A stretch of 64,000 nt of DNA from Catellatospora sichuanensis (GTDB lineage: Bacteria; Actinomycetota; Actinomycetes; Mycobacteriales; Micromonosporaceae): contig NZ_ML660191.1 in NCBI RefSeq assembly GCF_007483665.1, positions 1 through 64,000 of the forward strand, in the 5' to 3' direction. This document shows, piece after piece, positions 1 through 64,000 of the stretch. The stretch's first letter is position 1. Each line of letters opens with the position of its first letter. Below the pieces are notes generated by a model. It was given only the letters and a program-made list of their open reading frames with translations. It made no database searches and was not told the origin of the DNA. The position numbers and the translations under genes were made by a program.

Positions 1-371
1 AGGTAGACCTCCTTGTCCGCGGGGTCGACCGCGCGGTGCAGGCCCTGACCCTGCTGCGAGAACGGGAACTCCGCCTCGACGACGAGCGTGTTCTGCTCGG
101 CGAGCTGCGGCAGCACCAGACCGGTCTCGGCGGTCCAGGCGCTGGTGTCCAGTGCGGTGCCGTTCAGCTCGGCTCGCAGGATCTTGCTCGCGGCGACCTC
201 GACGAAGGTGCCCGCCCCCGGGGTCGCGGCGGTGAACTTCACCGTCGTCACGCTGCGGAAGGTGCCGTCGCCGGGATTGCCCGCCCCGTCGGTGAGGTCC
301 AGCGAGATGTCGTACGAGTTGACGTCCACCAGCCGGGCGCGTCCACCGGCACGTAGCTGGGTAAGCGGCAT
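1..371 (-). CDS. pepN: Aminopeptidase N, N-terminal part (cut by window edge)
   Basis: Reading leftward from the ATG at 371, the frame stays open to the window edge for 123 codons. The protein begins MPLTQLRAGGRARLVDVNSY and continues with LDLTDGAGNPGDGTFRSVTT and later LHRAVDPADKEVYL. This is the N-terminal beta-sandwich of actinobacterial PepN, an M1 zinc aminopeptidase that trims N-terminal residues from cytosolic peptides. The HEXXH active site lies outside the window. A GAGG ribosome site sits 7 bases before the ATG. The stop of the M16-like gene lies only 18 bases upstream on the same strand, so read-through from the M16 pair is possible. The codon use is GC-rich, unlike the M16 genes. 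Confidence 0.85.
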   Translation of the reverse strand, partial: MPLTQLRAGGRARLVDVNSYDISLDLTDGAGNPGDGTFRSVTTVKFTAATPGAGTFVEVAASKILRAELNGTALDTSAWTAETGLVLPQLAEQNTLVVEAEFPFSQQGQGLHRAVDPADKEVY

Positions 372-389
372 GATCGATCCTCGTCGGGT

Positions 390-1703
390 TCACAGTGGGA
401 TTGGGGCGACCGGGACGATCTTCGCTAGGTCGTCTTGAACGCGGGTGCTCGCGCCGAGTACAAGCGAGACCGCTTGTGTCGGCGCCATGTATGTTGCGGC
501 TGCGCGGTGTACGTCGTCGACGGTGGCATCTGTCAATCGCTGCGCGTGCTCGCGCAGGTAGGGGAGGCGCAACCCGGATCCGGCGAACTTGATCGCCAGC
601 CCCGCGATGCCCGCCTGAGTCGACATGCCCAGCAGCAGCGAGCCGAGGGCATACTGGCGAGCCTGCTCCAGTTCCTCTTTGCGGGGTGGAATGGTGGCGA
701 GCCGTCCCAGTTCATACAGGGTCTCGACTAGCACAGGAGCAGTGACCTCGGTCGCCATCTCAGCCGTCAGCAGCATCAAGGAGCCGGCTGGGTTGTGTTC
801 GATGGATGAATGAGGGCTGTAGGCGTACCCCATGGTCTCGCGAATGTTCTCCACCCAACGGGAAGGGAAGTACCCACCGAAAATGAGGTTTGCCAGTTGC
901 AGCGGTGCGTTGTCCGGGCTGTCGCGGGTCGCGGCTGGCAACGCCATACGCAGCGACGACTGGACTGCGTTCGGCCGGTCGACAAGAGTCAGCGGGCCAG
1001 GAATTAGTGGTGGCGTTGGGGGCAGGATGCCAGCGGGACCGCGGCCGGACCACGAACTCAGCCGCCGCACGGCGGCGTCGACCGCGTGATCGGGATCGAA
1101 GTCGCCGACCAGCACGAGGGTCGCGCCGTGCGGCCGCACGCGCTTGGCGTGTAGCCGTCGGAGCTGGTCGACGTGGACCTCACGCACCTTGGCTGCATCC
1201 GGTGTTGGAATCGCATAGGGATGGGTGCCGTAAATCTGGCGATGAAGGGCGGCGCGCGCAAGAAAGCTTGGCTGACTTCGGGCTATGCGGATGCGTTCGG
1301 CGAGCCGCTCGCGTTCGCGGGCGACCTCGGTGAGTGGGTAGGCCGCGCTGTTGAGCACCTCGGCGAGTAGCTCGAGCATCCGATCCAGACCCGAGAACAG
1401 GCAGTTTCCGCTGATCTGTAGGCGATCGGGGTCGAGGCTCGCGCCCAGGGTGCCGCCGACAGTCTGCAACTCAGTGGCGATTTCGCCAATGGACCTCTTA
1501 TCAGACCCGGCGAACAGGGTCTGCGTCAGTACGGACCCTACGGCAAGATCATCACCAGCGAAAGGCATATGCAGGCGTAGCTCGACCAACGGAACGGTAC
1601 GTCGAGCGATAGCGATCACGGTCAGACCGTTGGACAAGATGCGCTCGGCTTGCGGCAGGATCCTGAGGGGGCGGCTAGGGGCTAGATCCGGAAGGCGTCT
1701 CAT
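390..1703 (-). CDS. M16 family peptidase-like protein lacking the zinc motif
   Basis: About 437 residues in the two-lobed M16 (insulinase/processing peptidase) fold: an N-terminal GLTVIAIARRTVPLVELRL segment and a C-terminal lobe with the family pattern GGYFPSRWVENIRE. Where active members carry HxxEH it reads PFAGDDLAVGSVLTQTLF, so it cannot bind the catalytic zinc. In M16B pairs the inactive subunit partners the active one to form the substrate chamber. I chose the ATG at 1703 because it follows an AGGA site by 7 bases and lies 28 bases after the stop of the active subunit. A longer frame exists upstream but would overlap that gene. Base composition is less GC-rich than the genes right of 10 kb. 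Confidence 0.85.
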   Translation of the reverse strand: MRRLPDLAPSRPLRILPQAERILSNGLTVIAIARRTVPLVELRLHMPFAGDDLAVGSVLTQTLFAGSDKRSIGEIATELQTVGGTLGASLDPDRLQISGNCLFSGLDRMLELLAEVLNSAAYPLTEVARERERLAERIRIARSQPSFLARAALHRQIYGTHPYAIPTPDAAKVREVHVDQLRRLHAKRVRPHGATLVLVGDFDPDHAVDAAVRRLSSWSGRGPAGILPPTPPLIPGPLTLVDRPNAVQSSLRMALPAATRDSPDNAPLQLANLIFGGYFPSRWVENIRETMGYAYSPHSSIEHNPAGSLMLLTAEMATEVTAPVLVETLYELGRLATIPPRKEELEQARQYALGSLLLGMSTQAGIAGLAIKFAGSGLRLPYLREHAQRLTDATVDDVHRAAATYMAPTQAVSLVLGASTRVQDDLAKIVPVAPIPL

Positions 1704-1731
1704 GTCGATGTCCTGGGCTTCCTGCTGAATC

Positions 1732-3024
1732 TCACCGGCTGATCTGCGGACGCACCGCGATGGAGGCTCGGCTGTGGGGAGGAAACAGAGCGGCGGCGCT
1801 TTGTACGTCCTCGACCGTAACGGCACCAATCAGTTGGGGAAGATCGTTGATAAGTCCGGGGTTGGCCCGCTGCAGCTCCAGCACCCCCATACGCACCGCG
1901 CGACTAATGACGGCATCAGTGCTGCGCAGCAGGTTGGTGGCGATTCGATTGCTGATACGAGTCAGCTCACTGTTGGTCAGGCCATCCATCGCGAGCCGCG
2001 TGAGCTCCTCGTCGATGACGTTCAGCACCTCCTCCGCCGACTCGTCCGGGTTGAGGTATGCCTGCAACACCAGGGCGGTGGGGTGCCGTACGTCGAACGG
2101 GTCACCCATGAAGCCCAGGTAGCCGCCGACGCTGGAGACCATGCGCTCCTTGCGGACCAGTCGCCGGACCAGCCGGGAGGCCTCCCCGTCGGTCAGGACC
2201 TCTGCCAGCACCACGCAGGCCAGGTATTGGCCGAACTGCCCGATGGGGTCGGGAACCCGCCAGGCCGCAGCGACGGCGGGCGCCGGCGCCAACTGGTCCA
2301 CGTAGTCGGTGTGGTTTGCGTTTGTCGGATCCGGCTCGGCAAATAGCGACCGTGCAGCTGCCGGCCGGGCCGGTATCGCGCCGAAGTGTTTTTCCACCAG
2401 AGTCTGGGCCTCGTCGGTGTCGAAGTCCCCGGCGATGCTCAGCACAGCGTTTCCCGACGCATAGAAGCGCTGGAAGAACTCGGTGGCGTCCTCGACAGTG
2501 GCCGCCTCCAGGTCTGCGAACGATCCGTAGCCGTCATGCGCATTGGGAAACGTGTCGAAGAGAACTGGCGGCAGTTTCAACCAGGGAAAACCACCGTAGG
2601 GGCGGTTTAGGACATTGACTCTGATCTCCTCCTTGACCACGTCGATCTGATTGCGCAGGTTCTCCTCGGTCAGCAGCGGGGCACCCATGCGGTCGGCTTC
2701 CAGAAACATCATGCGTTCGAGCGCATTGCTGGGCACCGTCTGGAAATAGTCGGTGTAATCGAGGTGAGTGGATCCGTTGAAAGTTCCCCCGGCACCCTGT
2801 ACGTACCGGAAGTGAGCCAATTTCTCGAGATTGGCAGAGCCTTGGAACATGAGGTGCTCGAACAGGTGCGCAAATCCGGTCCGGCCCGGAGGTTCGGAGC
2901 GGACGCCGACGTCGTACACGACCGCGACACCCACCAAGGGGACACTGGCATCGCGGTTGAGAACCACCCGCAAGCCATTGGCAAGGGTGAACCGCTCGAT
3001 GTGATAGTCGGTGCGTGGGATCAT
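1732..3024 (-). CDS. M16 family zinc peptidase, active subunit
   Basis: A 430-residue M16B metallopeptidase. The inverted zinc motif HLFEH lies at residues 53-57, and the third ligand is one of the glutamates in VVKEEIR about 76 residues on (132-133). Typical flanking blocks are GRTGFAHLFEHLMFQGS and GTFNGSTHLDYTDYFQ. The start at 3024 is set by a GGAG site 8 bases upstream; the frame runs further but without a start signal. It is followed by the zinc-less partner, so the two probably form a heterodimer. M16 pairs often cleave leader peptides in peptide natural-product clusters. Two short peptide genes lie just upstream on the same strand and are the nearest candidate substrates, but that link is inference. 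Confidence 0.88.
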   Translation of the reverse strand: MIPRTDYHIERFTLANGLRVVLNRDASVPLVGVAVVYDVGVRSEPPGRTGFAHLFEHLMFQGSANLEKLAHFRYVQGAGGTFNGSTHLDYTDYFQTVPSNALERMMFLEADRMGAPLLTEENLRNQIDVVKEEIRVNVLNRPYGGFPWLKLPPVLFDTFPNAHDGYGSFADLEAATVEDATEFFQRFYASGNAVLSIAGDFDTDEAQTLVEKHFGAIPARPAAARSLFAEPDPTNANHTDYVDQLAPAPAVAAAWRVPDPIGQFGQYLACVVLAEVLTDGEASRLVRRLVRKERMVSSVGGYLGFMGDPFDVRHPTALVLQAYLNPDESAEEVLNVIDEELTRLAMDGLTNSELTRISNRIATNLLRSTDAVISRAVRMGVLELQRANPGLINDLPQLIGAVTVEDVQSAAALFPPHSRASIAVRPQISR

Positions 3025-3297
3025 GACCTGGACTCCTTGCTCATTTCGGTGATGCGGTCCAGGTCGGTGCCGCATCCGGGCGCTGAAGCGCAGCCTGGTC
3101 GATGTCAGGAGGGTGCGTTGCCCTGATCGGATCGTCAGGTCGGAGTTGCTGGGCCGCAACTCTGCCGGTCGGCAGGTGCAAGCCGGCGGATTGTCAGAGG
3201 TCGGGCCGAAGCCGAAGCCGAAAGCTCATGCCTTGTGAGCTGGGGATTGCCGCGAGATCGGGTCCACGCGCAGCTCGTTTCAATCCGGCATCGCAGC

Positions 3298-3468
3298 TCA
3301 CGCAGAAAGCGTGGGTTTCGTGGTGACGTAGGTGCACACCCCGTTGGAACCGAATGTGGAAGCGTCGAACTCTGGCCCCACGGTCGTCACGACAGGAGAT
3401 CCGTGGGGAGCGCCTGGAACAGAGATGTGGGTGATGCCATCGTTCAGGTCCGTATCGTTGGTTTTCAT
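3298..3468 (-). CDS. 56-residue peptide, candidate RiPP precursor
   Basis: The frame MKTNDTDLNDGITHISVPGA ... GSNGVCTYVTTKPTLSA has an ideal ribosome site (GGAGG, 6 bases before the ATG at 3468). It has no signal peptide or membrane segment. It has an acidic N-terminal stretch, a middle rich in Val, Pro and Gly, and a Ser/Thr-rich tail with a single Cys. That layout of leader plus Thr/Ser/Cys-rich core resembles ribosomally made modified peptides, but I recognise no family. It lies between the secreted repeat peptide and the M16 pair on one strand, so it may share their transcript. The strong ribosome site and position argue for a real gene; the role is unknown. Confidence 0.6.
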   Translation of the reverse strand: MKTNDTDLNDGITHISVPGAPHGSPVVTTVGPEFDASTFGSNGVCTYVTTKPTLSA

Positions 3469-3551
3469 CGATGTTCCTCCGCGTTGTCGTGTTCTGGTCT
3501 GCTGACCTACGGTTGCGGGTCGGGTTATCCCGTTCGGATCTCGCGACTGGG

Positions 3552-3731
3552 TCAGTCCCAGCCGAAGCTGTCGTCGTCAGCGGGTTCGCCGTCCCAGCCG
3601 AAGCTGTCATCGCCGGTCGCAGTGACCGAAGCCGGCGCCTCGGCGACCGCGATGTCGGAGGCCCATGCCATGCCAATAGGAATGATGCCGAGAATCGCGG
3701 CAAGGACCATTGCTTGCGTGAGATTGCGCAT
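3552..3731 (-). CDS. 59-residue secreted peptide with doubled DDSFGWD motif
   Basis: Starts MRNLTQAMVLAAILGIIPIG, a hydrophobic Sec signal, with a likely cleavage after AWA (about residue 24). The mature part ends DDSFGWDGEPADDDSFGWD, two perfect copies of DDSFGWD with a short spacer, the second one forming the C-terminus. The ATG at 3731 follows a GGAG by 8 bases; an in-frame upstream ATG at 3764 has no such site. Exact repetition of a short acidic/aromatic motif suggests a structural, metal-binding or processed peptide. It is first in a leftward group with the 56-residue peptide and the M16 peptidases. I do not know the family and assign no function. Confidence 0.65.
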   Translation of the reverse strand: MRNLTQAMVLAAILGIIPIGMAWASDIAVAEAPASVTATGDDSFGWDGEPADDDSFGWD

Positions 3732-3806
3732 TTGCTTCGCTCCATTTCTCGTTTCCGGTCTCATCCTGGGCTTGTGAGAAAGTTTCTACCGCGCTCCACG
3801 ACGTCA

Positions 3807-3829
3807 AGTCCATGCGTTTGGAATGGACT
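3807..3829. promoter_or_regulatory. Inverted repeat in the divergent intergenic region
   Basis: AGTCCAT (3807-3813) and ATGGACT (3823-3829) are perfect 7-base arms separated by 9 bases. They lie between the leftward peptide/M16 genes (first start 3731) and the rightward tandem precursors (first start 3986). The position suits an operator or activator site controlling both arms. The regulator encoded at 8956-9954 is the natural candidate, but nothing in the sequence proves the pairing. Confidence 0.35.
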
Positions 3830-3985
3830 GATAAGGCAAACGCCGAAATAGGCCGTCGAGCCGGGACGTGGCCGGTTCCGTCCATATGCGGCGCTGGCCT
3901 AAAGTGCCCACTTCTGCCGCCGCATTCGATCGTGCATGCTCGATCTCGGCAGCAATCGGCTGGCAAGGATCACATGGAGGAAGAC

Positions 3986-4111
3986 ATGGCCGCAGAAGAG
4001 GTCGAGAAGCTCATCGCGAAGATGGCTGCGGTGGAGCCGCCGGCGGAGGATGGCGAGAAGGACGAGTCCCTGATCCAGTGGACGATCGCGTACACGACCT
4101 ACCGCAACTGA
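3986..4111 (+). CDS. Candidate RiPP precursor peptide, copy 1 (41 aa)
   Basis: Sequence MAAEEVEKLIAKMAAVEPPA followed by EDGEKDES and then LIQWTIAYTTYRN at the C-terminus. An acidic, helix-prone N-terminal leader (residues 1-28) and a short Thr/Tyr/Trp-rich tail (29-41) are the usual shape of a ribosomal natural-product precursor. The ATG at 3986 is preceded by GGAGG with 5 bases between. An in-frame ATG at 3974 would add four residues but lacks a ribosome site and is absent from copy 2. It stands at the head of the rightward gene set that encodes a dioxygenase, methyltransferase and exporter. I know no RiPP class with this core, so precursor status is inference. Confidence 0.75.
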   Translation: MAAEEVEKLIAKMAAVEPPAEDGEKDESLIQWTIAYTTYRN

Positions 4112-4139
4112 GCCGCGAAGATCACCCGAAGGAGGAGTC

Positions 4140-4265
4140 ATGGCTGCAGAAGAGGTTGAGAAGCTCATCGCGAAGATGGCTGCGGTGGAGCCGCCGGCGG
4201 AGGATGGCGAGAAGGACGAGTCCCTGATCCAGTGGACGATCTCGTACACGACCTACCGCAACTGA
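4140..4265 (+). CDS. Candidate RiPP precursor peptide, copy 2 (41 aa)
   Basis: Differs from copy 1 only at residue 35 (Ser for Ala: QWTISYTTYRN). The leader is unchanged, so both would be handled by the same enzymes and yield two congeners. The ribosome site AAGGAGGAG lies a few bases before the ATG at 4140. Near-duplicate precursors with one core change are a known pattern in multi-product RiPP loci. The C-terminal Asn and the TTY segment are possible modification sites for the nearby dioxygenase or methyltransferase. Confidence 0.75.
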   Translation: MAAEEVEKLIAKMAAVEPPAEDGEKDESLIQWTISYTTYRN

Positions 4266-4351
4266 GCTCCACGGTGAGGGTTGGCGACGGCGATTAAGGC
4301 CGGAACAGATATTGGAAAAACTCTGATCCTCCTGAATGGCTGTGCCAACTG

Positions 4352-4408
4352 AGGGCGCTCTTCCCGGGCAGACGCGTCGTGACGTATCTGCATCGGGAGG
4401 AGCGCCCT
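4352..4408 (+). terminator. Long stem-loop between precursors and enzyme genes
   Basis: AGGGCGCTCTTCCCG (4352-4366) pairs with CGGGAGGAGCGCCCT (4394-4408). All 15 positions pair, one as G-U, around a 27-base loop. There is no T-run after it. It would let most transcripts stop after the two precursors and some continue into the enzymes, a common way to make excess precursor. The right arm contains the GGGAGGAG ribosome site of the following short frame, so the stem could also act as a translation switch. Confidence 0.55.
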
Positions 4409-4411
4409 AAC

Positions 4412-4534
4412 ATGTTCGGCACGATTCGTCCCGCGGCCGAGCAGAAACGTTTTGAGCGCGCAAGTTACATGAATATACGGCTACTACTGAGACTAATGGT
4501 TGTACGGCTATCCGAGACTAGGAGACAGCGATGA
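4412..4534 (+). CDS. 40-residue short frame beginning MFGTIRP, possible relic or leader ORF
   Basis: The ATG at 4412 follows GGGAGGAG by 9 bases. The product starts MFGTIRPAAEQKRFERASYM and ends RRQR, rich in Arg. Its stop overlaps the ATG of the M29-like gene (ATGA at 4531-4534), so it could couple translation to that gene. From memory, MFG(T/I)(I/V)RP is the typical N-terminus of the actinobacterial DUF5685 family, whose members are hundreds of residues long; only that start is present here. It may be a gene remnant left by recombination, a coupling leader peptide, or chance. Confidence 0.35.
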   Translation: MFGTIRPAAEQKRFERASYMNIRLLLRLMVVRLSETRRQR

Positions 4535-5685
4535 CGATGCAGGAACTCGATGCGGGCGTCGTTAGCGGAGTGGACACGCTCCTGGACGACTACATTCAGA
4601 TCAATCCCACCGATACATTCGTCCTGGCGTACACGCCAGACAGCCGGGAGGCCGCAGCGTGGCTCGCCGTGGCACTCAAGCATCGAGGTTTCAGCGCCGC
4701 GATCGTGGCGATGAGGCCCTTGAAGGACGCCACCTTCGGCGAACGCTTCCAGCAGGCGCTGCCTGACCCGGACGCACTGGCCGGCCGCCTGGTGGTGGTG
4801 ACACTCGAGCGTGACACCATGTCGCATTTCAACGTGTTCGAGTCGGTGTTGCGCCAGGTGGGCAACGACCGGTGCATGATCCTGCGCATCATCAGTGCGG
4901 GAAGGGACTTCTTCACCCGGGCGCTCAACGTGACCCCCCAGCAGCTGTCCGCTTTGAACGCCACGCTGTTGCACCGGATTCAGCCGGTCACGAAGATCAG
5001 GGTGACGTCGAAGAGTGGCACCGACCTGGCCATCCAGATCGACTCGGAGAAGTTCCAGTGGGTCAGTAACCGGGGCATGTGGCGTCCGGGCGGCTTCACC
5101 ATTCTGCCAGCGGGTGAGATTGCGACCTACCCCGCCCGCGTCGACGGCGTACTCGTTGCCGATGGCGCTTTCAACGCAAACATCATCACCCCGCTCAACG
5201 CCAGCCTGGCTGCCAACCCGGTTCGCATCGAGATCGTCGACAGCAAGGCGGTGAGCTTGTCCTGCGCCGACGCCGACCTGCAGAACATGTTCCAGTTGTG
5301 CCTGGACAGTCCCAACGGCCGCAACGTTGGTGAGCTGGGGCTGGGCACCAACCACGGCATCACGGAGTTCATTGCCACCAACTCGCACATCAATGAGCGG
5401 CGCTGCGGCGTGCACCTCGGGTTCGGGCAGCACAACCAGAGCCTGACGCGGGTTCCGTACGTGGCGGACGTGCATCTGGACCTGATCACCGACGGGGCCC
5501 TGGTCTACGTCGACGACGACCCGGAGCCCATCGATCTGTCGCACGTGGTGCCACTGGACGTGCCGCACCCGGTCGACGCGCTCGACGAGGACATCACGGG
5601 TGACTGCTGTGGGCTCGGTTACGGGCAGCTGGAGGCTCTGGCAGCGTGCCCGGTACCCGGCAGTGTTGCGAGGGTGGGGCAATGA
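4531..5685 (+). CDS. M29-like metalloenzyme (aminopeptidase T / NicX fold)
   Basis: 384 residues resembling the M29 aminopeptidase family, which also includes the iron dioxygenase NicX. All metal ligands of the family appear kept: Glu196 in LPAGEIATYP, Glu268 in RNVGELGLG, His295 in CGVHLGFGQ, and His315 and Asp317 in HLDLIT. It could trim the leader of the 41-residue peptides as a metallo-aminopeptidase or carry out an oxidative step; the sequence cannot decide. The start at 4531 has AGGAG six bases upstream and overlaps the preceding short frame. Its stop overlaps the next ATG (5682), so translation with the dioxygenase gene is coupled. GC content is below that of the flanking chromosome. 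Confidence 0.75.
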   Translation: MTMQELDAGVVSGVDTLLDDYIQINPTDTFVLAYTPDSREAAAWLAVALKHRGFSAAIVAMRPLKDATFGERFQQALPDPDALAGRLVVVTLERDTMSHFNVFESVLRQVGNDRCMILRIISAGRDFFTRALNVTPQQLSALNATLLHRIQPVTKIRVTSKSGTDLAIQIDSEKFQWVSNRGMWRPGGFTILPAGEIATYPARVDGVLVADGAFNANIITPLNASLAANPVRIEIVDSKAVSLSCADADLQNMFQLCLDSPNGRNVGELGLGTNHGITEFIATNSHINERRCGVHLGFGQHNQSLTRVPYVADVHLDLITDGALVYVDDDPEPIDLSHVVPLDVPHPVDALDEDITGDCCGLGYGQLEALAACPVPGSVARVGQ

Positions 5686-6500
5686 CTGCAGCCACCAGCC
5701 TGGCCGACGAGTTCGCCGCGCATGGCTACGTTGTCCTACGCGGTGTCCTGAATGCCGACGAGGTCCGTACGGCTCGGGCATTGTGCAAACAGCACCTGGC
5801 CGTGGCAGGCGTTCAGGAGATGATGACCTGCGATTTCCTGGCGAATGAGTTCCTGGCCGGAATAGCACTGCGGCCTCTGGTTCTCGACACCGTCGCGCAG
5901 TTGGTAGGCCCACAGGTCGTCATGTATCCCAACTGCACCGCCCGCATGAATGTCTACGTGCCGTGGCACGTGGACACAACGTTCGTCGGGGCCGATACCG
6001 AGTACGTATGGGCGCCCGGGTTCGTGCACGTGCAGGCCGGTCTGTACCTGCAGGACAACGGACCGGCGACCGGCGGGGGCATCGACGTGATCCGCGGTTC
6101 ACACCTGATGTCCTTTGACGGTTACGGCAGGATCCCCGCCGACTTCAGCGCGGCGTCTCGCACGCTGGGCCGCAGCGTCTTGCGCGAGACGGTCGATACC
6201 AGGGCGGGTGACATGATTCTTTGGCACGGTCGGCTGATGCACTCCAGTACTGAGGGACACGCGGCGCCTGAAGACGAGAAGTTCGGCGCGTTCTTCAGCT
6301 ACGGACGCAAGGAATTGCAGGAAAACCACCGATTCCTGTGTCGGATCGCCCGAGACTCGGTGCGGACGATGAACGGCGTATCAGCACGCATCCCTCGGCT
6401 CACGGAGATCGCCGCGATGACTTACCCCGGCAGCTTTCCAGAGTGGTTCGTCAAGCAGGCCAGCGCTGCTGGAGTCGAGATCGTCACTCTGCTGCCGTAG
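5682..6500 (+). CDS. Phytanoyl-CoA dioxygenase (PhyH) family oxygenase
   Basis: 272 residues of the Fe(II)/2-oxoglutarate PhyH superfamily. Visible iron ligands are His96 and Asp98 (PWHVDTTF) and a distal His187 (GRLMHSS). The N-terminal EFAAHGYVVLRGVL is the usual PhyH opening, and GGGIDVIRGSHL is the conserved loop before the second half. Such enzymes hydroxylate or desaturate small molecules and some modify peptide natural products. The ATG overlaps the stop of the M29-like gene (ATGA at 5682-5685), which fixes the start. The most likely substrate, from position only, is the 41-residue peptide. Confidence 0.85.
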   Translation: MTAATSLADEFAAHGYVVLRGVLNADEVRTARALCKQHLAVAGVQEMMTCDFLANEFLAGIALRPLVLDTVAQLVGPQVVMYPNCTARMNVYVPWHVDTTFVGADTEYVWAPGFVHVQAGLYLQDNGPATGGGIDVIRGSHLMSFDGYGRIPADFSAASRTLGRSVLRETVDTRAGDMILWHGRLMHSSTEGHAAPEDEKFGAFFSYGRKELQENHRFLCRIARDSVRTMNGVSARIPRLTEIAAMTYPGSFPEWFVKQASAAGVEIVTLLP

Positions 6501-6549
6501 ATGTGAGCCTCGGAGAACACGAACCTCTCGATCGAAAGGCGAAGTGCCC

Positions 6550-7839
6550 ATGACCGCGATAATTGCCGACAAAACCACGCCGCAGCCAGGAGGCGGACTC
6601 CGCGGCGCCAGTTTCCGCGCGCTGTGGGCCGCTGTCAGCACTTCGCAGGTGGGCTCCACCGTGACCGCAGTGCTCATCCCACTGATCGCGGTGGTCAACC
6701 TGGGCGCATCCGCCAGTGACATGGGATGGCTGGTGGCCGTGGGCATGACCCCAGCCATGCTGGTCCGGCTGCCTGTCGCCGCCTGGTCGGATGCATGGCG
6801 AGGCAGTCGGGTTGCGCTCATGGTCGTCTGCAATATCGTTCAGGCGGCCGTCATAGGGCTTATCCCGTTGCTGTGGTGGCAGAACGTACTGACCTTCCCG
6901 ATTCTTATCAGCTTGGTCGGCGTCGCCTCCCTGTTGACCGGCCTCTACGCTTCGCTGTCCAGCCCCGTACTTGTCGAGGTGGTCGCCAGGGAACACCTCG
7001 TCAGCGCCAACGGAAAGATCAACGCAAGCAGGAGCGTGGCTGATGTCACTGGGCCGGCGATCGGCAGTGCCCTGCTGACGTTCCTGGCGGCGCCGCTGGT
7101 GGTGCTGATCGACTCGCTGTCCTTCCTGCTATCGGCATTGTTGCTAGGCCGGGTCCGGGTGAGGAAGGGAGCTGAGGAGGCGACGGCGCCGCAAGGCCCC
7201 GCAGCCGGGTCGCGCAGTGCGTGGCGCGACACGACCAGCCTGGCCCACCGCCTACTTCAGTGCTCTGGAGTGCAGGCGATGCTGGTGGTGGCCTTCGTCA
7301 ACGGCATTGTAGACACGGTGCTGGTCCTGTTCATGGTCGACGTGCTGAAGCTGCCATCGCCCTTGATCGGGTTGCTGCTGGGCTTGGGGGCGGTCGGTGG
7401 CATCGCCGGCGGCATGTTGGTAGGCCGGGTCCTGAACCGTTATGGGCCCGGTCTGACCCTGGTAGCCGGCGTGGTGAGTACGGTGTTCTCCCTGTCACTG
7501 CTGCCGTTCGGCGTGGCCGGAGTCTTCGGCGCTGCTGGCGTCGTGGTGTTTGAACTCGCTGGCAGCTTCGGCGGGACACTCATGATTGCCACCGTGTTCG
7601 GGACTCTCCAAGGCGCCGCGCCCGATGGCAAGGTCGCGCGCGTCATGGCCCTGGCGGGCATGTCGTTGCAGGTTGCTGGGCTGGTCGGGGTTACGGTCGG
7701 CGGCGTTCTCGGCACGGTCCTGGGGTTGCGGCCCACTCTCGTGGGCGCATTGGCACTGCTGGTGCTTGCGCTCACACCTCAAATACTCCGTTGGCATGCC
7801 GCGGGCTGGAGCATCGATACAGAAAAGGAAATATCATGA
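6550..7839 (+). CDS. MFS exporter (EntS-like, 12 TM)
   Basis: About 429 residues with many hydrophobic segments and the start FRALWAAVSTSQVGSTVTAV, as in the MFS_3 group that exports siderophores, macrolides and peptides by proton antiport. The loop after TM2 reads AAWSDAWRGSRVAL, matching the motif A position. The start is probably the ATG at 6550, with AAAGG ten bases upstream. A GTG at 6544 would be too close to that site. Its stop overlaps the methyltransferase ATG (7836-7839). In this set it is the obvious exporter of the finished product or a self-protection pump. Confidence 0.85.
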   Translation: MTAIIADKTTPQPGGGLRGASFRALWAAVSTSQVGSTVTAVLIPLIAVVNLGASASDMGWLVAVGMTPAMLVRLPVAAWSDAWRGSRVALMVVCNIVQAAVIGLIPLLWWQNVLTFPILISLVGVASLLTGLYASLSSPVLVEVVAREHLVSANGKINASRSVADVTGPAIGSALLTFLAAPLVVLIDSLSFLLSALLLGRVRVRKGAEEATAPQGPAAGSRSAWRDTTSLAHRLLQCSGVQAMLVVAFVNGIVDTVLVLFMVDVLKLPSPLIGLLLGLGAVGGIAGGMLVGRVLNRYGPGLTLVAGVVSTVFSLSLLPFGVAGVFGAAGVVVFELAGSFGGTLMIATVFGTLQGAAPDGKVARVMALAGMSLQVAGLVGVTVGGVLGTVLGLRPTLVGALALLVLALTPQILRWHAAGWSIDTEKEIS

Positions 7840-8672
7840 CGAATACATGGATGGGGCCAGATTCAAGCAAGCTACTGGAGGCATACGACCGCCATAACAA
7901 GGGCGTACTAGGTCAGCTGCGCCAGCGGTTGCTGACACGTGGGCTGTCACTGCACATGCCGACAACTCCGCAGCGTGTCGTCGATGTCGGGGGAGGCGAG
8001 GGCTACCAGGCGATCAACCTGGCGCGCCAGGGGCACGATGTGGTGCTACTCGACCCCGATCCGAAGATGTTGGCAGCTGCCGAACAGCGGCTGCAAGCGG
8101 AAGCCGAATCGGTCCGCAGCCGAGTCGAGTTGGTACTCGGCTTTGGCGAGCAGGGCGTGGACCTGCTCGGCGAGGGGCGTTTCGACCTGGTCTGCTGCCA
8201 CGGCATCCTGATGTACGTCGACGACCCCGTCGCGCTGTTGAACAGTGTGGTCGCTCTCGCCCGCCCCGCTGGGCTGCTGTCCGTTCTCGGCCTGAATCGG
8301 GAAGCCTCAGCGATGCGTCCTGGCCTGGCCGGACGCTGGACAGATGCCATCGGAGCGCTGGCCACCGGCCTCGACGCCGGCGGCAACAACCTCGATAACC
8401 GGCCCGACAAACGCAGCGATGTCGAACTGCTCCTGACCGCCGCCGACGCCGCTGTGCTCGACTGGTACGGAATCAGGGTCTTCTCCGACAATCTAGGAGA
8501 CACCCCTCCCGGCCTCGACTTCGAAGAACTAGCCGAACTGGAGTGGCTTGTCGGCGCCCAGGACCCTTACCGAAGCATCGCGCGGCTGTTCCACATCGTT
8601 GCCCGCCGTGGCTCCGTGGTGGGCGGACAGCACGCGAAGGTGCCTTGGACTGGATGTGCAGCACAAGGCTGA
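7836..8672 (+). CDS. Class I SAM-dependent methyltransferase
   Basis: 278 residues. The SAM-binding motif I is RVVDVGGGEGYQAINLARQG (residues 47-66), followed by the acidic end of strand 2 (VVLLDPDPKML) and a motif IV-like FDLVCCHGILMYVDDP. This is the Rossmann-type methyltransferase fold of the UbiE/SmtA kind, with a helical insert near the C-terminus. The start at 7836 has AAAAGGAA just upstream and overlaps the MFS stop (ATGA). It is likely a tailoring enzyme that methylates the locus product on N or O; the target cannot be read from sequence. Confidence 0.85.
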   Translation: MTNTWMGPDSSKLLEAYDRHNKGVLGQLRQRLLTRGLSLHMPTTPQRVVDVGGGEGYQAINLARQGHDVVLLDPDPKMLAAAEQRLQAEAESVRSRVELVLGFGEQGVDLLGEGRFDLVCCHGILMYVDDPVALLNSVVALARPAGLLSVLGLNREASAMRPGLAGRWTDAIGALATGLDAGGNNLDNRPDKRSDVELLLTAADAAVLDWYGIRVFSDNLGDTPPGLDFEELAELEWLVGAQDPYRSIARLFHIVARRGSVVGGQHAKVPWTGCAAQG

Positions 8673-8683
8673 TAGGAGTGGAT

Positions 8684-8953
8684 GTGTACCTTGTAATGGT
8701 TGCAGTCGATACTCCTGGCTGGCGTGTGGACGTCGGCGAACTTCGCCGCGCGCTGCATGACAGTTCGGCGGTGACCGACAGGTTGCAGCACGCTTATCTG
8801 GACGTCGAGGACGAACAGGCGGTGTTCTCGCTCTACCTGCAGGGTGCGGACTTGCAGGACGCCACGACACTGGCGGACCAACTTTGCCGCCGAACCATGG
8901 CTGCGGTCGCCCCTTCCGGACAATGGTCGGTGTCGTCGACCCGCACACTCTGA
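8684..8953 (+). CDS. Small protein of unknown function (89 aa)
   Basis: The product runs VYLVMVAVDTPGWRVDVGEL ... VFSLYLQGADLQDATTLADQ. It is soluble, with alternating beta and helical segments and no cysteine cluster beyond one Cys. The GTG start at 8684 follows AGGAG by 5 bases. An ATG at 8654 would overlap the methyltransferase end and lacks a ribosome site. It ends two bases before the stop of the opposing regulator. It is last in the rightward gene set. The size and predicted alpha/beta pattern would suit a small ferredoxin-like or dimeric helper domain, but I recognise no family. Confidence 0.6.
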   Translation: MYLVMVAVDTPGWRVDVGELRRALHDSSAVTDRLQHAYLDVEDEQAVFSLYLQGADLQDATTLADQLCRRTMAAVAPSGQWSVSSTRTL

Positions 8954-8955
8954 CT

Positions 8956-9954
8956 TCAGCTGAGGTCGTCCTCATCGATCAAGCCTCGAGCAACCGCACG
9001 CGCCCCCGCCTGGAAGCGACTCTTCGCGTCCAGGCGGGCTATCAGCTCGGAAGATATCCGTCGGGCCGTCCGTGCGGAGGTGCCCAAACGGCGAGCGATC
9101 ATCTCATCGGTATGACCTTCGGCGAGAAGCTTGAGCACCTGCTCCTCTTGAGGTGAAAGCGCTTCACCATCACGCCGGCGCCCTGTCCCCAGTGGAGTAG
9201 CTGTCCGCCAGACGCTCTGGAACAGTGCCACTAATGCGGTGAGAAGGCCGCTTCCCGAGACCGCCAACGCCACAGCCCCGCTGCGATCGGTGTCGACCGG
9301 GACCACGGCAATCTTGCGATCCACGATGACCATACGCAGCGGGAGCGTGGGCGCCGTGCGGACCTCACTGCCCAATTCACCCAGCCACATCGCATAATCC
9401 AAGGTCGCTGAGTCGTTGCGGACGCTGTCCAGGTAGATCGTGCGAAGTCGAACCCCGCGATCGATGGCTTCAGCGTCGACCGCCCGGCTTGCGCTCAGGC
9501 TCTCCGAGGACTGGGCTCCACCAGGGGCGAACGAAGATGCTTCCCACTCGCAGGTCCCGGCAAGTTCTGTCAGCTTCCCTCGGATGGCATCGATCCCCTC
9601 CAGCCGCTCCACGCCGAGGCCAGGTGTATTCGGCTGCATCTCGGCATGCATGGTGATCAGAGTGTTGATCGCCGCCTTGCGCTCCTCATACTTTTGCTGC
9701 CGCCTAGCCAGTTCCGCCTGTTCCCGCGCCAAGAGGGCGGTCAGGCTCTCGGGGCTGACCGGGCGCAAGAGCTGTGGATCTGATACCGGAGCACGGGCAA
9801 GCGACATCTTGGCGAGTTCATCCAGTGCCTCGCGTACCTTCTCTTCCGTCATACCCAGCAGTTTCGCCACGTTGGGAAGATTGGCATCCGGCGACTTGAG
9901 TAGGGCAAGATAGACGGTCTGCGCTTCCTCGCTCAGACCCAACGCCTCGAACAC
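8956..9954 (-). CDS. TrmB/LuxR-type transcriptional regulator
   Basis: 332 residues. The N-terminus MFEALGLSEEAQTVYLALLK with TEEKVREALDELAKMSL is a TrmB-like winged helix. A coiled helix (ARRQQKYEERKAAINTLI) and an effector-like middle follow. The C-terminus LSPQEEQVLKLLAEGHTDEM leads into a LuxR helix-turn-helix (residues about 262-325). This composite type is common among actinobacterial regulators next to peptide and polyketide clusters. It is convergent with the biosynthetic genes and marks the right end of the lower-GC block. The inverted repeat at 3807-3829 is a possible target. Its start is the first ATG in the frame. Confidence 0.85.
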   Translation of the reverse strand: MFEALGLSEEAQTVYLALLKSPDANLPNVAKLLGMTEEKVREALDELAKMSLARAPVSDPQLLRPVSPESLTALLAREQAELARRQQKYEERKAAINTLITMHAEMQPNTPGLGVERLEGIDAIRGKLTELAGTCEWEASSFAPGGAQSSESLSASRAVDAEAIDRGVRLRTIYLDSVRNDSATLDYAMWLGELGSEVRTAPTLPLRMVIVDRKIAVVPVDTDRSGAVALAVSGSGLLTALVALFQSVWRTATPLGTGRRRDGEALSPQEEQVLKLLAEGHTDEMIARRLGTSARTARRISSELIARLDAKSRFQAGARAVARGLIDEDDLS

Positions 9955-10290
9955 GTAGATCCCCCGCCGAAACGATCTAGTGAAGCTAGAACCATATCGT
10001 CACATCGCGATGCGAGTCAATGTTTGCGGCCGCTTTGCATCGGATGTGGTAGATGCGATCCGCTTTGAGGTCCTGAACGCGGTCACGAGATCGCGCTGGC
10101 TGGCCTCGAGTCGCGATCCTCGACGAGGACAAGCTCCCGACTGCGCCCCGAGGCGCCGGAGTGCGCGTCGCCGGTGCGACGGCCTTTGCGTACCGGTGAT
10201 GCCCGTGCCACCACTCAACCGGTTCTTGGCTCGCCGCATCGTCAGACGGGATTGTGCGGAGCACCGGAATGGTCATGAGGCCTGGTAACG
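9955..10290. other. Non-coding boundary region
   Basis: About 336 bases with no convincing gene on either strand. It would hold the promoter of the TrmB/LuxR-type regulator (AT-richer stretch around 9970-10035). It marks the switch from the lower-GC left block to very GC-rich DNA. I found no tRNA, integrase site or clear direct repeat that would mark an insertion junction. Confidence 0.5.
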
Positions 10291-10512
10291 CTAGCTGTGG
10301 CCCCTTGCGTGGACGCGGCCGAGAAAGTCGCGCATCAGCGGGACCACCTCGTCGAGGTGGGTCTCCAGCAGCCAGTGACCGCCGCCCAGCACGTGCAGCT
10401 CAGCCTCGGGCAGGTCGCGAAGGTATGCCCGTGCGGCGCCCTCCGGCATGTAGCCGTCGTGAGGTCCCCACAGGATCAACGTCGGTGGCCGGTGCTGACG
10501 GAGGTACGCAGG
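10291..10512 (-). pseudogene. C-terminal remnant of an alpha/beta hydrolase
   Basis: Read leftward, this stretch encodes AYLRQHRPPTLILWGPHDGY ... GGGHWLLETHLDEVVPLMRD, the last third of an alpha/beta hydrolase with the acid loop (GPHDGYMP) and the catalytic His (GGGHWLLE). No nucleophile elbow or N-terminal domain precedes it; instead the frame runs into the reading frame of the WYL regulator. The remnant stops at 10291. Its upstream end is fused to and partly overlaps the 3' end of the regulator gene, so a deletion probably removed most of the hydrolase. Confidence 0.65.
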
Positions 10513-11456
10513 TACGTGCGGGCCAGTTCCGCGACGGTGGCGGCGATACGCCCGCGCAACGCCGCCGGTTCCAGCACCTCGACCTGCGCGCCCAACCGCA
10601 GGAACTGCATCTCGGCGTGGCTGTCGGTCTCGATCGGCACGCGCGCCAGGATCCAGCCGTCGGGCTGTCGCTCGCCCGCCGCCACGGCGTCGACGACGGC
10701 GTGGCCCATCAGGTGCGGCAGCAGCTCCAGCGCTTCGGGGGAGAAACGCGCCAGCGCCTCGCCCCGGACCAGCCGGGCGCGGAAGTCGGCGATGTGCTCG
10801 TGCCAGTGCGCGACCAGGTCGAACCCGTCCGGCCAGGCGAACTCCTCCGGCAGCACGGTCAGTTCGCGGATCTGGCTGACCCGGAACGTGCGCAGGCCTC
10901 GCGCGGCGCGGGCCACCAGATACCACTTGCCCGCTTTGAGGACCAGCCCGTACGGCTCCAGCCGGTGCTCGGCGGGGCCGGTCCAGTTCTCGTAGCGGAC
11001 GGCCAGGGCGTGCTGGCGCCATACCGCATCGGCGAGCGCGGCGAGGTGTTCGGAGCTGTCGCGGTCGGCGTACCAGCCGGGGGTGTCGAGGTGGAAGCGC
11101 TGCCGCATGCGGGCGGTGCGCTCGCGCAGCGCGTCCGGTAGCGCGGCGGCGAGTTTGAGCTGTGCGGCGGCCACCGCCTCGGCCAGGCCCAGGTCCGCGG
11201 CGACCCCGGGCAGCTCGGCCAGCACGAGGCCGCGGGCCTCGGCGGCGGTGAGCCCGGTCAGCTGGGTGCGGTAGCCGTCGATCAGGCCGTAGCCGGTCGC
11301 GTCGCCGTAGACGGGGATGCCGGCGGTGCCCAGCGCCTGCATGTCCCGGTAGATGGTGCGGGCCGACACCTCCAGCTCGGCGGCCAGCTGGTGCGCGGTC
11401 TGCCGGCCGCGGCTCTGCAGCAGCAGGACGATGGAGAGCAGTCGGTCGGCACGCAT
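10476..11456 (-). CDS. YafY-like HTH/WYL-domain transcriptional regulator
   Basis: 326 residues. The N-terminal winged helix begins MRADRLLSIVLLLQSRGRQT and continues ELEVSARTIYRDMQALGTAG. A WYL domain follows (ENWTGPAEHRLEPYGLVLKA, then KWYLVARAARGLRTFRV), with a WCX-like C-terminus. The start at 11456 is the family-typical MRADRLL; an in-frame ATG at 11489 would place the start inside the palindrome. These regulators usually repress themselves and a divergent neighbour, here the gene at 11522. The last residues are probably replaced by read-through into the hydrolase remnant. Confidence 0.88.
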   Translation of the reverse strand: MRADRLLSIVLLLQSRGRQTAHQLAAELEVSARTIYRDMQALGTAGIPVYGDATGYGLIDGYRTQLTGLTAAEARGLVLAELPGVAADLGLAEAVAAAQLKLAAALPDALRERTARMRQRFHLDTPGWYADRDSSEHLAALADAVWRQHALAVRYENWTGPAEHRLEPYGLVLKAGKWYLVARAARGLRTFRVSQIRELTVLPEEFAWPDGFDLVAHWHEHIADFRARLVRGEALARFSPEALELLPHLMGHAVVDAVAAGERQPDGWILARVPIETDSHAEMQFLRLGAQVEVLEPAALRGRIAATVAELARTYLRTSVSTGHRR

Positions 11457-11480
11457 GTCCGCCAAGTCTGCCGCCGGGCA

Positions 11481-11497
11481 CTGACACAACGTGTCAG
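11481..11497. promoter_or_regulatory. Perfect palindromic operator between WYL regulator and 11522 gene
   Basis: CTGACAC-AAC-GTGTCAG has 7-base perfect arms. It lies 25 bases upstream of both the regulator start (11456) and the divergent gene (11522). This is the arrangement of an autoregulated divergent pair, so it is the likely binding site of the WYL regulator. Confidence 0.7.
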
Positions 11498-11521
11498 GGG
11501 TACGGAATTAGCGTCCTGCGC

Positions 11522-11983
11522 ATGACGAACACAGATTTCGACTTCCTCGCCGGCACGTGGGACAGCCGCCAGCGCCGCCTGGTCAAGGCGCTGGCCGGTC
11601 AGGACGAGTGGTACGAGTTCGACGCGACCCTCGACTGCCAGGTGCTGCTCGACGGCACCGGCGTCTTCGACGTGCTCCGAGCCCCGGAGCGCGGCTTCGA
11701 GGGCCTGACGCTGCGGCTGTTCAACCCTGATGAGCAGGTGTGGCGCATCTGGTGGGCGTCGAAGATCAGCGGCGGCATGCTCGACGTGCCGGTGGTCGGC
11801 CGCTTCGAGGACGGCGTCGGCACGTTCGAGTGCGACGACGTGTGGGAGGGCACCCCGATCCGGGTCCGCTACCGCTGGACGCAGACCGACACCGAACATC
11901 CCCGCTGGGAGCAGGCCTTCTCCACCGACGACGGGGCCACCTGGGAGGTCAACTGGACGGCCGACTTCACCCGCCGCGCCTGA
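11522..11983 (+). CDS. DUF1579-like protein of unknown function (153 aa)
   Basis: Opens TNTDFDFLAGTWDSRQRRLV and contains TLRLFNPDEQVWRIWWASKI and WTQTDTEHPRWEQAFSTDDG. The FLAGTW opening and repeated Trp-rich strands fit small calycin-like or DUF1579-type beta-barrel proteins, which may bind small ligands. It is divergent from the WYL regulator with a shared palindrome, so it is probably the regulator's target. YafY-type regulators often sit beside such genes. No catalytic residues can be named. Confidence 0.75.
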   Translation: MTNTDFDFLAGTWDSRQRRLVKALAGQDEWYEFDATLDCQVLLDGTGVFDVLRAPERGFEGLTLRLFNPDEQVWRIWWASKISGGMLDVPVVGRFEDGVGTFECDDVWEGTPIRVRYRWTQTDTEHPRWEQAFSTDDGATWEVNWTADFTRRA

Positions 11984-12082
11984 CCCGTGCCGCCCGGTCC
12001 TTGCGGCGATGATCACCGTCCCGGGTCGGAGGCCCTGGTCTGACCAGATCTCCGACCCGGGGACGGCGGCTACTCTGGGCGC

Positions 12083-13234
12083 GTGCCTGCTGTCCTGTGG
12101 ACCCGCCGCGCGCTCGCGTTCGACCTGCTGGTCGGGTTCGGCGTGCTCGGCCTGACCCTGCTGGAGATCCGCAACCCGCTGTCACCGCCCAGCCTCATGT
12201 GGCTCGGCGCCGTGATGTCGGCCGCGATCGTGCTGCGGCGGCGGCTGCCGCTGACCGCGCTGGCGGTGGTCTCGACCGCGGCCCTGGCGCAGGTGGTGTT
12301 CTACGCGCCGGAGAACCACCCGCTGCCGTTCGACCTGGCGGTCCTGGCGGGCATGTACGCCGTGGTCAAGTACGGCCGCAGGATGTGGCACGGCTATCTG
12401 GCCGCGGCCGTGATCGCGCTCGGCGTCGCGGTCGTGGTGGTCCGCCAAGGCGACGTGACGCGGTGGTGGGCGCTCGCGTTGTGGTACGTCGGGGTGTGCG
12501 GCGGGGTGTGGCTGATGGCGTACACGATGCGCCAGCGGCGTATCTATGTCGCCGGGCTGGAGGAGCGGGCGGCGACGCTGGAACGCGAACGCGGGCACCT
12601 GGCCCGGATCGCGGTCGCCGACGAGCGCGCCGCGATCGCCCGCGAGCTGCACGACGTGGTCGCGCACAGCCTCGCCGTCATGATCGTGCAGGCCGACGGG
12701 GGCCGCTACGCCTTCGACGCCGATCCGGGCAAAGCCCGTGAAGCGCTGGCGACGGTCGCGGCGACCGGCCGCGACGCGCTGGAGGACATGCGCCTGCTGG
12801 TCGGCGTGCTGCGCGGGGCGGGCCCGGAGGCCGAGCCGGAGTCCCGTCGGCGGGTCACCCTGGCCGAGATCGACGCCCTGGTCGACGGGGCCCGGTCGGC
12901 CGGGTTGGCGGTGACCGTCGACGCGCGCCTGCCGCAGACCGTGGCCCCCGCCGTCGAGCTGGCGGTCTACCGCATCACCCAGGAGGCGCTGACCAACGTG
13001 CTGCGTCACGCGGGCCCCGGCGCGGCGGTGACGCTGTCGCTGATAGAGCAGGGCGGTGCCGTGGCGGTGTCCGTGGACGACGACGGCGGCGCCCGCCCGC
13101 ACGTGCCCGCCGCGCGCGAGGCCGGGCACGGCCTGACCGGGATGCGCGAGCGGGTGGCCGTGCACGGCGGGGTGCTGACGGCCGGGCCGCGGCCCGGGGG
13201 CGGCTGGAGCCTGCGGGCGGAGGTACCGCTGTGA
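12083..13234 (+). CDS. NarL-type sensor histidine kinase
   Basis: 383 residues. Four or five hydrophobic segments (residues about 12-145) come first, then the HisKA_3 dimerisation box ERAAIARELHDVVAHSLAVM with the phosphoacceptor His190. A HATPase domain follows (YRITQEALTNVLRHAGPGAA and GHGLTGMRERV). It begins with GTG at 12083. Its end overlaps the GTG of the response regulator by four bases. Together they form a DesK/LiaS-like two-component system. The MacB-like ABC genes right after it, on the opposite strand, are the likely target. The signal is unknown. Confidence 0.92.
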   Translation: MPAVLWTRRALAFDLLVGFGVLGLTLLEIRNPLSPPSLMWLGAVMSAAIVLRRRLPLTALAVVSTAALAQVVFYAPENHPLPFDLAVLAGMYAVVKYGRRMWHGYLAAAVIALGVAVVVVRQGDVTRWWALALWYVGVCGGVWLMAYTMRQRRIYVAGLEERAATLERERGHLARIAVADERAAIARELHDVVAHSLAVMIVQADGGRYAFDADPGKAREALATVAATGRDALEDMRLLVGVLRGAGPEAEPESRRRVTLAEIDALVDGARSAGLAVTVDARLPQTVAPAVELAVYRITQEALTNVLRHAGPGAAVTLSLIEQGGAVAVSVDDDGGARPHVPAAREAGHGLTGMRERVAVHGGVLTAGPRPGGGWSLRAEVPL

Positions 13235-13917
13235 GGGTCCTCATCGTCGACGACCAGCCCCTGGTCCGCGCCGGGCTGGAGATGATCCTGTCGTCGCAGC
13301 CGGACATGACCGTGGCCGGGCAGGCCGGCGACGGCGCCGAGGCGGTCCGCCTGGTCGGCGACCTCGCCGGGACGGCGGCCGCCGTCGACGTGGTGGTCAT
13401 GGACATCCGGATGCCGATCATGGACGGGGTGGAGGCCACCCGGCTGCTGAGCGCCGCCGGGCCGACCCCGCGGGTGATCGTGCTGACGACGTTCGACGCC
13501 GACGCGGACGCGTTCGCGGCGCTGCAGGCGGGCGCGAGCGGGTTCCTGCTCAAGAACGCCCCGCCCGAGGAACTGCTCGCCGCCGTGCGCGCGGTCGCCG
13601 GCGGCGACGCGGTGGTCGCGCCGCGGGTGACACGGCGGCTGCTGGAGCACTTCGCCGGCCGGTTCGTTCCGCCGCCCGCGCAGGACTCCCGGGTGGCCGC
13701 GCTGACCGACCGCGAGCGCGAGGTCGTGCTCGCGGTGGCCGCGGGGCTGTCCAACGCGGAGATCGCCACGGAGCTGGTCGTGGCGGAGGCGACGGTGAAG
13801 ACGCACGTGGGACGGATCCTGACGAAATTGGGCCTGCGGGACCGGGTCCAGGTCGTCGTGTTCGCCTACGAGACCGGCCTGGTGCGCCCGGGTCCGGGCG
13901 CACCAGGCGGGCGCTAG
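13231..13917 (+). CDS. NarL/FixJ-type response regulator
   Basis: 228 residues. The receiver domain has the acidic pair in LIVDDQP (Asp7, Asp8), phosphoacceptor Asp58 (VVVMDIRMPIMDG) and Lys in GFLLKNAPPEEL. The C-terminal LuxR helix-turn-helix reads LTDREREVVLAVAAGLSNAE ... ATVKTHVGRILTKLGL. The GTG start at 13231 overlaps the kinase stop (GTGA). The 3' end overlaps the end of the opposing permease gene by four bases. Confidence 0.95.
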   Translation: MRVLIVDDQPLVRAGLEMILSSQPDMTVAGQAGDGAEAVRLVGDLAGTAAAVDVVVMDIRMPIMDGVEATRLLSAAGPTPRVIVLTTFDADADAFAALQAGASGFLLKNAPPEELLAAVRAVAGGDAVVAPRVTRRLLEHFAGRFVPPPAQDSRVAALTDREREVVLAVAAGLSNAEIATELVVAEATVKTHVGRILTKLGLRDRVQVVVFAYETGLVRPGPGAPGGR

Positions 13918-16463
13918 AGGTCGGCCATCGCCGCCACGATCGAGGCCTTCGCCGCGCGCCGGGCGGGCAGGACCGCGGCCGCCGCAGCCGCCGCGGCGGC
14001 GAGCGCGACGAGCCCGGCCAGCCAGTCCCACGGCACGACGACGATCGGTCCGATGGCGCCGAACTGGGCGACGACGATCAGCGGGCCGTAGATCAGCCCG
14101 AAACCGATGCCGATCACGGCGCCCACGACGCCCATCAGCAGCGCCTCGATGAGCAGGGTGCCGCGTAGCTGGGCACGGGTCAGGCCGATGGCACGCATGG
14201 TCGCCGACTCGCGGGTGCGTTCGACGACCGACAGCGAGAGCGTGTTGGCGATGCCGAACAGCGCGATGAGCACCGCGATGCCCAGCAGCCCGGCGAACAG
14301 GCCGAGCAGGGCGTTGATCTGCGTGTTCAGGTCGCTGGTCAGGTCGGCGATGCTGTTGATCTCCATCAGCGGGTAGGCCGTGGCGACCTGTTCCAGGGCG
14401 TCGCGCGAGCTGGCAGCGCTGACCTGCGGGGCGGCCTTGGCCAGGACGACGGTGTCGTCGCCGGGGCCGGCCAGGTCGGTGAACCGGTCCCAGGAGACCA
14501 GCGCGTCGATCTGCTCGATGCCGGGGATCGACAGCGGCGCGGTGCCGGCCACCGTCAGGGTCTGCGTCCGCGGGCCGACGGTGACGGTGACGGAGTCGCC
14601 GACGCGCAGGTGCTGCGTGACGCGGTTCGCACTGGAGACGACGACGGTGCCCGCGGCGAGGGTGTGCGTGCCGGTGGCCGTCGCGGGTGTGATCAGCGTG
14701 CCGTATGCCGACGGGTCGACGGCGGCGATGACCGCGCGGGCGCCGTCCAGCTGCGCCTTGCCCTCCCGCGCCTGCGCGACCCCGCTGAACTCGGGCCGGG
14801 CGCGCAACTGCTGGGCGAATCCGGCCGGGATGGCGGCCTGGCGGGCGTTGTCGTAGCGGACCCCGGCCATGGCGTAGTCGACGGGGTAGTGGCCCACCAG
14901 CTGGTCCTCGGCGGTGGCCTTGAGGCTGCCCAGCAGGACGCTGCACAGCGCTATCAGGCCGATACCGATCATCAGGGTGGCGGTGGTGGTCGCGGTGCGT
15001 CCGGGATTGCGCCGGGCGTTGGCGACGGCGACCTTCGCGGGCGTCCCGAGCGCGGCCGCCACGGGCAGGCCGACGGCGGCGGTGACCGCGCCGATGTACA
15101 GCGGGGCGGCGATCAGCACGCCGAGGAACGCCAGCACACCCCCGCCGACGATGGTGAACGTCGCGGCCTGCGAGTCGCTCATGCCCGCACCGACGACCGT
15201 GACGGCGGTCCCGGCACCCACGGCCAGCAGCGCCGCGACCGCGCGGACGATACGCCGGCCGCGACCGGTGACCCCGGCGTTGGGCAGCACCCGCAGCGCC
15301 GCCAGCGGCGAGGTGCGGGTGGCCCGCAGCGCCGGCAGCAGCGCGGCCACCACGGTCACGCCGAGCCCGATGCCGAGCCCGGCGAGCACCGGCCCGGTGC
15401 CGACCACGACCGCGTGCGCGGGCAGATTCGCGTGCACGGCGTCGTTGAGCAGCCCGAACAGCGCGTGGGCGACGCCGATGCCGAACAGGATTCCGCCCGC
15501 CGCGCCGACCGTGCCGATCAGGGCGGCCTCGGCCAGCGTCGCGGTGAACACCTGCCTGCGGGTCGCGCCCAGGCAGCGCAGCAGCGCGGTCTCCCGGATG
15601 CGCTGCGCCAGCAGGATCGCGAACGTGTTGTAGATGACGAACGCCGCCACGACCAGCGAGATCGCGCCGAAGAGGAGCAGCGCGGAGGTGAACTCCGTCG
15701 CGACGGACGTCGCCTCGTCGGCGAGGTCGGTGCGGCGCTGGTCGCCGGTGTACACCCGCGGCCCGGACCCCAGCGCGGCCTGGACCTGCCGGGCCAGGGC
15801 GTCCTGCGCGACGCCGTCGGCCGCGGTCACCGTGATCTCGTCATAGCCGTGTACCCCGGTGAGGGTGGCCAGCTGCGTCGCGGGCAGGCCGACCACGGTC
15901 GAGCCGGAGTAGGTCATCGACACCCCGAAGTCGATGAGCCCGACCAGCGTGTACGAGTGCCGGGCCCCGGCGGCGTCGACCACGACGACGGTGTCGCCGG
16001 TACGGTAACGCTGGTGCGACGCGGTGTCGGTGTCCAGCACCGCCTCGCCCGGCTGCGCGGGCACCCGGCCGTCGATGTCGAACGGCCGGGTGCGCGGATC
16101 ACCATCGGTGGACACCCCGACCCCGACCCGGCTGAAGTTCGTGATCGGCCGCCCGGCGGGGTCCAGCAGCGCCAGCGGCCCGCTGGAGCGCCCGTCGGCG
16201 CCGGCCACGCCCGGCACGGCCCGTACGGCGGCCAGCTGGGCATCGGTGAGCAGGCCCGGCTGCCCGCCGGAGCCGGTCGGGGCCAGCACGGCGACGTCGA
16301 CGTTCTGGGCGAGCCGGGCGAAGGTGTCGTAGAAACCGGCCCGGGCGGTGTCGCCGAAGATCAGCGTGCCGGCGACGAAGCCGACGCCGAGCACGACCGC
16401 GATCAAGGTGGCCATCATCCGCCGGGTGTGGGCGCGCAGGCCCGCCAGGACTGTCCGCAGCAC
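13914..16463 (-). CDS. FtsX-like ABC transporter permease (two repeats)
   Basis: 849 residues. An N-terminal TM (MMATLIAVVLGVGFVAGTLI) precedes a large extracellular domain. Three TM segments follow near residues 255-400, then a second similar half with TM segments near 490, 735, 785 and 830 (LNTQINALLGLFAGLLGIAV). This is the duplicated FtsX/MacB-like permease common in actinobacteria. It pairs with the ATPase gene that starts just upstream (3-base gap to 16467). Such transporters export lipids or peptides or work in antibiotic resistance. The NarL-type system next door may control it. Confidence 0.92.
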   Translation of the reverse strand: MLRTVLAGLRAHTRRMMATLIAVVLGVGFVAGTLIFGDTARAGFYDTFARLAQNVDVAVLAPTGSGGQPGLLTDAQLAAVRAVPGVAGADGRSSGPLALLDPAGRPITNFSRVGVGVSTDGDPRTRPFDIDGRVPAQPGEAVLDTDTASHQRYRTGDTVVVVDAAGARHSYTLVGLIDFGVSMTYSGSTVVGLPATQLATLTGVHGYDEITVTAADGVAQDALARQVQAALGSGPRVYTGDQRRTDLADEATSVATEFTSALLLFGAISLVVAAFVIYNTFAILLAQRIRETALLRCLGATRRQVFTATLAEAALIGTVGAAGGILFGIGVAHALFGLLNDAVHANLPAHAVVVGTGPVLAGLGIGLGVTVVAALLPALRATRTSPLAALRVLPNAGVTGRGRRIVRAVAALLAVGAGTAVTVVGAGMSDSQAATFTIVGGGVLAFLGVLIAAPLYIGAVTAAVGLPVAAALGTPAKVAVANARRNPGRTATTTATLMIGIGLIALCSVLLGSLKATAEDQLVGHYPVDYAMAGVRYDNARQAAIPAGFAQQLRARPEFSGVAQAREGKAQLDGARAVIAAVDPSAYGTLITPATATGTHTLAAGTVVVSSANRVTQHLRVGDSVTVTVGPRTQTLTVAGTAPLSIPGIEQIDALVSWDRFTDLAGPGDDTVVLAKAAPQVSAASSRDALEQVATAYPLMEINSIADLTSDLNTQINALLGLFAGLLGIAVLIALFGIANTLSLSVVERTRESATMRAIGLTRAQLRGTLLIEALLMGVVGAVIGIGFGLIYGPLIVVAQFGAIGPIVVVPWDWLAGLVALAAAAAAAAAVLPARRAAKASIVAAMADL

Positions 16464-16466
16464 CGC

Positions 16467-17225
16467 TCACGCTCCCAGATTCTTGAGCGCGTCGAGCACG
16501 CTGTCGGCGGTCGGGTCGGCGAGGTCCCCGGCGAGCCGGCCGTCGGCGAGCAGCACGACCCGGTCGGCGAACGCGGCGGCGTTGGGGTCGTGGGTGACCA
16601 TGACGACGGTCTGGCCCAGCTCGCGCACGCTGTGCCGCAGGAAGCCGAGCACCTGCTGCCCGGCGCGGGAGTCGAGGTTGCCGGTGGGCTCGTCGGCGAA
16701 GATCACATCAGGTCGGGGCAGCATCGCCCGCGCGCACGCCACGCGCTGCTGCTGGCCGCCGGACAGCTGGCTGGGCGTGTGCCCGAGGCGGTCGGCCAGT
16801 CCGAGCACCTCGACCACCGTCGCCTCCCACGCCGGGTCGGCGCGCCGGCCGGCCAGGTCGAGCGGCAGCAGCATGTTCTGCCGGGCGGTGAGCGTCGGCA
16901 GCAGGTTGAACTGCTGGAACACGAACCCGATCCGGGTACGCCGGAGCCGGGTCAGCGACGTGTCGTCCAGGCCGGTCAGGTCGGTGGCCGCACCGGCGGC
17001 GTCGAACAGGCGCACCGTGCCGGCGGTGACCGTGTCGAGGCCGGCCGCGCAGTGCATCAGCGTCGACTTGCCGGAGCCCGACGGGCCCATGATCGCGGTG
17101 AAGCGGCCGGCGTCGAAGGTGACGCTGACGTCGTCGAGGGCGGTGACGGCGGTGTCGCCGCTGCCGTAGACCTTGGTGAGGCCGGTGACCGCCACCGCCG
17201 GGCGGGTGATCGTCGCGGATGTCAT
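16467..17225 (-). CDS. MacB/LolD-type ABC transporter ATP-binding protein
   Basis: 252 residues with Walker A GPSGSGKST (47-55), Q-loop FVFQQFNLLPTL, signature LSGGQQQRVACARAM and Walker B VIFADEPTGNLDSR. The EPTGNLDS block is the hallmark of the MacB/LolD/SalX group that works with FtsX-like permeases. It is translated just ahead of its permease, so the two form one exporter. It starts at the ATG at 17225. Confidence 0.95.
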   Translation of the reverse strand: MTSATITRPAVAVTGLTKVYGSGDTAVTALDDVSVTFDAGRFTAIMGPSGSGKSTLMHCAAGLDTVTAGTVRLFDAAGAATDLTGLDDTSLTRLRRTRIGFVFQQFNLLPTLTARQNMLLPLDLAGRRADPAWEATVVEVLGLADRLGHTPSQLSGGQQQRVACARAMLPRPDVIFADEPTGNLDSRAGQQVLGFLRHSVRELGQTVVMVTHDPNAAAFADRVVLLADGRLAGDLADPTADSVLDALKNLGA

Positions 17226-17310
17226 GGTTGTCGACCGTAGGCGGGTGTGCGTGGGCCCACATCCGCAGCGAGGACGTACCGCTCGTACGACCTGAGGCGT
17301 ACGGGTGGGG

Positions 17311-18174
17311 TCAGGGCTGCAGGGCGGCGGTGACCTGACGGAGGTAGGCGAGGCCGCTGGTGGCGAGCTCGTCCTGGGTGGGAGCCAGCGGGCGCCAGAT
17401 GGCGGCGGCGACCGCGATGGCCTCGTTCTCGCCGGTGAACGACTCGATGCAGATCGGGCCGCGGTATCCGGTGCCGGCCAGCGCGCCGAGCCAGCGCGGC
17501 CAGTCGAGGTGGTCGCGGCCGGGCGCGCCGCGGTCGCTGCCGGAGACCTGCACGTGCACGATGCGCGGCCCGGCCAGGGTGACCGCGGCGTACGGATCGG
17601 ACTCCTCGATGTTCATGTGGTAGCTGTCGAGCATGATGCCGACGTTGCCGGGCAGGCCGTCGATCGCCTCCAGGGTCTGCGCCATGGTGTTGACGACCGA
17701 GGTCTCGTACCGGTTGAGCGCCTCGATGCCGACGGCGACGCCCCGCTCGGCGGCGTACTCGGCGACCGGCTCCAATGCCGAGCGCAGCTGCCGGTAGCAG
17801 TCCACCCGCTCGTCGGCCGACATGCGCCAGAGCCGCCCGACGGCCGCGTAGACGGGACCGCACACGCTGGGCGCGCTGAGCACGGCGGCCGCGTCGACCA
17901 GCCCGCGCAGGTAGTCCTGCGAGCTGCGTACCGTCGCGGCGTCGGTGCAGACCAGGTCGCGGCCGGGCGGGGTGACCGCGAGCACCGCGGCGGCGGCCAG
18001 GCCGTGTTCGGCGAGCAGGTCGCGGACCAGGCCGGGGGACCAGTCGCCCGGGTTCTCCACGGGGATCTCGATCGCGTCGAAGCCCCAGGCCGCGATGCGG
18101 GGGACGAGCTCACGCAGCGCGCGGTCGTCGACGGGGGAGGTCCAGATCCACGGGTTGGCGCCGACGGCGAACAC
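17311..18174 (-). CDS. Sugar phosphate isomerase/epimerase (D-tagatose/D-psicose 3-epimerase-like)
   Basis: 287 residues, an AP-endonuclease-2-type TIM barrel. Metal-site candidates sit in the expected strands: Glu in VGIEALNRYET, Asp/His in IMLDSYHMNIEE, His in RIVHVQVSGSDRGAPG and Glu in PICIESFTGEN. This matches ketose 3-epimerases of the DTEase/DPEase family. It is last in the leftward sugar-import operon (ATPase, two permeases, binding protein), so it probably converts the imported ketose or a related sugar. Exact specificity cannot be read. Confidence 0.85.
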   Translation of the reverse strand: MFAVGANPWIWTSPVDDRALRELVPRIAAWGFDAIEIPVENPGDWSPGLVRDLLAEHGLAAAAVLAVTPPGRDLVCTDAATVRSSQDYLRGLVDAAAVLSAPSVCGPVYAAVGRLWRMSADERVDCYRQLRSALEPVAEYAAERGVAVGIEALNRYETSVVNTMAQTLEAIDGLPGNVGIMLDSYHMNIEESDPYAAVTLAGPRIVHVQVSGSDRGAPGRDHLDWPRWLGALAGTGYRGPICIESFTGENEAIAVAAAIWRPLAPTQDELATSGLAYLRQVTAALQP

Positions 18175-18243
18175 AGCACACCTCTTTCGCTGGTGAAGGC
18201 GGCCGCCCCGGGAGGAGGGCGGCCGCCGCGGTGACGCAGGGAG

Positions 18244-19428
18244 TTACTTGCCGCCCCAGTCCTTGGGGTAGCCGGGCAGGGTGGCGCAGCCGCACATGGC
18301 GTAGTGCAGCGGCGGCATGTCCGCCTGCACGTACTGGCCCAGGTTGTCCTGGGTGATGGTGGGCTGGGGCAGCTTCCAGGGGCTGGCCACGGCCTCGCCG
18401 TTGAGGATCTTCAGCGCGGCGATGACCGGGGTGCGCCACTGGTAGGTGGGGTAGGTCGGGGCGATCGCGGTGAGCTTCTTGTCCTGCCACATCTTGAGGA
18501 AGTCCTGCTGGTCCTCGCCGACGATGGCCGGGAACGGCTTGCCCGCGTCCTCGAACGCCTCGGCCGCGGCGACGGCGGTGGCGCCGGCGTCCATCCAGAT
18601 GCCGTCGATGTCGCCGAAGCGCTGGATGTAGTTGCTGACGATGGTCTTGGTCTTGGCCGCGTCGCCGTCGGTGAACTCGACGCCGACGACGTCCAGGTCG
18701 GACTTGTCGAAGACGACCTTCGCCGCGCCCCAGCGGGCTTCGAGCACGTCGACGCCGGGCAGGATGCGCAGCGCGAGGATCTTGCCCTTCGGCTTGACCT
18801 TCTCGACGAGGAACTCCGCGCCGGTCGCGCCGAACGCGTACCCGCCGATGGGGTTGATGAAGGTGACCGGGCACTTGGTGTTGACGCCGCGGTCGAACAC
18901 GATGACCGGCACCTTCGCGCAGGCCTGCTCGACCGCGGGGGTCAGCGTCGCGGTGGTGTTGGGGGAGACGATCAGGGCGTCGCAGCCCTTGCCGAGCAGG
19001 TCGGTGATGTCGGAGATCTGCTTGTCGTCCTTGCTCTCCGCGTCGGCCACGGTGAACGTCTTGATCTCCGGGTGCAGCTTGACCTCGGCCTGCATGTTCT
19101 TGAAGCCGACCTGCCGCCACGGGTTGCCGACGCCTGCGTTGGAGAAGCACAGGTGGTACGGGCCGGCCTTCTTGTACTTGGCGGTCTCCACGGTCTTCGG
19201 GTCGAGCGCCTGCTCCCACGGCTTGTCCGCGGGGCCGGTGGCGGACTTGGTGCGCAGCGCCAGCTCGTTGTCGTGGTCGGCCTGGACGAAGAACTTCGAC
19301 GTCTCGCCGGTGCCGGCCCCGCTGGGTCCGGCGCTCGGCGACGCGCCGGGCACGTCGCTGGTGCAGCCGACCACGCCCACCGCCACGGCGGTGCACACGG
19401 CCAGCAGGAAGGGTGTGCTTCTCCTCAT
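18244..19428 (-). CDS. Sugar ABC transporter substrate-binding lipoprotein
   Basis: 394 residues. The lipoprotein signal MRRSTPFLLAVCTAVAVGVV is followed by GC at the lipobox, so the mature N-terminus is a lipid-anchored Cys. The Peripla_BP_4 fold is seen in GPYHLCFSNAGVGNPWRQVG, CDALIVSPNTTATLTPAVEQ and DGIWMDAGATAVAAAEAF. It belongs to the ribose/galactose-type (CUT2) system with the neighbouring permeases. Length is typical or slightly long for the family. Confidence 0.92.
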   Translation of the reverse strand: MRRSTPFLLAVCTAVAVGVVGCTSDVPGASPSAGPSGAGTGETSKFFVQADHDNELALRTKSATGPADKPWEQALDPKTVETAKYKKAGPYHLCFSNAGVGNPWRQVGFKNMQAEVKLHPEIKTFTVADAESKDDKQISDITDLLGKGCDALIVSPNTTATLTPAVEQACAKVPVIVFDRGVNTKCPVTFINPIGGYAFGATGAEFLVEKVKPKGKILALRILPGVDVLEARWGAAKVVFDKSDLDVVGVEFTDGDAAKTKTIVSNYIQRFGDIDGIWMDAGATAVAAAEAFEDAGKPFPAIVGEDQQDFLKMWQDKKLTAIAPTYPTYQWRTPVIAALKILNGEAVASPWKLPQPTITQDNLGQYVQADMPPLHYAMCGCATLPGYPKDWGGK

Positions 19429-19474
19429 GCGCGTTCCTCTCGGTTCGGTTTCAGGGCGGTTCAGGTACAGCGGT

Positions 19475-20488
19475 TCAGGTACGGCGGCGCAGCGTGCCGA
19501 CGGCGACGGCCGCGAGGATGATCAGGCCTTGCACGGCGGAGCTGAGCGCGCCGGATACGCCGAGCAGGTTGAGCAGGGTGAGCAGGGTCTGCAGGGTGAG
19601 CGCGCCGAGCATGGCCCCGGCGACCGAGCCGCGCCCGCCGCCGAGCACCACCCCGCCCAGCACGACCGCGGTGATGGCGGTGAACTCCAGCCCTTGCCCG
19701 ACCTGGAAGGACACCCCGCCGAAGCCGCCGAGCAGGATCGCCGCGACGGCCGCGGCCAGTCCGCTGGCCAGGAACGCGATGGTGCGCACCCGGGCGGTGC
19801 GGGCCCCGGTGACCCGGGCCGCGCGCGGGTTGTCGCCGACGGCGAGCAGCACCTTGCCGAAGTCCGACCGCATCGCCAGCACGGCGAGGACCGCGACACC
19901 GGCCAGGACCAGCACCGCGTACGGCAGCTGCCCCAGCACCGGCACACCGTCGATGCCGCGGCGGCCGAACAGCCGGAACTCCTCCGACAGCGCGCCGCGC
20001 GGTGAGCCGCCGGTCCAGGTGTAGACCGCGCCGACGAGCACCAGGTACATGCCGAGCGTGGTGATGAACGAGGGCACCTGCAGCAGCGTGGTGACCACGC
20101 CGTTGACCAGGCCGATCAGCAGGCCGAAGCCGAGCAGCAGCGCGATGACGGGCCAGGTCGCGTTCGGGTCGCCGTCGATGAGCCGGGCGGCGATGACGAC
20201 CTCGGCGGTGACCAGTGAGCCGACGGACAGGTCGAAGTCGCCCGCGACGATGACGAAGTACTGCCCGGCGGCCAGGATGATCAGCGGGGCGGCGCGTTTG
20301 AGGAACGCGAGCAGCACGGGCGGGTCGTAGAAGTCGGGCTGGCGGATGCCGACCGCGATCAGCAGCAGTACCAGGATGATCAGCACGGGCCGGATGCTGC
20401 CCGGGCCCCAGCCGCTGCGGCCGCCGCCGCCGAGTCCGGACGGGACGGCGGGAGCGGAGCCGGTCGGTGTCGCCAGGTCGGTGCTCAT
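19475..20488 (-). CDS. CUT2 sugar ABC transporter permease (RbsC-like) 1
   Basis: 337 residues with 8-10 hydrophobic segments. Family motifs are IILAAGQYFVIVAGDFDLSV (the GGIDLSVG site, here AGDFDLSVG) and AVGDNPRAARVTGARTARVR. It forms a heterodimeric channel with the permease at 20553. The start is the ATG at 20488; its ribosome site is the GGAG inside the repeated SERSER segment. Confidence 0.93.
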   Translation of the reverse strand: MSTDLATPTGSAPAVPSGLGGGGRSGWGPGSIRPVLIILVLLLIAVGIRQPDFYDPPVLLAFLKRAAPLIILAAGQYFVIVAGDFDLSVGSLVTAEVVIAARLIDGDPNATWPVIALLLGFGLLIGLVNGVVTTLLQVPSFITTLGMYLVLVGAVYTWTGGSPRGALSEEFRLFGRRGIDGVPVLGQLPYAVLVLAGVAVLAVLAMRSDFGKVLLAVGDNPRAARVTGARTARVRTIAFLASGLAAAVAAILLGGFGGVSFQVGQGLEFTAITAVVLGGVVLGGGRGSVAGAMLGALTLQTLLTLLNLLGVSGALSSAVQGLIILAAVAVGTLRRRT

Positions 20489-20552
20489 GCCTGCTCCTCG
20501 CTGCGCTCGTCGGCGGAATCATCAGGCCTGCTGATTCGCTCGCTGCGCTCGC
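20489..20552 (-). repeat. SERSER micro-repeat carrying the ribosome site of the next gene
   Basis: Leftward this 64-base spacer contains two related blocks built on GAGCGCAGCGAG. The first would read as Ser-Glu-Arg-Ser-Glu-Arg, and the second supplies GAGGAGCAGGC directly before the ATG at 20488. From memory this AGCGAGCGCAGCGAGC element recurs before many genes in Micromonosporaceae. It explains the near-identical direct repeat seen here. Confidence 0.55.
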
Positions 20553-21554
20553 TCATGCCACCGCCGCCTTCCGCCGGTCGGAGGTGCGGCGCAGGCGCAG
20601 CGCGTACACCGCGACCGCGGCGACGATGACCACGCCGCGCACCATCTGCTTGAAGAAGGAGTCGACCTCGAGCTGGTTGAACACGCCGTCGATGACGGCC
20701 AGCAGCAGCACCCCGCCGACGGTGCCGGTGACCCCGCCCCGGCCGCCGGCCAGCACCGTGCCGCCGAGCACGACGGCGGCGATCGACTCCAGGTCGTAGC
20801 CGCCCTCCGCGCCGACCCGCGGCGCGCCCGCGCCCAGGCGACTGGCCAGGTAGAGCCCGGCGATCCCGGCGCACAGCGAGCAGATGACGTGGGTGCGGAT
20901 CAGCACCCGGTCGGTGCGCACCCCGGACAGCCGGGCGACGTCGAGGTCGCCGCCGGTCGCGATCAGGTGGTGGCCGTAGCGGGTGCTGCGCAGGGTGAAC
21001 CAGATGGCGGCGGCCACGGCGGCGAACAGCAGGAACGACAGCGGCACCGGGCCGAGGCGGTCGTAGCCGAGGTGCTGGAACGAGGTCGGCACGCTGCCCG
21101 CCGGTCCGGCGTACCCCTGTTCGAGGTAGCCCTTGATGAGCAGGCCGACGCCGAGCGTGGCGATGAACGCGTTGATCCGCAGCTTGGTGATGAGCAGGCC
21201 GTTGAGCAGCCCGATCGCGGCGGACACGGCCAGCACGGCGAGGATGGCCGGGAGCACCATGCCGTCGGATCCGGCCATCGTCTCGGCGGCGACCAGCGAG
21301 GTCAGACTGATCACGTACGCCACGGACAGGTCGAGCGAGCCCGCGAGGATGGCGATGGTCTGCCCGACCGCGACGATGCCGAGCCCGGCCGCCCGTTGCA
21401 GCAGGCTGATCATGCTGGACTCGGTGAACAGCGAGCCGCCGTCGAGGGCGACCAGTGTGCCGCCGACGATCAGCGCCACAGCGAGGGCCGGCCACACGCC
21501 GTTGGTCGCGTCGAGCTGCGGCAGCCGCAGTCGGCGCACCGTGTCCGTGCTCAT
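20553..21554 (-). CDS. CUT2 sugar ABC transporter permease (RbsC-like) 2
   Basis: 333 residues. The conserved site GQTIAILAGSLDLSVAYVIS and the loop TGGDLDVARLSGVRTDRVLI match CUT2 permeases. The ATG at 21554 overlaps the stop of the ATPase gene by four bases (ATGA), so translation is coupled. It is the second of two non-identical permeases in the operon. Confidence 0.93.
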   Translation of the reverse strand: MSTDTVRRLRLPQLDATNGVWPALAVALIVGGTLVALDGGSLFTESSMISLLQRAAGLGIVAVGQTIAILAGSLDLSVAYVISLTSLVAAETMAGSDGMVLPAILAVLAVSAAIGLLNGLLITKLRINAFIATLGVGLLIKGYLEQGYAGPAGSVPTSFQHLGYDRLGPVPLSFLLFAAVAAAIWFTLRSTRYGHHLIATGGDLDVARLSGVRTDRVLIRTHVICSLCAGIAGLYLASRLGAGAPRVGAEGGYDLESIAAVVLGGTVLAGGRGGVTGTVGGVLLLAVIDGVFNQLEVDSFFKQMVRGVVIVAAVAVYALRLRRTSDRRKAAVA

Positions 21555-23068
21555 GCCGGCACCTCCGTGCTCGTGGTGGCCCCGGTGGCCAGGCCCATCA
21601 CGGCCTCCTCACTCGACCCGGCGGGCAGTTCGCCCGCGATGGCGCCGTCGCGCATGACGACGATGCGGTCGCTCATCCCGATCAGCTCGGGCAGCTCCGA
21701 CGAGATCATCAGGACTGCCGCGCCGTCGGCGGCGAGTTGGCGGATCAGATCGTGGATGGCGGCTTTCGCGCCGACGTCGATACCGCGGGTGGGCTCGTCG
21801 AACAGCAGCACCCGCGGTTTCATCGCCAGCCAGCGGGCCAGGATCACCTTCTGCTGGTTGCCGCCGGACAGGTAGCGGATCTCCTGCTCGGTGCCCGCGG
21901 CGTGCACCTCGACGGCGTCCAGCAACTCGCGCACGGTGGTGGTCCGGTTCGTGCGGCCGAACCAGCGCGGCCGCACGGAACGCTGCGCCAGCAGCGCGTT
22001 GTCGAGCACCGACTGACTGAGCGCCAGGCCTTCGCCCTTGCGGTCCTCGGTGACGTACGCAATGCCCGCCCGCACGGCCTGGCGCGGTGAGCGCACCCGC
22101 ACCGGCACCCCGTCGAGCAGCAGTTGCCCCGTGCGGAAGCCGTCGATGCCGAACACGGCGCGCGCCAGCGCGGAGCGGCCCGAACCCTGCAGGCCGCCGA
22201 CGCCGAGCACTTCGCCCGACCTCAGTTCCAGGTCGACCGGGCGCAGTCGGCCGTTGCCCGCGGCGGACAGCTGGAGCCGGGACGCACCGGCACTGCCGGG
22301 GGCAGCGCGCTCGGGGAAGTAGTGCGACAGCTCGCGGCCGACCATGTGCCGCACCAGGGTGTCCGCGGTCGCCTCGGCGGTGTCCAGGGTGGTCACCCGG
22401 CGGCCGTCCTTGAGCACGGTGATCCGGCCGGACAGGTCGAAGACCTCGGCGAGCCGGTGCGAGACGTAGAGGATGCCGATGCCGCGCTGCTGCAGCCGCC
22501 GGACCAGCGCGTAGAGCAGCTCGACCTCGTGGTCGGCCAGGGAGGCGGTGGGCTCGTCCATGATGAGCACCCGCGCGTCCAGGGCGAGCGCCTTGACGAT
22601 CTCGACGACCTGCTGCTGGGCGACGCTGAGGCGGCCGACCCTGGTCTGCGGCGCGATCGTGGCCTCGCCGATGCCCGCCAGCAGTTCGGCGGTGCGGGAC
22701 TGCATGGCCCGGCGGTCGACCAGCCCGCGGCGCATCGGCTCGCGGCCGAGGAACACGTTCTCGGCGACGGTGCGCTCCGGGAGCAGGTTGAACTCCTGGT
22801 GGATGATGCCGATCCCGGCGGTCTGCGCGGCCCGCGGGTCCGGCAGCGCCACCGGCCGGCCGGACAGCTCCAGGGAGCCGGAATCGGGCTGGTACACCCC
22901 ACTGGCGATCTTCATGAGGGTGGACTTGCCGGCGCCGTTCTCGCCGACCAGCGCGTGCACCTGTCCGGAGTGGAGGTCGAGGTCGACGTCGTCGAGCACG
23001 CGCACCCCGAAGAACGCCTTGCCGACGCCCCGCATCCGCAGCAGGGGCTGCTCGCTGTCTGGCTGCAC
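21551..23068 (-). CDS. CUT2 sugar ABC transporter ATP-binding protein (RbsA/MglA-like)
   Basis: About 505 residues with two nucleotide-binding domains. The first has GENGAGKST, LSVAQQQVVEIVKAL and LIMDEPTA. The second has the degenerate GLQGSGRSAL, LSGGNQQKVILARWL and LLFDEPTRGIDVGAKAAI, as usual for RbsA/MglA. I place the start at the GTG at 23068, which follows AGGAGG by four bases; an in-frame ATG at 23113 has no ribosome site. It is first in the leftward operon. Its promoter lies in the 450-base region shared with the gene at 23519. Confidence 0.93.
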   Translation of the reverse strand: MQPDSEQPLLRMRGVGKAFFGVRVLDDVDLDLHSGQVHALVGENGAGKSTLMKIASGVYQPDSGSLELSGRPVALPDPRAAQTAGIGIIHQEFNLLPERTVAENVFLGREPMRRGLVDRRAMQSRTAELLAGIGEATIAPQTRVGRLSVAQQQVVEIVKALALDARVLIMDEPTASLADHEVELLYALVRRLQQRGIGILYVSHRLAEVFDLSGRITVLKDGRRVTTLDTAEATADTLVRHMVGRELSHYFPERAAPGSAGASRLQLSAAGNGRLRPVDLELRSGEVLGVGGLQGSGRSALARAVFGIDGFRTGQLLLDGVPVRVRSPRQAVRAGIAYVTEDRKGEGLALSQSVLDNALLAQRSVRPRWFGRTNRTTTVRELLDAVEVHAAGTEQEIRYLSGGNQQKVILARWLAMKPRVLLFDEPTRGIDVGAKAAIHDLIRQLAADGAAVLMISSELPELIGMSDRIVVMRDGAIAGELPAGSSEEAVMGLATGATTSTEVPA

Positions 23069-23518
23069 CGCACCTCCTCGATCAGTTCGGGTTGAGGCCG
23101 GAGGCTTCCGCACTTTCGTTGGCGTAGCAAGAACTTTTGCTGTCCCGATCGGAAGTCTTGGCGTCGGACGTTAAACGTTGACGCTCGATCTAGCAAGCCT
23201 GTAACGAGCGGGAAATGGTCACGGTTCGGCATTGATGCATCTAGCAGGCGCGATGCGCCGAGCGATTTTGAGCTTTCCCCGAGGTGGACCGTAGTTTCGC
23301 CTGGCAGGCAACAAACTTTCTCTGATTATTTTAAAACTGGCAGAGGCAGGATATTGACGGGGCCCGCTGGCTCGGGCCATGCTCGGCTTCGCGCTCCCCG
23401 TTAACGGGACCGACACATGTCGATGCCGAATCCCTGTCCGGCATCGGAGCGCTGCACGGTCATGCGTCGCGGCGGACGCATGAGAACCCCGCCCGTCCTT
23501 TTCCACGAAGGAGACGGC
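23069..23518. promoter_or_regulatory. Divergent promoter region with a 12-base palindrome
   Basis: No gene is seen in these 450 bases. The stretch 23310-23360 (AACTTTCTCTGATTATTTTA) is strikingly AT-rich for this genome. A perfect palindrome CCCGTTAACGGG lies at 23397-23408, about 110 bases before the secreted protein gene, and GACGTTAAACGTTGACG near 23169 is a weaker one. These are candidate operators for the sugar importer and the secreted ThuA/dehydrogenase protein, probably for a LacI-type regulator not encoded in the window. Confidence 0.45.
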
Positions 23519-26500
23519 ATGAGCCGCCGCAGACCTGTCCTTGGCGCGTTCCTCGCGCTGGCCACCGCAATAGCCGTAAGCGTGCTCCCCACGGGCACCG
23601 CCTCGGCCGCACCGGCGTTCCGCGCGCTGGTGTTCAGCGAGACCGCCGGCTACCGGCACGGATCCATCGCCTCCGGTGTCACCATGTTCAACCAGCTGGC
23701 CGCGGCCAACAACTTCGAGGTCGTGTTCAGCGAGGACTCCACCGTGCTGAACACCGCCAACCTCAACACGTTCGACGTGCTGGTCATGTTCCAGACCTCC
23801 GGCATGATCTTCGACAACGACGCCCAGCGCACCGCCACGCAGAACTTCCTGCGCAGCGGCAAGGGCATCGTGGCCATCCACAACGCCACCGACATGGGCA
23901 TCGAGTCGGCCTTCCCGTGGTGGGACGCCACCATCAACGGCGGGGCGCACATGCCGGAGCACTCGCCCGGCTCGCTGCAGGGCTACGCGCGGGTGGCCGA
24001 CAAGGTGCACCCGTCGACCGTGGGCCTGCCGGACAACTGGCAGCGCACCGAGGAGTGGTACAACTTCGACGTCAACGCACGCGGCCAGGTGCACGTGCTG
24101 GTGACCGCCGACGAGCGCACCTACAACCCGGGCGGCGCGGCGATGGGCCCCGACCACCCGATCTCCTGGTGCCGCGAGGCCGAAGGCGGCAAGGTGTGGG
24201 CCACCGCGATGGGCCACGACAACGCGTCCTACAGCGAGACCAACTTCCGCAACCACATCCTGGGCGGCGTGCGCTACGCGGCGGGCAACCTGCCCGGCGA
24301 CTGCGGCGGCACGGTGTGGAGCAACTTCGAGAAGGTCACCCTCGACTCCAACACCGTCGACCCGATGGCGATGGACATCGCCCCCGACGGGCGGGTCTTC
24401 TACGTCCAGCGCGGCGGCAAGGTCAACGTCTTCAAGCCCGCGCAGCAGCAGACCGTGCAGGCGGCCCAGCTGTCGGTCTACACCGGCGGTGAGGACGGAC
24501 TGGTCGGCATGGCGCTCGACCCCAACTTCGCCACCAACGGATGGATCTACCTGTACTACTCGCCAGCGTCGAGCACGACCGACGTCAACCGGCTGTCCCG
24601 GTTCACCGTCAGCGGCGACACGGTGAATCTGGCCAGCGAGCAGGTCCTGCTCAACGTGCCTGCCTACCGCGACCGCACCTTCAGCGAGCCGGGACACACC
24701 GGCGGCTACGTCGCATTCGGGCCGGGCGGCAACCTGTACCTGTCCACCGGCGACGACTCCCCGCCCAACCTCGACCCGGCCTGGCAGGGCTACGCGCCGC
24801 TGGACTGGCGGGCCGGCAAGAGCTTCCTCGACGCCGCCCGCAGCGCCGGCAACACCAACGACCTGCGCGGCAAGCTGCTGCGCATCCACCCGGAGAGCAA
24901 CGGCACCTACACCATCCCCAGCGGCAACCTGTTCGCGCCGGGCACCGCGCTGACCAAGCCCGAGATCTACGTGATGGGCTTCCGAAACCCGTTCCGGTTC
25001 GAGGTCGACATGCAGACCGGCTGGGTGAACCTGGCCGACTACGGCCCCGACCGCGGCGGCGCGACCACCAACCGGGGCCCCGAGGGCCTGGTCGAGCTCA
25101 ACGTGATCAAGCAGGCGGGCAACTTCGGCTGGCCGTTCTGCCACGGCAACAACCAGGCCTACGCGCCGTACAACCCGACGACGGGCGTGGTCGGGGCGAA
25201 GTTCAACTGCAACGCGCCGGTCAACGACTCGCCGAACAACACCGGCCTGCGGGTGCTCCCGCCGCTGGTCCAGCCCCAGATCTGGTACGGCTACGGCGTC
25301 TCGCCGAACTTCCCGGAGATGGGCGAGGGCGGCTCGGCGCCGATGGGCGGTCCGGTCTACCGCTACAACGCGGCCAGTACCTCGGCGACGAAGTTCCCGG
25401 CGTACTACAACGGCGTGCACTTCTTCTACGAGTGGGCGCGCAACTACATCAAGGAGATCCATTTCGACGCCTCGGGCAACCTGGTGAAGATCAACCCGTT
25501 CATGCCGGGTGGTGGCTTCATCAAGCCGATGGCGATGCGCTTCGGTGCTGACGGGTCGCTGTACGTGCTCGAATGGGGTTCGGAGTTCAACGGCGGCAAC
25601 AACGACTCCGGGCTCTACCGCATCGACTACGTGCACGGCGGACGCGCCCCGATCGCCAGGGCCACCGGCACCCCGACCAACGGCCTGGCCCCGCTGAACG
25701 TGGCGTTCTCCAGCGCCGGCTCCGCCGATCCGGACGCCGGTGACACCCTCACCTACGCGTGGGACTTCGACAGCAACGGCAGCACCGACTCCACCGCCGC
25801 GAACCCCACCCGGACGTACTCCACCAACGGCAACTACACCGCGAAGCTGACCGTCACCGACAACACCGGCCGGTCCTCGTTCGTCAACGTGCCGATCACG
25901 GTGGGCAACAACGCCCCGGTCGTGAACATCACGTCGCCGCCCAACGGCGGCATGCTCGACTTCGGGCAGAACGTGGCCTACAACGTCAGCGTCACCGACG
26001 CGCAGGACGGCACCATCAACTGCACGCAGGTGTTCACCAACCCGGCGCTCGGCCACGACGACCACGCCCACCCGACCACCGACCTGCCCGGCTGCTCCGG
26101 CACCGTCAACACCGGCAACCTCGGCGGCCACCCGGACGGGGCCAACCTGTTCTACCTGCTCAACTCCCGCTACCAGGACAACGGCAACGGCTCGGTGGCG
26201 CGGCTGACCGGCTATGCCAACGTGGTGCTGCAGCCCAAGCACAAGCAGGCGGAGTACTTCACGAGCCAGTCCGGCATCCGGGTCGTCGCGCAGGCCGGGG
26301 CGGAGAGCGGCAACCGCATCGGTGACGTCAGCAACAACGACTGGATCATGTTCGATCCGATGAGCGTGCAGGGCATCACCAGCGTCAGCTACCGGGTCTC
26401 GTCGCCGAGCGGCGGCGGCAGCATCGAGCTGCGCGCCGACTCCCCGACGGGCACCCTGCTGGCGACCAACCCGATCGCGGCGACCGGCGGCTGGGACACC

Positions 26501-27079
26501 TACGTCCAGCAGGCGTCCGCGAACGTGGCGGCGCTGTCGGGCACGCACAAGCTGTACATGGTGTTCAAGTCGAGCGCGAACAACGGCTTCGACCTCGACT
26601 CGTTCACCTTCGCCGGAGCCGGGGTGGGCACCAACCCGACCGGTGGGATCGCGGGCAAGACGTACACGATGACGGCCCAGCACAGCAGCAAGCTGGCCGA
26701 CGTCAGCGGGGTGTCCACGGCGGACAACGCGACCGTGGTGCAGTGGTCGGCGACCGGGGCCAACAACCAGCGGTGGCAGGCCGTCGACGCGGGCGGCGGC
26801 TACGTCTACCTCAAGGCGGTGCACAGCGGCAAGTGCCTGGCCGCGACCGGCGGCTCGACCGCTGACGGGGCGGCGATGGTCCAGCTGACCTGCACCACGA
26901 ACAACAACATGAAGTGGCAGGCGCTGACCACCTCGACCGCTGGGGTGTACCAGCTCAAGGCCGTACACAGCGGCAAGTGCCTGGACGTCAACGGCGCCTC
27001 CACGGCCGACAACGCCGCGGTCATCCAGTGGGCCTGCCACACAGGCACCAACCAGATGTGGCGGCTTACCCAGGTATGA
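23519..27079 (+). CDS. Secreted ThuA-sorbosone dehydrogenase-PKD-CBM6-ricin protein
   Basis: 1186 residues. A Sec signal (MSRRRPVLGAFLALATAIAV ... TASA) is followed by five regions. ThuA-like domain (about 28-260): FRALVFSETAGYRHGSIASG. Six-bladed glucose/sorbosone dehydrogenase propeller (270-705): EDGLVGMALDPNFATNGWIY and KPEIYVMGFRNPFRFEVD. PKD domain (707-800): DTLTYAWDFDSNGSTDSTAA. CBM6-like domain (910-1035): QAEYFTSQSGIRVV. C-terminal ricin-B trefoil (1045-1186) with repeated HSGKCL and QW. It probably oxidises sugars or sugar ends at the cell surface using PQQ while bound to polysaccharide. The ATG at 23519 has AAGGAG upstream; upstream ATGs lack one. Confidence 0.88.
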   Translation: MSRRRPVLGAFLALATAIAVSVLPTGTASAAPAFRALVFSETAGYRHGSIASGVTMFNQLAAANNFEVVFSEDSTVLNTANLNTFDVLVMFQTSGMIFDNDAQRTATQNFLRSGKGIVAIHNATDMGIESAFPWWDATINGGAHMPEHSPGSLQGYARVADKVHPSTVGLPDNWQRTEEWYNFDVNARGQVHVLVTADERTYNPGGAAMGPDHPISWCREAEGGKVWATAMGHDNASYSETNFRNHILGGVRYAAGNLPGDCGGTVWSNFEKVTLDSNTVDPMAMDIAPDGRVFYVQRGGKVNVFKPAQQQTVQAAQLSVYTGGEDGLVGMALDPNFATNGWIYLYYSPASSTTDVNRLSRFTVSGDTVNLASEQVLLNVPAYRDRTFSEPGHTGGYVAFGPGGNLYLSTGDDSPPNLDPAWQGYAPLDWRAGKSFLDAARSAGNTNDLRGKLLRIHPESNGTYTIPSGNLFAPGTALTKPEIYVMGFRNPFRFEVDMQTGWVNLADYGPDRGGATTNRGPEGLVELNVIKQAGNFGWPFCHGNNQAYAPYNPTTGVVGAKFNCNAPVNDSPNNTGLRVLPPLVQPQIWYGYGVSPNFPEMGEGGSAPMGGPVYRYNAASTSATKFPAYYNGVHFFYEWARNYIKEIHFDASGNLVKINPFMPGGGFIKPMAMRFGADGSLYVLEWGSEFNGGNNDSGLYRIDYVHGGRAPIARATGTPTNGLAPLNVAFSSAGSADPDAGDTLTYAWDFDSNGSTDSTAANPTRTYSTNGNYTAKLTVTDNTGRSSFVNVPITVGNNAPVVNITSPPNGGMLDFGQNVAYNVSVTDAQDGTINCTQVFTNPALGHDDHAHPTTDLPGCSGTVNTGNLGGHPDGANLFYLLNSRYQDNGNGSVARLTGYANVVLQPKHKQAEYFTSQSGIRVVAQAGAESGNRIGDVSNNDWIMFDPMSVQGITSVSYRVSSPSGGGSIELRADSPTGTLLATNPIAATGGWDTYVQQASANVAALSGTHKLYMVFKSSANNGFDLDSFTFAGAGVGTNPTGGIAGKTYTMTAQHSSKLADVSGVSTADNATVVQWSATGANNQRWQAVDAGGGYVYLKAVHSGKCLAATGGSTADGAAMVQLTCTTNNNMKWQALTTSTAGVYQLKAVHSGKCLDVNGASTADNAAVIQWACHTGTNQMWRLTQV

Positions 27080-27084
27080 GGCCC

Positions 27085-27118
27085 GCCGGCCTGGTCACAC
27101 CTGGGTGACCGGGCCGGC
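27085..27118 (+). terminator. Stem-loop after the 23519 gene
   Basis: GCCGGCCTGGTCAC (27085-27098) pairs with GTGACCGGGCCGGC (27105-27118) with one G-U pair and a 6-base loop, just after the stop at 27079. It probably works together with the stronger hairpin that follows. Confidence 0.6.
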
Positions 27119-27121
27119 GCC

Positions 27122-27160
27122 CGCGGCGGGCAGGACGACTCAGGCGTCCTGCCCGCCGCG
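27122..27160. terminator. Strong bidirectional terminator hairpin
   Basis: CGCGGCGGGCAGGACG (27122-27137) and CGTCCTGCCCGCCGCG (27145-27160) are perfect 16-base arms around a 7-base loop, followed by TTTC. It lies between the convergent stops at 27079 and 27181 and can serve both genes. Confidence 0.8.
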
Positions 27161-27180
27161 TTTCACCGAACGAGGCCGGG

Positions 27181-27768
27181 TCAGCCGGTGGTCGTCATAC
27201 GGGCGCGGTGCCGATCGAAATCCCTGGCGTTCTGGGGGAACAGCGCTTCCAGACGCGGCAGGTGCCAGCCGGTCTCGGCCGGCTCCGTCCACGGGTGCGC
27301 TTCGGCGGGTGTGTAGTCGTCCCTGGCCGCCCACAACCCGTCCTCGATGCCGGTGGCCCTCTCATACGCCTCGAACGCGCCGAACTCGAACGTCTCCATC
27401 ATCAGGGCGTTCTCGTCGACCGTGCCCGCGGCGACACCCTGGACCGCAGGATGGTCGGCCAGCGCGTCGACGTCGGCGACGATGCGCTCGTACCACTCCC
27501 GGCCGAGGCCGACCAGCCCGGCGCGGAAGCGGCTGAACGAGTCATCGCCACAACCGCGCTGGATCAGCCAGGCCGCCTTCCAGACGCGGTCGGAGGACAC
27601 TTGAAACTGCAGGCCGTCGAAGTAGTGCTGGAAGACGACGATGTCGGCGGGCGGCAGCGCCGCGAGCCGTTCGATCATCGCCTCCCCGAACTCCCAGTCC
27701 ATGTCGTCCCACGAGTTCACGTGGGCGCGTTCCGACTCGATCAGTGCCCAGCACTCGTCCAGATCCAC
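27181..27768 (-). CDS. DUF4240 domain protein
   Basis: 195 residues starting MDLDECWALIESERAHVNSW, with DDSFSRFRAGLVGLGREWYE and ALADHPAVQG. The DDSF..FRAGL.GLGREWYE block is the signature of DUF4240, a family of small soluble actinobacterial proteins with no known activity. There is no signal peptide. It stands alone between a terminator and the AI-2E transporter gene. Confidence 0.8.
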   Translation of the reverse strand: MDLDECWALIESERAHVNSWDDMDWEFGEAMIERLAALPPADIVVFQHYFDGLQFQVSSDRVWKAAWLIQRGCGDDSFSRFRAGLVGLGREWYERIVADVDALADHPAVQGVAAGTVDENALMMETFEFGAFEAYERATGIEDGLWAARDDYTPAEAHPWTEPAETGWHLPRLEALFPQNARDFDRHRARMTTTG

Positions 27769-27805
27769 GCGCGGATTATGGCGACGGGCTATGACACCCG
27801 GGCCC

Positions 27806-29080
27806 TCAAGGCGTCGGGCCGGCGCTGACCACGACCGCCTCCGGCGGGCTAGGCGGCTGCCGGTGCATCAGGTGGCGCAGCGCGGTGTTGAGCACCGCGA
27901 CGATCGGCACCGCCACCAGCGCTCCGATGATCCCGGCGACGGCGACCCCGGCGGCCAGTGCCAGGATCACGGCCAGCGGGTGGATCGCCACCGCCCGGCC
28001 CATGATCAGCGGCTGGAGCACGTGGCCCTCCAGCTGCTGCACCAGGATCACCGCGGCCAGCACGATCAGCGCTGTGAGCGGCCCCTGGTCCACCAGCGCG
28101 ACGAGCACCGCCACCGCGCCGGACACGGTCGCCCCGATGATGGGGATGAACGAGGACAGGAACACCAGCGCCGCCAGCACGAACGCGAACTCGACCCGCA
28201 GCAGGACCAGGGCCAGACCGATGCCGACGGCGTCGATGAACGCCACGATCACCGTGGCGCGCACGTACGCCACCAGGGTCAGCCACCCGGCGTCACCGGC
28301 CTCCAGCATGGGCCGGCGCGCGCGACGCGGCAGGGCGAACGTCGCCAGATGCCACAGCCGCCCCCCGTCGCGCAGGAAGAAGAACGTCACGACGACGACC
28401 AGCATCGCGGTGATCAGCACCTCGAACCCGGCGCCCGCCGTGGCGAACACGCCGCTGGTGAGGTTCTGCCGGTTGTCGCTGACCCAGGTGCCGGCTGCGT
28501 CGAACGTGCCGTCGAGCTGGCGGGTGGACAGGTGCAACGGGCCGGTGCGCAGCCATTCCCGGACCTGCTGCAGACCGGCGGAGGCGTTCTCGGCCAGGCC
28601 GGGCATGCCGTCGACGAGCTGGGTGACCAGCAGGGTGAGGAAGCCGACGGTCAGCAGCACCCCGCCGAACAGGACGATCGCGGTGGCCAGCGAGGCGGGC
28701 AGCCGCAGCCGCTCGTGCAGTAGCCGCACCATCGGCGCGAGCAGCGCCGACAGCAGCAGCGCGATGGACAGGGGCACGAGCACCTGGGCGAGCCGCCCGG
28801 CCAGCGACAGCAGCACCCAGCCGACCCCGGCGAGCACGAGCAGCCGCCAGCCCCACGCGGCGGCGACCCGTAACCAGTACGCGACGGCGAGGTCGGGGTT
28901 CTGGTGCTGGTCGTCCGCGGTGTCCTGGACGTCCACGGTGTCGGGCAGCAGCAGCGGCGGCACGGAACGGGCCGACTCCAGCCGTTGGCGGGCGGCGCGC
29001 AGACCGGCCCGCCACCGTGCTGCCTCGGTCGACGGGGGAGCCGGGGGAGCCGGGGTGGCGGTGGGTTCGGACAGCGACAT
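27806..29080 (-). CDS. AI-2E family (PerM-like) membrane transporter
   Basis: 424 residues. A Pro/Ala-rich cytoplasmic N-terminus precedes about eight TM segments, with family blocks LSIALLLSALLAPMVRLLHE, VVTFFFLRDGGRLWHLATFA and FIPIIGATVSGAVAVLVALV. The family includes quorum-signal (AI-2) exporters and ion or peptide antiporters, so substrate is open. The start is the ATG at 29080 in a GC-rich leader region. Confidence 0.88.
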   Translation of the reverse strand: MSLSEPTATPAPPAPPSTEAARWRAGLRAARQRLESARSVPPLLLPDTVDVQDTADDQHQNPDLAVAYWLRVAAAWGWRLLVLAGVGWVLLSLAGRLAQVLVPLSIALLLSALLAPMVRLLHERLRLPASLATAIVLFGGVLLTVGFLTLLVTQLVDGMPGLAENASAGLQQVREWLRTGPLHLSTRQLDGTFDAAGTWVSDNRQNLTSGVFATAGAGFEVLITAMLVVVVTFFFLRDGGRLWHLATFALPRRARRPMLEAGDAGWLTLVAYVRATVIVAFIDAVGIGLALVLLRVEFAFVLAALVFLSSFIPIIGATVSGAVAVLVALVDQGPLTALIVLAAVILVQQLEGHVLQPLIMGRAVAIHPLAVILALAAGVAVAGIIGALVAVPIVAVLNTALRHLMHRQPPSPPEAVVVSAGPTP

Positions 29081-29520
29081 AGGGGCCTCCGGGCAGCGGT
29101 GCGGGGGATCGGCGACGGCCGCCCGGCACGAGGGGAGGGTGACCGGCTGTTCCCACGGTTACCCACCGCGACGGCCCGCAAACGGAGACCGGCTGTCCGA
29201 TGGTTTCCGTTACCGGCTGTTATCTGTCGCACATCCCGGGTACCGTCGTCGGCAGGTGCCCCGGATTTCGGGCCCTGCCCCCGGCTGTTGATCCACTTGG
29301 AGCCTGCGTTGTCCGCTGCATCCGTGAACCGTCCCGACCGGCCCAACCCGCCGGCCACGCTGGTCTTCAGCGCACCGGAGGAGCCCCGGACCGACACCCG
29401 AGACGCGGCTGAGCCCCGCCCCGTCGTGCTCGACCCGTTCGCCGTGCCGGCTGCCGGCAATGCCCACGCCGGAGCCTGATCCACAGCGAGACCAGGGCAG
29501 GCCGCTCGACCGTGTGAAGG
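29081..29520. other. Intergenic region with three ACCGGCTGT copies
   Basis: These 440 bases hold the promoter of the AI-2E gene. ACCGGCTGT occurs at 29142-29150, 29188-29196 and 29212-29220 in the same direction; the pattern could be a regulator site or chance. The only gene-like stretch is a possible 56-residue frame at 29309-29479, listed separately. Confidence 0.4.
29309..29479 (+). CDS. Possible small protein, 56 aa (weak)
   Basis: A TTG start at 29309, six bases after GGAG, gives a product containing NRPDRPNPPATLVFSAPEEP and ending VVLDPFAVPAAGNAHAGA. The third codon positions are nearly all G or C, as in real genes here. It lies just before the convergent ThuA gene. No signal peptide, membrane segment or known family is visible. 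The rare start codon and lack of homology known to me keep confidence low. Confidence 0.25.
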   Translation: MSAASVNRPDRPNPPATLVFSAPEEPRTDTRDAAEPRPVVLDPFAVPAAGNAHAGA

Positions 29521-30180
29521 TCAGGAGCGAGCGGCCCAGAGCAGCCCACGCTCGGTGAGCGTGCGGATTTCGGGGATGTCCAGGTCGGGCAGGTGGTGCC
29601 CGACCGTCGAGACGAAGATCCGGCCCAGACCCCATTGCCTGGTGTACACCGCCGGATGGGTCACCGGTTCACCCCAGGGCTCGCCGTCCTCGACGCCGAA
29701 CGTGATCGTCGCCAGCACGTCGTTGAGCGGGTCGGCGAGCATCCAGTAGCGCTCGGTGTCCAGCTCCACGCTGCTGAGTCCGGCCACGATCGGATGCCCG
29801 GCATGTTCGGGTCGCACCGTGAGGGTGTGCGGGACGAAGCTGCCCGGGTGGCAGGTGAACCAGCCGCCGGTGAGCCATTGATAGCGGCGTTCGGTGAACG
29901 CGGCGACGATGCCGCCGTGCCAGCCGGCCAGGCCGGTGCCGGCGCGGACGGCTTGATCGAGGTTGCGGGCGCGGTCCGGGGTGAGCGCGTCGCCGCCCGC
30001 GGTCCAGCAGTTGACGATCAGGTCGGTCCGGGCGAGTAGCCCGGCGTCGTCGTAGACGGCGAGGTCGTCGGCGGTGTCGACGGTGAAACCCTGGTCCTGG
30101 AGGAACGGCAGGAAGCTGTCGGTGGTGCCGACGGGGTCGTGGAACTCGGCTCCGCCCCGGACGATCAACGCGCTGCGCAT
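29521..30180 (-). CDS. ThuA-like protein
   Basis: 219 residues, a stand-alone ThuA/GATase-like fold: RSALIVRGGAEFHDPVGTTD, AGTGLAGWHGGIVAAF, GGWFTCHPGSFVPHTLTV and YTRQWGLGRIFVSTVGHHLP. ThuA proteins are linked to disaccharide (trehalose or sucrose) use, with a keto-sugar role in some cases. It is divergent from uronate dehydrogenase, and the IclR-type palindrome at 30212 lies 32 bases upstream of its start. It may therefore belong to the uronate regulon. It is cytoplasmic, with no signal peptide. Confidence 0.85.
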   Translation of the reverse strand: MRSALIVRGGAEFHDPVGTTDSFLPFLQDQGFTVDTADDLAVYDDAGLLARTDLIVNCWTAGGDALTPDRARNLDQAVRAGTGLAGWHGGIVAAFTERRYQWLTGGWFTCHPGSFVPHTLTVRPEHAGHPIVAGLSSVELDTERYWMLADPLNDVLATITFGVEDGEPWGEPVTHPAVYTRQWGLGRIFVSTVGHHLPDLDIPEIRTLTERGLLWAARS

Positions 30181-30211
30181 GACGGCCAGCCTAGACGCGC
30201 GACCGGATAGC

Positions 30212-30227
30212 GTCTACATATGTGGAC
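30212..30227. promoter_or_regulatory. IclR-type operator, site 1 (before udh)
   Basis: GTCTACATATGTGGAC is the exact reverse complement of the site at 33309-33324. It lies between the ThuA gene (start 30180) and uronate dehydrogenase (start near 30278). See the linked sites at 33309 and 42101. It is likely bound by the IclR protein at 32433-33212. Confidence 0.8.
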
Positions 30228-30277
30228 TAGATGCTTCATCTTGGCAGGTCATTGGAATGCTGGCTATGCTGCTCGCC

Positions 30278-31093
30278 ATGCGACGTATCTTGATCACTGG
30301 TGGCGCCGGCAAGGTGGCGACGCTGGTGCGTACGGGCCTGGCCAGAACGGACCTCGTACTGCGCCTGCTCGACATCCGCGAGCCCGCGCCCCTGGCCGGG
30401 GTCGACGGCTCCCGCGAGGAGATCATGCTCGGCTCGGTGACCGACCCCGACGTGCTCGCCGAGGCCATGCGGGACGTCGACGCGGTGGTGCACCTGGGCG
30501 GCCAGAGCCGCGAGTCCGACGTGCGCGACGTCATCGAGTCCAACATGTACGGCACGTACCTGCTGTTCGAGGCCGCCCGCGCGGCCGGGGTCAGCCGCGT
30601 CGTGCTGGCGTCGTCGAACCACGCCGCCGGCTTCCACCCCCGTGGGGACGAGCCCGCGCCGGCCGACCTGCCCGGACGCCCCGACACGCTCTACGGGTGG
30701 AGCAAGGTCGCCATGGAGGCGTGCGGGCAGCTCTACGCCGACCGGTTCGGCTTGGACGTGATCTGCCTGCGGATCGGGCTGTGGTGCCCGACGCCGCCGA
30801 GCCTGCGCGGGCTGGCGCTGTGGATGTCGCCGGACGACGGCGTACGCCTGATCGAGGCGTGCCTGTCCGTGCCGTCGCCGGGTTTCCGCATCGTGTGGGG
30901 GATCAGCCGCAACACCCGGCGCTGGTTCTCGCTGGCCGAGGGCGAGGCGATCGGCTACTTCCCGCAGGACGACGCGGAGGTCTTCGCCGAGCAGCTGATC
31001 GCCAAGCACGGCGAGCCCGACTTCGCGTCCGACCCGGTGCTGACCCGCCTCGGCGGCCAATGGTGCGACCTCCCCCTGGGTGTCAGCTACTGA
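30278..31093 (+). CDS. udh: Uronate dehydrogenase (NAD-dependent SDR)
   Basis: 271 residues, an extended short-chain dehydrogenase starting MRRILITGGAGKVATLVRTG (the glycine motif GGAGKVA). Further family blocks are VHLGGQSRESDVRDVIESNM and the catalytic YGWSKVAMEA (YxxxK). Length and motifs match Udh, which oxidises galacturonate or glucuronate to the aldarolactone with NAD. It is the first step of the oxidative uronate pathway, completed by glucarate dehydratase (37724), KdgD (36575) and the aldehyde dehydrogenase (40214). In-frame ATGs at 30257 and 30269 are alternative starts; no strong ribosome site decides. The IclR-type palindrome is 50 bases upstream. Confidence 0.88.
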   Translation: MRRILITGGAGKVATLVRTGLARTDLVLRLLDIREPAPLAGVDGSREEIMLGSVTDPDVLAEAMRDVDAVVHLGGQSRESDVRDVIESNMYGTYLLFEAARAAGVSRVVLASSNHAAGFHPRGDEPAPADLPGRPDTLYGWSKVAMEACGQLYADRFGLDVICLRIGLWCPTPPSLRGLALWMSPDDGVRLIEACLSVPSPGFRIVWGISRNTRRWFSLAEGEAIGYFPQDDAEVFAEQLIAKHGEPDFASDPVLTRLGGQWCDLPLGVSY

Positions 31094-31160
31094 GCCCGAG
31101 GTGCGCCGGGTCCACTCGACACCACGTTCGCCTGCACTGCTCGCCGGTGTGCCGGGTGCG

Positions 31161-31179
31161 CTGACCGCCGCGCGGTCAG
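31161..31179. terminator. Hairpin between convergent genes
   Basis: CTGACCGC (31161-31168) and GCGGTCAG (31172-31179) are perfect 8-base arms with a 3-base loop, between the udh stop (31093) and the stop of the opposing methyltransferase (31180). It is a plausible terminator for both. Confidence 0.5.
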
Positions 31180-31932
31180 TCAGCTCCCGGAGGCGTCCAC
31201 CGGCTTGCGCCAGACCGAGACGTGGCTTTCGCTGTCGGAGGTGAAGGGCTCCTGTGCCCAGTTCGCCACGCGCTGTTCGAGCACCAGGCCGGCCAGCCGG
31301 GCCATCAGGTCGCACTCGGCGGGCCAGATGTAGCGGAAGTTGCTGGAGCCGTAGCGGGCGCTGCCGTCGTCGAGCCGCCGGTAGTGGTGCGAGGTGCCCT
31401 GCTGCGTGACCATGTCGTAGGTGTCGAAGCCGACGTGCCGGTCGGTCACCGCGAACGGCACCGCCGACTGTCCCGGCGGGAACCTCCGGATGCCCGGCAC
31501 CCACAACTCGATGACGAAGCGACCACCCGGCGCGAGGTGCCGCGCGGCGTTCTGGAAGCACCGCACCTGCTCGTCCTGGGTGCGCAGGTTGCCGATGCTG
31601 TTCCACACCACGTACACGAGCGAGAACTCGCCGGGGACGGTGGCGGTGGCCATGTCGCCGACGACGACCGGCAGCTCATCCGCCGACGCCTTGCGCCGTA
31701 GCTGGTCCACCATCGGCTGCGACAGCTCGATCCCGCAGACGCGTACGCCCCGGGCCGCGAGCGGGACGGCCACCCGGCCGGTGCCGATCGCGAGCTCCAA
31801 CGCCGGGCCGCCACCGGCCAGCCGGGCGAGGAAGTCCACGGTGGGGTCGAGCACGTCGGGTGCGAACATCTCGGCCGAGGTGTCGTCGTACCGCGCCGCC
31901 GTGTCCTCGTCCCACAGGTCACTACTCGTCAT
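31180..31932 (-). CDS. Class I SAM-dependent methyltransferase
   Basis: 250 residues. Motif I is PALELAIGTGRVAVPLAARG and the acidic site is VRVCGIELSQPM. LVYVVWNSIGNLRTQDEQVR and HLAPGGRFVIELWVPGIRRF complete the fold. This group is common in actinobacteria and acts on unknown small molecules. It is not obviously part of the uronate pathway. It starts at 31932, just downstream of the SnoaL-like gene on the same strand (60-base gap). Confidence 0.85.
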   Translation of the reverse strand: MTSSDLWDEDTAARYDDTSAEMFAPDVLDPTVDFLARLAGGGPALELAIGTGRVAVPLAARGVRVCGIELSQPMVDQLRRKASADELPVVVGDMATATVPGEFSLVYVVWNSIGNLRTQDEQVRCFQNAARHLAPGGRFVIELWVPGIRRFPPGQSAVPFAVTDRHVGFDTYDMVTQQGTSHHYRRLDDGSARYGSSNFRYIWPAECDLMARLAGLVLEQRVANWAQEPFTSDSESHVSVWRKPVDASGS

Positions 31933-31992
31933 GGGCGTGAGACTGCCCGCCCCGGCGCCCTTTTGCCATCGGTTTACGACGAGCCGGCGCGC

Positions 31993-32436
31993 TCAGCTGC
32001 CGTCGACGGCCAGGCCTTCTCGCTCGTCGTCCCAGGCGGCGGCGCTGATCCGCCAGCCGGCGGAGGTGCGGACGAACTGCATCGTCTTCATGCCCCGGCC
32101 GGTGAAGGGCGTGCCGTCCTGCGCGCCGGACTTGCCGTAGGCGCAGAAGTGCTGGGCGATGTCGCCGAACACGTCGGTGCGCCCCGGCAGCTCCCACTCC
32201 CGGAAGTCGGTCAATGTGTCGCCTGCGAGCAGGGCCTGCCGGGGTGCGATGAAGTCGTCGACGCCGTACCGGGTCGGCTCGCCGCCGCAGGTGCGCACGA
32301 TGACCGCGCCGGGCAGGAACAGGTCGCGGAGCGCGTCGAGCCGGGCGGTGCCGTCCGGGCCGGAGGTGAAGGCGGCGAAGAACGTGTGCACGATGCCTTC
32401 GATCGCCGTCCGATCGGCGTCCTGGCGGGCGATCAC
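31993..32436 (-). CDS. SnoaL/DUF4440-like (NTF2 fold) protein
   Basis: 147 residues: DRTAIEGIVHTFFAAFTSGP, then RDLFLPGAVIVRTCGGEPT, and VRTSAGWRISAAAWDDERE. The cone-shaped NTF2-like fold with a helical N-terminus and terminal W-RI--A strand is typical. The GTG start at 32436 overlaps the stop of the IclR gene (GTGA), so it is translated with the regulator. Members bind or convert small ligands; the role here is unknown. Confidence 0.8.
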   Translation of the reverse strand: MIARQDADRTAIEGIVHTFFAAFTSGPDGTARLDALRDLFLPGAVIVRTCGGEPTRYGVDDFIAPRQALLAGDTLTDFREWELPGRTDVFGDIAQHFCAYGKSGAQDGTPFTGRGMKTMQFVRTSAGWRISAAAWDDEREGLAVDGS

Positions 32437-33212
32437 CGGATGCCGTGGCGGCGCAGGGTGCCCGCGAGCGCGGTGGCGGCGCGCATGATCGCGGCGGCGA
32501 CGCGTTCCACTTCGGCGTCGGTGGCAAGGTCGGCGGGCATGGAGCAGCTGATCGCGTCGGTGGCCGGGATGCGGTAGTGCACCGCGGCCGCGACGCAGGC
32601 CACGCCCTCGGTGCCCTGCTCGTGCTCGTGCGCCCAGCCCCGGTCGCGCACCCTGGTCAGCTCCTCGTGCAGGGCGTCGCGGTCGGTGATCGAGTGGCTG
32701 GTGAAGCCGATCAGCTCGTCCGGCAGGATCTTGTCGACCTCGACCGGGGTCAGCTCGGCCAGCAGCGCCTGGCCCAGCGCGGTGATGTGCGCGGGCAGCC
32801 GGCGGCCGATTCGGGAGACGACCCGCACCGCATCACGCGACTCGCGGCTGCCCAGGTAGAGGACGTGTCCGTCGTCGCGACGTGCGTAGTGCACGGTGTA
32901 GCCGATCTCGGAGCGCAGGTCTTCCAGGGCTTCGTAGACGTGGGGGAGCGCCGGGTCGCGGTCGAGGTAGGCGGTGCCCGACAGCAGGGCGTGCGGGCCG
33001 ACGCCGAACAGCGAGCCGCTGTCGTCGGCCTCGACCCATTTGAGCTCGCGCAGGGTGCGGACCAGGGCATGCAGGCTGCTACGCGGGTATCCCATGATCT
33101 CCTGCAGATCGGAGATGCTCAGCCTGACGGGCGAGGCCGCCAGGGTCTCCAGGATGCGGACCGTGCGCTCGGCTGACTTCACCAGCGAGCTGTCGGGCTG
33201 GGTTGAGCTCAT
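32433..33212 (-). CDS. IclR-family regulator, probable uronate repressor
   Basis: 259 residues. The N-terminal winged helix is SAERTVRILETLAASPVRLS ... GYPRSSLHALVRTLRELKWV. The C-terminal effector domain has HVLYLGSRESRDAVRVVSRI, HITALGQALLAELTPVEVD and a DRGWAHEHEQGTEGVACVAA stretch. The ATG at 33212 is favoured over a GTG at 33221. It is divergent from the sugar importer of the uronate cluster. Three copies of a GTCYACRTATGTRGAC palindrome in this region fit IclR (KdgR-like) sites. It is likely a repressor relieved by a uronate breakdown product such as a keto-deoxy acid. Confidence 0.9.
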   Translation of the reverse strand: MSSTQPDSSLVKSAERTVRILETLAASPVRLSISDLQEIMGYPRSSLHALVRTLRELKWVEADDSGSLFGVGPHALLSGTAYLDRDPALPHVYEALEDLRSEIGYTVHYARRDDGHVLYLGSRESRDAVRVVSRIGRRLPAHITALGQALLAELTPVEVDKILPDELIGFTSHSITDRDALHEELTRVRDRGWAHEHEQGTEGVACVAAAVHYRIPATDAISCSMPADLATDAEVERVAAAIMRAATALAGTLRRHGIR

Positions 33213-33308
33213 GGGTCCCACCGTCCACGCGAATTGTTTCGGGAGTGTTGACGGTCATAGTACCGGACGCTAACTTGTCGTTGCACCACTTGCACATAAG
33301 AGGAATCC

Positions 33309-33324
33309 GTCCACATATGTAGAC
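33309..33324. promoter_or_regulatory. IclR-type operator, site 2 (before importer)
   Basis: GTCCACATATGTAGAC touches the AGGAGG ribosome site of the binding-protein gene and lies 97 bases before the IclR start. Bound regulator would block both transcription and access to the start of the importer operon. Confidence 0.8.
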
Positions 33325-33339
33325 AGGAGGCAGCGTCCG

Positions 33340-34671
33340 ATGCTCAGTCGAAATGCGACCAAGCTCGTGGCGGCGCTGGCGGCCGTGTTCGCACTCGCGA
33401 CCGCGGCCGGCTGTGGTGAAGACACCCCACCGGCGGCAGACAGCAAGGCTCCGCTGGAGATCTGGGTGCGCAAGCCCCCAGGCTCGAACACCGAGAAGAC
33501 CCACCAGGCGCTGGCGGCGAAGTTCACCGAGGCCACCGGCATCCCGGCCAAGGTGACGGCCCTGTTCGAAGACTTCGAAACCAAGCTGCAGCAGGCCGCG
33601 GCCCAGAAGAAGCTGCCCGACATCGTCGTCAACGACACCGCGCAGCTGGGCACCCTGGTCAAGCAGGGCCTGGTCCGCGATGTGAACCAGGGCGACATCG
33701 CCGGCGGCGACCAGCTCACCCCGGCCTCCTGGGACGCCGCCCGGGGCGCCGACGGCAAGATCTACGCGGTGCCGTTCTCGGCGCAGTCGTTCGCGCTGTT
33801 CATCCGCAAGGACTGGCGGGAGAAGGTGGGCGCCGCCCAGCCGGCCAGCTGGGCCGAGCTGGACGCGCTCGCCACCTCCTTCACCACGAAGGACCCCGAC
33901 GGCAACGGCAAGGCCGACACCTACGGCTACGTCATCCCCGGCTCCACCAAGCGCGGCTACCTGGACTGGTACTTCTCCAGCTTCCTGTGGGCCGCGGGCG
34001 CGGACTACTTCTCCGGGTCGGCGGGCAGCCTCACCCCGGCGATCGGCTCCGACAGCTCGGTGGCCGCGGTGCAGTGGCTCAAGGACCAGTTCTGCGGCGC
34101 GAAGAACGTCGTGCCCGGCGCGGTGACCTCGGAGACCACGCAGGCACACCCGCTGTTCGAGTCGGGCAAGGGCGGCATCTACTTCACCGGCCCGTACAAC
34201 ATGGCGCGTTTCGACAAGAACCTCGGCAAGGACAAGTACGAGGTCGTCGCGCTGCCGGCCGGGCCTGGCGGCAAGTCCGCGTCGCTGGCCGAGGGCGAGA
34301 ACGTCTACCTGATGGCAGGCTCGGCCAACCCGGCGGGCCAGCAGAAGTTCGCCGAGTTCCTGATCACCGAGCAGGGCCAGACCATCGGCATGGCCGGTGA
34401 CACCGACGGCAACGTGGTCCGCCTGCCCGTCAACAAGAACGTCGACCTGGCCAAGGTACGCACCGACACCCGCTGGCTGGTTTTCGACAAGGTCTACAAG
34501 GAGGCCGGCAAGTACGCGCCGGTGGTGCCCGAGTGGACCCCGTTCCGCACCGCGTCGGCGGAGAGCCTGAACGCGATCGTCGCCAACTGCTCCTCCGACC
34601 CCAAGGCCGAGCTGGCCAAGCTGGCCGCGAAGTTCGGCGAGGAACTCAAGAAGCAGAAGGCCGGCGCATGA
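33340..34671 (+). CDS. Extracellular sugar (uronate) substrate-binding lipoprotein
   Basis: 443 residues. The signal MLSRNATKLVAALAAVFALA ends with ATAAGC, so the Cys near residue 25 is lipidated. The SBP_bac_1 fold shows IWVRKPPGSNTEKTHQALAA, KKLPDIVVNDTAQLGTLVKQ and GIYFTGPYNMARFDKNLG. It is a CUT1-type binding protein that with the two permeases would take up uronates or oligogalacturonides. The CUT1 ATPase (MsiK type) is not in this cluster and is often shared in actinobacteria. It starts at the ATG at 33340 after an AGGAGG. Confidence 0.92.
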   Translation: MLSRNATKLVAALAAVFALATAAGCGEDTPPAADSKAPLEIWVRKPPGSNTEKTHQALAAKFTEATGIPAKVTALFEDFETKLQQAAAQKKLPDIVVNDTAQLGTLVKQGLVRDVNQGDIAGGDQLTPASWDAARGADGKIYAVPFSAQSFALFIRKDWREKVGAAQPASWAELDALATSFTTKDPDGNGKADTYGYVIPGSTKRGYLDWYFSSFLWAAGADYFSGSAGSLTPAIGSDSSVAAVQWLKDQFCGAKNVVPGAVTSETTQAHPLFESGKGGIYFTGPYNMARFDKNLGKDKYEVVALPAGPGGKSASLAEGENVYLMAGSANPAGQQKFAEFLITEQGQTIGMAGDTDGNVVRLPVNKNVDLAKVRTDTRWLVFDKVYKEAGKYAPVVPEWTPFRTASAESLNAIVANCSSDPKAELAKLAAKFGEELKKQKAGA

Positions 34672-34699
34672 GCAGCCGCGTGACGGGCTGGAGCGACTG

Positions 34700-35677
34700 A
34701 TGAAGGCCACCGGTTCCGGGGCCGCGGCGACCGCCGTGCGCCCCGGCCGGCGGCCCGGGCAGTCCGCCCCGCCGCCGGCCCCCGCCAAACGCGCCGGGCG
34801 CTGCAACGTCAAAGCAGCGCTGATCCCGTGGCTGTTCCTCGCCCCGGCGCTGGTCATCTTCGCGATGTTCAAGTTCTGGCCGATGGCGCAGGCCGTGAAG
34901 ATGAGCCTGTACGAGGTCCGGCCCTACCTCGGCGACCGCTGGGTGGGCCTGGACAACTACCGGCAGATGCTCACCGATGAGGACTTCCTCGCCGCGATCG
35001 GCCACACCGTGGTGCTCGCGGTCGGCCAGACCGGCGGCGCGATCGTGCTCGGCATGGGCCTGGCGCTGCTGCTGGAAGGCTCGGCCAGGCACCTGTGGGT
35101 GGTGCGCACCGCGGCCTTCCTGCCGACCGTCGCCGCGATGGCCGTCGTCGCAGAGGTGTGGCGCATCCTCTACTTCCCCGCGCCCGACGGCGCGGTCAAC
35201 TCCATCCTGAGCTGGTTCGGGGCGGGGCCCTCGCAGTTCCTGAACAGCGAGGACAGCTCCCTGCTGTCGGTGATGGCGGTCGGCATCTGGCGCGGCGCGC
35301 CGTACGACATGATGATCTTCCTGGCCGGGCTGGCCGGGGTCGACCGCAACCTCTACGAGGCGGCCGCGGTCGACGGCGCGAGCGTCTTCCGCCGGATCTG
35401 GCACGTCACCTTCCCCGCGCTGCGCCCGGTCTTCGCCATCCTGTTCACCCTCGCCGCGATCCGCGGCCTGCGCGTGTTCACCGAGATCTTCCTGCTCACC
35501 AACGGCGGCCCCAACGGAGCGACCGAAGTGATGATGACGCTGATCTACAAGCTCGGTCTGGAACGCGGTGAGCTCGGTATCGCCGCCGCCGGGTCGATGC
35601 TGCTGCTGGCGGCGACGGTGCTGCTCACCGTCGTGGTCCGCGCCGTGCAGGCCCGCTCGTCGCGGCAGGTGGCGTGA
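34700..35677 (+). CDS. CUT1 sugar ABC transporter permease (MalF-like)
   Basis: 325 residues with six TM segments, the first being ALIPWLFLAPALVIFAMFKF. The EAA loop is LYEAAAVDGASVFRRIWHVT, which docks to the ATPase. The Pro/Arg-rich N-terminus is cytoplasmic. The ATG at 34700 follows GGAG by six bases. Its stop meets the next start (TGATG). It pairs with the MalG-like gene. Confidence 0.93.
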   Translation: MKATGSGAAATAVRPGRRPGQSAPPPAPAKRAGRCNVKAALIPWLFLAPALVIFAMFKFWPMAQAVKMSLYEVRPYLGDRWVGLDNYRQMLTDEDFLAAIGHTVVLAVGQTGGAIVLGMGLALLLEGSARHLWVVRTAAFLPTVAAMAVVAEVWRILYFPAPDGAVNSILSWFGAGPSQFLNSEDSSLLSVMAVGIWRGAPYDMMIFLAGLAGVDRNLYEAAAVDGASVFRRIWHVTFPALRPVFAILFTLAAIRGLRVFTEIFLLTNGGPNGATEVMMTLIYKLGLERGELGIAAAGSMLLLAATVLLTVVVRAVQARSSRQVA

Positions 35678-36528
35678 TGGCGTCCGGATTCGACAGCGCG
35701 CTCGGCTTCAGCGGCCGCCGCGGGCCGGTCGCCGCCGTGGCCAAGGTCGTGGTGTACACGATCGTCGTGGCGGTCTTCGCCGGGCCGCTGCTGGCGCTGA
35801 TGGTCGGCGCGTTCACCCGGGTGCCCGACCCGACCTCGCTGTCGCTGACCTCGGGGGAGTTCACCTTCGACAACTTCACCCGTGCCTTCGATCGCGGCGT
35901 GCTGGGTTACCTCGCCAACTCGTTCATCGTGGTGGGCGGCGGGCTGCTGCTGCAGATCGCGGTGAGCGTATCGGCGGCCTACTCGCTGGCGCGCAAGAAG
36001 TTTCCGCTGATGAAGCTGGTGTTCCTGCTCATCCTCAGCACGATGATGCTGCCCGAGGAGGTGCTGGCCATCCCCCTGTCGCTGGTGCTGTCCGAGGTCA
36101 ACCTCACCGGCTCGCTGCTCGGGATGATCGTGCCGGTCGGCGCGTGGGCGTTCTCCATCCTGGTGATGACCGAGTTCATGAAGGAGATCCCGGTCGAACT
36201 GGAGGAGGCGGCCCGCCTCGACGGGGCCGGTGACCTGCGCGTGTTCTGGTCGGTGGTGCTGCCGCTGTGCCGCCCCGCGCTCGGCGTGATCGGCATCTTC
36301 GGCTTCACCATGATCTGGGACCAGTACCTGCTCCCGCTGCTCGTCGCCACCGACGCGCAGCAGTTCACCCTCCCGCTGGCCCTGCGCACGCTGCGCTCCG
36401 ACGAGGAAGTGGGCGTCGGCGTGCTGCTGGCCGCCGCACTGCTCGCGCTGCTGCCCAGCGTGCTGGCCTTCCTCGCCATGCAACGCCAGTTCATGCGCGG
36501 CCTCACCTCCGGCGCCGTCAAGGGCTGA
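35677..36528 (+). CDS. CUT1 sugar ABC transporter permease (MalG-like)
   Basis: 283 residues with six TM segments and the EAA motif ELEEAARLDGAGDLRVFWSV. The conserved FTFDNFTRAF lies in the N-terminal periplasmic stretch. I use the ATG at 35677, which shares a base with the upstream stop (TGATG); a GTG at 35674 is possible. It forms the channel with the MalF-like subunit. Confidence 0.93.
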   Translation: MASGFDSALGFSGRRGPVAAVAKVVVYTIVVAVFAGPLLALMVGAFTRVPDPTSLSLTSGEFTFDNFTRAFDRGVLGYLANSFIVVGGGLLLQIAVSVSAAYSLARKKFPLMKLVFLLILSTMMLPEEVLAIPLSLVLSEVNLTGSLLGMIVPVGAWAFSILVMTEFMKEIPVELEEAARLDGAGDLRVFWSVVLPLCRPALGVIGIFGFTMIWDQYLLPLLVATDAQQFTLPLALRTLRSDEEVGVGVLLAAALLALLPSVLAFLAMQRQFMRGLTSGAVKG

Positions 36529-36574
36529 CGCCGCCACCCGTAAGTCTGGTCAGCCACTACCGAGGAGATCCACC

Positions 36575-37498
36575 ATGCGCCTGCAGGGGCTGCTCTCGTT
36601 CCCGCTCACCCCGTTCACCGGCGACGACAAAGTGGACCTCACCGTCTTCGCCGAGCACCTCGAACGCCAGATCGCGGCCGCGCCCAGCGCGCTGTTCGTG
36701 GCCTGCGGCACCGGCGAGTTCACGGCACTGAGCGCCGACGAGTACCGCGACGTCGTCGCCACCACCGTACGGGTGGCCGACGGGCGGCTGCCGATCTTCG
36801 CGGGCTGCGGCGGGGGCCCGCAGGCCGCCCGCGAGTTCGCGCAGATCGCCGCCGAATGCGGTGCGAACGGGCTGCTGCTGCTCCCGCCGTACCTGGTCAC
36901 CTCGACGCCGGCCGGGCTGGTCGAGCACGTACGCTACGTCGCTTCGGCGACCGCGCTGCCGATCACCGTGTACCAGCGGGCCAACGCCGTGCTCGACACC
37001 GCGGCCGCGGTCGCGCTGCTGGACATCCCGACCGTGGTCGGCATCAAGGACGGCCGCGGCGACGTCGACGCGATGCTGCGCCTGGTCATTGCGGTGCGCC
37101 AGTCCGGGCACCCGCGCGCGCAGGAGTTCGGGTTCCTCAACGGCCTGCCCACGGCCGAGATGTCGGTGCAGGCGTACGAGGCGATCGGGGTGGAGAGCTA
37201 CTCCTCGGCGGTGCTCTGCTTCGCGCCCGACATCGCCACCGCGTTCTACCGCGCGGTCCGCGCCGGGGAGAAGGCCGCCGTGTCCCGGCTGCTGGCCGAG
37301 TTCTACCTGCCGCTGGTCGCCCTGCGGGACCGGGTCCCCGGGTATGCGGTCGCGCTGGTCAAGGCAGGGGCCCGGCTCGACGGCCTGGAGGTCGGGCCGG
37401 TGCGCCCGCCGCTCGTCGACCTGTCGCCCGAGCACCTGGCCGAGCTGAAGGCGATCATCGCCCGGGGCCGCGCCGCGCTGGCGGAGGTGGCCGCATGA
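36575..37498 (+). CDS. kdgD: 5-dehydro-4-deoxyglucarate dehydratase
   Basis: 307 residues of the DHDPS/NAL (class I aldolase) family. It begins MRLQGLLSFPLTPFTGDDKV. The Schiff-base lysine is Lys158 in PTVVGIKDGRGDVDAML, and Tyr133 sits in ITVYQRANAV. The IKDGRGD form and YQRAN are characteristic of KdgD rather than DapA. It converts 5-keto-4-deoxyglucarate to 2-oxoglutarate semialdehyde, with loss of water and CO2. The preceding gene set is the importer and the next is glucarate dehydratase, so substrate and product enzymes are adjacent. There is a GAGGAG ribosome site. Confidence 0.92.
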   Translation: MRLQGLLSFPLTPFTGDDKVDLTVFAEHLERQIAAAPSALFVACGTGEFTALSADEYRDVVATTVRVADGRLPIFAGCGGGPQAAREFAQIAAECGANGLLLLPPYLVTSTPAGLVEHVRYVASATALPITVYQRANAVLDTAAAVALLDIPTVVGIKDGRGDVDAMLRLVIAVRQSGHPRAQEFGFLNGLPTAEMSVQAYEAIGVESYSSAVLCFAPDIATAFYRAVRAGEKAAVSRLLAEFYLPLVALRDRVPGYAVALVKAGARLDGLEVGPVRPPLVDLSPEHLAELKAIIARGRAALAEVAA

Positions 37499-37582
37499 AC
37501 GCCGTCGACCACGGCGGGCGATCCACCCCCCTCAGGCGCCGTGGGACGCCGGCATGAGCGGGCAGTCGAGGGCCGTGGCCGG

Positions 37583-37681
37583 TGTCACGTTTCGGGACGC
37601 GGACACGAGCGGACGGTCGGGGGACTATGTGGTCCAGCGCGTGTCGCGTTTCGGGACGCTTGAGCGTCCCGAAACGCGACA
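37583..37681. repeat. Long perfect palindrome with an extra half copy between kdgD and gudD
   Basis: TGTCGCGTTTCGGGACGCT (37642-37660) and its exact reverse complement (37663-37681) form 19-base arms with a 2-base centre. A direct near-copy of the left arm, TGTCACGTTTCGGGACGC, lies at 37583-37600. The sequences upstream of both also resemble each other. This looks like a REP-type extragenic element or a strong terminator/attenuator that could lower expression downstream of kdgD. The enzyme gene at 37724 starts 42 bases after it with its own AAGGAG. Confidence 0.7.
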
Positions 37682-37723
37682 GGCCGGAATGGACATGTGC
37701 CCGGAGCGTGGTAAGGAGCAGTC

Positions 37724-39031
37724 ATGAGCAGGCGCGATGTACGCATCCGCGAAGTCGTGATCACGCCGGTGGCGTTCCCTGACCCGCCGATACTCAACTC
37801 GGCCGGGGTGCACCAGCCGTGGGCGCTGCGTGCGATCGTGGAGCTGAGCTGCGGCGACGGGCTGATCGGGCTGGGTGAGACCTACGGCGATGCCCCGCAC
37901 CTGGAACTGCTGCGCACCGCCGCGGCGACGCTGGTCGGCCTGGACCCCTTCGATACCAACGGCCTGTGGCGGCGGGTGTGCCGCGCGCTCGGCGGCACCG
38001 ACTCGCCTGACCGGCATGGACTGACCGGCGGCTCCAGCCCGCAGAAGACGGCGTTGCGGGTGTTCAGCCCGTTCGAGGTGGCGTGCCTGGACCTGCAGGG
38101 GCACCTGACCGGGCGGCCGGTGGCCGACCTGCTCGGCGGGGCGGTCCGCGACCGGGTGCCGTTCTCGGCGTACCTGTTCTACAAGTGGGACGCGCATCCG
38201 CCCGCGGACGGGCCCGCGTCGCTGGTCGGCGGGCTGCCGCCGGTCGACGACCCCTACCCGGAGGCGATCGACCCGGCCGGGATCGTCGCCCAGGCCCACC
38301 AGCTGATCGACCAGTACGGCTTCGGCTCGATCAAGCTCAAGGGCGGGGTGTTCCCGCCCGACGAGGAGATCGCCGCGATCCGGGCGCTGCGGGAGGCGTT
38401 CCCCGACCTGCCGCTGCGCCTGGACCCCAACGCCGCGTGGAGCGTCGAGACGTCGCTGCGGGTCGCCGAGGAGACCGACGGGCTGCTCGAATACCTGGAG
38501 GACCCGACCCCGGGCATCCCCGGCATGGCGGCCGTCGCGGCCAAGGCCCCGATGCCGCTGGCCACCAACATGTGCGTGGTCAGCCCCGACGACATCGCAC
38601 CCGGGTTCACCCAGGGCGCGGTCGGGGTGGTGCTCGCCGACCACCACTACTGGGGCGGGCTGCGCCGCAGCGCCGAACTGGCCGCGATCTGCCGCACCTG
38701 GGGCGTCGGAGTGTCCATGCACTCCAACAGCCACCTCGGCATCAGCCTCGCCGCGATGACGCAGCTCGGCGCGGCGCTGCCGGAGCTGACGTACGCCGCG
38801 GACACGCACACGCCCTGGCAGTGCGGGGTCGACGTGCTGGAGCGCCCACTGCCGATCGTCGGCGGCGCGGTGGCGCTGCCCGACGGGCCGGGACTCGGCG
38901 TCAGCCTCGACCGCGACGCGCTCGCCCGGCTGCACGAGAACTTCCTGCGCTGCGCGATCCGCGAACGCGACGACACGTCGTACCGGCGCATCTTCGAGCC
39001 CGACTACACCAAGCGGAGGCCGCGATGGTGA
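37724..39031 (+). CDS. gudD: Glucarate dehydratase
   Basis: 435 residues of the enolase superfamily (MR/glucarate dehydratase group). The catalytic KxK is Lys204/Lys206 in FGSIKLKGGVF. Further sites are RLDPNAAWSVETSL (Asp234, Asn236), EYLEDPTPG (Glu259), LATNMCVV (Asn282) and SMHSNSHLGISLAAMTQLG (His333). These match GudD, which dehydrates D-glucarate (or galactarate-derived isomers) to 5-keto-4-deoxyglucarate. The start ATG at 37724 follows AAGGAG. Its end overlaps the next gene by 7 bases. Confidence 0.93.
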   Translation: MSRRDVRIREVVITPVAFPDPPILNSAGVHQPWALRAIVELSCGDGLIGLGETYGDAPHLELLRTAAATLVGLDPFDTNGLWRRVCRALGGTDSPDRHGLTGGSSPQKTALRVFSPFEVACLDLQGHLTGRPVADLLGGAVRDRVPFSAYLFYKWDAHPPADGPASLVGGLPPVDDPYPEAIDPAGIVAQAHQLIDQYGFGSIKLKGGVFPPDEEIAAIRALREAFPDLPLRLDPNAAWSVETSLRVAEETDGLLEYLEDPTPGIPGMAAVAAKAPMPLATNMCVVSPDDIAPGFTQGAVGVVLADHHYWGGLRRSAELAAICRTWGVGVSMHSNSHLGISLAAMTQLGAALPELTYAADTHTPWQCGVDVLERPLPIVGGAVALPDGPGLGVSLDRDALARLHENFLRCAIRERDDTSYRRIFEPDYTKRRPRW

Positions 39032-40140
39032 TCAGCGTGCACGCGTTCCCGTGGGACGTGCTCGGCGACGACGGTTTCGTCGATCGCTTCGCGCAGACCG
39101 GCGCGGACGCGGTGACCCTGGCCGTGTCGTACCACTCGACGCGGGCGGCGACGCCGCTGCACCCGACGCGGCGTTTCGTCGACGCCCGGCACGCCGCGCT
39201 CTACCGGCCCGTACGCGAGCAGGCCTGGGCGGTGCGGCGCCTCGTGCCGCAGGCGCCGGACTGGACCGGCACCGACGACGCCGCGGGCGAGGCCGCGACG
39301 GCGCTGCGCGCGGCGGGCATTGCCGTCAACGCGTGGATCGTGCTGGCGCACGACACCCGGCTCGGCCTGCTGCACCCCGACTTGACCGTGCTCAACTGCT
39401 TCGGCGAGCGATATCCGTACGCGCTGTGCCCGGCGCAGGCGGAGGTGCGCGAACACTGCGTGACGCTGGCCGGCGAGGCGCTGCGGGACCTGCCGGTCGA
39501 CGGGGTGTCACTGGAGTCGTGCGGGCAGATGGGCGTGGCGCACATCGGCTGCCACGAGAAGACCGACGGGGCGTACTCCCCGCTGGTCCAGCGGCTGCTG
39601 AGCATCTGCTGCTGCACCGCCTGCGCCGCCTCGTGGGCCGCGCGAGGGCTGGACCCCGAGCAGGTCGTCGCCGCGCTGCGTGATGCCGTGCGCGCTGAGA
39701 CCCCGCTGCCCGAGCAGACGGCGTCGGCGCTGCTCGCGGCCCGGCACGACGCCACGGCCGACATGCTGGCCGAGGTGCTGGCCGAGGTGCGCCGGCACGC
39801 CCCGGACGCGCCGGTTACGTTGCACGGTCACCCCGACCCGTGGGCGGTCGGGCCGTCACCGGGCCTCGCCCCGAAGGTGCTGCCTCTGGTGGACCGGGTC
39901 CTGGTGCCCTGCTGGCCGACCGACCCGGCCACGGCGGGCCTGGTGTCGGCACTGGCTGAACGTGTCATCGTGGACGCCTACGTGACCGTGCTGCCGCCGA
40001 CGTCGCCCGACCGGCTGTCCGAACACGTGGCCAGGTTGCGCGAGGCCGGGGCGACCCGGCTCAGCCTGTACCACCTCGGCCTCGCCTCCGCCGCGTTCCA
40101 GCCGCTGCTGGCCGCCCTGACCAAAGAGTTCCGCTCCTGA
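39025..40140 (+). CDS. Uncharacterised protein of the uronate operon (371 aa)
   Basis: Begins MVISVHAFPWDVLGDDGFVD, then ADAVTLAVSYHSTRAATPLH, LVPQAPDWTG and VNAWIVLAHDTRL. Further on it has DGVSLESCGQMGVAHIGCHE, the Cys cluster SICCCTACAASWAARGLD, and VLVPCWPTD near the end. It reads like a TIM-barrel hydrolase- or isomerase-like enzyme: repeating beta/alpha units, a conserved-looking SLES acidic site and a CxxC-like metal cluster. I recognise no named family. The ATG at 39025 has GGAGG upstream and overlaps gudD, so it is co-translated with glucarate dehydratase. It may handle a side branch (for example lactone or oligouronide), but that is a guess. Confidence 0.75.
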   Translation: MVISVHAFPWDVLGDDGFVDRFAQTGADAVTLAVSYHSTRAATPLHPTRRFVDARHAALYRPVREQAWAVRRLVPQAPDWTGTDDAAGEAATALRAAGIAVNAWIVLAHDTRLGLLHPDLTVLNCFGERYPYALCPAQAEVREHCVTLAGEALRDLPVDGVSLESCGQMGVAHIGCHEKTDGAYSPLVQRLLSICCCTACAASWAARGLDPEQVVAALRDAVRAETPLPEQTASALLAARHDATADMLAEVLAEVRRHAPDAPVTLHGHPDPWAVGPSPGLAPKVLPLVDRVLVPCWPTDPATAGLVSALAERVIVDAYVTVLPPTSPDRLSEHVARLREAGATRLSLYHLGLASAAFQPLLAALTKEFRS

Positions 40141-40213
40141 CCGCGGCCCGCGGCGACCGGAACCGACGATCCCGCCGGCCGCTCACCGCGGCCGGCGACG
40201 GCAAGGAGAACGC

Positions 40214-41503
40214 ATGAACGTGTCCACCGCGGTGTCGCAGGCCGTCGCCGCCGCACCGCACCTGGCGTCGCTCAGCGGCGAGATGCGCCGCACCATGCTG
40301 CACGCGTGCGCGGACGCGCTCGCCGCGGCGGGCGGCGAGATCGTCGCGACCGCGTTGGAGGAGACCGGGCTGACCATGGCCCGGCTGCGCGGCGAGCTCA
40401 ATCGCACCACCGGCCAGCTGCGGCTGCTCGGCGACCACGCGGCCAAGCCGTGGCGGCGGGTGTCCGCCGGGGTCGCCGCGGGAGGCGGTGACGTGGTGAC
40501 CGTGCCCGTCCCGGTCGGACCGGTCGCGGTGTTCGCCGCGTCGAACTTCCCGCTCGCGTTCGGCGTGAGCGGCGGCGACACCGCGTCGGCGCTGGCCGCG
40601 GGGTGCCCGGTGGTGGTCAAGGCGCACCCGGCGCAACCGCGCACCGGCGAGCTGCTCGGGCAGATCCTCGCCCGCGCCCTGCCCGACGGCGCGTTCTCGC
40701 TGGTCGCGGGCGGGCCCGAGGTGTCCCTGGAACTGGTGCGGGCAGCGGGGATCCGGGCGGTCGGCTTCACCGGTTCGCTGACCGGCGGCCGGGCGTTGAT
40801 GGACGCGGCCGCGGCCCGGCCCGACCCGATCCCGGTGTACGCCGAGATGGGTTCGCTCAACCCGGTGCTGGTGCTGCCCGGCGCGGCCGTCCCGGCGACC
40901 GTGTCGGCGCTGGCCGCGGCGGTCACCGGTTCCGCGGGACAGCTGTGCACCAAGCCGGGCCTGGTCGTGACCGGGTCGGCGGAGTTCGCGGACGAGCTGG
41001 CGAACGCGGTCGCGGCGGTGCCGGTGCACCGGATGCTGACCGCGGGAATGGCGCAGGCGCACGAGAAGTGGCAGGCGCGCGCGGCGGCGGCGCACCGGGT
41101 CGTCGCGGGTGCGGGCTCGCCCGCGCCGTTCGCGGTGGTCGTGGACGTCGACGAGCTGGCGGGGGAGCTGATCGAGGAGCACTTCGGGCCGTCCGTGGTG
41201 ATCGCCGTCGGCGCCGCCGAGGACGTGCCGTCCCGGCTGGAGGGCTCGCTGACCGCGTCGGTCTTCGCCGACGAGACCGACCGGGACGCGGCCCGCTCGC
41301 TGCTGCCGGGGCTGCTGGCGCGGGCCGGACGCATCGTGTGGAACGGCGTGCCCACCGGCGTCGCGGTCTGTGACGCCATGCAGCACGGCGGGCCGTGGCC
41401 GGCGACGTCGGCGTCCTGGTCGACGTCGGTCGGCACCGAGTCGATCGAGCGTTTCCGCCGCCCGGTGGCGCTGCAGGGGCTGCCGGCCGATCTGGTGCCG
41501 TGA
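40214..41503 (+). CDS. Aldehyde dehydrogenase, probable 2-oxoglutarate semialdehyde dehydrogenase
   Basis: 429 residues. The catalytic Cys245 is in GSAGQLCTKPGLVV and the general base Glu211 in YAEMGSLNPVLVLPG. Asn111 is in FAASNFPLAFGVSGGDTASA and Lys136 in VVVKAHPAQ. The SNFPLAFGVSGGDTASALAA and EMGSLNPV blocks match alpha-ketoglutarate semialdehyde dehydrogenases that finish uronate and pentose oxidation, giving 2-oxoglutarate. It is shorter than usual (about 480-520). The start ATG at 40214 has AAGGAG. It completes the pathway from Udh through GudD and KdgD. Confidence 0.88.
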   Translation: MNVSTAVSQAVAAAPHLASLSGEMRRTMLHACADALAAAGGEIVATALEETGLTMARLRGELNRTTGQLRLLGDHAAKPWRRVSAGVAAGGGDVVTVPVPVGPVAVFAASNFPLAFGVSGGDTASALAAGCPVVVKAHPAQPRTGELLGQILARALPDGAFSLVAGGPEVSLELVRAAGIRAVGFTGSLTGGRALMDAAAARPDPIPVYAEMGSLNPVLVLPGAAVPATVSALAAAVTGSAGQLCTKPGLVVTGSAEFADELANAVAAVPVHRMLTAGMAQAHEKWQARAAAAHRVVAGAGSPAPFAVVVDVDELAGELIEEHFGPSVVIAVGAAEDVPSRLEGSLTASVFADETDRDAARSLLPGLLARAGRIVWNGVPTGVAVCDAMQHGGPWPATSASWSTSVGTESIERFRRPVALQGLPADLVP

Positions 41504-41569
41504 CGGGACGTGTCGGGATGGCGTCGAGCACGGGCTTGGCAGGTTCGGGTGGCCCTACGTTGCCGAGGC

Positions 41570-42055
41570 ATGAGACTCCGAATCGCACTCGTCGCCGCGG
41601 TCGCGGCGCTGGCATCCGTGCTCGTCGCCCCGGCCGCGGCCCACGCCGCACCGGACGACCTGGCCTGCTCCGCCGTGGGCAGCTACAGCCGCTACGTGGG
41701 CGGCACGCCGAAGACGTTCTGGCTGGTCGGATCGGTGGGCAGCTACCGCTACTGGCAGGTGGTGAACGCCGGCTCCGGCTACTACCAGAGCAGTTACGTC
41801 GTGCGGTGCAGCGGTGAGGCGATCGCCGCGTCCGCCGACCTGGCCGTGAGCGCCACCGGCGGCGACCGCTGCGGCTCCACCACGACCAGCCAGTACCGCT
41901 ACGTCGGCGCGCAGGTCGCGCTCGTCGCCCACCTGCCCTACCCACTCGAGTACGACTACCGGTACTGGCACGTGTACCGGTGGGTGAACTCGGGGTTCTT
42001 CGGGTTCTGGACCTACGACCACTCCGAACTCGCCGGGTGCCCTTCGCCGTTGTGA
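41570..42055 (+). CDS. Secreted Tyr-rich protein of unknown function (161 aa)
   Basis: The signal peptide MRLRIALVAAVAALASVLVA ends in AHA. The mature part begins APDDLACSAVGSYSRYVGGT and holds repeated Tyr/Trp pairs (SYRYWQVV, YDYRYWHVYRW) and four Cys that could form two disulfides. The ATG at 41570 follows GAGG closely. There is no known domain; an actinobacterial secreted beta-protein is likely. It lies between the aldehyde dehydrogenase and the lyase-like gene but may have its own promoter. Confidence 0.75.
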   Translation: MRLRIALVAAVAALASVLVAPAAAHAAPDDLACSAVGSYSRYVGGTPKTFWLVGSVGSYRYWQVVNAGSGYYQSSYVVRCSGEAIAASADLAVSATGGDRCGSTTTSQYRYVGAQVALVAHLPYPLEYDYRYWHVYRWVNSGFFGFWTYDHSELAGCPSPL

Positions 42056-42078
42056 CATCGGCCTTCAGCTGCGCATAC

Positions 42079-42122
42079 ACATATATGTAAGATCCTCGGC
42101 GTCCACGTATGTGGACGCCGAG
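42079..42122. promoter_or_regulatory. IclR-type operator, site 3 (before lyase gene)
   Basis: GTCCACGTATGTGGAC (42101-42116) matches the sites at 30212 and 33309. Here the arms continue outward, giving 12-base perfect arms from 42095 to 42122 (CTCGGCGTCCAC and its complement) around GTAT. A second, smaller palindrome ACATATATGT lies at 42079-42088. It is likely the control point for the secreted lyase-like gene at 42218. Confidence 0.8.
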
Positions 42123-42217
42123 TCAATTTGTGTCTGCCTATTGACCAGCTGGATTCATGTCAGCAAACTGTTCGATCACAGGAGTCCATTGGAGACCCCC
42201 ATCCCCGGAGGCACCTG

Positions 42218-44551
42218 ATGTCTCGACGATCCGTCCCCAAGCCGATGCTGGCCGGAGTCACCGCGGCCCTGCTCACCACAGGGCTGCTCATGGCGGTGCC
42301 CGACCGCCCGGTGCCGACCCCCGTCCTCGCGCTGACCACACTCGACCTGTCCGCCGCCAACCGGCGCGCCCCGATCACCGGCCTCTACGACTGGTCCAAG
42401 GCCGGCTACCGGGGCGGCGCGAACCTGCCCGGCACCGCCGAGACCAACCCCGACGCGGCCTGCCAGATCACCCCGGCCGAGCTGGCCGCGACGTACGCCG
42501 TCACCCCGAACGACGGCGTCGACGACTCCACCGGCCTGCAGGCCGCCATCGACGCCGTACGCACCGGCTGCTCACCCGGCGCGAGCTACACCAAGCTCTC
42601 CCTGATCACCCTGCCCGCCGGCACGCTCAACGTGTCCCGCCAGCTCGCCGTCGACGCCGACTACCTGATCATCCGGGGCGCGGGCAGCGGCACCGGCGGC
42701 ACGAAGCTGGTGTTCCGGCCCGACGCGAACACCCGCTACGACGCGCTCACGGCCGACGGCTCGGACTGGGACGAGGACGGCATGACCTCGGGCTCGGCCA
42801 AGGGCGGCTGGATCTGGCCCGGCCGCGGCCTGTTCCGGGTGCAGTCGCGCGGCGTGCACACCAGCTACGCGAGCGAGTACGCCGCCGCGCCGGCCAACCG
42901 CAAGGACCTCTTCGAGGGCACCGTCAACGTGCACTGGAAGGCCGGGCTCAAGCTGCGCGGAAAGACCGGCGACACCGGCTTCGCCGCCCGCACCGGTGAC
43001 ACCGTCGTGCACCTGGCGACCAGCGGCTCGCTGAGCGCGTTCACGGTCGGCGGGCTGGTCAACATCCGTGCTGCGAACTCGCTGAACTTCTACGCCCAGC
43101 AGGACGTGACCCCGGCCGACGGCACCCTGCAGAACATCCACATGCGCCAGCAGATCTTCACCATCACGGCCGTGAACAGCACCAACCGCACCCTGACCCT
43201 CGACAAGCCCCTGGAGTACGACGTCCCGGTCACCTCGACCTCCGACGGCAGCGCCGCGATCGACGGCACGGTGTACGACTCCAAGGCGGCCCCGCTGGTG
43301 GACCCCGTGCTCGGCGTCGGGTTCGAGAACTTCGCCCTCACCCAGGACATGCCGGGCCTGAACGCCGCCGACGCGGTGCACAACTACGGCAACATGTCCC
43401 CGGCCGACGAGATGCACGGCATCGTCTTCAAGTGGGCCGCCAACTCGTGGGTGCGCGGGATCAGCGCGCAGATGACCGGCTCGCACCCGATCGTCACCGA
43501 GGAGGCCTACCACCTGCAGATCGTCGGCAACTCCCTCGACGGGTCCTGGAACAAAGGCAAGGGCGGCAACGGATACTTCCGCGGCTCGCGCGTCTGGGAC
43601 TCGCTGTATGCCGGCAACACCTCGCGCAACCTGCGCCACTTCACGTTCCAATGGTCGTCGTCGGGCAACGTCGTCATCGGCAACGACTTCGACTCCGACA
43701 TCAACCTGCACGGCGGCTGGGAGCGCAACAACCTCATCGAGCTGAACACGGTGACCGTGCCGTTCCAGCACCGCTCCGCGAGCTGCACCGCCAACTGCGG
43801 TGAGGAGGGCGGCGGCGGCACCGACGCCTCGACCTGGTTCCCGATCTGGTGGGGCGCGGGCAAGAAGGCGGTCAAGTGGTCCGGCTCCACCGGCCCGCGC
43901 AACGTCTTCTTCAACAACACGATGTCCAAGCAGGTCACCGCGGGCGCGGCCTACACCGCGTACTACGCCGACCATCAGCGGATCTACCAGTTCGGCTGGA
44001 GCGGCACCGGCTGGCAGCACCTGGACCAGGCGGGCACCCGCATCCCGGACTGGGCGGGCCGCGAGCAGCTCGACTACACCGGTGGCCACGGCGTCGACGC
44101 CACCCGTACCGACCCGGCCGCGTCGCTGTTCCTCAAGTCGCTGACCGGCGCGCCCAGCCCGTCCCCGACGACCGCTTCCCCGAGCCCGTCCGCCCCGGCG
44201 TCACCGTCGCCGTCGCCGTCGCCGTCCAGGTCGTCGAGCCCGTCGCCGTCCGCCCCCGCCGGCTGTCTCACCGTCCGCACCGTGCAGCCCTCGGCCTGGG
44301 GCAGCGGCTACGGCATGGACGTGTTCATCAAGAACAACTGCGCCACGGCGACGACGAGCTGGACCGTCGAGTTCGATCTGCCCGCAGGCACCACGGTCAG
44401 CAGTTCCTGGAGCTCGACCCGCACCTCGACCGGCCAGCACCACAAGTTCGTCAACGTCGCCTACAACGGCGACATCGCCCCCGGCCAGGAGGAGTCCTTC
44501 GGTTTCAACGCCGCCGGCACCGGCCTCCCCCTGAACATCACCGCCCGCTGA
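42218..44551 (+). CDS. Secreted right-handed beta-helix polysaccharide lyase-like protein with CBM2
   Basis: 777 residues. The signal peptide MSRRSVPKPMLAGVTAALLT leads into a pectate-lyase-superfamily start, VTPNDGVDDSTGLQAAIDAV (the NDGVDD...LQAAIDA pattern). Beta-helix repeats include VVIGNDFDSDINLHGGWERN and PRNVFFNNTMSKQ. A Ser/Pro linker (about 645-685) and a C-terminal cellulose-binding CBM2 (CLTVRTVQPSAWGSGYGMDV) follow. A uronan (pectin, alginate or similar) lyase or hydrolase is likely because an IclR-type uronate operator precedes it. The exact family and substrate cannot be fixed. The ATG at 42218 has GGAGG; longer frames do not. Confidence 0.8.
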   Translation: MSRRSVPKPMLAGVTAALLTTGLLMAVPDRPVPTPVLALTTLDLSAANRRAPITGLYDWSKAGYRGGANLPGTAETNPDAACQITPAELAATYAVTPNDGVDDSTGLQAAIDAVRTGCSPGASYTKLSLITLPAGTLNVSRQLAVDADYLIIRGAGSGTGGTKLVFRPDANTRYDALTADGSDWDEDGMTSGSAKGGWIWPGRGLFRVQSRGVHTSYASEYAAAPANRKDLFEGTVNVHWKAGLKLRGKTGDTGFAARTGDTVVHLATSGSLSAFTVGGLVNIRAANSLNFYAQQDVTPADGTLQNIHMRQQIFTITAVNSTNRTLTLDKPLEYDVPVTSTSDGSAAIDGTVYDSKAAPLVDPVLGVGFENFALTQDMPGLNAADAVHNYGNMSPADEMHGIVFKWAANSWVRGISAQMTGSHPIVTEEAYHLQIVGNSLDGSWNKGKGGNGYFRGSRVWDSLYAGNTSRNLRHFTFQWSSSGNVVIGNDFDSDINLHGGWERNNLIELNTVTVPFQHRSASCTANCGEEGGGGTDASTWFPIWWGAGKKAVKWSGSTGPRNVFFNNTMSKQVTAGAAYTAYYADHQRIYQFGWSGTGWQHLDQAGTRIPDWAGREQLDYTGGHGVDATRTDPAASLFLKSLTGAPSPSPTTASPSPSAPASPSPSPSPSRSSSPSPSAPAGCLTVRTVQPSAWGSGYGMDVFIKNNCATATTSWTVEFDLPAGTTVSSSWSSTRTSTGQHHKFVNVAYNGDIAPGQEESFGFNAAGTGLPLNITAR

Positions 44552-44562
44552 CCGTACGAAGC

Positions 44563-44604
44563 AGGGGCACCTTCTTATCGCTCTGCGTGTAAGAAGGTGC
44601 CCCT
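44563..44604. terminator. Micromonosporaceae-type repeat terminator
   Basis: AGGGGCACCTTCTTA (44563-44577) pairs perfectly with TAAGAAGGTGCCCCT (44590-44604), 15-base arms and a 12-base loop, right after the lyase gene. Its core GGGCACCTTC is shared with the hairpin at 59103-59150. Confidence 0.8.
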
Positions 44605-44714
44605 CGGGGCTGCCGGACCACCACTCGTGAGCGTTGTCAGGTGCACGCCTCGTTCGCCCGGAAGCCGTGTCGCGGCACGACCACTGGGCCGGCGCTCGCC
44701 GGGCAGCGACCAGG

Positions 44715-45488
44715 TCAGTGCAGGCCTAGCTGCGGGTAGAGCGCCTCCGGCGCGGGCGTCGCGCCCGGCGGCGGTGACACCGTGACCGGCGCGCCGAAGT
44801 CGCTGTAGCGCAGCGTGGCGCTCGGCGCTCCGCCGGTCGCCGGAATCAGGAAACTGACCAGCCGTCCCTGACCATCCAGCGAGGCGCGGAACGGATGGCT
44901 GCGCATGCTGTCGGGGAACTGCTGGCCCTTGGTGAGCCGGAAGCTGATCCCGTTGCCGGTGCCGACCTTGCTCAGGTCGATGGTTCCGGTGATCTCGGTG
45001 CCGGCGATCTCGGCCGTGACGACCGCGGCGATCAGCCGCGCGGAGCCGCCGGGATCGTTCTTGCCCGGGGCGAAGCCCATCTCGAAGGTCGGCGGCACCT
45101 TCACCGGGTCCAGGCTCAGCCAGCCGTCGCCGACACCAGCAACCGCCTGTGTCTTCATGAACAGGGCGTCATCGATCATGCGGATCTCGCTGTTCCTGCC
45201 GTTGGCGGAGATGACCGCCTCGCCGCGTTTGTGCAGGTTGTCCATGTGCGACCGGGTGGTGATCTGCCCACCGGCGATGTCGACGTCGGTGCGGAAGCTG
45301 GTCTGGTCGATGAACTTCGTGCCCGCGCGCAGCAACTCGATCACGGAGGCCGTCGTTGCGGCGTCGGCGCTCACGACCGGTGCGGGCGTCGGCGCGGCAC
45401 CCTCCTCGCCGGTGTTCCATCTGATCGAGCAGGCCGTGGTCAGCAGTGCGCCGATGAGCGCCCCGGCCACCAGCAATCGTGATCTCAT
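44715..45488 (-). CDS. LppX/LprG-like lipoprotein
   Basis: 257 residues. The signal MRSRLLVAGALIGALL ends in the lipobox TTAC, so Cys20 is lipidated. The remainder, with FIDQTSFRTDVDIAGGQITT, DALFMKTQAVAGVGDGWLSL and PFRASLDGQGRLVSFLIP, resembles the half-barrel lipid-binding fold of LppX/LprAFG. The family shuttles lipids or lipoglycans to the outer envelope in actinobacteria. Neighbours give no further hint. Confidence 0.75.
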   Translation of the reverse strand: MRSRLLVAGALIGALLTTACSIRWNTGEEGAAPTPAPVVSADAATTASVIELLRAGTKFIDQTSFRTDVDIAGGQITTRSHMDNLHKRGEAVISANGRNSEIRMIDDALFMKTQAVAGVGDGWLSLDPVKVPPTFEMGFAPGKNDPGGSARLIAAVVTAEIAGTEITGTIDLSKVGTGNGISFRLTKGQQFPDSMRSHPFRASLDGQGRLVSFLIPATGGAPSATLRYSDFGAPVTVSPPPGATPAPEALYPQLGLH

Positions 45489-45572
45489 GGCCGGAGAAGG
45501 TATCGCGGGGGCGCAATCCTCGCTGTCCCGCCGCCCGCCGGCCGAGGCCGCCGACGGCGGGACGGCGGAAGG

Positions 45573-46112
45573 TCACCGGTCCAGAGTGATCCAGTAGCGC
45601 CGCACGCGGACGTGTCCGGCGTCGCGGACGCCTTCGAGCAGGCCGCCCTGGCTCTCGATGGTGCGGGCCGAGGCGAGGTTGTCCACCAGGCAGGGAATGA
45701 GGACGCGGTCCAGGCCCAGCACGGTGCGCGCCTCGCGGAGCATCTCGCCGAGCGCCCAGCTCGCCAGCCCGCGGCGGCGCGCGGAGGGGCGTACGCCGTA
45801 GCCGATCTGGCCGAGGTCGTCGTCGTACTTGTGCCGCAGGGCGATTCCCCCGAGCACCCGGCCGTCCTCGACGATCCACCGGCATGAGGCGTGCTTCTCG
45901 TCGGGGCAGGGCTCTCCGGCCGCATGGTCCAGCCGGCGGCGCTCGTGCACCCAGGCGGCGAACCCGTCGGGAGAATCCAGGTCGTCGCCGGGGCCGATGC
46001 CGAAGCCGTCCTCGTGGAGACCGGGTCCCCAATCGTCGCGGCACTCCTGGAACGCGACGTACATGCTGGTGGTGGGCGTTATCAGTTCAGGCATGCGGGC
46101 CACCGTAGTCAT
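45573..46112 (-). CDS. GNAT family acetyltransferase
   Basis: 179 residues from the ATG at 46112, preceded by GAAGGG. An in-frame ATG at 46094 is an alternative. Acetyl-CoA binding is shown by IGYGVRPSARRRGLASWALG (the R-x-x-G-x-A loop), with the C-terminal NLASARTIESQGGLLEGVR and RYWITL. It looks like a RimJ/RimL-like enzyme with unknown acceptor. Confidence 0.88.
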   Translation of the reverse strand: MTTVARMPELITPTTSMYVAFQECRDDWGPGLHEDGFGIGPGDDLDSPDGFAAWVHERRRLDHAAGEPCPDEKHASCRWIVEDGRVLGGIALRHKYDDDLGQIGYGVRPSARRRGLASWALGEMLREARTVLGLDRVLIPCLVDNLASARTIESQGGLLEGVRDAGHVRVRRYWITLDR

Positions 46113-46422
46113 GCTCCGACCCTTCGGCGAGCCCTCCGATTCGGTTGTGGATGATGCCCACAGCTCGCCGTTGCCTCCAGGAATGCCATCCCGTTCAGGG
46201 GAGTACGAGTGTGCATCGCTGGGCGCGCGTCGGTGAACCCAGGGACCTTGAAGGGCGGTCCGATCGGAGTCGGCCCCTGGCGCGAGACTGCATCCCGGCG
46301 GCCATCGGTGTGATCTGCGCCACAGAAGGAGTCGCGGCACCCGGACAGGTGCCGCGACTCCCGGTTCTACGGAGCGTTTCCGCTGCTCTCCGCCGAGGAG
46401 CACCCGGCGGGGAGGATCAGGA
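46113..46422. other. Intergenic region with terminator
   Basis: These 310 bases hold no gene I can support. They contain the strong hairpin at 46328-46361 and, nearer the acetyltransferase, its presumed promoter. Confidence 0.5.
46328..46361 (-). terminator. Terminator hairpin after the 46423 gene
   Basis: GGAGTCGCGGCACC (46328-46341) and GGTGCCGCGACTCC (46348-46361) are perfect 14-base arms with a 6-base loop, downstream of the leftward gene that stops at 46423, followed on that strand by TTCTG. Confidence 0.75.
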
Positions 46423-48903
46423 TCAGCGGTCGCGCAATTCCGCGGCCCGGTCGGGGGAGCCGAGGATGCACAGCAGTGAGCAGGCCGTCGCCGACGACGT
46501 GCCCGACGTGCTCGGCGGCGTTCCCGAAGGTGCGCCGGCCGCGCTGTAGTCGACACTGGCCGTGTTGGTCAGCGGCAGCAGCAGCAGGAACGTCGAGCAG
46601 TGGATCTGCTTGCTCGCCCCGGCGGCCAGGGTGAACGTCCCGCCCGCGGTGACGCAGCCCGGCGCGACCGAGTCGTTGACGGTCACCCCCACCGCGTCGA
46701 CCGGGCCGGAGTTGGTCACCGTGATCCGCCAGTACGCCGTGCCGAGGATCCCGAGCAGCCCGGCCGGGCTGACCTTGCCCCATGGTCCGACGCCGCCCGG
46801 TCCGCACCGCGAGGCCCGGCTGTCCTTGCAGATCTCCTTGTTGACGGTGATGTTCGGCTGGCAGGCCTGGCCGGGGTTGATGGGCTGCTGGACGGTGTTG
46901 GAGGTGAGCGCACCCCCGGCATCGGTGCCGGTGGCGGTGTTGGACACGGAGTACACGCCACAGTCGCTGCTCAGCTTGGTCTGGAAGCAGATCTGCGGCG
47001 GGTCGCCGTCGAAGCCCGCGACGAGGTGCGGCTCGTTGCCGCCGCCGAAGTCGTCGACGTTGAGCAGCCGCAGGCTGGCGTCGATGACCAGGGCCGGGTG
47101 CGTGCTCGGCGAGATGCCGGACAGGTCGACGCTGCCGTCGGCGGCGAACGGCAGGGTCGCGATCACCGTGTTGTCCGGCTTGCTGATGGTCGCGGCGGAG
47201 TTGGCCAGGTCGATGTTGGCGATGTCGATGTCGACCAGGCGCGCGTCCTGGTAGCCGGAGATGTGCCCGGAGGCCCCGTCGCAGTAGAAGTCGGGCGTGG
47301 CCAGGGTGAGCGACGCCCCCGCGCGGAAGCAGGGCGACGCGCCGGTGATCGGGTCCATGGAGAAGAGCAGACCCGCGTCACCGAGCCCGAGGAGGCACTC
47401 GCCGGCCTCGTCGTAGTCGTAGCCGTAGTCACGGGTGTAGCCGCTGCCGCCGACGCCCGGGTGGGTACGCGGGAAGGCCATGCCGGCGCAGGCCGCGTCG
47501 GTGTTCCAGTCCCAGCAGCCGGTCGCGCCGAGGATCGGCCCGTTCCAGAACGGGAAGTAGCTGCGCAGGTGCCCGTCGGGACCGGTGATGACCTTCGGGT
47601 TGAAGGTGTACACGCCGTTGGGCATGGGCGGGAACGCGGGCGGGGTCAGGGATGCGCCCGCGATCGTGTAGCAGTGCAGCTGGTAAACCCCGTTCGCCGG
47701 GGGCACGCACACGCCCTCGTCGTCACCGGTGGTGGTGTACGTGGTGAAGATGCCGTAGGTGATCAGGCCTGCCGGACCGGCGGCCTTGGGGGTGGCCCAG
47801 CCGGTGCAGGCGCTGTTGGTGGCCGGGTCGAAGCAGGCGAGCTTCGCGCCACTGGTCGGCGAGGAGGAGATGAAGATCTTCCCGCCGGCCAGTGTGGTGG
47901 AGCCGAAGAACTGCAGGACGGTGTTGGGAGAGGAGTCGCTGTGCGGTGCGACGATCCCGGTGTACGGCTGCCCGGCGCACGGCGTCCGGGTGGACATGGT
48001 CAGGCAGAGCACCGATCCGTTGGTGGACGCGGCGTACAGGTTGCCGTTGGTGTGGGCCAGTCCGGCGATGTTGTTGCTGGCCGACGGGCTGCCGCCGGTG
48101 GGGGTGAGCGGGAAGAAGCCGCAGTTGGCGCGGGCATCCAGGTCGAGGCAGGCGACGCCGAGCGCGGCGGTGGTGTGGGCGGGGAAGTAGACGACTCCCG
48201 GCCGCTCGGGGTCGAAGACGAACTGCGGGGCCATCGGGCTGCCCAGGTCGCCGGTGCTGCCCGTGCCGAGCGGCCCGGCGGTGCTGTTCAGCGGCCGCGG
48301 CCAGGGGCCGCCCGCGCAGGGCTGGGCGGTCAGCAGGTTGATGCAGACCACCTTCGGGGCCGCCGGTACGAGGTGGTGGTAGATGTTCCACGACTCGACC
48401 GCGCCGTTGGCCGACCGGTAGAGCACCGGGGTGAACCCGTCGCCACCGGTCGCGGTGGTGGTGGGCTGCACCGGCGGCAGCAGCAGGCGGGTCAGGCTGG
48501 TGCCGCCGGGCTGCAGGTCGGGATTGGTGGCGCGGACCGCGACCGTGCCGGACGCCGGTTCGGTGGTCGAGAACGTGCTCCCGTCGGTGGACCAGGACTT
48601 GACCCAGTCCGGCGGCACCCGCAAAGAGCCGGGCACGAGCGCCTGGCCGGAGCCGATCGGGTCGGTGACCGTCACCGAGCCGCCCGCGCCGGGGTCGTCG
48701 TAGGACATGACCCAGTTGACGACGTCGCCGTGGTCGGCCGGGTTTGAGCCGGGATCGGTGACGTTCTGCACTGATTTGGCCAATGTGCCCGGTGCCAGCG
48801 GCGGCGGGTCGGCTGCCGCCATCACCGCGGGCGGCGCGAAGGTCAGGGCCAATGCGGTGGCCAGGAGCAGGATGGGCCGGGTACCGACCTGTGATCGTGG
48901 CAC
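46423..48903 (-). CDS. Large secreted protein with propeller-like body and DUF11-type C-terminus
   Basis: 826 residues. The signal peptide MPRSQVGTRPILLLATALAL ends near VMAA. An N-terminal DUF11-like domain (SVQNVTDPGSNPADHGDVVN) follows. A long middle repeats VCINLLTAQPCAGG, ACLDLDARANCGFF, LCLTMSTRTPCAG and ACFDPATNSACTGW; each blade carries a Cys pair, as in a disulfide-tied beta-propeller. The C-terminal TAYWRITVTNSGPVDAVGVT is again DUF11-type. It is probably a surface or extracellular structural protein; no catalytic site is seen. It has its own terminator. Confidence 0.75.
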   Translation of the reverse strand: MPRSQVGTRPILLLATALALTFAPPAVMAAADPPPLAPGTLAKSVQNVTDPGSNPADHGDVVNWVMSYDDPGAGGSVTVTDPIGSGQALVPGSLRVPPDWVKSWSTDGSTFSTTEPASGTVAVRATNPDLQPGGTSLTRLLLPPVQPTTTATGGDGFTPVLYRSANGAVESWNIYHHLVPAAPKVVCINLLTAQPCAGGPWPRPLNSTAGPLGTGSTGDLGSPMAPQFVFDPERPGVVYFPAHTTAALGVACLDLDARANCGFFPLTPTGGSPSASNNIAGLAHTNGNLYAASTNGSVLCLTMSTRTPCAGQPYTGIVAPHSDSSPNTVLQFFGSTTLAGGKIFISSSPTSGAKLACFDPATNSACTGWATPKAAGPAGLITYGIFTTYTTTGDDEGVCVPPANGVYQLHCYTIAGASLTPPAFPPMPNGVYTFNPKVITGPDGHLRSYFPFWNGPILGATGCWDWNTDAACAGMAFPRTHPGVGGSGYTRDYGYDYDEAGECLLGLGDAGLLFSMDPITGASPCFRAGASLTLATPDFYCDGASGHISGYQDARLVDIDIANIDLANSAATISKPDNTVIATLPFAADGSVDLSGISPSTHPALVIDASLRLLNVDDFGGGNEPHLVAGFDGDPPQICFQTKLSSDCGVYSVSNTATGTDAGGALTSNTVQQPINPGQACQPNITVNKEICKDSRASRCGPGGVGPWGKVSPAGLLGILGTAYWRITVTNSGPVDAVGVTVNDSVAPGCVTAGGTFTLAAGASKQIHCSTFLLLLPLTNTASVDYSAAGAPSGTPPSTSGTSSATACSLLCILGSPDRAAELRDR

Positions 48904-49124
48904 GGGGACGCCTCTCTCGAGGGGAGCCGTGGCGTGTGTGCGGGCGGTGGCCCGTCACGGTGCGCCAGGTAGTGGACGCCGACCGTAACCCGCTTAAATG
49001 TGTGGATTGATGAATGAGATCATGAATGGGCACCCTCTTCACCGGTTCGAGTGTCGTGCCCGGCGTGGCGCCGCCCGCACGTCGGTGATCATTGGCGGGT
49101 ACGCTGCGTCACGAGGAGGCGGCG

Positions 49125-49844
49125 ATGGTGACTCGAGTGGCGATGTGGTCGGGGCCGCGCAACGTGTCGACGGCGCTCATGCGCAGCTTCGGTGCGCGGG
49201 CGGACACGCTGGTCGTGGATGAACCGCTGTATGCGCACTACCTCGACGTCACCGGCCTGGACCACCCGGGCCGTGCCGAGGTCCTGGCGAGCCAGCCGCG
49301 GCGCTGGCAGGACGTGGCCGCGGCGCTCACCGGCCCGCTGCCGCCCGGCGTCGACGTGTACTACCAGAAGCACATGACCCACCACCTGCTGCCCGAGATC
49401 GGCCGTGGCTGGCTGGCCGAGCTGGCCAACGCGTACCTCATCCGCGACCCGGCGCACGTCGTCGCGTCGTACGCGAAGGTGCGCGGCGAGCCGACGCTGG
49501 CCGACCTCGGGTTCACGCAGCAGGCCGAGATCTTCCGGGCCTACGGCGGCCCCGTGGTCGACGCCGCGGACCTGCTCCGGGACCCGGCCGGGGTGCTGGC
49601 GAAGCTGTGCGCGGCGCTGGGCATCGGCTGGGACCCGGCGATGCTGAGCTGGCCGTCCGGCCCGCGCGACACCGACGGCGTGTGGGCGCCCCACTGGTAC
49701 GCCAATGTGGAGTCGTCGACCGGCTTCGCCGCCTACGACCCGTCCCCGGCCGTGGTGCCCGACCGGCTCCGCCACCTGGTCGACGCGGCCCGGCCGTACT
49801 ACGACGAGCTGCACGCCCACCGGCTGACCGCCGCCGCGGCGTGA
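49125..49844 (+). CDS. Sulfotransferase-like protein
   Basis: 239 residues. VTRVAMWSGPRNVSTALMRS is a PAPS-binding 5'-phosphosulfate loop, and ANAYLIRDPAHVVASYAKV is the 3'-phosphate site (RDP...S). DTLVVDEPLYAHYLDVTGLD is typical of the small sulfotransferase-like group. The ATG at 49125 has GGAGG five or six bases upstream. It is convergent with a class IV aminotransferase, with one base between their stops. Plant proteins fuse these two domains, which hints at a shared function. Confidence 0.8.
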   Translation: MVTRVAMWSGPRNVSTALMRSFGARADTLVVDEPLYAHYLDVTGLDHPGRAEVLASQPRRWQDVAAALTGPLPPGVDVYYQKHMTHHLLPEIGRGWLAELANAYLIRDPAHVVASYAKVRGEPTLADLGFTQQAEIFRAYGGPVVDAADLLRDPAGVLAKLCAALGIGWDPAMLSWPSGPRDTDGVWAPHWYANVESSTGFAAYDPSPAVVPDRLRHLVDAARPYYDELHAHRLTAAAA

Positions 49845-49845
49845 C

Positions 49846-50745
49846 TCAGACGACCGGGGTGCCCGAGCTGCGGGCGTGCGCGAGGTAGACGTCCGCCAGG
49901 CGCTTGGTGACCGGGCCGATCGCGCCGTCGCCGATGACGCGCCCGTCGATCTGCACCACGCCCGCGATCTCGCCCATGGTGCCGGTGCAGAACACCTCGT
50001 CGGCGGAGTACATCTCGGCCAGTGAGATGTCGCGCACCTCGACGTCGATGCCCGCCTCGGCGGCCAGGGCCAGCACGGTCTCCCGGGTGACGCCCTCGGG
50101 GCAGGCGACCGTGCGCGGGGTGGCCAGCTGCCCGCGTACCACCGCGAACAGGTGGGTGGCGTTGGTCTCGGCGACGAAGCCGCGCCCGTCGAGCATCAGC
50201 GCGTCGTCGGCTCCGGAGAGAGTGGCCTCCATCTTCGCCAGGATCGAGTTGATCAGGTTGTTGTGGTGGATCTTCGGGTCGAGCACGTCCGGGCCGGGGC
50301 GGCGCACGCTGGAGGTGGCCAGCTTCAGGCCGCCGGTGTCGTACACGGGTGCCTTGTGCTCGGCGAGCACGATCAGCGTGCAGCCGGACTGGTTGAGCCG
50401 CGGGTCCATGCCGCTGGTGACCTTCACGCCGCGGGTCAGGGTGAGCCGGACGTGTACACCGTCGGTCATCTCGTTGGCCCGCAGGGTCGCGGTCAGTGCC
50501 GCGGTGATCTCCTCGTCGGAGGGCACGGCGGCGAAGCCGAGCGCGGCGGCCGAGCGGCGCAGCCGGGCCAGGTGCGCGTCGAGGGCGAAGATCCGGCCCT
50601 GGTAGAGCCGCAAGCCTTCCCATACCGCGTCACCGCCCTGCACGACGGAGTCGAACGGGGAGATCCCCGGCTCGTCGCGGTGGCGCAGCACGCCGTTGAC
50701 CCAGTACTTCAGGTCGGCGTTGCGCTGGTCGTAGCGCTGAAGCAT
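49846..50745 (-). CDS. Class IV aminotransferase (branched-chain or D-amino acid type)
   Basis: 299 residues. The PLP lysine is Lys158 in VLDPKIHHNNLINSILAKME and the cofactor glutamate is Glu193 in GRGFVAETNATHLFAVV. The C-terminal EVFCTGTMGEIAGVVQIDGR binds the phosphate. This is the IlvE/Dat/PabC fold. I place the start at the ATG at 50745, eight bases after GGGAGG; an upstream ATG at 50784 has no site. Substrate could be a branched-chain or an aromatic amino acid. Confidence 0.88.
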   Translation of the reverse strand: MLQRYDQRNADLKYWVNGVLRHRDEPGISPFDSVVQGGDAVWEGLRLYQGRIFALDAHLARLRRSAAALGFAAVPSDEEITAALTATLRANEMTDGVHVRLTLTRGVKVTSGMDPRLNQSGCTLIVLAEHKAPVYDTGGLKLATSSVRRPGPDVLDPKIHHNNLINSILAKMEATLSGADDALMLDGRGFVAETNATHLFAVVRGQLATPRTVACPEGVTRETVLALAAEAGIDVEVRDISLAEMYSADEVFCTGTMGEIAGVVQIDGRVIGDGAIGPVTKRLADVYLAHARSSGTPVV

Positions 50746-50852
50746 GGCGGAATCCTCCCGGTGTCGACGCCCCAAGGAGATCATGTCGGCCGGTCGGGCG
50801 TCGAGGGGACCCACCCGCCGCCGGTGACGCAGGTCGACGCGGTGCTATCGGT

Positions 50853-50872
50853 ATGTCGACAGTAGTCGATAT
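50853..50872. promoter_or_regulatory. Near-palindromic operator candidate (ATGTCGAC)
   Basis: ATGTCGAC-AGTA-GTCGATAT at 50853-50872 has 8-base arms with one mismatch. It lies between the divergent aminotransferase and the gene at 50943. The ATGT/TCGA pattern recalls PadR-like sites, but no such regulator is encoded nearby. Confidence 0.35.
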
Positions 50873-50942
50873 TCGATTGCCGGGCAGGACGTGCGGCTCG
50901 TAGCTTTCTGGCTACACACAGCAACGTCCAGGAGAGTTCTCG

Positions 50943-51614
50943 ATGCCTGATCTCGAAGCCCCTCAGCTCGTCGTCAACAGCCGCATGCTCTACTTCGGCT
51001 GGGTGCCCGCCGACCCCGACGCGGTTGCGGCGCTGGTGCCCGGGGGCCTGAAACCCATGGCCAACCGCCAGGTCTTCATGAACCAGTACGTGGTCGACTC
51101 CCCGGAGCAGACCTCCGGTTTCGGCGCGTACTCGCTGACCTACATCGGCCCCGACCTGGAGGACGCGTACGCGCCCGACGGCGTCACCCCCGGCCGCTGG
51201 TGGACGCACTACTTCAACTCCAGCGCGGTGGTGCGCGACTACGCCTCCGCCCGCGGCGTGCCGGCCACCGTCGGCACCACCGCCATCGAGATCCACGGCC
51301 GGAAGCTGACCGCGACCACGACCTCCGACGGCGTGCCGGTCATCCGCACCACCGTGCGAGTCGGCCCCCAGCTCGGCGAGACCGCCCGCGGCCAGCTGCG
51401 ATACCTCACCGAGGTCGACGGGAGGTTCGTCGCGGGCAACTACCCGTTCATCTCCGAGCCGGTCGCCGACTTCGAGGTCGAGAAGCTGGAGTTCCTGGAC
51501 AAGACCCATTCCGTGTACGCGCTGCGCCCGGCGAGCCCGCTGGAGGTCACCTGGGGCTTCTACGCCCCGAGGGCCTCGTTCGCCTACCCGGGCGGTGAGT
51601 CCATCCTGGATTGA
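50943..51614 (+). CDS. Acetoacetate decarboxylase-like protein
   Basis: 223 residues: SRMLYFGWVPADPDAVAALV, then FMNQYVVDSPEQTSGFGAYS, YFNSSAVVRDYASARGVPAT and LTATTTSDGVPVIRTTVRVG. This is the ADC-superfamily beta-barrel. I cannot point to the acid-base Lys of true ADC with confidence, so it may be an ADC-like enzyme with another reaction. The ATG at 50943 has AGGAG upstream. It stands alone, followed by the TIR gene. Confidence 0.75.
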   Translation: MPDLEAPQLVVNSRMLYFGWVPADPDAVAALVPGGLKPMANRQVFMNQYVVDSPEQTSGFGAYSLTYIGPDLEDAYAPDGVTPGRWWTHYFNSSAVVRDYASARGVPATVGTTAIEIHGRKLTATTTSDGVPVIRTTVRVGPQLGETARGQLRYLTEVDGRFVAGNYPFISEPVADFEVEKLEFLDKTHSVYALRPASPLEVTWGFYAPRASFAYPGGESILD

Positions 51615-51637
51615 GCCCGGCAGCTACCATGCGGCGC

Positions 51638-52429
51638 ATGAGCGGGCCGGTGTTCATCAGTTTCAGTCGTGAACACGACGCTGCCTACGTCGGGCGGCTG
51701 GCCGCCCACCTCGTGGCAGGCGGGCTGTCCATGCGGTACGACACGCAGCCGATGACGGACGGCTGGTGGTCCACCTACACCCGGGCACAGCTCGACGGCA
51801 GCTCGGCCGTCGTCGTGGTGATGACGCCCGCCGCGTCGCACGACGGCTGGGTCGCCCGCGAGATCGACCACGCCCGGCTGCTCGGCCGGCCGATCGTGCC
51901 GCTGCTGCTGGCGGGCGAGCCGTTCCCGGCGCTGTCCGGGTACGCGCACGAGGACGTCACCGGCGGCCGCCTGCCCGGCCCGGAGCTCGTCCGGCGACTG
52001 CACAGGGCGCTCGGCAACGTCCCGCCGCAGGCGGCCGAGCCCACGGCGAGCAGCGCGTTCACCGTGCCGATCCGCGGCGGCGCGACGGGCCTCACCGTCG
52101 GCATCGAGGTGCGCGGCGCGATGTTCATGCCGCTCATCGAACGCGGTCAGGCCGTGCCGTGCGCGCGTACGGAGGTGTTCACCACCGCTGACGACGACCA
52201 GCCCGTCATCCAGGTGCGCGTCTTCCAGGGCCAGAGCCCGGCCGTCGCCGCGAACGAGTCCCTGGGCGCATACGAGCTGCTGCTCGAACCGGCCCCGGCC
52301 GGCGTGCCGCAGATCGGGGTGAGATTCGAGGTGACGGAGTCGGGGGCCTTCCGCCTCACCGCCGCGCACGCCGACGGCCGCGAGGTGCCGGTCAGGCTGC
52401 TGCCGGGCAAGGCCACCGCTTCTCACTGA
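51638..52429 (+). CDS. TIR domain fused to an Hsp70 (DnaK) substrate-binding domain
   Basis: 263 residues. Residues 1-125 are a TIR domain: SGPVFISFSREHDAAYVGRL, and HDGWVAREIDHARLLGRPIV with the probable catalytic Glu75 in W-x-x-x-E. Residues about 154-247 closely follow DnaK's peptide-binding beta-sandwich: GIEVRGAMFMPLIERGQAVP, ARTEVFTTADDDQPVIQVRV, VAANESLGAYELLLEPAPAG and VPQIGVRFEVTESG. The Hsp70 ATPase domain and lid are missing. Enzymatically active bacterial TIRs consume NAD in phage defence, so misfolded or foreign protein bound by the second domain may trigger the TIR. I use the ATG at 51638 (family-typical MSGPVFISFS); 51611 and 51629 are alternatives. Confidence 0.85.
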   Translation: MSGPVFISFSREHDAAYVGRLAAHLVAGGLSMRYDTQPMTDGWWSTYTRAQLDGSSAVVVVMTPAASHDGWVAREIDHARLLGRPIVPLLLAGEPFPALSGYAHEDVTGGRLPGPELVRRLHRALGNVPPQAAEPTASSAFTVPIRGGATGLTVGIEVRGAMFMPLIERGQAVPCARTEVFTTADDDQPVIQVRVFQGQSPAVAANESLGAYELLLEPAPAGVPQIGVRFEVTESGAFRLTAAHADGREVPVRLLPGKATASH

Positions 52430-52462
52430 ACCGCGCGTGCCGACGACGGCGCACGAGCGGGT

Positions 52463-52484
52463 GCGACCGGCCTGATCCGGTCGC
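52463..52484. terminator. Hairpin between the TIR and SIR2 genes
   Basis: GCGACCGG (52463-52470) and CCGGTCGC (52477-52484) form perfect 8-base arms with a 6-base loop, between convergent stops at 52429 and 52490. Confidence 0.55.
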
Positions 52485-52489
52485 GACGG

Positions 52490-54283
52490 TCAGCCGTCCT
52501 GTCCGCGCAGCTGTTCGGCCAGGGCGGCCAGTCGGCGGCCGTAGGCTTCGCCGTCGCGGCGGCCCAGCGGCGTACGCTCCCAGATGTCGCGGTCGGCGTT
52601 CTCGCGGAAGTCGGCCTCCCAGTACAGGGTGCCGTCGGCCGCCCACTGCGAGTCCACGGCGAACCCGCCCGGTGCGGGCCCCAGTCCGTCGCCGACCCCG
52701 AACAGCGACTGCGCCAGCGCGGTGCGGTATTCGGTGCGGTGGTAGAGCTGTAGGAACGAGTCCTCGTCGCCGACCAGGGGCAGCAGCACGGGCAGGGTCT
52801 CCTCGCGCAGCAGGCGGCTCTGCGGATACTGCCAGGTGACGCCCTGCCAGCGGGGGAACGCGTTGACGGTGTCGAAGTCGAGCACCCGGCAGTCGTGCAG
52901 CGCGTCCATCGCGGCGACCGGCCGGTGGCCGTTGCCGGCCCGGATCCGCCAGGTCGGCCGGCGCAGCAGCCGCAGCAGCACGTCGTCGTGGTAGGACGCG
53001 ACCGCGGCCAGGCTCGCCGTTTTCAGTGCCAGCAGCGCCGGGTAGTGCTGCAGGTCGGTCCAGCGTGGGTCCGGCTCGCCCTCGGGGCGGCGGCGGGCGC
53101 GCATGAGCTGCTCGATGACGCGCACCCACAGGGCGGTGTGCTGGCGGTCGCGGTCGAGGTAGACCCCGTGGGCGAGCAGCCGCATCAGGGTGTCGCAGCG
53201 GGCGCGTACGTCGTCATGGACCCGCTGCCAGGTCGCGGGATCCTGGGCGGGTGGCTCGGGCGGCATGGTGCGCAGGTAGTCGCGCAGCCGCCGGATCTCG
53301 GTGTCGAACAGGTCGGCGACCTCGATGTGCTTGACCGGGTCGGGCAGCAGCCGCTTGAGCCGGGCCACCGCCATGGCTTTGGTCAGCGGCGGGTCGGCGA
53401 GGTCGTCGAGGGCTTCGAGCCGGTTGACGAGGTCGGGGAAGAACTGCTCGGCGGCGGCGCCGGTGATGACGTGGGCGCGGTGCTGCGCCACGAGGCGCTT
53501 GGCGATCTGGCCGAGTTCGCCGCGGGACGCCCAGAACAGCGGGTAGCGCCGGGAACGGGTGCCTTCGAGGGCGGCGACCAGGCCGTGGTCCCAGTCGCCG
53601 GACCAGCCGTTGACGATAAGGCCGTATTCGTCGAGCACGCGTTCGAGCAGCCGCTGCCATGGCGCGGAGTAGGCGCTCAGCTCTTCGACGGTGTTGAGCT
53701 GGTCGGTGCGGGCGTAGTCGCCGTGCAGTTTGATGACGGTGCAGCGGGCGTGGGGGAGCGGCTCCATGCCCTCGATCGCGGCGGGGCTGGCGATGACCTG
53801 CGGGAAGATGCCCTCGGCTTCGAGTGCCTGTTCGATGAGCCGGTCGAAGTTGGTGGTGATGATGACGCGCACCGCGCCGCGGGCGACCAGCGCGGCGATG
53901 GCGCGGTGGGCGGCGCCGGGGACCTTGACGCCCTGCTGGCGCTCCTCGGCGGTGGGCTCGAAGAACGATGCGAGCAGCGCCCGCCGTGCCGCGGGGGTGC
54001 TGGCCAGCGATTCCAGCAGCGCGGAGTAGCCCAGTGGTGCGCCGTCGCCGTGTTCGGTCCACCACTTCTCGATGTCGGCGTCGGTGGGCATGGCCTCCCC
54101 GGCGGCGGCGGCGACCTTCGCGACCAGTGCGGTCACGACGCCCCAGCCGGTGGGCACGCCGGCCGCCGTGGACGTGCCGGAGCCGAGCAGCAGGGCGTAC
54201 ACGCCGGGTTGTGCGTGTACGGCGGTGGCCAGGCTGATCCGGGCGTCGAAGACGGGTCGGCGGGGGGCGAGGAGGTCGTCCAT
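52490..54283 (-). CDS. SIR2-like domain protein (possible defence NADase)
   Basis: About 597 residues. The SIR2-like core includes YALLLGSGTSTAAGVPTGWG (the GSGTS NAD-binding loop, residues 34-38), RVIITTNFDRLIEQALEAEG (Asn145, Asp147) and CTVIKLHGDY (His188). The remaining 300 residues are helical, with no signal or membrane segment, and end RRLAALAEQLRGQDG. Stand-alone SIR2-like proteins of this sort are NAD-cleaving defence effectors or DNA-linked sensors. The frame runs upstream past the start; ATGs at 54283, 54295 and 54301 are possible, and none has a ribosome site. The long upstream stretch is antisense to the CDF gene and is excluded. Confidence 0.85.
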   Translation of the reverse strand: MDDLLAPRRPVFDARISLATAVHAQPGVYALLLGSGTSTAAGVPTGWGVVTALVAKVAAAAGEAMPTDADIEKWWTEHGDGAPLGYSALLESLASTPAARRALLASFFEPTAEERQQGVKVPGAAHRAIAALVARGAVRVIITTNFDRLIEQALEAEGIFPQVIASPAAIEGMEPLPHARCTVIKLHGDYARTDQLNTVEELSAYSAPWQRLLERVLDEYGLIVNGWSGDWDHGLVAALEGTRSRRYPLFWASRGELGQIAKRLVAQHRAHVITGAAAEQFFPDLVNRLEALDDLADPPLTKAMAVARLKRLLPDPVKHIEVADLFDTEIRRLRDYLRTMPPEPPAQDPATWQRVHDDVRARCDTLMRLLAHGVYLDRDRQHTALWVRVIEQLMRARRRPEGEPDPRWTDLQHYPALLALKTASLAAVASYHDDVLLRLLRRPTWRIRAGNGHRPVAAMDALHDCRVLDFDTVNAFPRWQGVTWQYPQSRLLREETLPVLLPLVGDEDSFLQLYHRTEYRTALAQSLFGVGDGLGPAPGGFAVDSQWAADGTLYWEADFRENADRDIWERTPLGRRDGEAYGRRLAALAEQLRGQDG

Positions 54284-54511
54284 GGCGGCAACCATAGACA
54301 TCCGTGGCGACAGAGTGGGGAGTGCGTCCGCGGGCCGACAGCGCGCAGTCGTGTCATTGCGTACGGTGGTGCGGCGATGACATCCGTTGCCATGTTCATG
54401 TTGCAATGAATTCATGGTTCGCTGTACTGTCGGCGTGCCGCGCGCGTCGGCGACACTATTTCCGCTGCTGGGGCGCACGATGTCAGCATTCCGGGCACGA
54501 GGTGGACGACG

Positions 54512-55495
54512 ATGCATGACGACCATGGGCACCACGGGCACAACCGCGACGGGCACGCTCATGAGGGGCGCGGCCACGACGGGCACTCGCACGCAGTGAG
54601 CCGCGACGCCGACCGGCGCTGGCTGGCCATCGCGCTGTCGGTCATCGCCGCGTTCATGGCGGTCGAGGTCGTCGTCGGGGTCCTCGCGCAGTCGCTGGCC
54701 CTCATCTCCGATGCCGCGCACATGCTCACCGATGCCGCCGCGATCGTGCTCGCGCTGGTCGCCATGCGGTTCGCCGCCCGGCCCGCCGGCGGGCGCTACA
54801 CGTTCGGCCTGGCCCGGGCGGAGATCCTGTCCGCGGCGGCCAACGGGCTGAGCCTGCTGCTGCTGGCGGGCTGGCTGGGCTACGAGGCGATCGCCCGGCT
54901 GGCCGAGCCCACCGAGGTCACCGGGTGGATGGTCGTCGTCACCGGCCTGCTCGGCCTCTCCGTCAACGTGCTGGCGGCGTGGGCGATCGGCAAGGCCAAC
55001 CGGTCCAGCCTCAATGTCCAGGGCGCCTACCAGCATGTGCTGATGGACATGTTCGCCTCGGTCGCGGCGACGGCTGCGGGCCTGGTGGTGCTGCTGACCG
55101 GCTGGGCGCGCGCCGACGCGGTCGCCACGCTGGTCGTGGTCGTACTCATGATCAAGGGTGGCTGGACGCTGCTGTGCGAGTCCGGCCGGGTGCTGCTCAA
55201 CGCCGCGCCCGCCGGGGTGCGTCCCGAGGTGATCGGGGTGGACATGCTCGCCACCGAGGGCGTCGTCGAGGTCCACGACCTGCACGTATGGACGATCGAC
55301 TCCGGGCAGGCGGCGCTGTCGGCGCACGTGCTCGTCGACGAGCCCGCCGACTGCCACCTGGTGCGCCGCGAGCTGGAGCGGCTGCTGGCGGCGTCGCACG
55401 GGATCACCCACACCACCCTGCAGGTCGACCACCAGGTCCGGGAGAGCGCCGACGAGCACTGCGAGTCCGCGCACGGCCAGGTCCACCGCCGCTGA
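54512..55495 (+). CDS. CDF family heavy-metal (Zn/Cd) exporter
   Basis: 327 residues. The N-terminus is His-rich (MHDDHGHHGHNRDGHAHEGR), then six TM segments. The metal site is His70-xxx-Asp74 (DAAHMLTDAA) and His175-xxx-Asp179 (YQHVLMDMFA), the HD-HD pattern of Zn/Cd CDF exporters such as ZitB and CzcD. The C-terminal VVEVHDLHVWTIDSGQAALS is the dimer domain. It is followed by a CmtR-like sensor (55528), so Cd, Pb or Zn resistance is likely. Confidence 0.92.
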   Translation: MHDDHGHHGHNRDGHAHEGRGHDGHSHAVSRDADRRWLAIALSVIAAFMAVEVVVGVLAQSLALISDAAHMLTDAAAIVLALVAMRFAARPAGGRYTFGLARAEILSAAANGLSLLLLAGWLGYEAIARLAEPTEVTGWMVVVTGLLGLSVNVLAAWAIGKANRSSLNVQGAYQHVLMDMFASVAATAAGLVVLLTGWARADAVATLVVVVLMIKGGWTLLCESGRVLLNAAPAGVRPEVIGVDMLATEGVVEVHDLHVWTIDSGQAALSAHVLVDEPADCHLVRRELERLLAASHGITHTTLQVDHQVRESADEHCESAHGQVHRR

Positions 55496-55527
55496 GGGTG
55501 TACACCAGGCGATTTGTTCATCCTGCG

Positions 55528-55890
55528 ATGTACTATTCGGCCGTGGACACGATCGCCTCGCCGCCGACGTACGGGCAGGTGCTGGCCCGCTTCGGGCACG
55601 CGCTGTCCGACCCGACCCGCGCCCGGCTGCTGCTCGCCCTGCGCGACGGCCCGGCCTACCCGGCGGACCTGGCCGACCTGCTCGAGGTCAGCCGGCAGAA
55701 CATGTCCAATCACCTCGCCTGCCTGCGCGGCTGCGGCCTGGTCGTCGCCGTGCCCGAAGGCCGCCGCTCGCGTTACGAGCTGGCCGACCCCCGCCTCGCC
55801 CACGCCCTCGGCGACCTGCTCGGCGTGGTGCTGGCCGTCGATCCGGCCGCCTGCCACGCCCCGGAGACCGGCGACCTGCTGCGAAGCTGA
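55528..55890 (+). CDS. cmtR: ArsR/SmtB-type metal sensor, CmtR-like
   Basis: 120 residues with the ArsR winged helix FGHALSDPTRARLLLALRDG and LLEVSRQNMSNHLACLRGCG. Cys65 and Cys69 (CLRGC) and Cys109 near the C-terminus (DPAACHAPE) match the ligand set of the mycobacterial Cd/Pb sensor CmtR. It lies 33 bases after the CDF exporter gene and would repress it until Cd, Pb or Zn binds. The ATG at 55528 has no clear ribosome site; a GTG at 55543 is possible. The symbol rests on the Cys pattern. Confidence 0.82.
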   Translation: MYYSAVDTIASPPTYGQVLARFGHALSDPTRARLLLALRDGPAYPADLADLLEVSRQNMSNHLACLRGCGLVVAVPEGRRSRYELADPRLAHALGDLLGVVLAVDPAACHAPETGDLLRS

Positions 55891-55912
55891 CCCGTACCGC
55901 ATAGACTGAAGG

Positions 55913-55951
55913 AGCCTCGCTGTACGCGTCCGGAGACCGTGCGGCGGGGCT
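55913..55951 (+). terminator. Possible terminator after cmtR
   Basis: AGCCTCGC (55913-55920) can pair with GCGGGGCT (55944-55951) with one G-U pair across a 23-base loop, followed by TTCTC. Confidence 0.35.
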
Positions 55952-56098
55952 TTCTCATGTCACGGATAGTGCGAACCTGCTGCACATGGCAGGTCCGGGC
56001 GGGTATTCGTAGGGAGCAGGGCCGGTGCGGCCGGGGCGCCCGCGTTTCGCCTCCGGCCGCGGCGGCCACGGGCTGACGAGGCACGGGAGGCAGCCACC

Positions 56099-57097
56099 AT
56101 GAACACCACCGCCGGAGAGCACGACCGGTCGCCCGCGGCCGCGTACGCCCAGGCGGCCGAGGCTGCCGGCCGCGCCCCCTCGATCCACAACACCCAGCCC
56201 TGGCACTGGCAGGTCCACGCCGACCGCCTCGACCTCTACGCCGAGACGTCCCGGGCGCTGCCCGGCATCGATCCCGACGAGCGGATGCTGCTCGTCAGCT
56301 GCGGTGCCGCGCTGCACCACGCGCAGGTCGCGCTGCTGGCGCAGGGCCACACGGTCGAGGTGCGCCCGCTGCCGGACCCCGCGCAGCCGGCACACCTCGC
56401 CACCCTCACGATCAGCGGCGACGCGCCGGTGACCGCGGAGGCCGTACGCCTGGTCCAGGCGCTGCGGTTGCGGCACACCGACCGCCGCCCGACCGTCGAC
56501 ACCCCGGTCACCGCGGAGCAGGTCGACGAACTGCGCCGGATCGCGGGCGAGTTCGGTGTGCATCTGCACCGGCTCACCCCCGACCAGGTCAGCGAGCTCG
56601 CCGTGGCCGTGTCGCACGCCGAGGAAGCCGCAGCGGCCGAACCGGCCTGGCAGGCCGAGACCGCACGCTGGACCGGCCCCGGGCGTCCGGCCGGCGCCGG
56701 GATTCCGCCGGAGGTCCTGCCCGACAAGCGTCCCGAGACCGATGTCGGCGAGCGCGACTTCGGCGCCCGTGGCGCGCTCGCCGTCGGCGGCGGCCACGAC
56801 AAGTCCTCGACCTACGTCGTGCTGTTCGGCGACGGAGACGACCGGGCGGCGTGGTTGCGCGCCGGGCAGACGCTGTCCGCGGTGTGGCTGCACGCCACCG
56901 GCCAAGGGCTGGCCGTGCTGCCGTACAGCCAGGTCATCGAGATCGACGGCACCCGGGCGATGATGCGCCGCATCCTGTCGAACCTGGGATACGCCTACAT
57001 CGTGCTGCGGCTCGGCGTAGCCGATCCCGACCATGCGCTGCCCGGCCACACCCCGCGGCTGCCTTTCGACGCCACCACCACGGTCGACCCGGGCTGA
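56099..57097 (+). CDS. Acg-family FMN-binding nitroreductase-like protein
   Basis: 332 residues. SIHNTQPWHWQVHADRLDLY is the hallmark of the Acg/Rv2032 family, a split nitroreductase fold. RHTDRRPTVDTPVTAEQVDE and GQGLAVLPYSQVIEIDGTRA follow. Acg proteins bind FMN in a closed pocket and are induced by hypoxia or NO; many lack real reductase activity. The ATG at 56099 has GGGAGG upstream. No DosR-type box was identified. Confidence 0.85.
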   Translation: MNTTAGEHDRSPAAAYAQAAEAAGRAPSIHNTQPWHWQVHADRLDLYAETSRALPGIDPDERMLLVSCGAALHHAQVALLAQGHTVEVRPLPDPAQPAHLATLTISGDAPVTAEAVRLVQALRLRHTDRRPTVDTPVTAEQVDELRRIAGEFGVHLHRLTPDQVSELAVAVSHAEEAAAAEPAWQAETARWTGPGRPAGAGIPPEVLPDKRPETDVGERDFGARGALAVGGGHDKSSTYVVLFGDGDDRAAWLRAGQTLSAVWLHATGQGLAVLPYSQVIEIDGTRAMMRRILSNLGYAYIVLRLGVADPDHALPGHTPRLPFDATTTVDPG

Positions 57098-57203
57098 GCA
57101 CGCGCCGGTGCGCTCGGCAGCCCGACGTGGTCCGTGCAGGCTCAGCTTGCGGGCGCTCCGACCGATGAGTTTCGGCGGTGTCGCTCGTCTGTACTGGTGA
57201 CCA

Positions 57204-57222
57204 TCGTAGGACGTACCTACGA
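57204..57222. promoter_or_regulatory. TetR-like palindromic operator
   Basis: TCGTAGG-ACGTA-CCTACGA at 57204-57222 has perfect 7-base arms with a 5-base spacer, about 33 bases before the DUF899 gene. The form fits a TetR-family site; no such gene is nearby. Confidence 0.5.
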
Positions 57223-57255
57223 AACGACCCGGCATGAGACACCACGGAGGACACC

Positions 57256-58029
57256 ATGACCACCACGCACACGACCAACGCGCTGCCCGGCCGACCGCCT
57301 GTGGCCGACCTGGCCACCTGGCAGGCCGCCCGGGACGAGCTGCTGGTCCGGGAGAAGGCCCACACCCGCGAGGGCGACGCCATCGCCGCGGCCCGCCGCC
57401 GGTTGCCGATGGTGGAGTTCGACGGGACGGTCGAGGTCGTCGGACCCGACGGCCCGGTCCCGTTCCTGGACCTGTTCCAGGGCCGCGACGAGCTCGTGGT
57501 CTACCAGCACATGTGGCACGACGGTGCGCCGCACCAGGGGCAGTGCGAGGGCTGCACCCTCGCGGCCTGGCACCTGAAGGACGCCGTCTACCTCAACGCC
57601 CGCGGTGTCTCGTTCGCCATCCTGACCACGGGCCGCTGGGACGAGGTGGCCTCCTTCGTCGATTTCATGGGCTACACCCAGCCCTGGTACTCGGTGCGCG
57701 ACGTGGCCGCGCCGGTCGGCGGGGAGATGGGGAACCTGACCTGCTTCCTGCGCGACGGCGACCGCACGTTCCTCACCTACTCCACGACGGGCCGCGGCAC
57801 CGAGCAGGCCAGCTCGTCCTTCGCCCTGCTCGACATGACGCCGTACGGCCGCGGCGAGGCATGGGAGGACAACCCCGAGGGCCGGCCGGAGGGCCGGAAC
57901 CCGTGCTGGTACTGGCGCTCGGACGCGGACGGGAACGCCACCTGGGGCCCGACCAGCCGCCCCGTGCCGCAGTGGACGCGGCCCGGCGCGACGCCCGTGG
58001 AGACTCTCGGCCGGCACGGCCACCACTGA
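57256..58029 (+). CDS. DUF899 (thioredoxin-like) protein
   Basis: 257 residues: LVVYQHMWHDGAPHQGQCEG, CTLAAWHLKDAVYLNARGVS, DEVASFVDFMGYTQPWYSVR and LTCFLRDGDRTFLTYSTTGR. This is the DUF899 family, with a thioredoxin-like fold and a CEGC site (Cys-x-x-Cys) that could be redox-active. It begins with the ATG at 57256. The preceding TetR-type palindrome suggests control by a stress-responsive regulator. Confidence 0.85.
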   Translation: MTTTHTTNALPGRPPVADLATWQAARDELLVREKAHTREGDAIAAARRRLPMVEFDGTVEVVGPDGPVPFLDLFQGRDELVVYQHMWHDGAPHQGQCEGCTLAAWHLKDAVYLNARGVSFAILTTGRWDEVASFVDFMGYTQPWYSVRDVAAPVGGEMGNLTCFLRDGDRTFLTYSTTGRGTEQASSSFALLDMTPYGRGEAWEDNPEGRPEGRNPCWYWRSDADGNATWGPTSRPVPQWTRPGATPVETLGRHGHH

Positions 58030-58222
58030 CGGTTCATCTCGGGACGCGGCTTGCATGCGGTTCCCGGTACGGCCTGACCTGGATGACCGCAGAGATGCGC
58101 GATCCGGGATGGGTGCCGCATGCCTGCACGCTGCCCACAGCCGTTGCGCCTGGCCGAGTTCGAGGCCCTTGTTCGCCGGTTCGATGCAGGCGTGCGACCG
58201 CATCGAGACACCACCGCGCCGA

Positions 58223-59077
58223 TCAGGTGACGAACACGGTGAACGCCGCCCGGTGCACCTGGCCGGCGACCTTGAACTCCAGGTAGAGCCGCTGCTCGCC
58301 GCGGTTGGCGAACTCGACGTGGAAGGTCAGCGTCGCGTCGGGCGCTTCGGCGGCCGCGTGCGCGTGGGTCAGCGCGAGGGTGCGCACCTCGAAGGCCGAC
58401 ATGTGCGCCATGGCGCCGAGGTGTGGCTCCAGGACGGGCGGTCCGGCGGCCGAGGAGACCCGGAACCGCAGCAGCTCGCCCCGTGCTGCGCGCAGGTGGG
58501 TGACCCCGTCCAGCCTGGTCAGGGTGAAGCCGTCCGCGGTCGCGGCCGGGGCGGGCGCAGGCAGCGGAGCCAGCGCGGTGTCGCCGGTGATCAGGAAGGG
58601 CAGGCCGAGCACCGTCGGGTGGCCGAGGGCGTCCTTGCCGCGCGGGACGAATTCGGCGTAGAAGCGGTAGGCGCCGCCGTCGGTGACGTCGACCTTCGTC
58701 GACCAGGTGTCGCCGACGAGTTCGGGGTGCAGGTGCCGGTAGTTGCTGGCGTCGTCGCGTACCAGGTAGAGGTGTAGTTCTCTGGTCTGGATCGTCTCGT
58801 AGGTGCGCAGTGGCAGTCCGTCGGGGCCGAGGATGCGGAAGGCGACCGGGATCGCCTTGCCACGTTTGGTGGGCAGGGTGACGGGCTGGATGAGGTAGCC
58901 GTCGTGGCTGTCGGACAGCCCGTCGCTGTGCATGAACGGGGTGGGTGACGGCGAGGCCGCGGGCGCCGCGCCGGACGGGGTGGCGGGCAGCTCGTCCAGC
59001 ACGTACCCGACGGTGATCGCACCGGCGGTGACGAGCACCAGGTAGGGCAGCAATCGTCGCCATTTGCCAGCCGGCAC
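58223..59077 (-). CDS. Membrane-anchored protein with His-rich beta domains, unknown role
   Basis: 284 residues from the GTG at 59077. An N-terminal TM (RRLLPYLVLVTAGAITVGYV) anchors it; the rest is outside, with a Pro/Ser stretch and two beta-sandwich-like parts. His-rich pieces LHLYLVRDDASNYRHLHPEL, HLGAMAHMSAFEVRTLALTH and AHAAAEAPD suggest metal binding, as in copper-linked secreted domains. It may belong to envelope metal handling. The first ATG (59119) lies within a terminator stem, so I chose the GTG preceded by GAAGGGA. Confidence 0.65.
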   Translation of the reverse strand: MPAGKWRRLLPYLVLVTAGAITVGYVLDELPATPSGAAPAASPSPTPFMHSDGLSDSHDGYLIQPVTLPTKRGKAIPVAFRILGPDGLPLRTYETIQTRELHLYLVRDDASNYRHLHPELVGDTWSTKVDVTDGGAYRFYAEFVPRGKDALGHPTVLGLPFLITGDTALAPLPAPAPAATADGFTLTRLDGVTHLRAARGELLRFRVSSAAGPPVLEPHLGAMAHMSAFEVRTLALTHAHAAAEAPDATLTFHVEFANRGEQRLYLEFKVAGQVHRAAFTVFVT

Positions 59078-59102
59078 GGCAGGTCCCTTCGGGCGAGGGG
59101 TT

Positions 59103-59150
59103 AGGAAGGGCACCTTCATCTACGCATAGCGATGTGAAGGTGCCCTTCCT
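59103..59150 (-). terminator. Strong repeat-type terminator
   Basis: AGGAAGGGCACCTTCA (59103-59118) and TGAAGGTGCCCTTCCT (59135-59150) are perfect 16-base arms with a 16-base loop, immediately after the gene that stops at 59152. Its core GGGCACCTTC equals that of the hairpin at 44563. Confidence 0.85.
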
Positions 59151-59151
59151 T

Positions 59152-60981
59152 TCACTGGCGGGTGATGGTGACGTCGTCGACGCCGGCTTCGAGCAGGCTC
59201 GCGCCGGACAGGTCGGCGGCCTGGACGAGGATCTGGACCGATTGGCCGGCGTACGCGGAAAGGTCCCAACTGCCGGATGTCCAGGCACCGTTGCGGTTGG
59301 ACGCCGCTCCGGCCTGGTTGAACAGCTGCGTGGTGCCGCCGGAGTGGACGACCGAGACCCGGAAGTAGTCGGCGCTGGAGGCGTTGCTGCCGTGCGCCAG
59401 ATACCAGGACATGTTCAGCCTCAGCACGCCGGTGCCCGGCAGGGTGACCGACGGCGAGCGGACGCTGCTCACGCCGCCGTCGAGGTCGTAGGTGCCCGCC
59501 GCGGAACCGGCCAGCCGCCCGGTGACCAGGTCGTTCACGCCGCTCACCGTGGTGCCGAGCTGCTTGGTGCCGCTGGACGTGGTGGCCGCGGGGTCGCCGC
59601 GCTCCCAGGCACCCGAGGTGGCGGTGTCGGTCCCCGAGGGGTTGACGGTCCAGCCGGTGGCGGTCTCGAAGGTGTCGCTCCACACCGTGGTGACGGGCGC
59701 GCCCGGGTTGTGCTTGACCAGCACCAGGCCCTGCTCGATGCCGCTGATCGCGATGGTGCCGCTGGCGAAGAACGGGTAGACGTTCCAGGCCCCGTTGAAG
59801 CCGGTGTTGTTGGACGCGGGATAGATGTCGAAGTACGCGATCTCGCTCAGGGAGTTCGAGGCGATCCCGGTGATGTCCAGGATGCGCAGGCCCGCGCGGT
59901 AGCTGGCCTGGTAGGCCTTGGTGCCGATGATGTACAGGTTGTGGTCGGTCGCCTGGATGGTCGGCGACACGTGCACCCCGGTGTTGACCGGCGCGTTGAG
60001 GTCGGACACGTTCCAGATGAACGTCTTGGTGCCGGGCAGGTCCGAGTCGGTCTCGTCGTCCATCAGCAGCCGGGCGTGGTCGCCGGTCAGCCAGCCCTGG
60101 TGGGTGTATCCGACGCCGACGTACCCGGTGCGCGACAGCTGCACGGGCGCGGCCTTGTTGGTCACGTCGACGATGGTCAGCGTGTCCACGTTGTAGTTGA
60201 AGCAGATCTCGTGGTTGGCGTAGGCGGTGTCCGGCCCGTGGTAGACCACGCACTGGTTCTCGTGCACGTAGCCGTCGTTGCTGACGCAGCCCGCGTTGAC
60301 GGGCACCTTCGGGTTCTGCACGTTGACCATGTGCACGCCGCCGCTGCAGGTGTTGGTGCCGACGGCGTAGATGAAGCCGGTCTGCTCGTTGACGGCGAGC
60401 GTGTGCGAGTTGCCGAAGCCGGTGTAGCGCGCGTCGGCGGCGAACGTCTGCGGGGTGGTGACGGTACGCAGCCGGGTGAGGTCGAAGACCTGCATGCCGT
60501 GCGAGCTGATGGAGTCCGCGCCGATGTAGGCGTGGTTGGCGTAGACCTTGATGTCACGCCAGGAACTCGACGTGCCGTTGTAGGACGGCAGGTTGCCGAG
60601 GTAGACCGGGGCGGTCGGCACCGTCACGTCGACGAAGGACGCACCGGTGCTCCGGCCGAAGATGATGTACTCCTTGCCGGTGGCGGTGTCGGTCCAGCCC
60701 CACATGCTGTTGCCGTTGCCGCCGCCGATCGAGCCCAGCGGCAGCACGCTCAGCAGGTCGACGTTGCTGCACGGGTAGGAGCCGGCGAACCCGCCGACGC
60801 ACGGCGTCGCGGCGAGCGCGGCGGCCTCGGCGCGGACCGGCGCCTCGTAGTCCTGCATGATGCGCCGCACTTCCTCGCGGCCTTCGGCGCTGTTCGGGTC
60901 GTGTGCCCAGGCCGAACCGGCGGCCAGTGTCAGTGCCAGAACTCCCGCTACGAGCCCAGCTGTTCGCAAGGTCTTTCGCAT
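59152..60981 (-). CDS. Secreted LVIVD-repeat (choice-of-anchor B) protein
   Basis: 609 residues. The signal peptide MRKTLRTAGLVAGVLALTLA ends near AWA. A propeller of LVIVD-type repeats follows (GASFVDVTVPTAPVYLGNLP, LTIVDVTNKAAPVQLSRTGY), with YVHENQCVVYHGPD and THQGWLTGDHARLLMDDETD. The C-terminal part (GVSSVRSPSVTLPGTGVLRL ... DYFRVSVVHSGG) is a jelly-roll domain typical of surface-binding proteins. Function is unknown. It is followed directly by a strong terminator. Confidence 0.82.
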   Translation of the reverse strand: MRKTLRTAGLVAGVLALTLAAGSAWAHDPNSAEGREEVRRIMQDYEAPVRAEAAALAATPCVGGFAGSYPCSNVDLLSVLPLGSIGGGNGNSMWGWTDTATGKEYIIFGRSTGASFVDVTVPTAPVYLGNLPSYNGTSSSWRDIKVYANHAYIGADSISSHGMQVFDLTRLRTVTTPQTFAADARYTGFGNSHTLAVNEQTGFIYAVGTNTCSGGVHMVNVQNPKVPVNAGCVSNDGYVHENQCVVYHGPDTAYANHEICFNYNVDTLTIVDVTNKAAPVQLSRTGYVGVGYTHQGWLTGDHARLLMDDETDSDLPGTKTFIWNVSDLNAPVNTGVHVSPTIQATDHNLYIIGTKAYQASYRAGLRILDITGIASNSLSEIAYFDIYPASNNTGFNGAWNVYPFFASGTIAISGIEQGLVLVKHNPGAPVTTVWSDTFETATGWTVNPSGTDTATSGAWERGDPAATTSSGTKQLGTTVSGVNDLVTGRLAGSAAGTYDLDGGVSSVRSPSVTLPGTGVLRLNMSWYLAHGSNASSADYFRVSVVHSGGTTQLFNQAGAASNRNGAWTSGSWDLSAYAGQSVQILVQAADLSGASLLEAGVDDVTITRQ

Positions 60982-61050
60982 GGCGCGGTCTCTCCCCTCG
61001 ACGGTGGAGTTATCGTCACATGCGAATGTTTCAAGGGCAATGAAACTGTG

Positions 61051-61080
61051 AACGGCCGGTGGCGAGGGCCACCGGCCGTT
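61051..61080 (-). terminator. Terminator after the cellulase gene
   Basis: AACGGCCGGTGGC (61051-61063) and GCCACCGGCCGTT (61068-61080) are perfect 13-base arms with a 4-base loop, 17 bases after the leftward cellulase stop (61097). It also lies upstream of the 59152 gene. Confidence 0.8.
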
Positions 61081-61096
61081 CCGGAGAGCGCGGCTG

Positions 61097-63223
61097 TCAG
61101 CTGGTGGTGCCGGTGACAGATCCGCTGGTCGCCTTGGTGACGTAGTAGGTGACCGTTGCGCCGCTCCAGAAGTGGAACGTGAGCGTCACCCGGGATCCCG
61201 CGTTGACCTCCGCGAAGAACTCGGGCTTCAGCGTGATCGTGCTGCCCGCGTAGTTGGGCGCGAACGCCACGTCGAACTCCTTGAACGAGGTCCAGTTGTG
61301 CGGGCCGGCGAAGGTGCCGTCGGCGTACTTGGCCTCCATGGTGGCGAGCTGGTCGCCGCGGAACTGGGTCGGCACGGCGAAGGACGCCGCTGTGCCCGTC
61401 GCGTTGGACACGATCGGGGGGTCGTACGTGACGATGTCGATCCGCCACGGGACGCCCTGGGAGAACCTGGCGTGCAGCGTCGCGTTGACGCCGTACGCCC
61501 GGCTGCCGACCAGGCGGGTCAGCGCGGACGCGGTGAGCGTGAGCGTGCCCCCGGAGACGGTGTAGTCGGTGCCGCTCACCAGGTCGGTGGTGCCCTGGCG
61601 CAGGCCCTGGAAGGTGGTGCCGTTCAGGTTCAGGGCGAGCGTCTTGGCGGTGACCGCGGTGGCCTTGGGCACGTACACCTGGTCGGCGTACGCGGTGCCG
61701 GAGCGGGTCGTCCAGCTCGACTTGAGCTGCGCGAACAGTTCCGGGTCGCTCCACTGCAGCGAGGTGCGGCCCAGGTGCTGGCCGTTGTCCCACAGCATGG
61801 TGGTGAGCTGCTTGGCGCGGGCGTAGTAGCCGAGGTACTCGAAGAACTTCAGCTTCTCGCCCTGCTGGACGGTGCCGGTGTGCCGGTCGAAGCCGAGCAG
61901 GCCGTACTCGCCGATGATCACCGGGATGCCGCGGGCCACGAACGCGTTGTACACGCGGTCGAACTGCCCGACCAGGTCGGCCTGCGTGGTCGCGTCGAAC
62001 CGGGTGCCGCCCGCGACGTTGACGCTGAACGGCCAGTAGCCGTAGAAGTGCACGGTGGCGATCAGGTTCGGGTCGTTGAGCTGCGTGAACGTGCTCACCA
62101 GCTCGTCGATGCGGGCCTGGTCGGCCGACGTGTGCAGGGTCGGCAGGACCAGCAGGCGGGTCGCGTTGTTGCCGCCCGACTGGCGCACGATCTGGCGGAA
62201 CGACGTGTTGAGCTCGTGCAGCAGCTGCGCGCTCTGGGCGTCGCCGGAGCTGCCGGTGAACTGCGGCTCGTTGACGCTCTCGAAGGTCAGCTTGGCCGAG
62301 TGGTTGCGGAAGGCGGCGGCCAGCTGCGTCCAGAGCGCGTTGTACCGGTTGAGCACGTTGGTGCGGTCGGCGGGCATGTTGGCGATCCACTGCCACGAGT
62401 CGTGATGGATGTTGATCATCACGTAGAAGCCGTCCGCGAGGGCCCAGTCGACCACCTCCTTGACGCGGCTGAGCCACGCGGCGTCGATGGTGTAGTTCGG
62501 CGCGGCGCCGTGGTGCTGGCCCCAGGTCACCGGGATGCGGATGCTCTTGAAGCCTTGCGCCTTGACGGTGTCCAGCAGCGCCTCGGTGACGCGCGGGTTG
62601 CCCCAGGACGTCTCGTCGGCGCCGGTGGCGTCGAAGGAGTTGCCGAGGTTCCAACCGGGCTGCATCGCGGCCACCGCGGCCATCGGGTTGACGGCCGGCG
62701 GCCCGGACGGGGACGGCGAGGCCGACGGCGAACTGCTGGCCGAAGGGCTCACGGCCGGGCTGGACGGCGGCGGTGTGGTGCCGCCGACGCTGCCGGTGCA
62801 GGTGACGCCGTTGAGCGTGAAGGAGGTCGGCGCGGTGTTGGTGCCTGACCAGGAGCCGTTGAAACCGAACGAGACGGTGCCGTTGGTCGCGATCGCGCCG
62901 TTGTAGCCGACGTTGGTCGCCGTGACCTGGCTGCCAGAGGAGGTGACGTTGGCGCTCCAGGCCTGGGTGACGCGCTGTCCGGACGGGAACGTCCAGACCA
63001 GGGTCCAGCCGTTGATCGGGTCACCGAGGTTGGTGACGTTCACGTTGGCGGTGAATCCGCCGGGCCACTGGCTCGGGGCCGAGTAGGCGACGCGGCAGCC
63101 CGCTGCGGCGTACGCGCCGGTGGCGGCGGCGAAGCCGAGGCCTGCCACCAGGGCGGCGGTCGCCGCGGCGGCCAGACCGGCCCGCCATCGTCTCATCCGT
63201 ACTGTGCTCGATTGACCCGTCAT
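61097..63223 (-). CDS. Modular secreted GH5 endoglucanase (CBM2-GH5-CBM_X2-CBM46-like)
   Basis: 708 residues from the ATG at 63223 (AAGGAG four bases upstream). After the signal peptide (RRWRAGLAAAATAALVAGLG ...) come four parts. CBM2 (about 42-143): GCRVAYSAPSQWPGGFTANV. A Pro/Ser linker. A GH5 catalytic domain with acid/base Glu in LTFESVNEPQF and nucleophile Glu in VIIGEYGLLGFDR. Then an X2-like Ig module (TDLVSGTDYTVSGGTLTLTA) and a C-terminal CBM46-like domain ending VTLTFHFWSGATVTYYVTK. This is the architecture of subfamily GH5_4 enzymes that act on cellulose, xyloglucan or mixed-linkage glucan. Confidence 0.9.
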   Translation of the reverse strand: MTGQSSTVRMRRWRAGLAAAATAALVAGLGFAAATGAYAAAGCRVAYSAPSQWPGGFTANVNVTNLGDPINGWTLVWTFPSGQRVTQAWSANVTSSGSQVTATNVGYNGAIATNGTVSFGFNGSWSGTNTAPTSFTLNGVTCTGSVGGTTPPPSSPAVSPSASSSPSASPSPSGPPAVNPMAAVAAMQPGWNLGNSFDATGADETSWGNPRVTEALLDTVKAQGFKSIRIPVTWGQHHGAAPNYTIDAAWLSRVKEVVDWALADGFYVMINIHHDSWQWIANMPADRTNVLNRYNALWTQLAAAFRNHSAKLTFESVNEPQFTGSSGDAQSAQLLHELNTSFRQIVRQSGGNNATRLLVLPTLHTSADQARIDELVSTFTQLNDPNLIATVHFYGYWPFSVNVAGGTRFDATTQADLVGQFDRVYNAFVARGIPVIIGEYGLLGFDRHTGTVQQGEKLKFFEYLGYYARAKQLTTMLWDNGQHLGRTSLQWSDPELFAQLKSSWTTRSGTAYADQVYVPKATAVTAKTLALNLNGTTFQGLRQGTTDLVSGTDYTVSGGTLTLTASALTRLVGSRAYGVNATLHARFSQGVPWRIDIVTYDPPIVSNATGTAASFAVPTQFRGDQLATMEAKYADGTFAGPHNWTSFKEFDVAFAPNYAGSTITLKPEFFAEVNAGSRVTLTFHFWSGATVTYYVTKATSGSVTGTTS

Positions 63224-63573
63224 GATGCTCCTTAGTCGTGGGCGCGACCGGATGCGGTGCACGGCCGGGCTGCCGCGGACACCGCTGATGATCAATGGAC
63301 ATTAGTTTTGACGATAAACTTTGTCAATCGGTGCGGAGCGATGCCAGGTGTGCGCCCGGCCGGATCGGGCGGACCGCGGGGCGCGCACCGCTTGTGCGAT
63401 GCCTCAGGCGTCGCATGCGCGACGGTGACTCACACATGGGTGGTTGCCGATGTGTGGCGCGCGTAATGTCCAGGGGCGGGTGGTGTGACGCCTCGGTAAC
63501 GGCGGGTTCCTACCGTCGGGAGGCATCACGGGGCGTCGCCCGGGTGCCTTCGCCGACAGTGGAGGAATCAGGC
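63224..63573. other. Divergent promoter region
   Basis: 350 bases between the cellulase and nitrate reductase genes, with no gene seen. TTGAC (63308-63312) and GTCAA (63323-63327) form an inverted repeat in an AT-rich stretch, perhaps part of the cellulase promoter. The CebR-type box (TGGGAGCGCTCCCA) is not present here. No obvious GlnR (GTNAC-GAAAC) site was found for the nitrate gene. Confidence 0.45.
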
Positions 63574-64000
63574 ATGGCGTCCGCTGACCGTGCTGGGACG
63601 TCCCAGGTCAGGACAGTGTGTTCGTACTGCGGCGTCGGCTGCGGGATGATCCTGCACATCGGGCAGGACCCCGGCGGCCGCCGGGTGCTGAAAGTTTCCG
63701 GCGACCGCCAGCATCCGGCCAACCGCGGCAGGCTGTGCACGAAAGGCGCCACCAGCGCCGAGATGCTGGCCGCGCCGGGCCGGCTGGCGACCGCACGGGT
63801 GCGGCCCGCACGCGGGGCCGAGCCGGTGGACGCAGGCGTGGACGAGGCGATCACCCGCACCGCGCAGGGGCTGCGCCGGATCATCGACGAGCACGGCCCG
63901 GACGCGGTGGCGCTGTACGTGTCGGGCCAGCTGACGCTCGAGGCGCAGTACCTGGCGAACAAGCTGGCCAAGGGCTTCATCGGCACCAACCAGATCGAGT
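63574..64000 (+). CDS. Assimilatory nitrate reductase catalytic subunit, N-terminal part (cut by window edge)
   Basis: The ATG at 63574 (GGAGG eight bases upstream) opens MASADRAGTSQVRTVCSYCG VGCGM, with a 4Fe-4S cluster motif CSYCGVGCGM ... LCTKG. GLRRIIDEHGPDAVALYVSG and the stretch up to GTNQIE are typical of molybdopterin oxidoreductases of the NasA/NarB kind. It would reduce nitrate to nitrite in the cytoplasm. Only the first 142 codons are in the window. A formate dehydrogenase is less likely but not excluded. Confidence 0.82.
   Translation, partial: MASADRAGTSQVRTVCSYCGVGCGMILHIGQDPGGRRVLKVSGDRQHPANRGRLCTKGATSAEMLAAPGRLATARVRPARGAEPVDAGVDEAITRTAQGLRRIIDEHGPDAVALYVSGQLTLEAQYLANKLAKGFIGTNQIE

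What the first reader, a model, noticed from the sequence alone, without database searches (positions are those of the whole stretch)
51638..52429. TIR domain joined to an isolated Hsp70 substrate-binding domain
Seen: a TIR part with the catalytic Glu and a second part that follows DnaK's beta-sandwich substrate-binding domain (VFTTADDDQPVIQVRV, GVPQIGVRFEV), with the ATPase domain and lid missing. Known: active bacterial TIR domains cleave NAD in anti-phage defence. Inference: the chaperone part could be the sensor for foreign or misfolded protein and set off the TIR. I know of no described system of this kind.
Basis: partly seen in the sequence, partly recalled or inferred. Interest (0 to 1): 0.82.

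Follow-up and report, generated by a model that had tools for sequence, protein, structure and literature searches.

The report
TIR enzyme with Hsp70 peptide-grip sensor
A soil bacterium carries a small gene joining a predicted NAD-cutting TIR domain to just the peptide-gripping part of an Hsp70 chaperone; if active, it could let the cell use unfolded or foreign protein as an alarm.

Summary
Window 51638-52429 encodes 263 aa: a TIR domain (5-109) and an Hsp70 beta-sandwich substrate-binding domain (SBDbeta, about 143-258), with no Hsp70 ATPase and no lid. The presumed catalytic Glu (E75) aligns with SARM1 E642 and is present in 7 of 7 copies that reach it, own included. The host is Catellatospora (Micromonosporaceae). 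Six intact, one truncated and one deletion-remnant copies were found in 354 family genomes, none in the wider samples searched. The TIR domains form one clade (100/99), so one fusion is likely. The SBDs group with three free-standing SBDbeta proteins, apart from the host's DnaK (97/95). The gene sits in a variable slot: one sister species has an empty site. It evolves faster than its flanks (dN/dS 0.42-0.58 against 0.07-0.30). The adjacent SIR2 gene is not an obligate partner. Best reading: a single-gene conditional suicide or stress effector of the known TIR-plus-sensor kind, with a new sensor module. Neither NADase activity nor peptide triggering is shown. New variant of a known kind.

The parts
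51638..52003 (+). TIR domain (aa 1-122); presumed catalytic Glu75 in W-V-A-R-E, Trp71, Asp35
   Evidence: Pfam TIR_2 5-109; aligned to SARM1; fold match
52004..52063 (+). variable linker (aa 123-142)
   Evidence: 0 of 20 positions invariant in 6 intact copies; pLDDT under 50 at 131-139; pairwise dN/dS 0.89-2.37 on 18 codons, six pairs
52064..52429 (+). orphan Hsp70 SBDbeta (aa 143-258) with short tail; no ATPase domain, no lid
50943..51614 (+). conserved flank: acetoacetate-decarboxylase-like gene (host gene, not part of the system)
   Evidence: PF06314, E 5e-5, below the curated cut-off; 91-94% identical in relatives
52490..54340 (-). conserved flank: SIR2-domain protein (start codon not settled), PADLOC candidate PDC-S65; convergent with the TIR-SBD gene
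   Evidence: PDC-S65 E 1.8e-194; in 8 of 11 Catellatospora genomes, not tied to TIR-SBD

Best explanation
It is a single-gene conditional NADase. Shown by sequence and model: a TIR fold with a conserved Glu, a flexible linker, and an SBDbeta fold whose core pocket residues stay hydrophobic. Inferred: the SBD grips exposed hydrophobic peptide stretches. Without an ATPase or lid it cannot trap and release clients by the Hsp70 cycle, so binding is probably weak and fast, and only clustered targets (aggregates, unfolded or massively made phage protein) gather several copies. Crowding brings TIR domains together, switches on NAD cleavage, and stops the cell's growth or kills it before a phage can spread.
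For: Both folds confirmed. E75 falls on the SARM1 catalytic column: it aligns in 'WVxxE', and the SARM1 E642A entry 7cm7 scores 3.4 bits below the same-length entry 7cm5, which fits (titles). E75, W71 and D35 are invariant in 6 of 6 intact copies, and E75 also stands in the truncated G009 copy. Positions equivalent (recalled DnaK pocket numbering) to I401, F426, V436, I438 and I472 are I/L, F, I/L/V, V and I/L in 6 of 6. Of four TIR cousins (46-50% identical) scanned with Pfam, two carry WD40, one TPR and one no further domain after the TIR, so the SBD sits where putative sensor modules sit. Accessory-gene behaviour: empty site in G001, remnant in G010, different loci in G007, G009 and Rhizocola. 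Fast evolution against flanks. Precedent for chaperone-based capsid sensing: CmdTAC, PMC11618068 (abstract seen).
Against: No activity, binding or phage data. No neighbour common to the different loci among those scanned. dN/dS under 1 but high could partly be relaxed constraint, and two of eight copies are broken. No TIR-SBD was seen on plasmids or phages. Three relatives of the SBD stand alone without a TIR, so the SBD has some use of its own.
Confidence: 0.45

Rival explanations
1. Integrated decoy: the SBD imitates host DnaK, and a phage or foreign protein that targets the DnaK substrate site or its co-chaperones binds it and trips the TIR. The ligand is a specific attacker, not unfolded protein in general.
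For: SBD sequence changes fast (dN/dS 0.39-0.63 in six pairs) while the fold and core pocket residues persist; only the part of DnaK that grips clients is kept.
Against: No attacker known. The SBD is not a recent copy of the guarded protein: the orphan SBDs stand apart from both Hsp70s of the host (L002, L003) at 97/95.
Confidence: 0.2
2. Thoeris-like pair: the TIR makes a nucleotide signal that activates the neighbouring SIR2 protein.
For: A SIR2 protein lies close by in convergent orientation and is a PADLOC defence candidate.
Against: SIR2 is present without an intact TIR-SBD in G001, G002 and G010. G009 has TIR-SBD but no SIR2 match (where 8 of 11 genomes match); neither has G369 (no positive control in that call). 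In G007 the two lie about 94 kb apart. The genes are convergent, the SIR2 is 94-97% identical where TIR-SBD is 67-68%, and Pfam shows no SLOG-type sensor in the 583 aa of SIR2 protein given at E<=1.
Confidence: 0.08
3. Proteostasis or developmental switch without phage role: TIR-SBD senses aggregation in ageing or sporulating hyphae and triggers programmed cell death or NAD signalling.
For: Same anatomy; actinobacterial host; PMC7159879 (passages seen) links chaperones and TIR effectors to thresholded conflict systems in multicellular prokaryotes.
Against: A core developmental gene should not be missing from most of the family (7 hits in 354 genomes) or from a sister species with an empty site.
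Confidence: 0.15
4. Decaying or structural fusion with no sensing: the SBD is only a scaffold or dimerisation tail.
For: Truncated SBD in G009 and deletion in G010; high dN/dS.
Against: Core pocket positions kept hydrophobic; 35% of SBD positions invariant, about as many as in the TIR (37%); SBD dN/dS below 1 in 6 of 6 pairs.
Confidence: 0.12

Closest known systems
Single-protein bacterial TIR with C-terminal modules (TIR-WD40, TIR-TPR) in Actinobacteria
   Same: TIR 46-50% identical, N-terminal, followed by a putative sensor module
   Different: The module here is an Hsp70 SBDbeta; no such architecture was found outside Micromonosporaceae in the samples searched
Hsp70/DnaK
   Same: SBDbeta fold, 33% identity in the structural alignment and rmsd 1.0-1.3 A to DnaK in the top three rows
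   Different: ATPase domain and lid absent
Lidless Hsp70 of Planotetraspora mira (L037:6921-8396)
   Same: Branches between the orphan SBDs and all other Hsp70 SBDs in the tree (long-branch warning); also without lid
   Different: Keeps the ATPase domain (Pfam HSP70 profile 1-494)
SARM1 / TIR-SAVED / TIR-STING
   Same: TIR joined to a regulatory part; PDB sequence matches of the TIR profile at E 3e-8 to 3e-5
   Different: Their sensors read nucleotides (recalled), not peptides
CmdTAC (toxin-antitoxin-chaperone)
   Same: A chaperone serves as phage-protein sensor (PMC11618068, abstract)
   Different: Three proteins, a SecB-type chaperone (recalled) and an mRNA ADP-ribosyltransferase; no TIR, no Hsp70

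Membership tests
TIR NADase | TIR fold | tested here: met
TIR NADase | catalytic Glu in helix C | tested here: met
   E75 aligned to the SARM1 E642 column (that E642 is catalytic is recalled); invariant 6 of 6
TIR NADase | NAD cleavage | not testable with these tools
   needs enzyme assay
Hsp70 chaperone | SBDbeta | tested here: met
Hsp70 chaperone | N-terminal ATPase domain | tested here: not met
   HSP70 profile matched only at 390-486 of 599
Hsp70 chaperone | helical lid (SBDalpha) | tested here: not met
   protein ends at SBDbeta; no helix of 4 or more residues after residue 124 in the model
Hsp70 chaperone | peptide binding | not testable with these tools
   core pocket residues conserved in kind; binding not measured
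Thoeris | constant SIR2-SLOG (ThsA) partner | tested here: not met
   nearby SIR2 not co-inherited; no SLOG found by Pfam at E<=1; ThsA profile matched only in the SIR2 part at E 8.6e-7
Anti-phage defence system | location in defence islands | tested here: inconclusive
   beside the PADLOC candidate PDC-S65 in the window, G005 and G006 and one gene away in G003; no such gene in the stretches of 17.5-18 kb of G007, G009 and Rhizocola; PADLOC was run on only one other neighbour each in G007 and G009 and none in Rhizocola
Anti-phage defence system | protection against phage | not testable with these tools
   needs infection assay

The most novel reading that the evidence does not exclude
A bacterial immune or suicide receptor whose pathogen sensor is the client-binding half of Hsp70 cut loose from its ATPase, so that the state of being unfolded, or an attack on DnaK itself, is the alarm signal; and a family of free-standing SBDbeta proteins of the same group that may act as dampeners or decoys.
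Probability: 0.3. Interest if true: 0.85.

Novelty: new variant of a known kind. Interest (0 to 1): 0.58.

Why it matters
Known bacterial TIR proteins read nucleic acids, nucleotide signals or specific viral proteins (recalled). A TIR coupled directly to a chaperone's peptide grip would be a very simple unfolded-protein alarm, testable in one gene, and would tie protein quality control to bacterial cell suicide.

Tried and rejected
Chimera or frameshift artefact: rejected, six intact copies in six genomes. Obligate SIR2 partner: rejected. Widespread family: not found. Phylum sample: 1 of 396 genomes (own) at E<=1e-35, with 6 candidates per genome scored in the rows shown. A first genome-contig scan with the single protein found nothing; the second, with two peptide patterns, gave 48 confirmed loci, of which 4 are TIR-SBD (3 intact, 1 remnant; Catellatospora and Rhizocola) and 44 match only about query residues 99-263, i.e. 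the SBD and what lies just before it; 21 of those 44 were opened and all look like Hsp70, 2 of them cut at a contig end. That scan did not return G003, G007 or G009 (whether they are in the collection is not known), so it is not exhaustive. Class sample of 394 genomes with the SBD profile: own genome plus 15 others at 110.6-113 bits; 14 of the 15 have open frames of 624 aa or more, and the other (469 aa) is a DnaK cut at the edge of its stretch. Mobile-element carriage: viral contigs none (TIR part alone); plasmids 0 of 163 and phages 0 of 33 matching records covered at 80% or more, the rows listed being DnaK or without annotation. Sigma-70 promoter scan: none found. Common neighbours: none shared between the different loci among the neighbours scanned. 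Literature: six searches for such a system gave none (listings capped); two searches asked about PDC-S65 and CmdTAC. Passages of PMC7159879, PMC3710099, PMC8195603, PMC7075850 and PMC9503650 were seen, and the abstract of PMC11618068. Tree rows: one of 24 Hsp70 loci asked for (L002, the host's main DnaK) fell out because the motif search missed it; one search missed it again; one search put it in and the result stood.

Full report

Key residues. The TIR profile aligns to SARM1 so that E75 falls on the Glu of 'WVHKE'; the E642A entry (7cm7, 30.1 bits) scores 3.4 bits lower than the entry of the same length 7cm5 (33.5 bits). E75, W71 and D35 are invariant in 6 of 6 intact copies. That E642 is the SARM1 catalytic residue is recalled; the title of 7cm7 names the mutant. 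In the SBD, positions equivalent to DnaK I401, F426, V436, I438 and I472 (recalled pocket numbering) stay hydrophobic in 6 of 6; the arch residue M404 is R, G or K, but a mycobacterial DnaK has K there too. A Cys in a 'VPC' motif (C175) is present in 10 of 10 orphan SBDs read (6 intact TIR-SBD, the truncated G009 copy, 3 free-standing) and in 0 of 15 Hsp70 rows of the alignment.

Where else. The host genome has one TIR-SBD. In the genus, 6 of 11 genomes match at E<=1e-34, one of them (G009) truncated inside the SBD; a seventh, G010, keeps only a deletion remnant. In the family 7 of 354 genomes and 2 of 44 genera match at E<=1e-32. Named relatives: Catellatospora coxensis, C. vulcania, C. paridis (remnant), Rhizocola hellebori. 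In a phylum sample, 1 of 396 (own). With an SBD profile on 121 family genomes, 8 orphan SBDs (5 TIR-SBD, 3 free-standing) score 154.8 bits or more and every other listed row 111.3 or less; the list is cut at its weak end, and two listed rows with shorter open frames (G061 399 aa, G373 470 aa) were not opened. The free-standing proteins are about 115-145 aa: G026 (L029:8209-8577 -), G174 (L133, about 2827-3192 +), G172 (L134:5059-5493 -).

Origin. The seven TIR domains form one clade against 20 other TIRs (100/99, 100% of 200 bootstrap trees; the tool says its bootstrap had not settled), consistent with one fusion. Pfam on four of the others: WD40 twice, TPR once, no further domain once. The SBDs of TIR-SBD and of the free-standing proteins fall on one side of a branch against 23 Hsp70 SBDs (96/93) and, with both host Hsp70s included, against 15 (97/95); a lidless Planotetraspora Hsp70 lies between. 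One search carries a long-branch warning. Within the group, neither TIR-SBD nor free-standing SBDs are resolved as a clade, so which came first is open.

Context and evolution. In four Catellatospora genomes the gene lies between an ADC-like gene and a convergent SIR2 gene; in two of them another gene lies in the same slot (an MFS transporter in G005, a solute-binding-type protein in G003). In G001 the two flanking genes are adjacent with nothing between: an empty site. Flanks there are 91-97% identical, TIR-SBD 67-68%. By Nei-Gojobori on all six pairs of four genomes, TIR-SBD has dS 0.39-0.55 and dN/dS 0.42-0.58; flanking SIR2, ADC, BCAT and CDF genes (4 or 5 genomes) have dS 0.11-0.29 and dN/dS 0.07-0.30. 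The higher dS also fits exchange of diverged copies, so speed of evolution and horizontal replacement cannot be separated here. In G007, G009 and Rhizocola the gene lies elsewhere next to other genes.

Mechanism. Conserved Glu, flexible linker, retained groove and a slot used by WD40 or TPR modules in cousins point to a conditional TIR effector with a peptide-binding sensor. Loss of ATPase and lid means no ATP-driven trapping; avidity on clustered clients is a natural way to switch on TIRs, which act as assemblies (recalled). All steps after fold and residues are inference.

Known or new. TIR plus sensor in one chain is a known kind. An Hsp70 SBD as that sensor was not found in six full-text searches of an open-access library, whose longer listings were seen only in part. 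PMC7159879 describes Hsp70 with GTPase-centred conflict systems and one form lacking the peptide-binding domain, the opposite truncation (passages seen).

Noticed in passing
window 52490-54340 (-): SIR2-domain protein matching PADLOC candidate PDC-S65 (E 1.8e-194), present in 8 of 11 Catellatospora genomes; no paper in the library names PDC-S65.
   Followed up: partly
L029:8209-8577 (-): Free-standing SBD whose start MPGMTGPVF resembles the TIR-SBD start (MSGPVF, or MPGMSGRVF in L027) joined straight to the SBD start, as if the TIR had been lost in frame.
   Followed up: no
P0001 residue 175 and equivalents: Invariant Cys in a VPC motif in 10 of 10 orphan SBDs, absent from 15 of 15 Hsp70 rows; a redox role is possible.
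   Followed up: no
L031:7663-8451 and L134:6177-6962: SpoU-type methylase (Pfam) just upstream of the Rhizocola TIR-SBD; a SpoU-like gene (by eye only) two genes from the G172 free-standing SBD. May be chance.
   Followed up: no
L029:605-5447 (-): HerA-like ATPase (PADLOC mad8 5.8e-17), a small protein and a DUF559 endonuclease-like gene about 2.8 kb from the G026 free-standing SBD: a defence-like cassette.
   Followed up: partly
L037:6921-8396 (+): Hsp70 of Planotetraspora mira that ends after SBDbeta: a natural lidless Hsp70.
   Followed up: partly
L134:3511-5031 (-): Methyltransferase-like 507 aa gene directly downstream of the G172 free-standing SBD, weak PADLOC mad2 match (E 2.4e-5).
   Followed up: no
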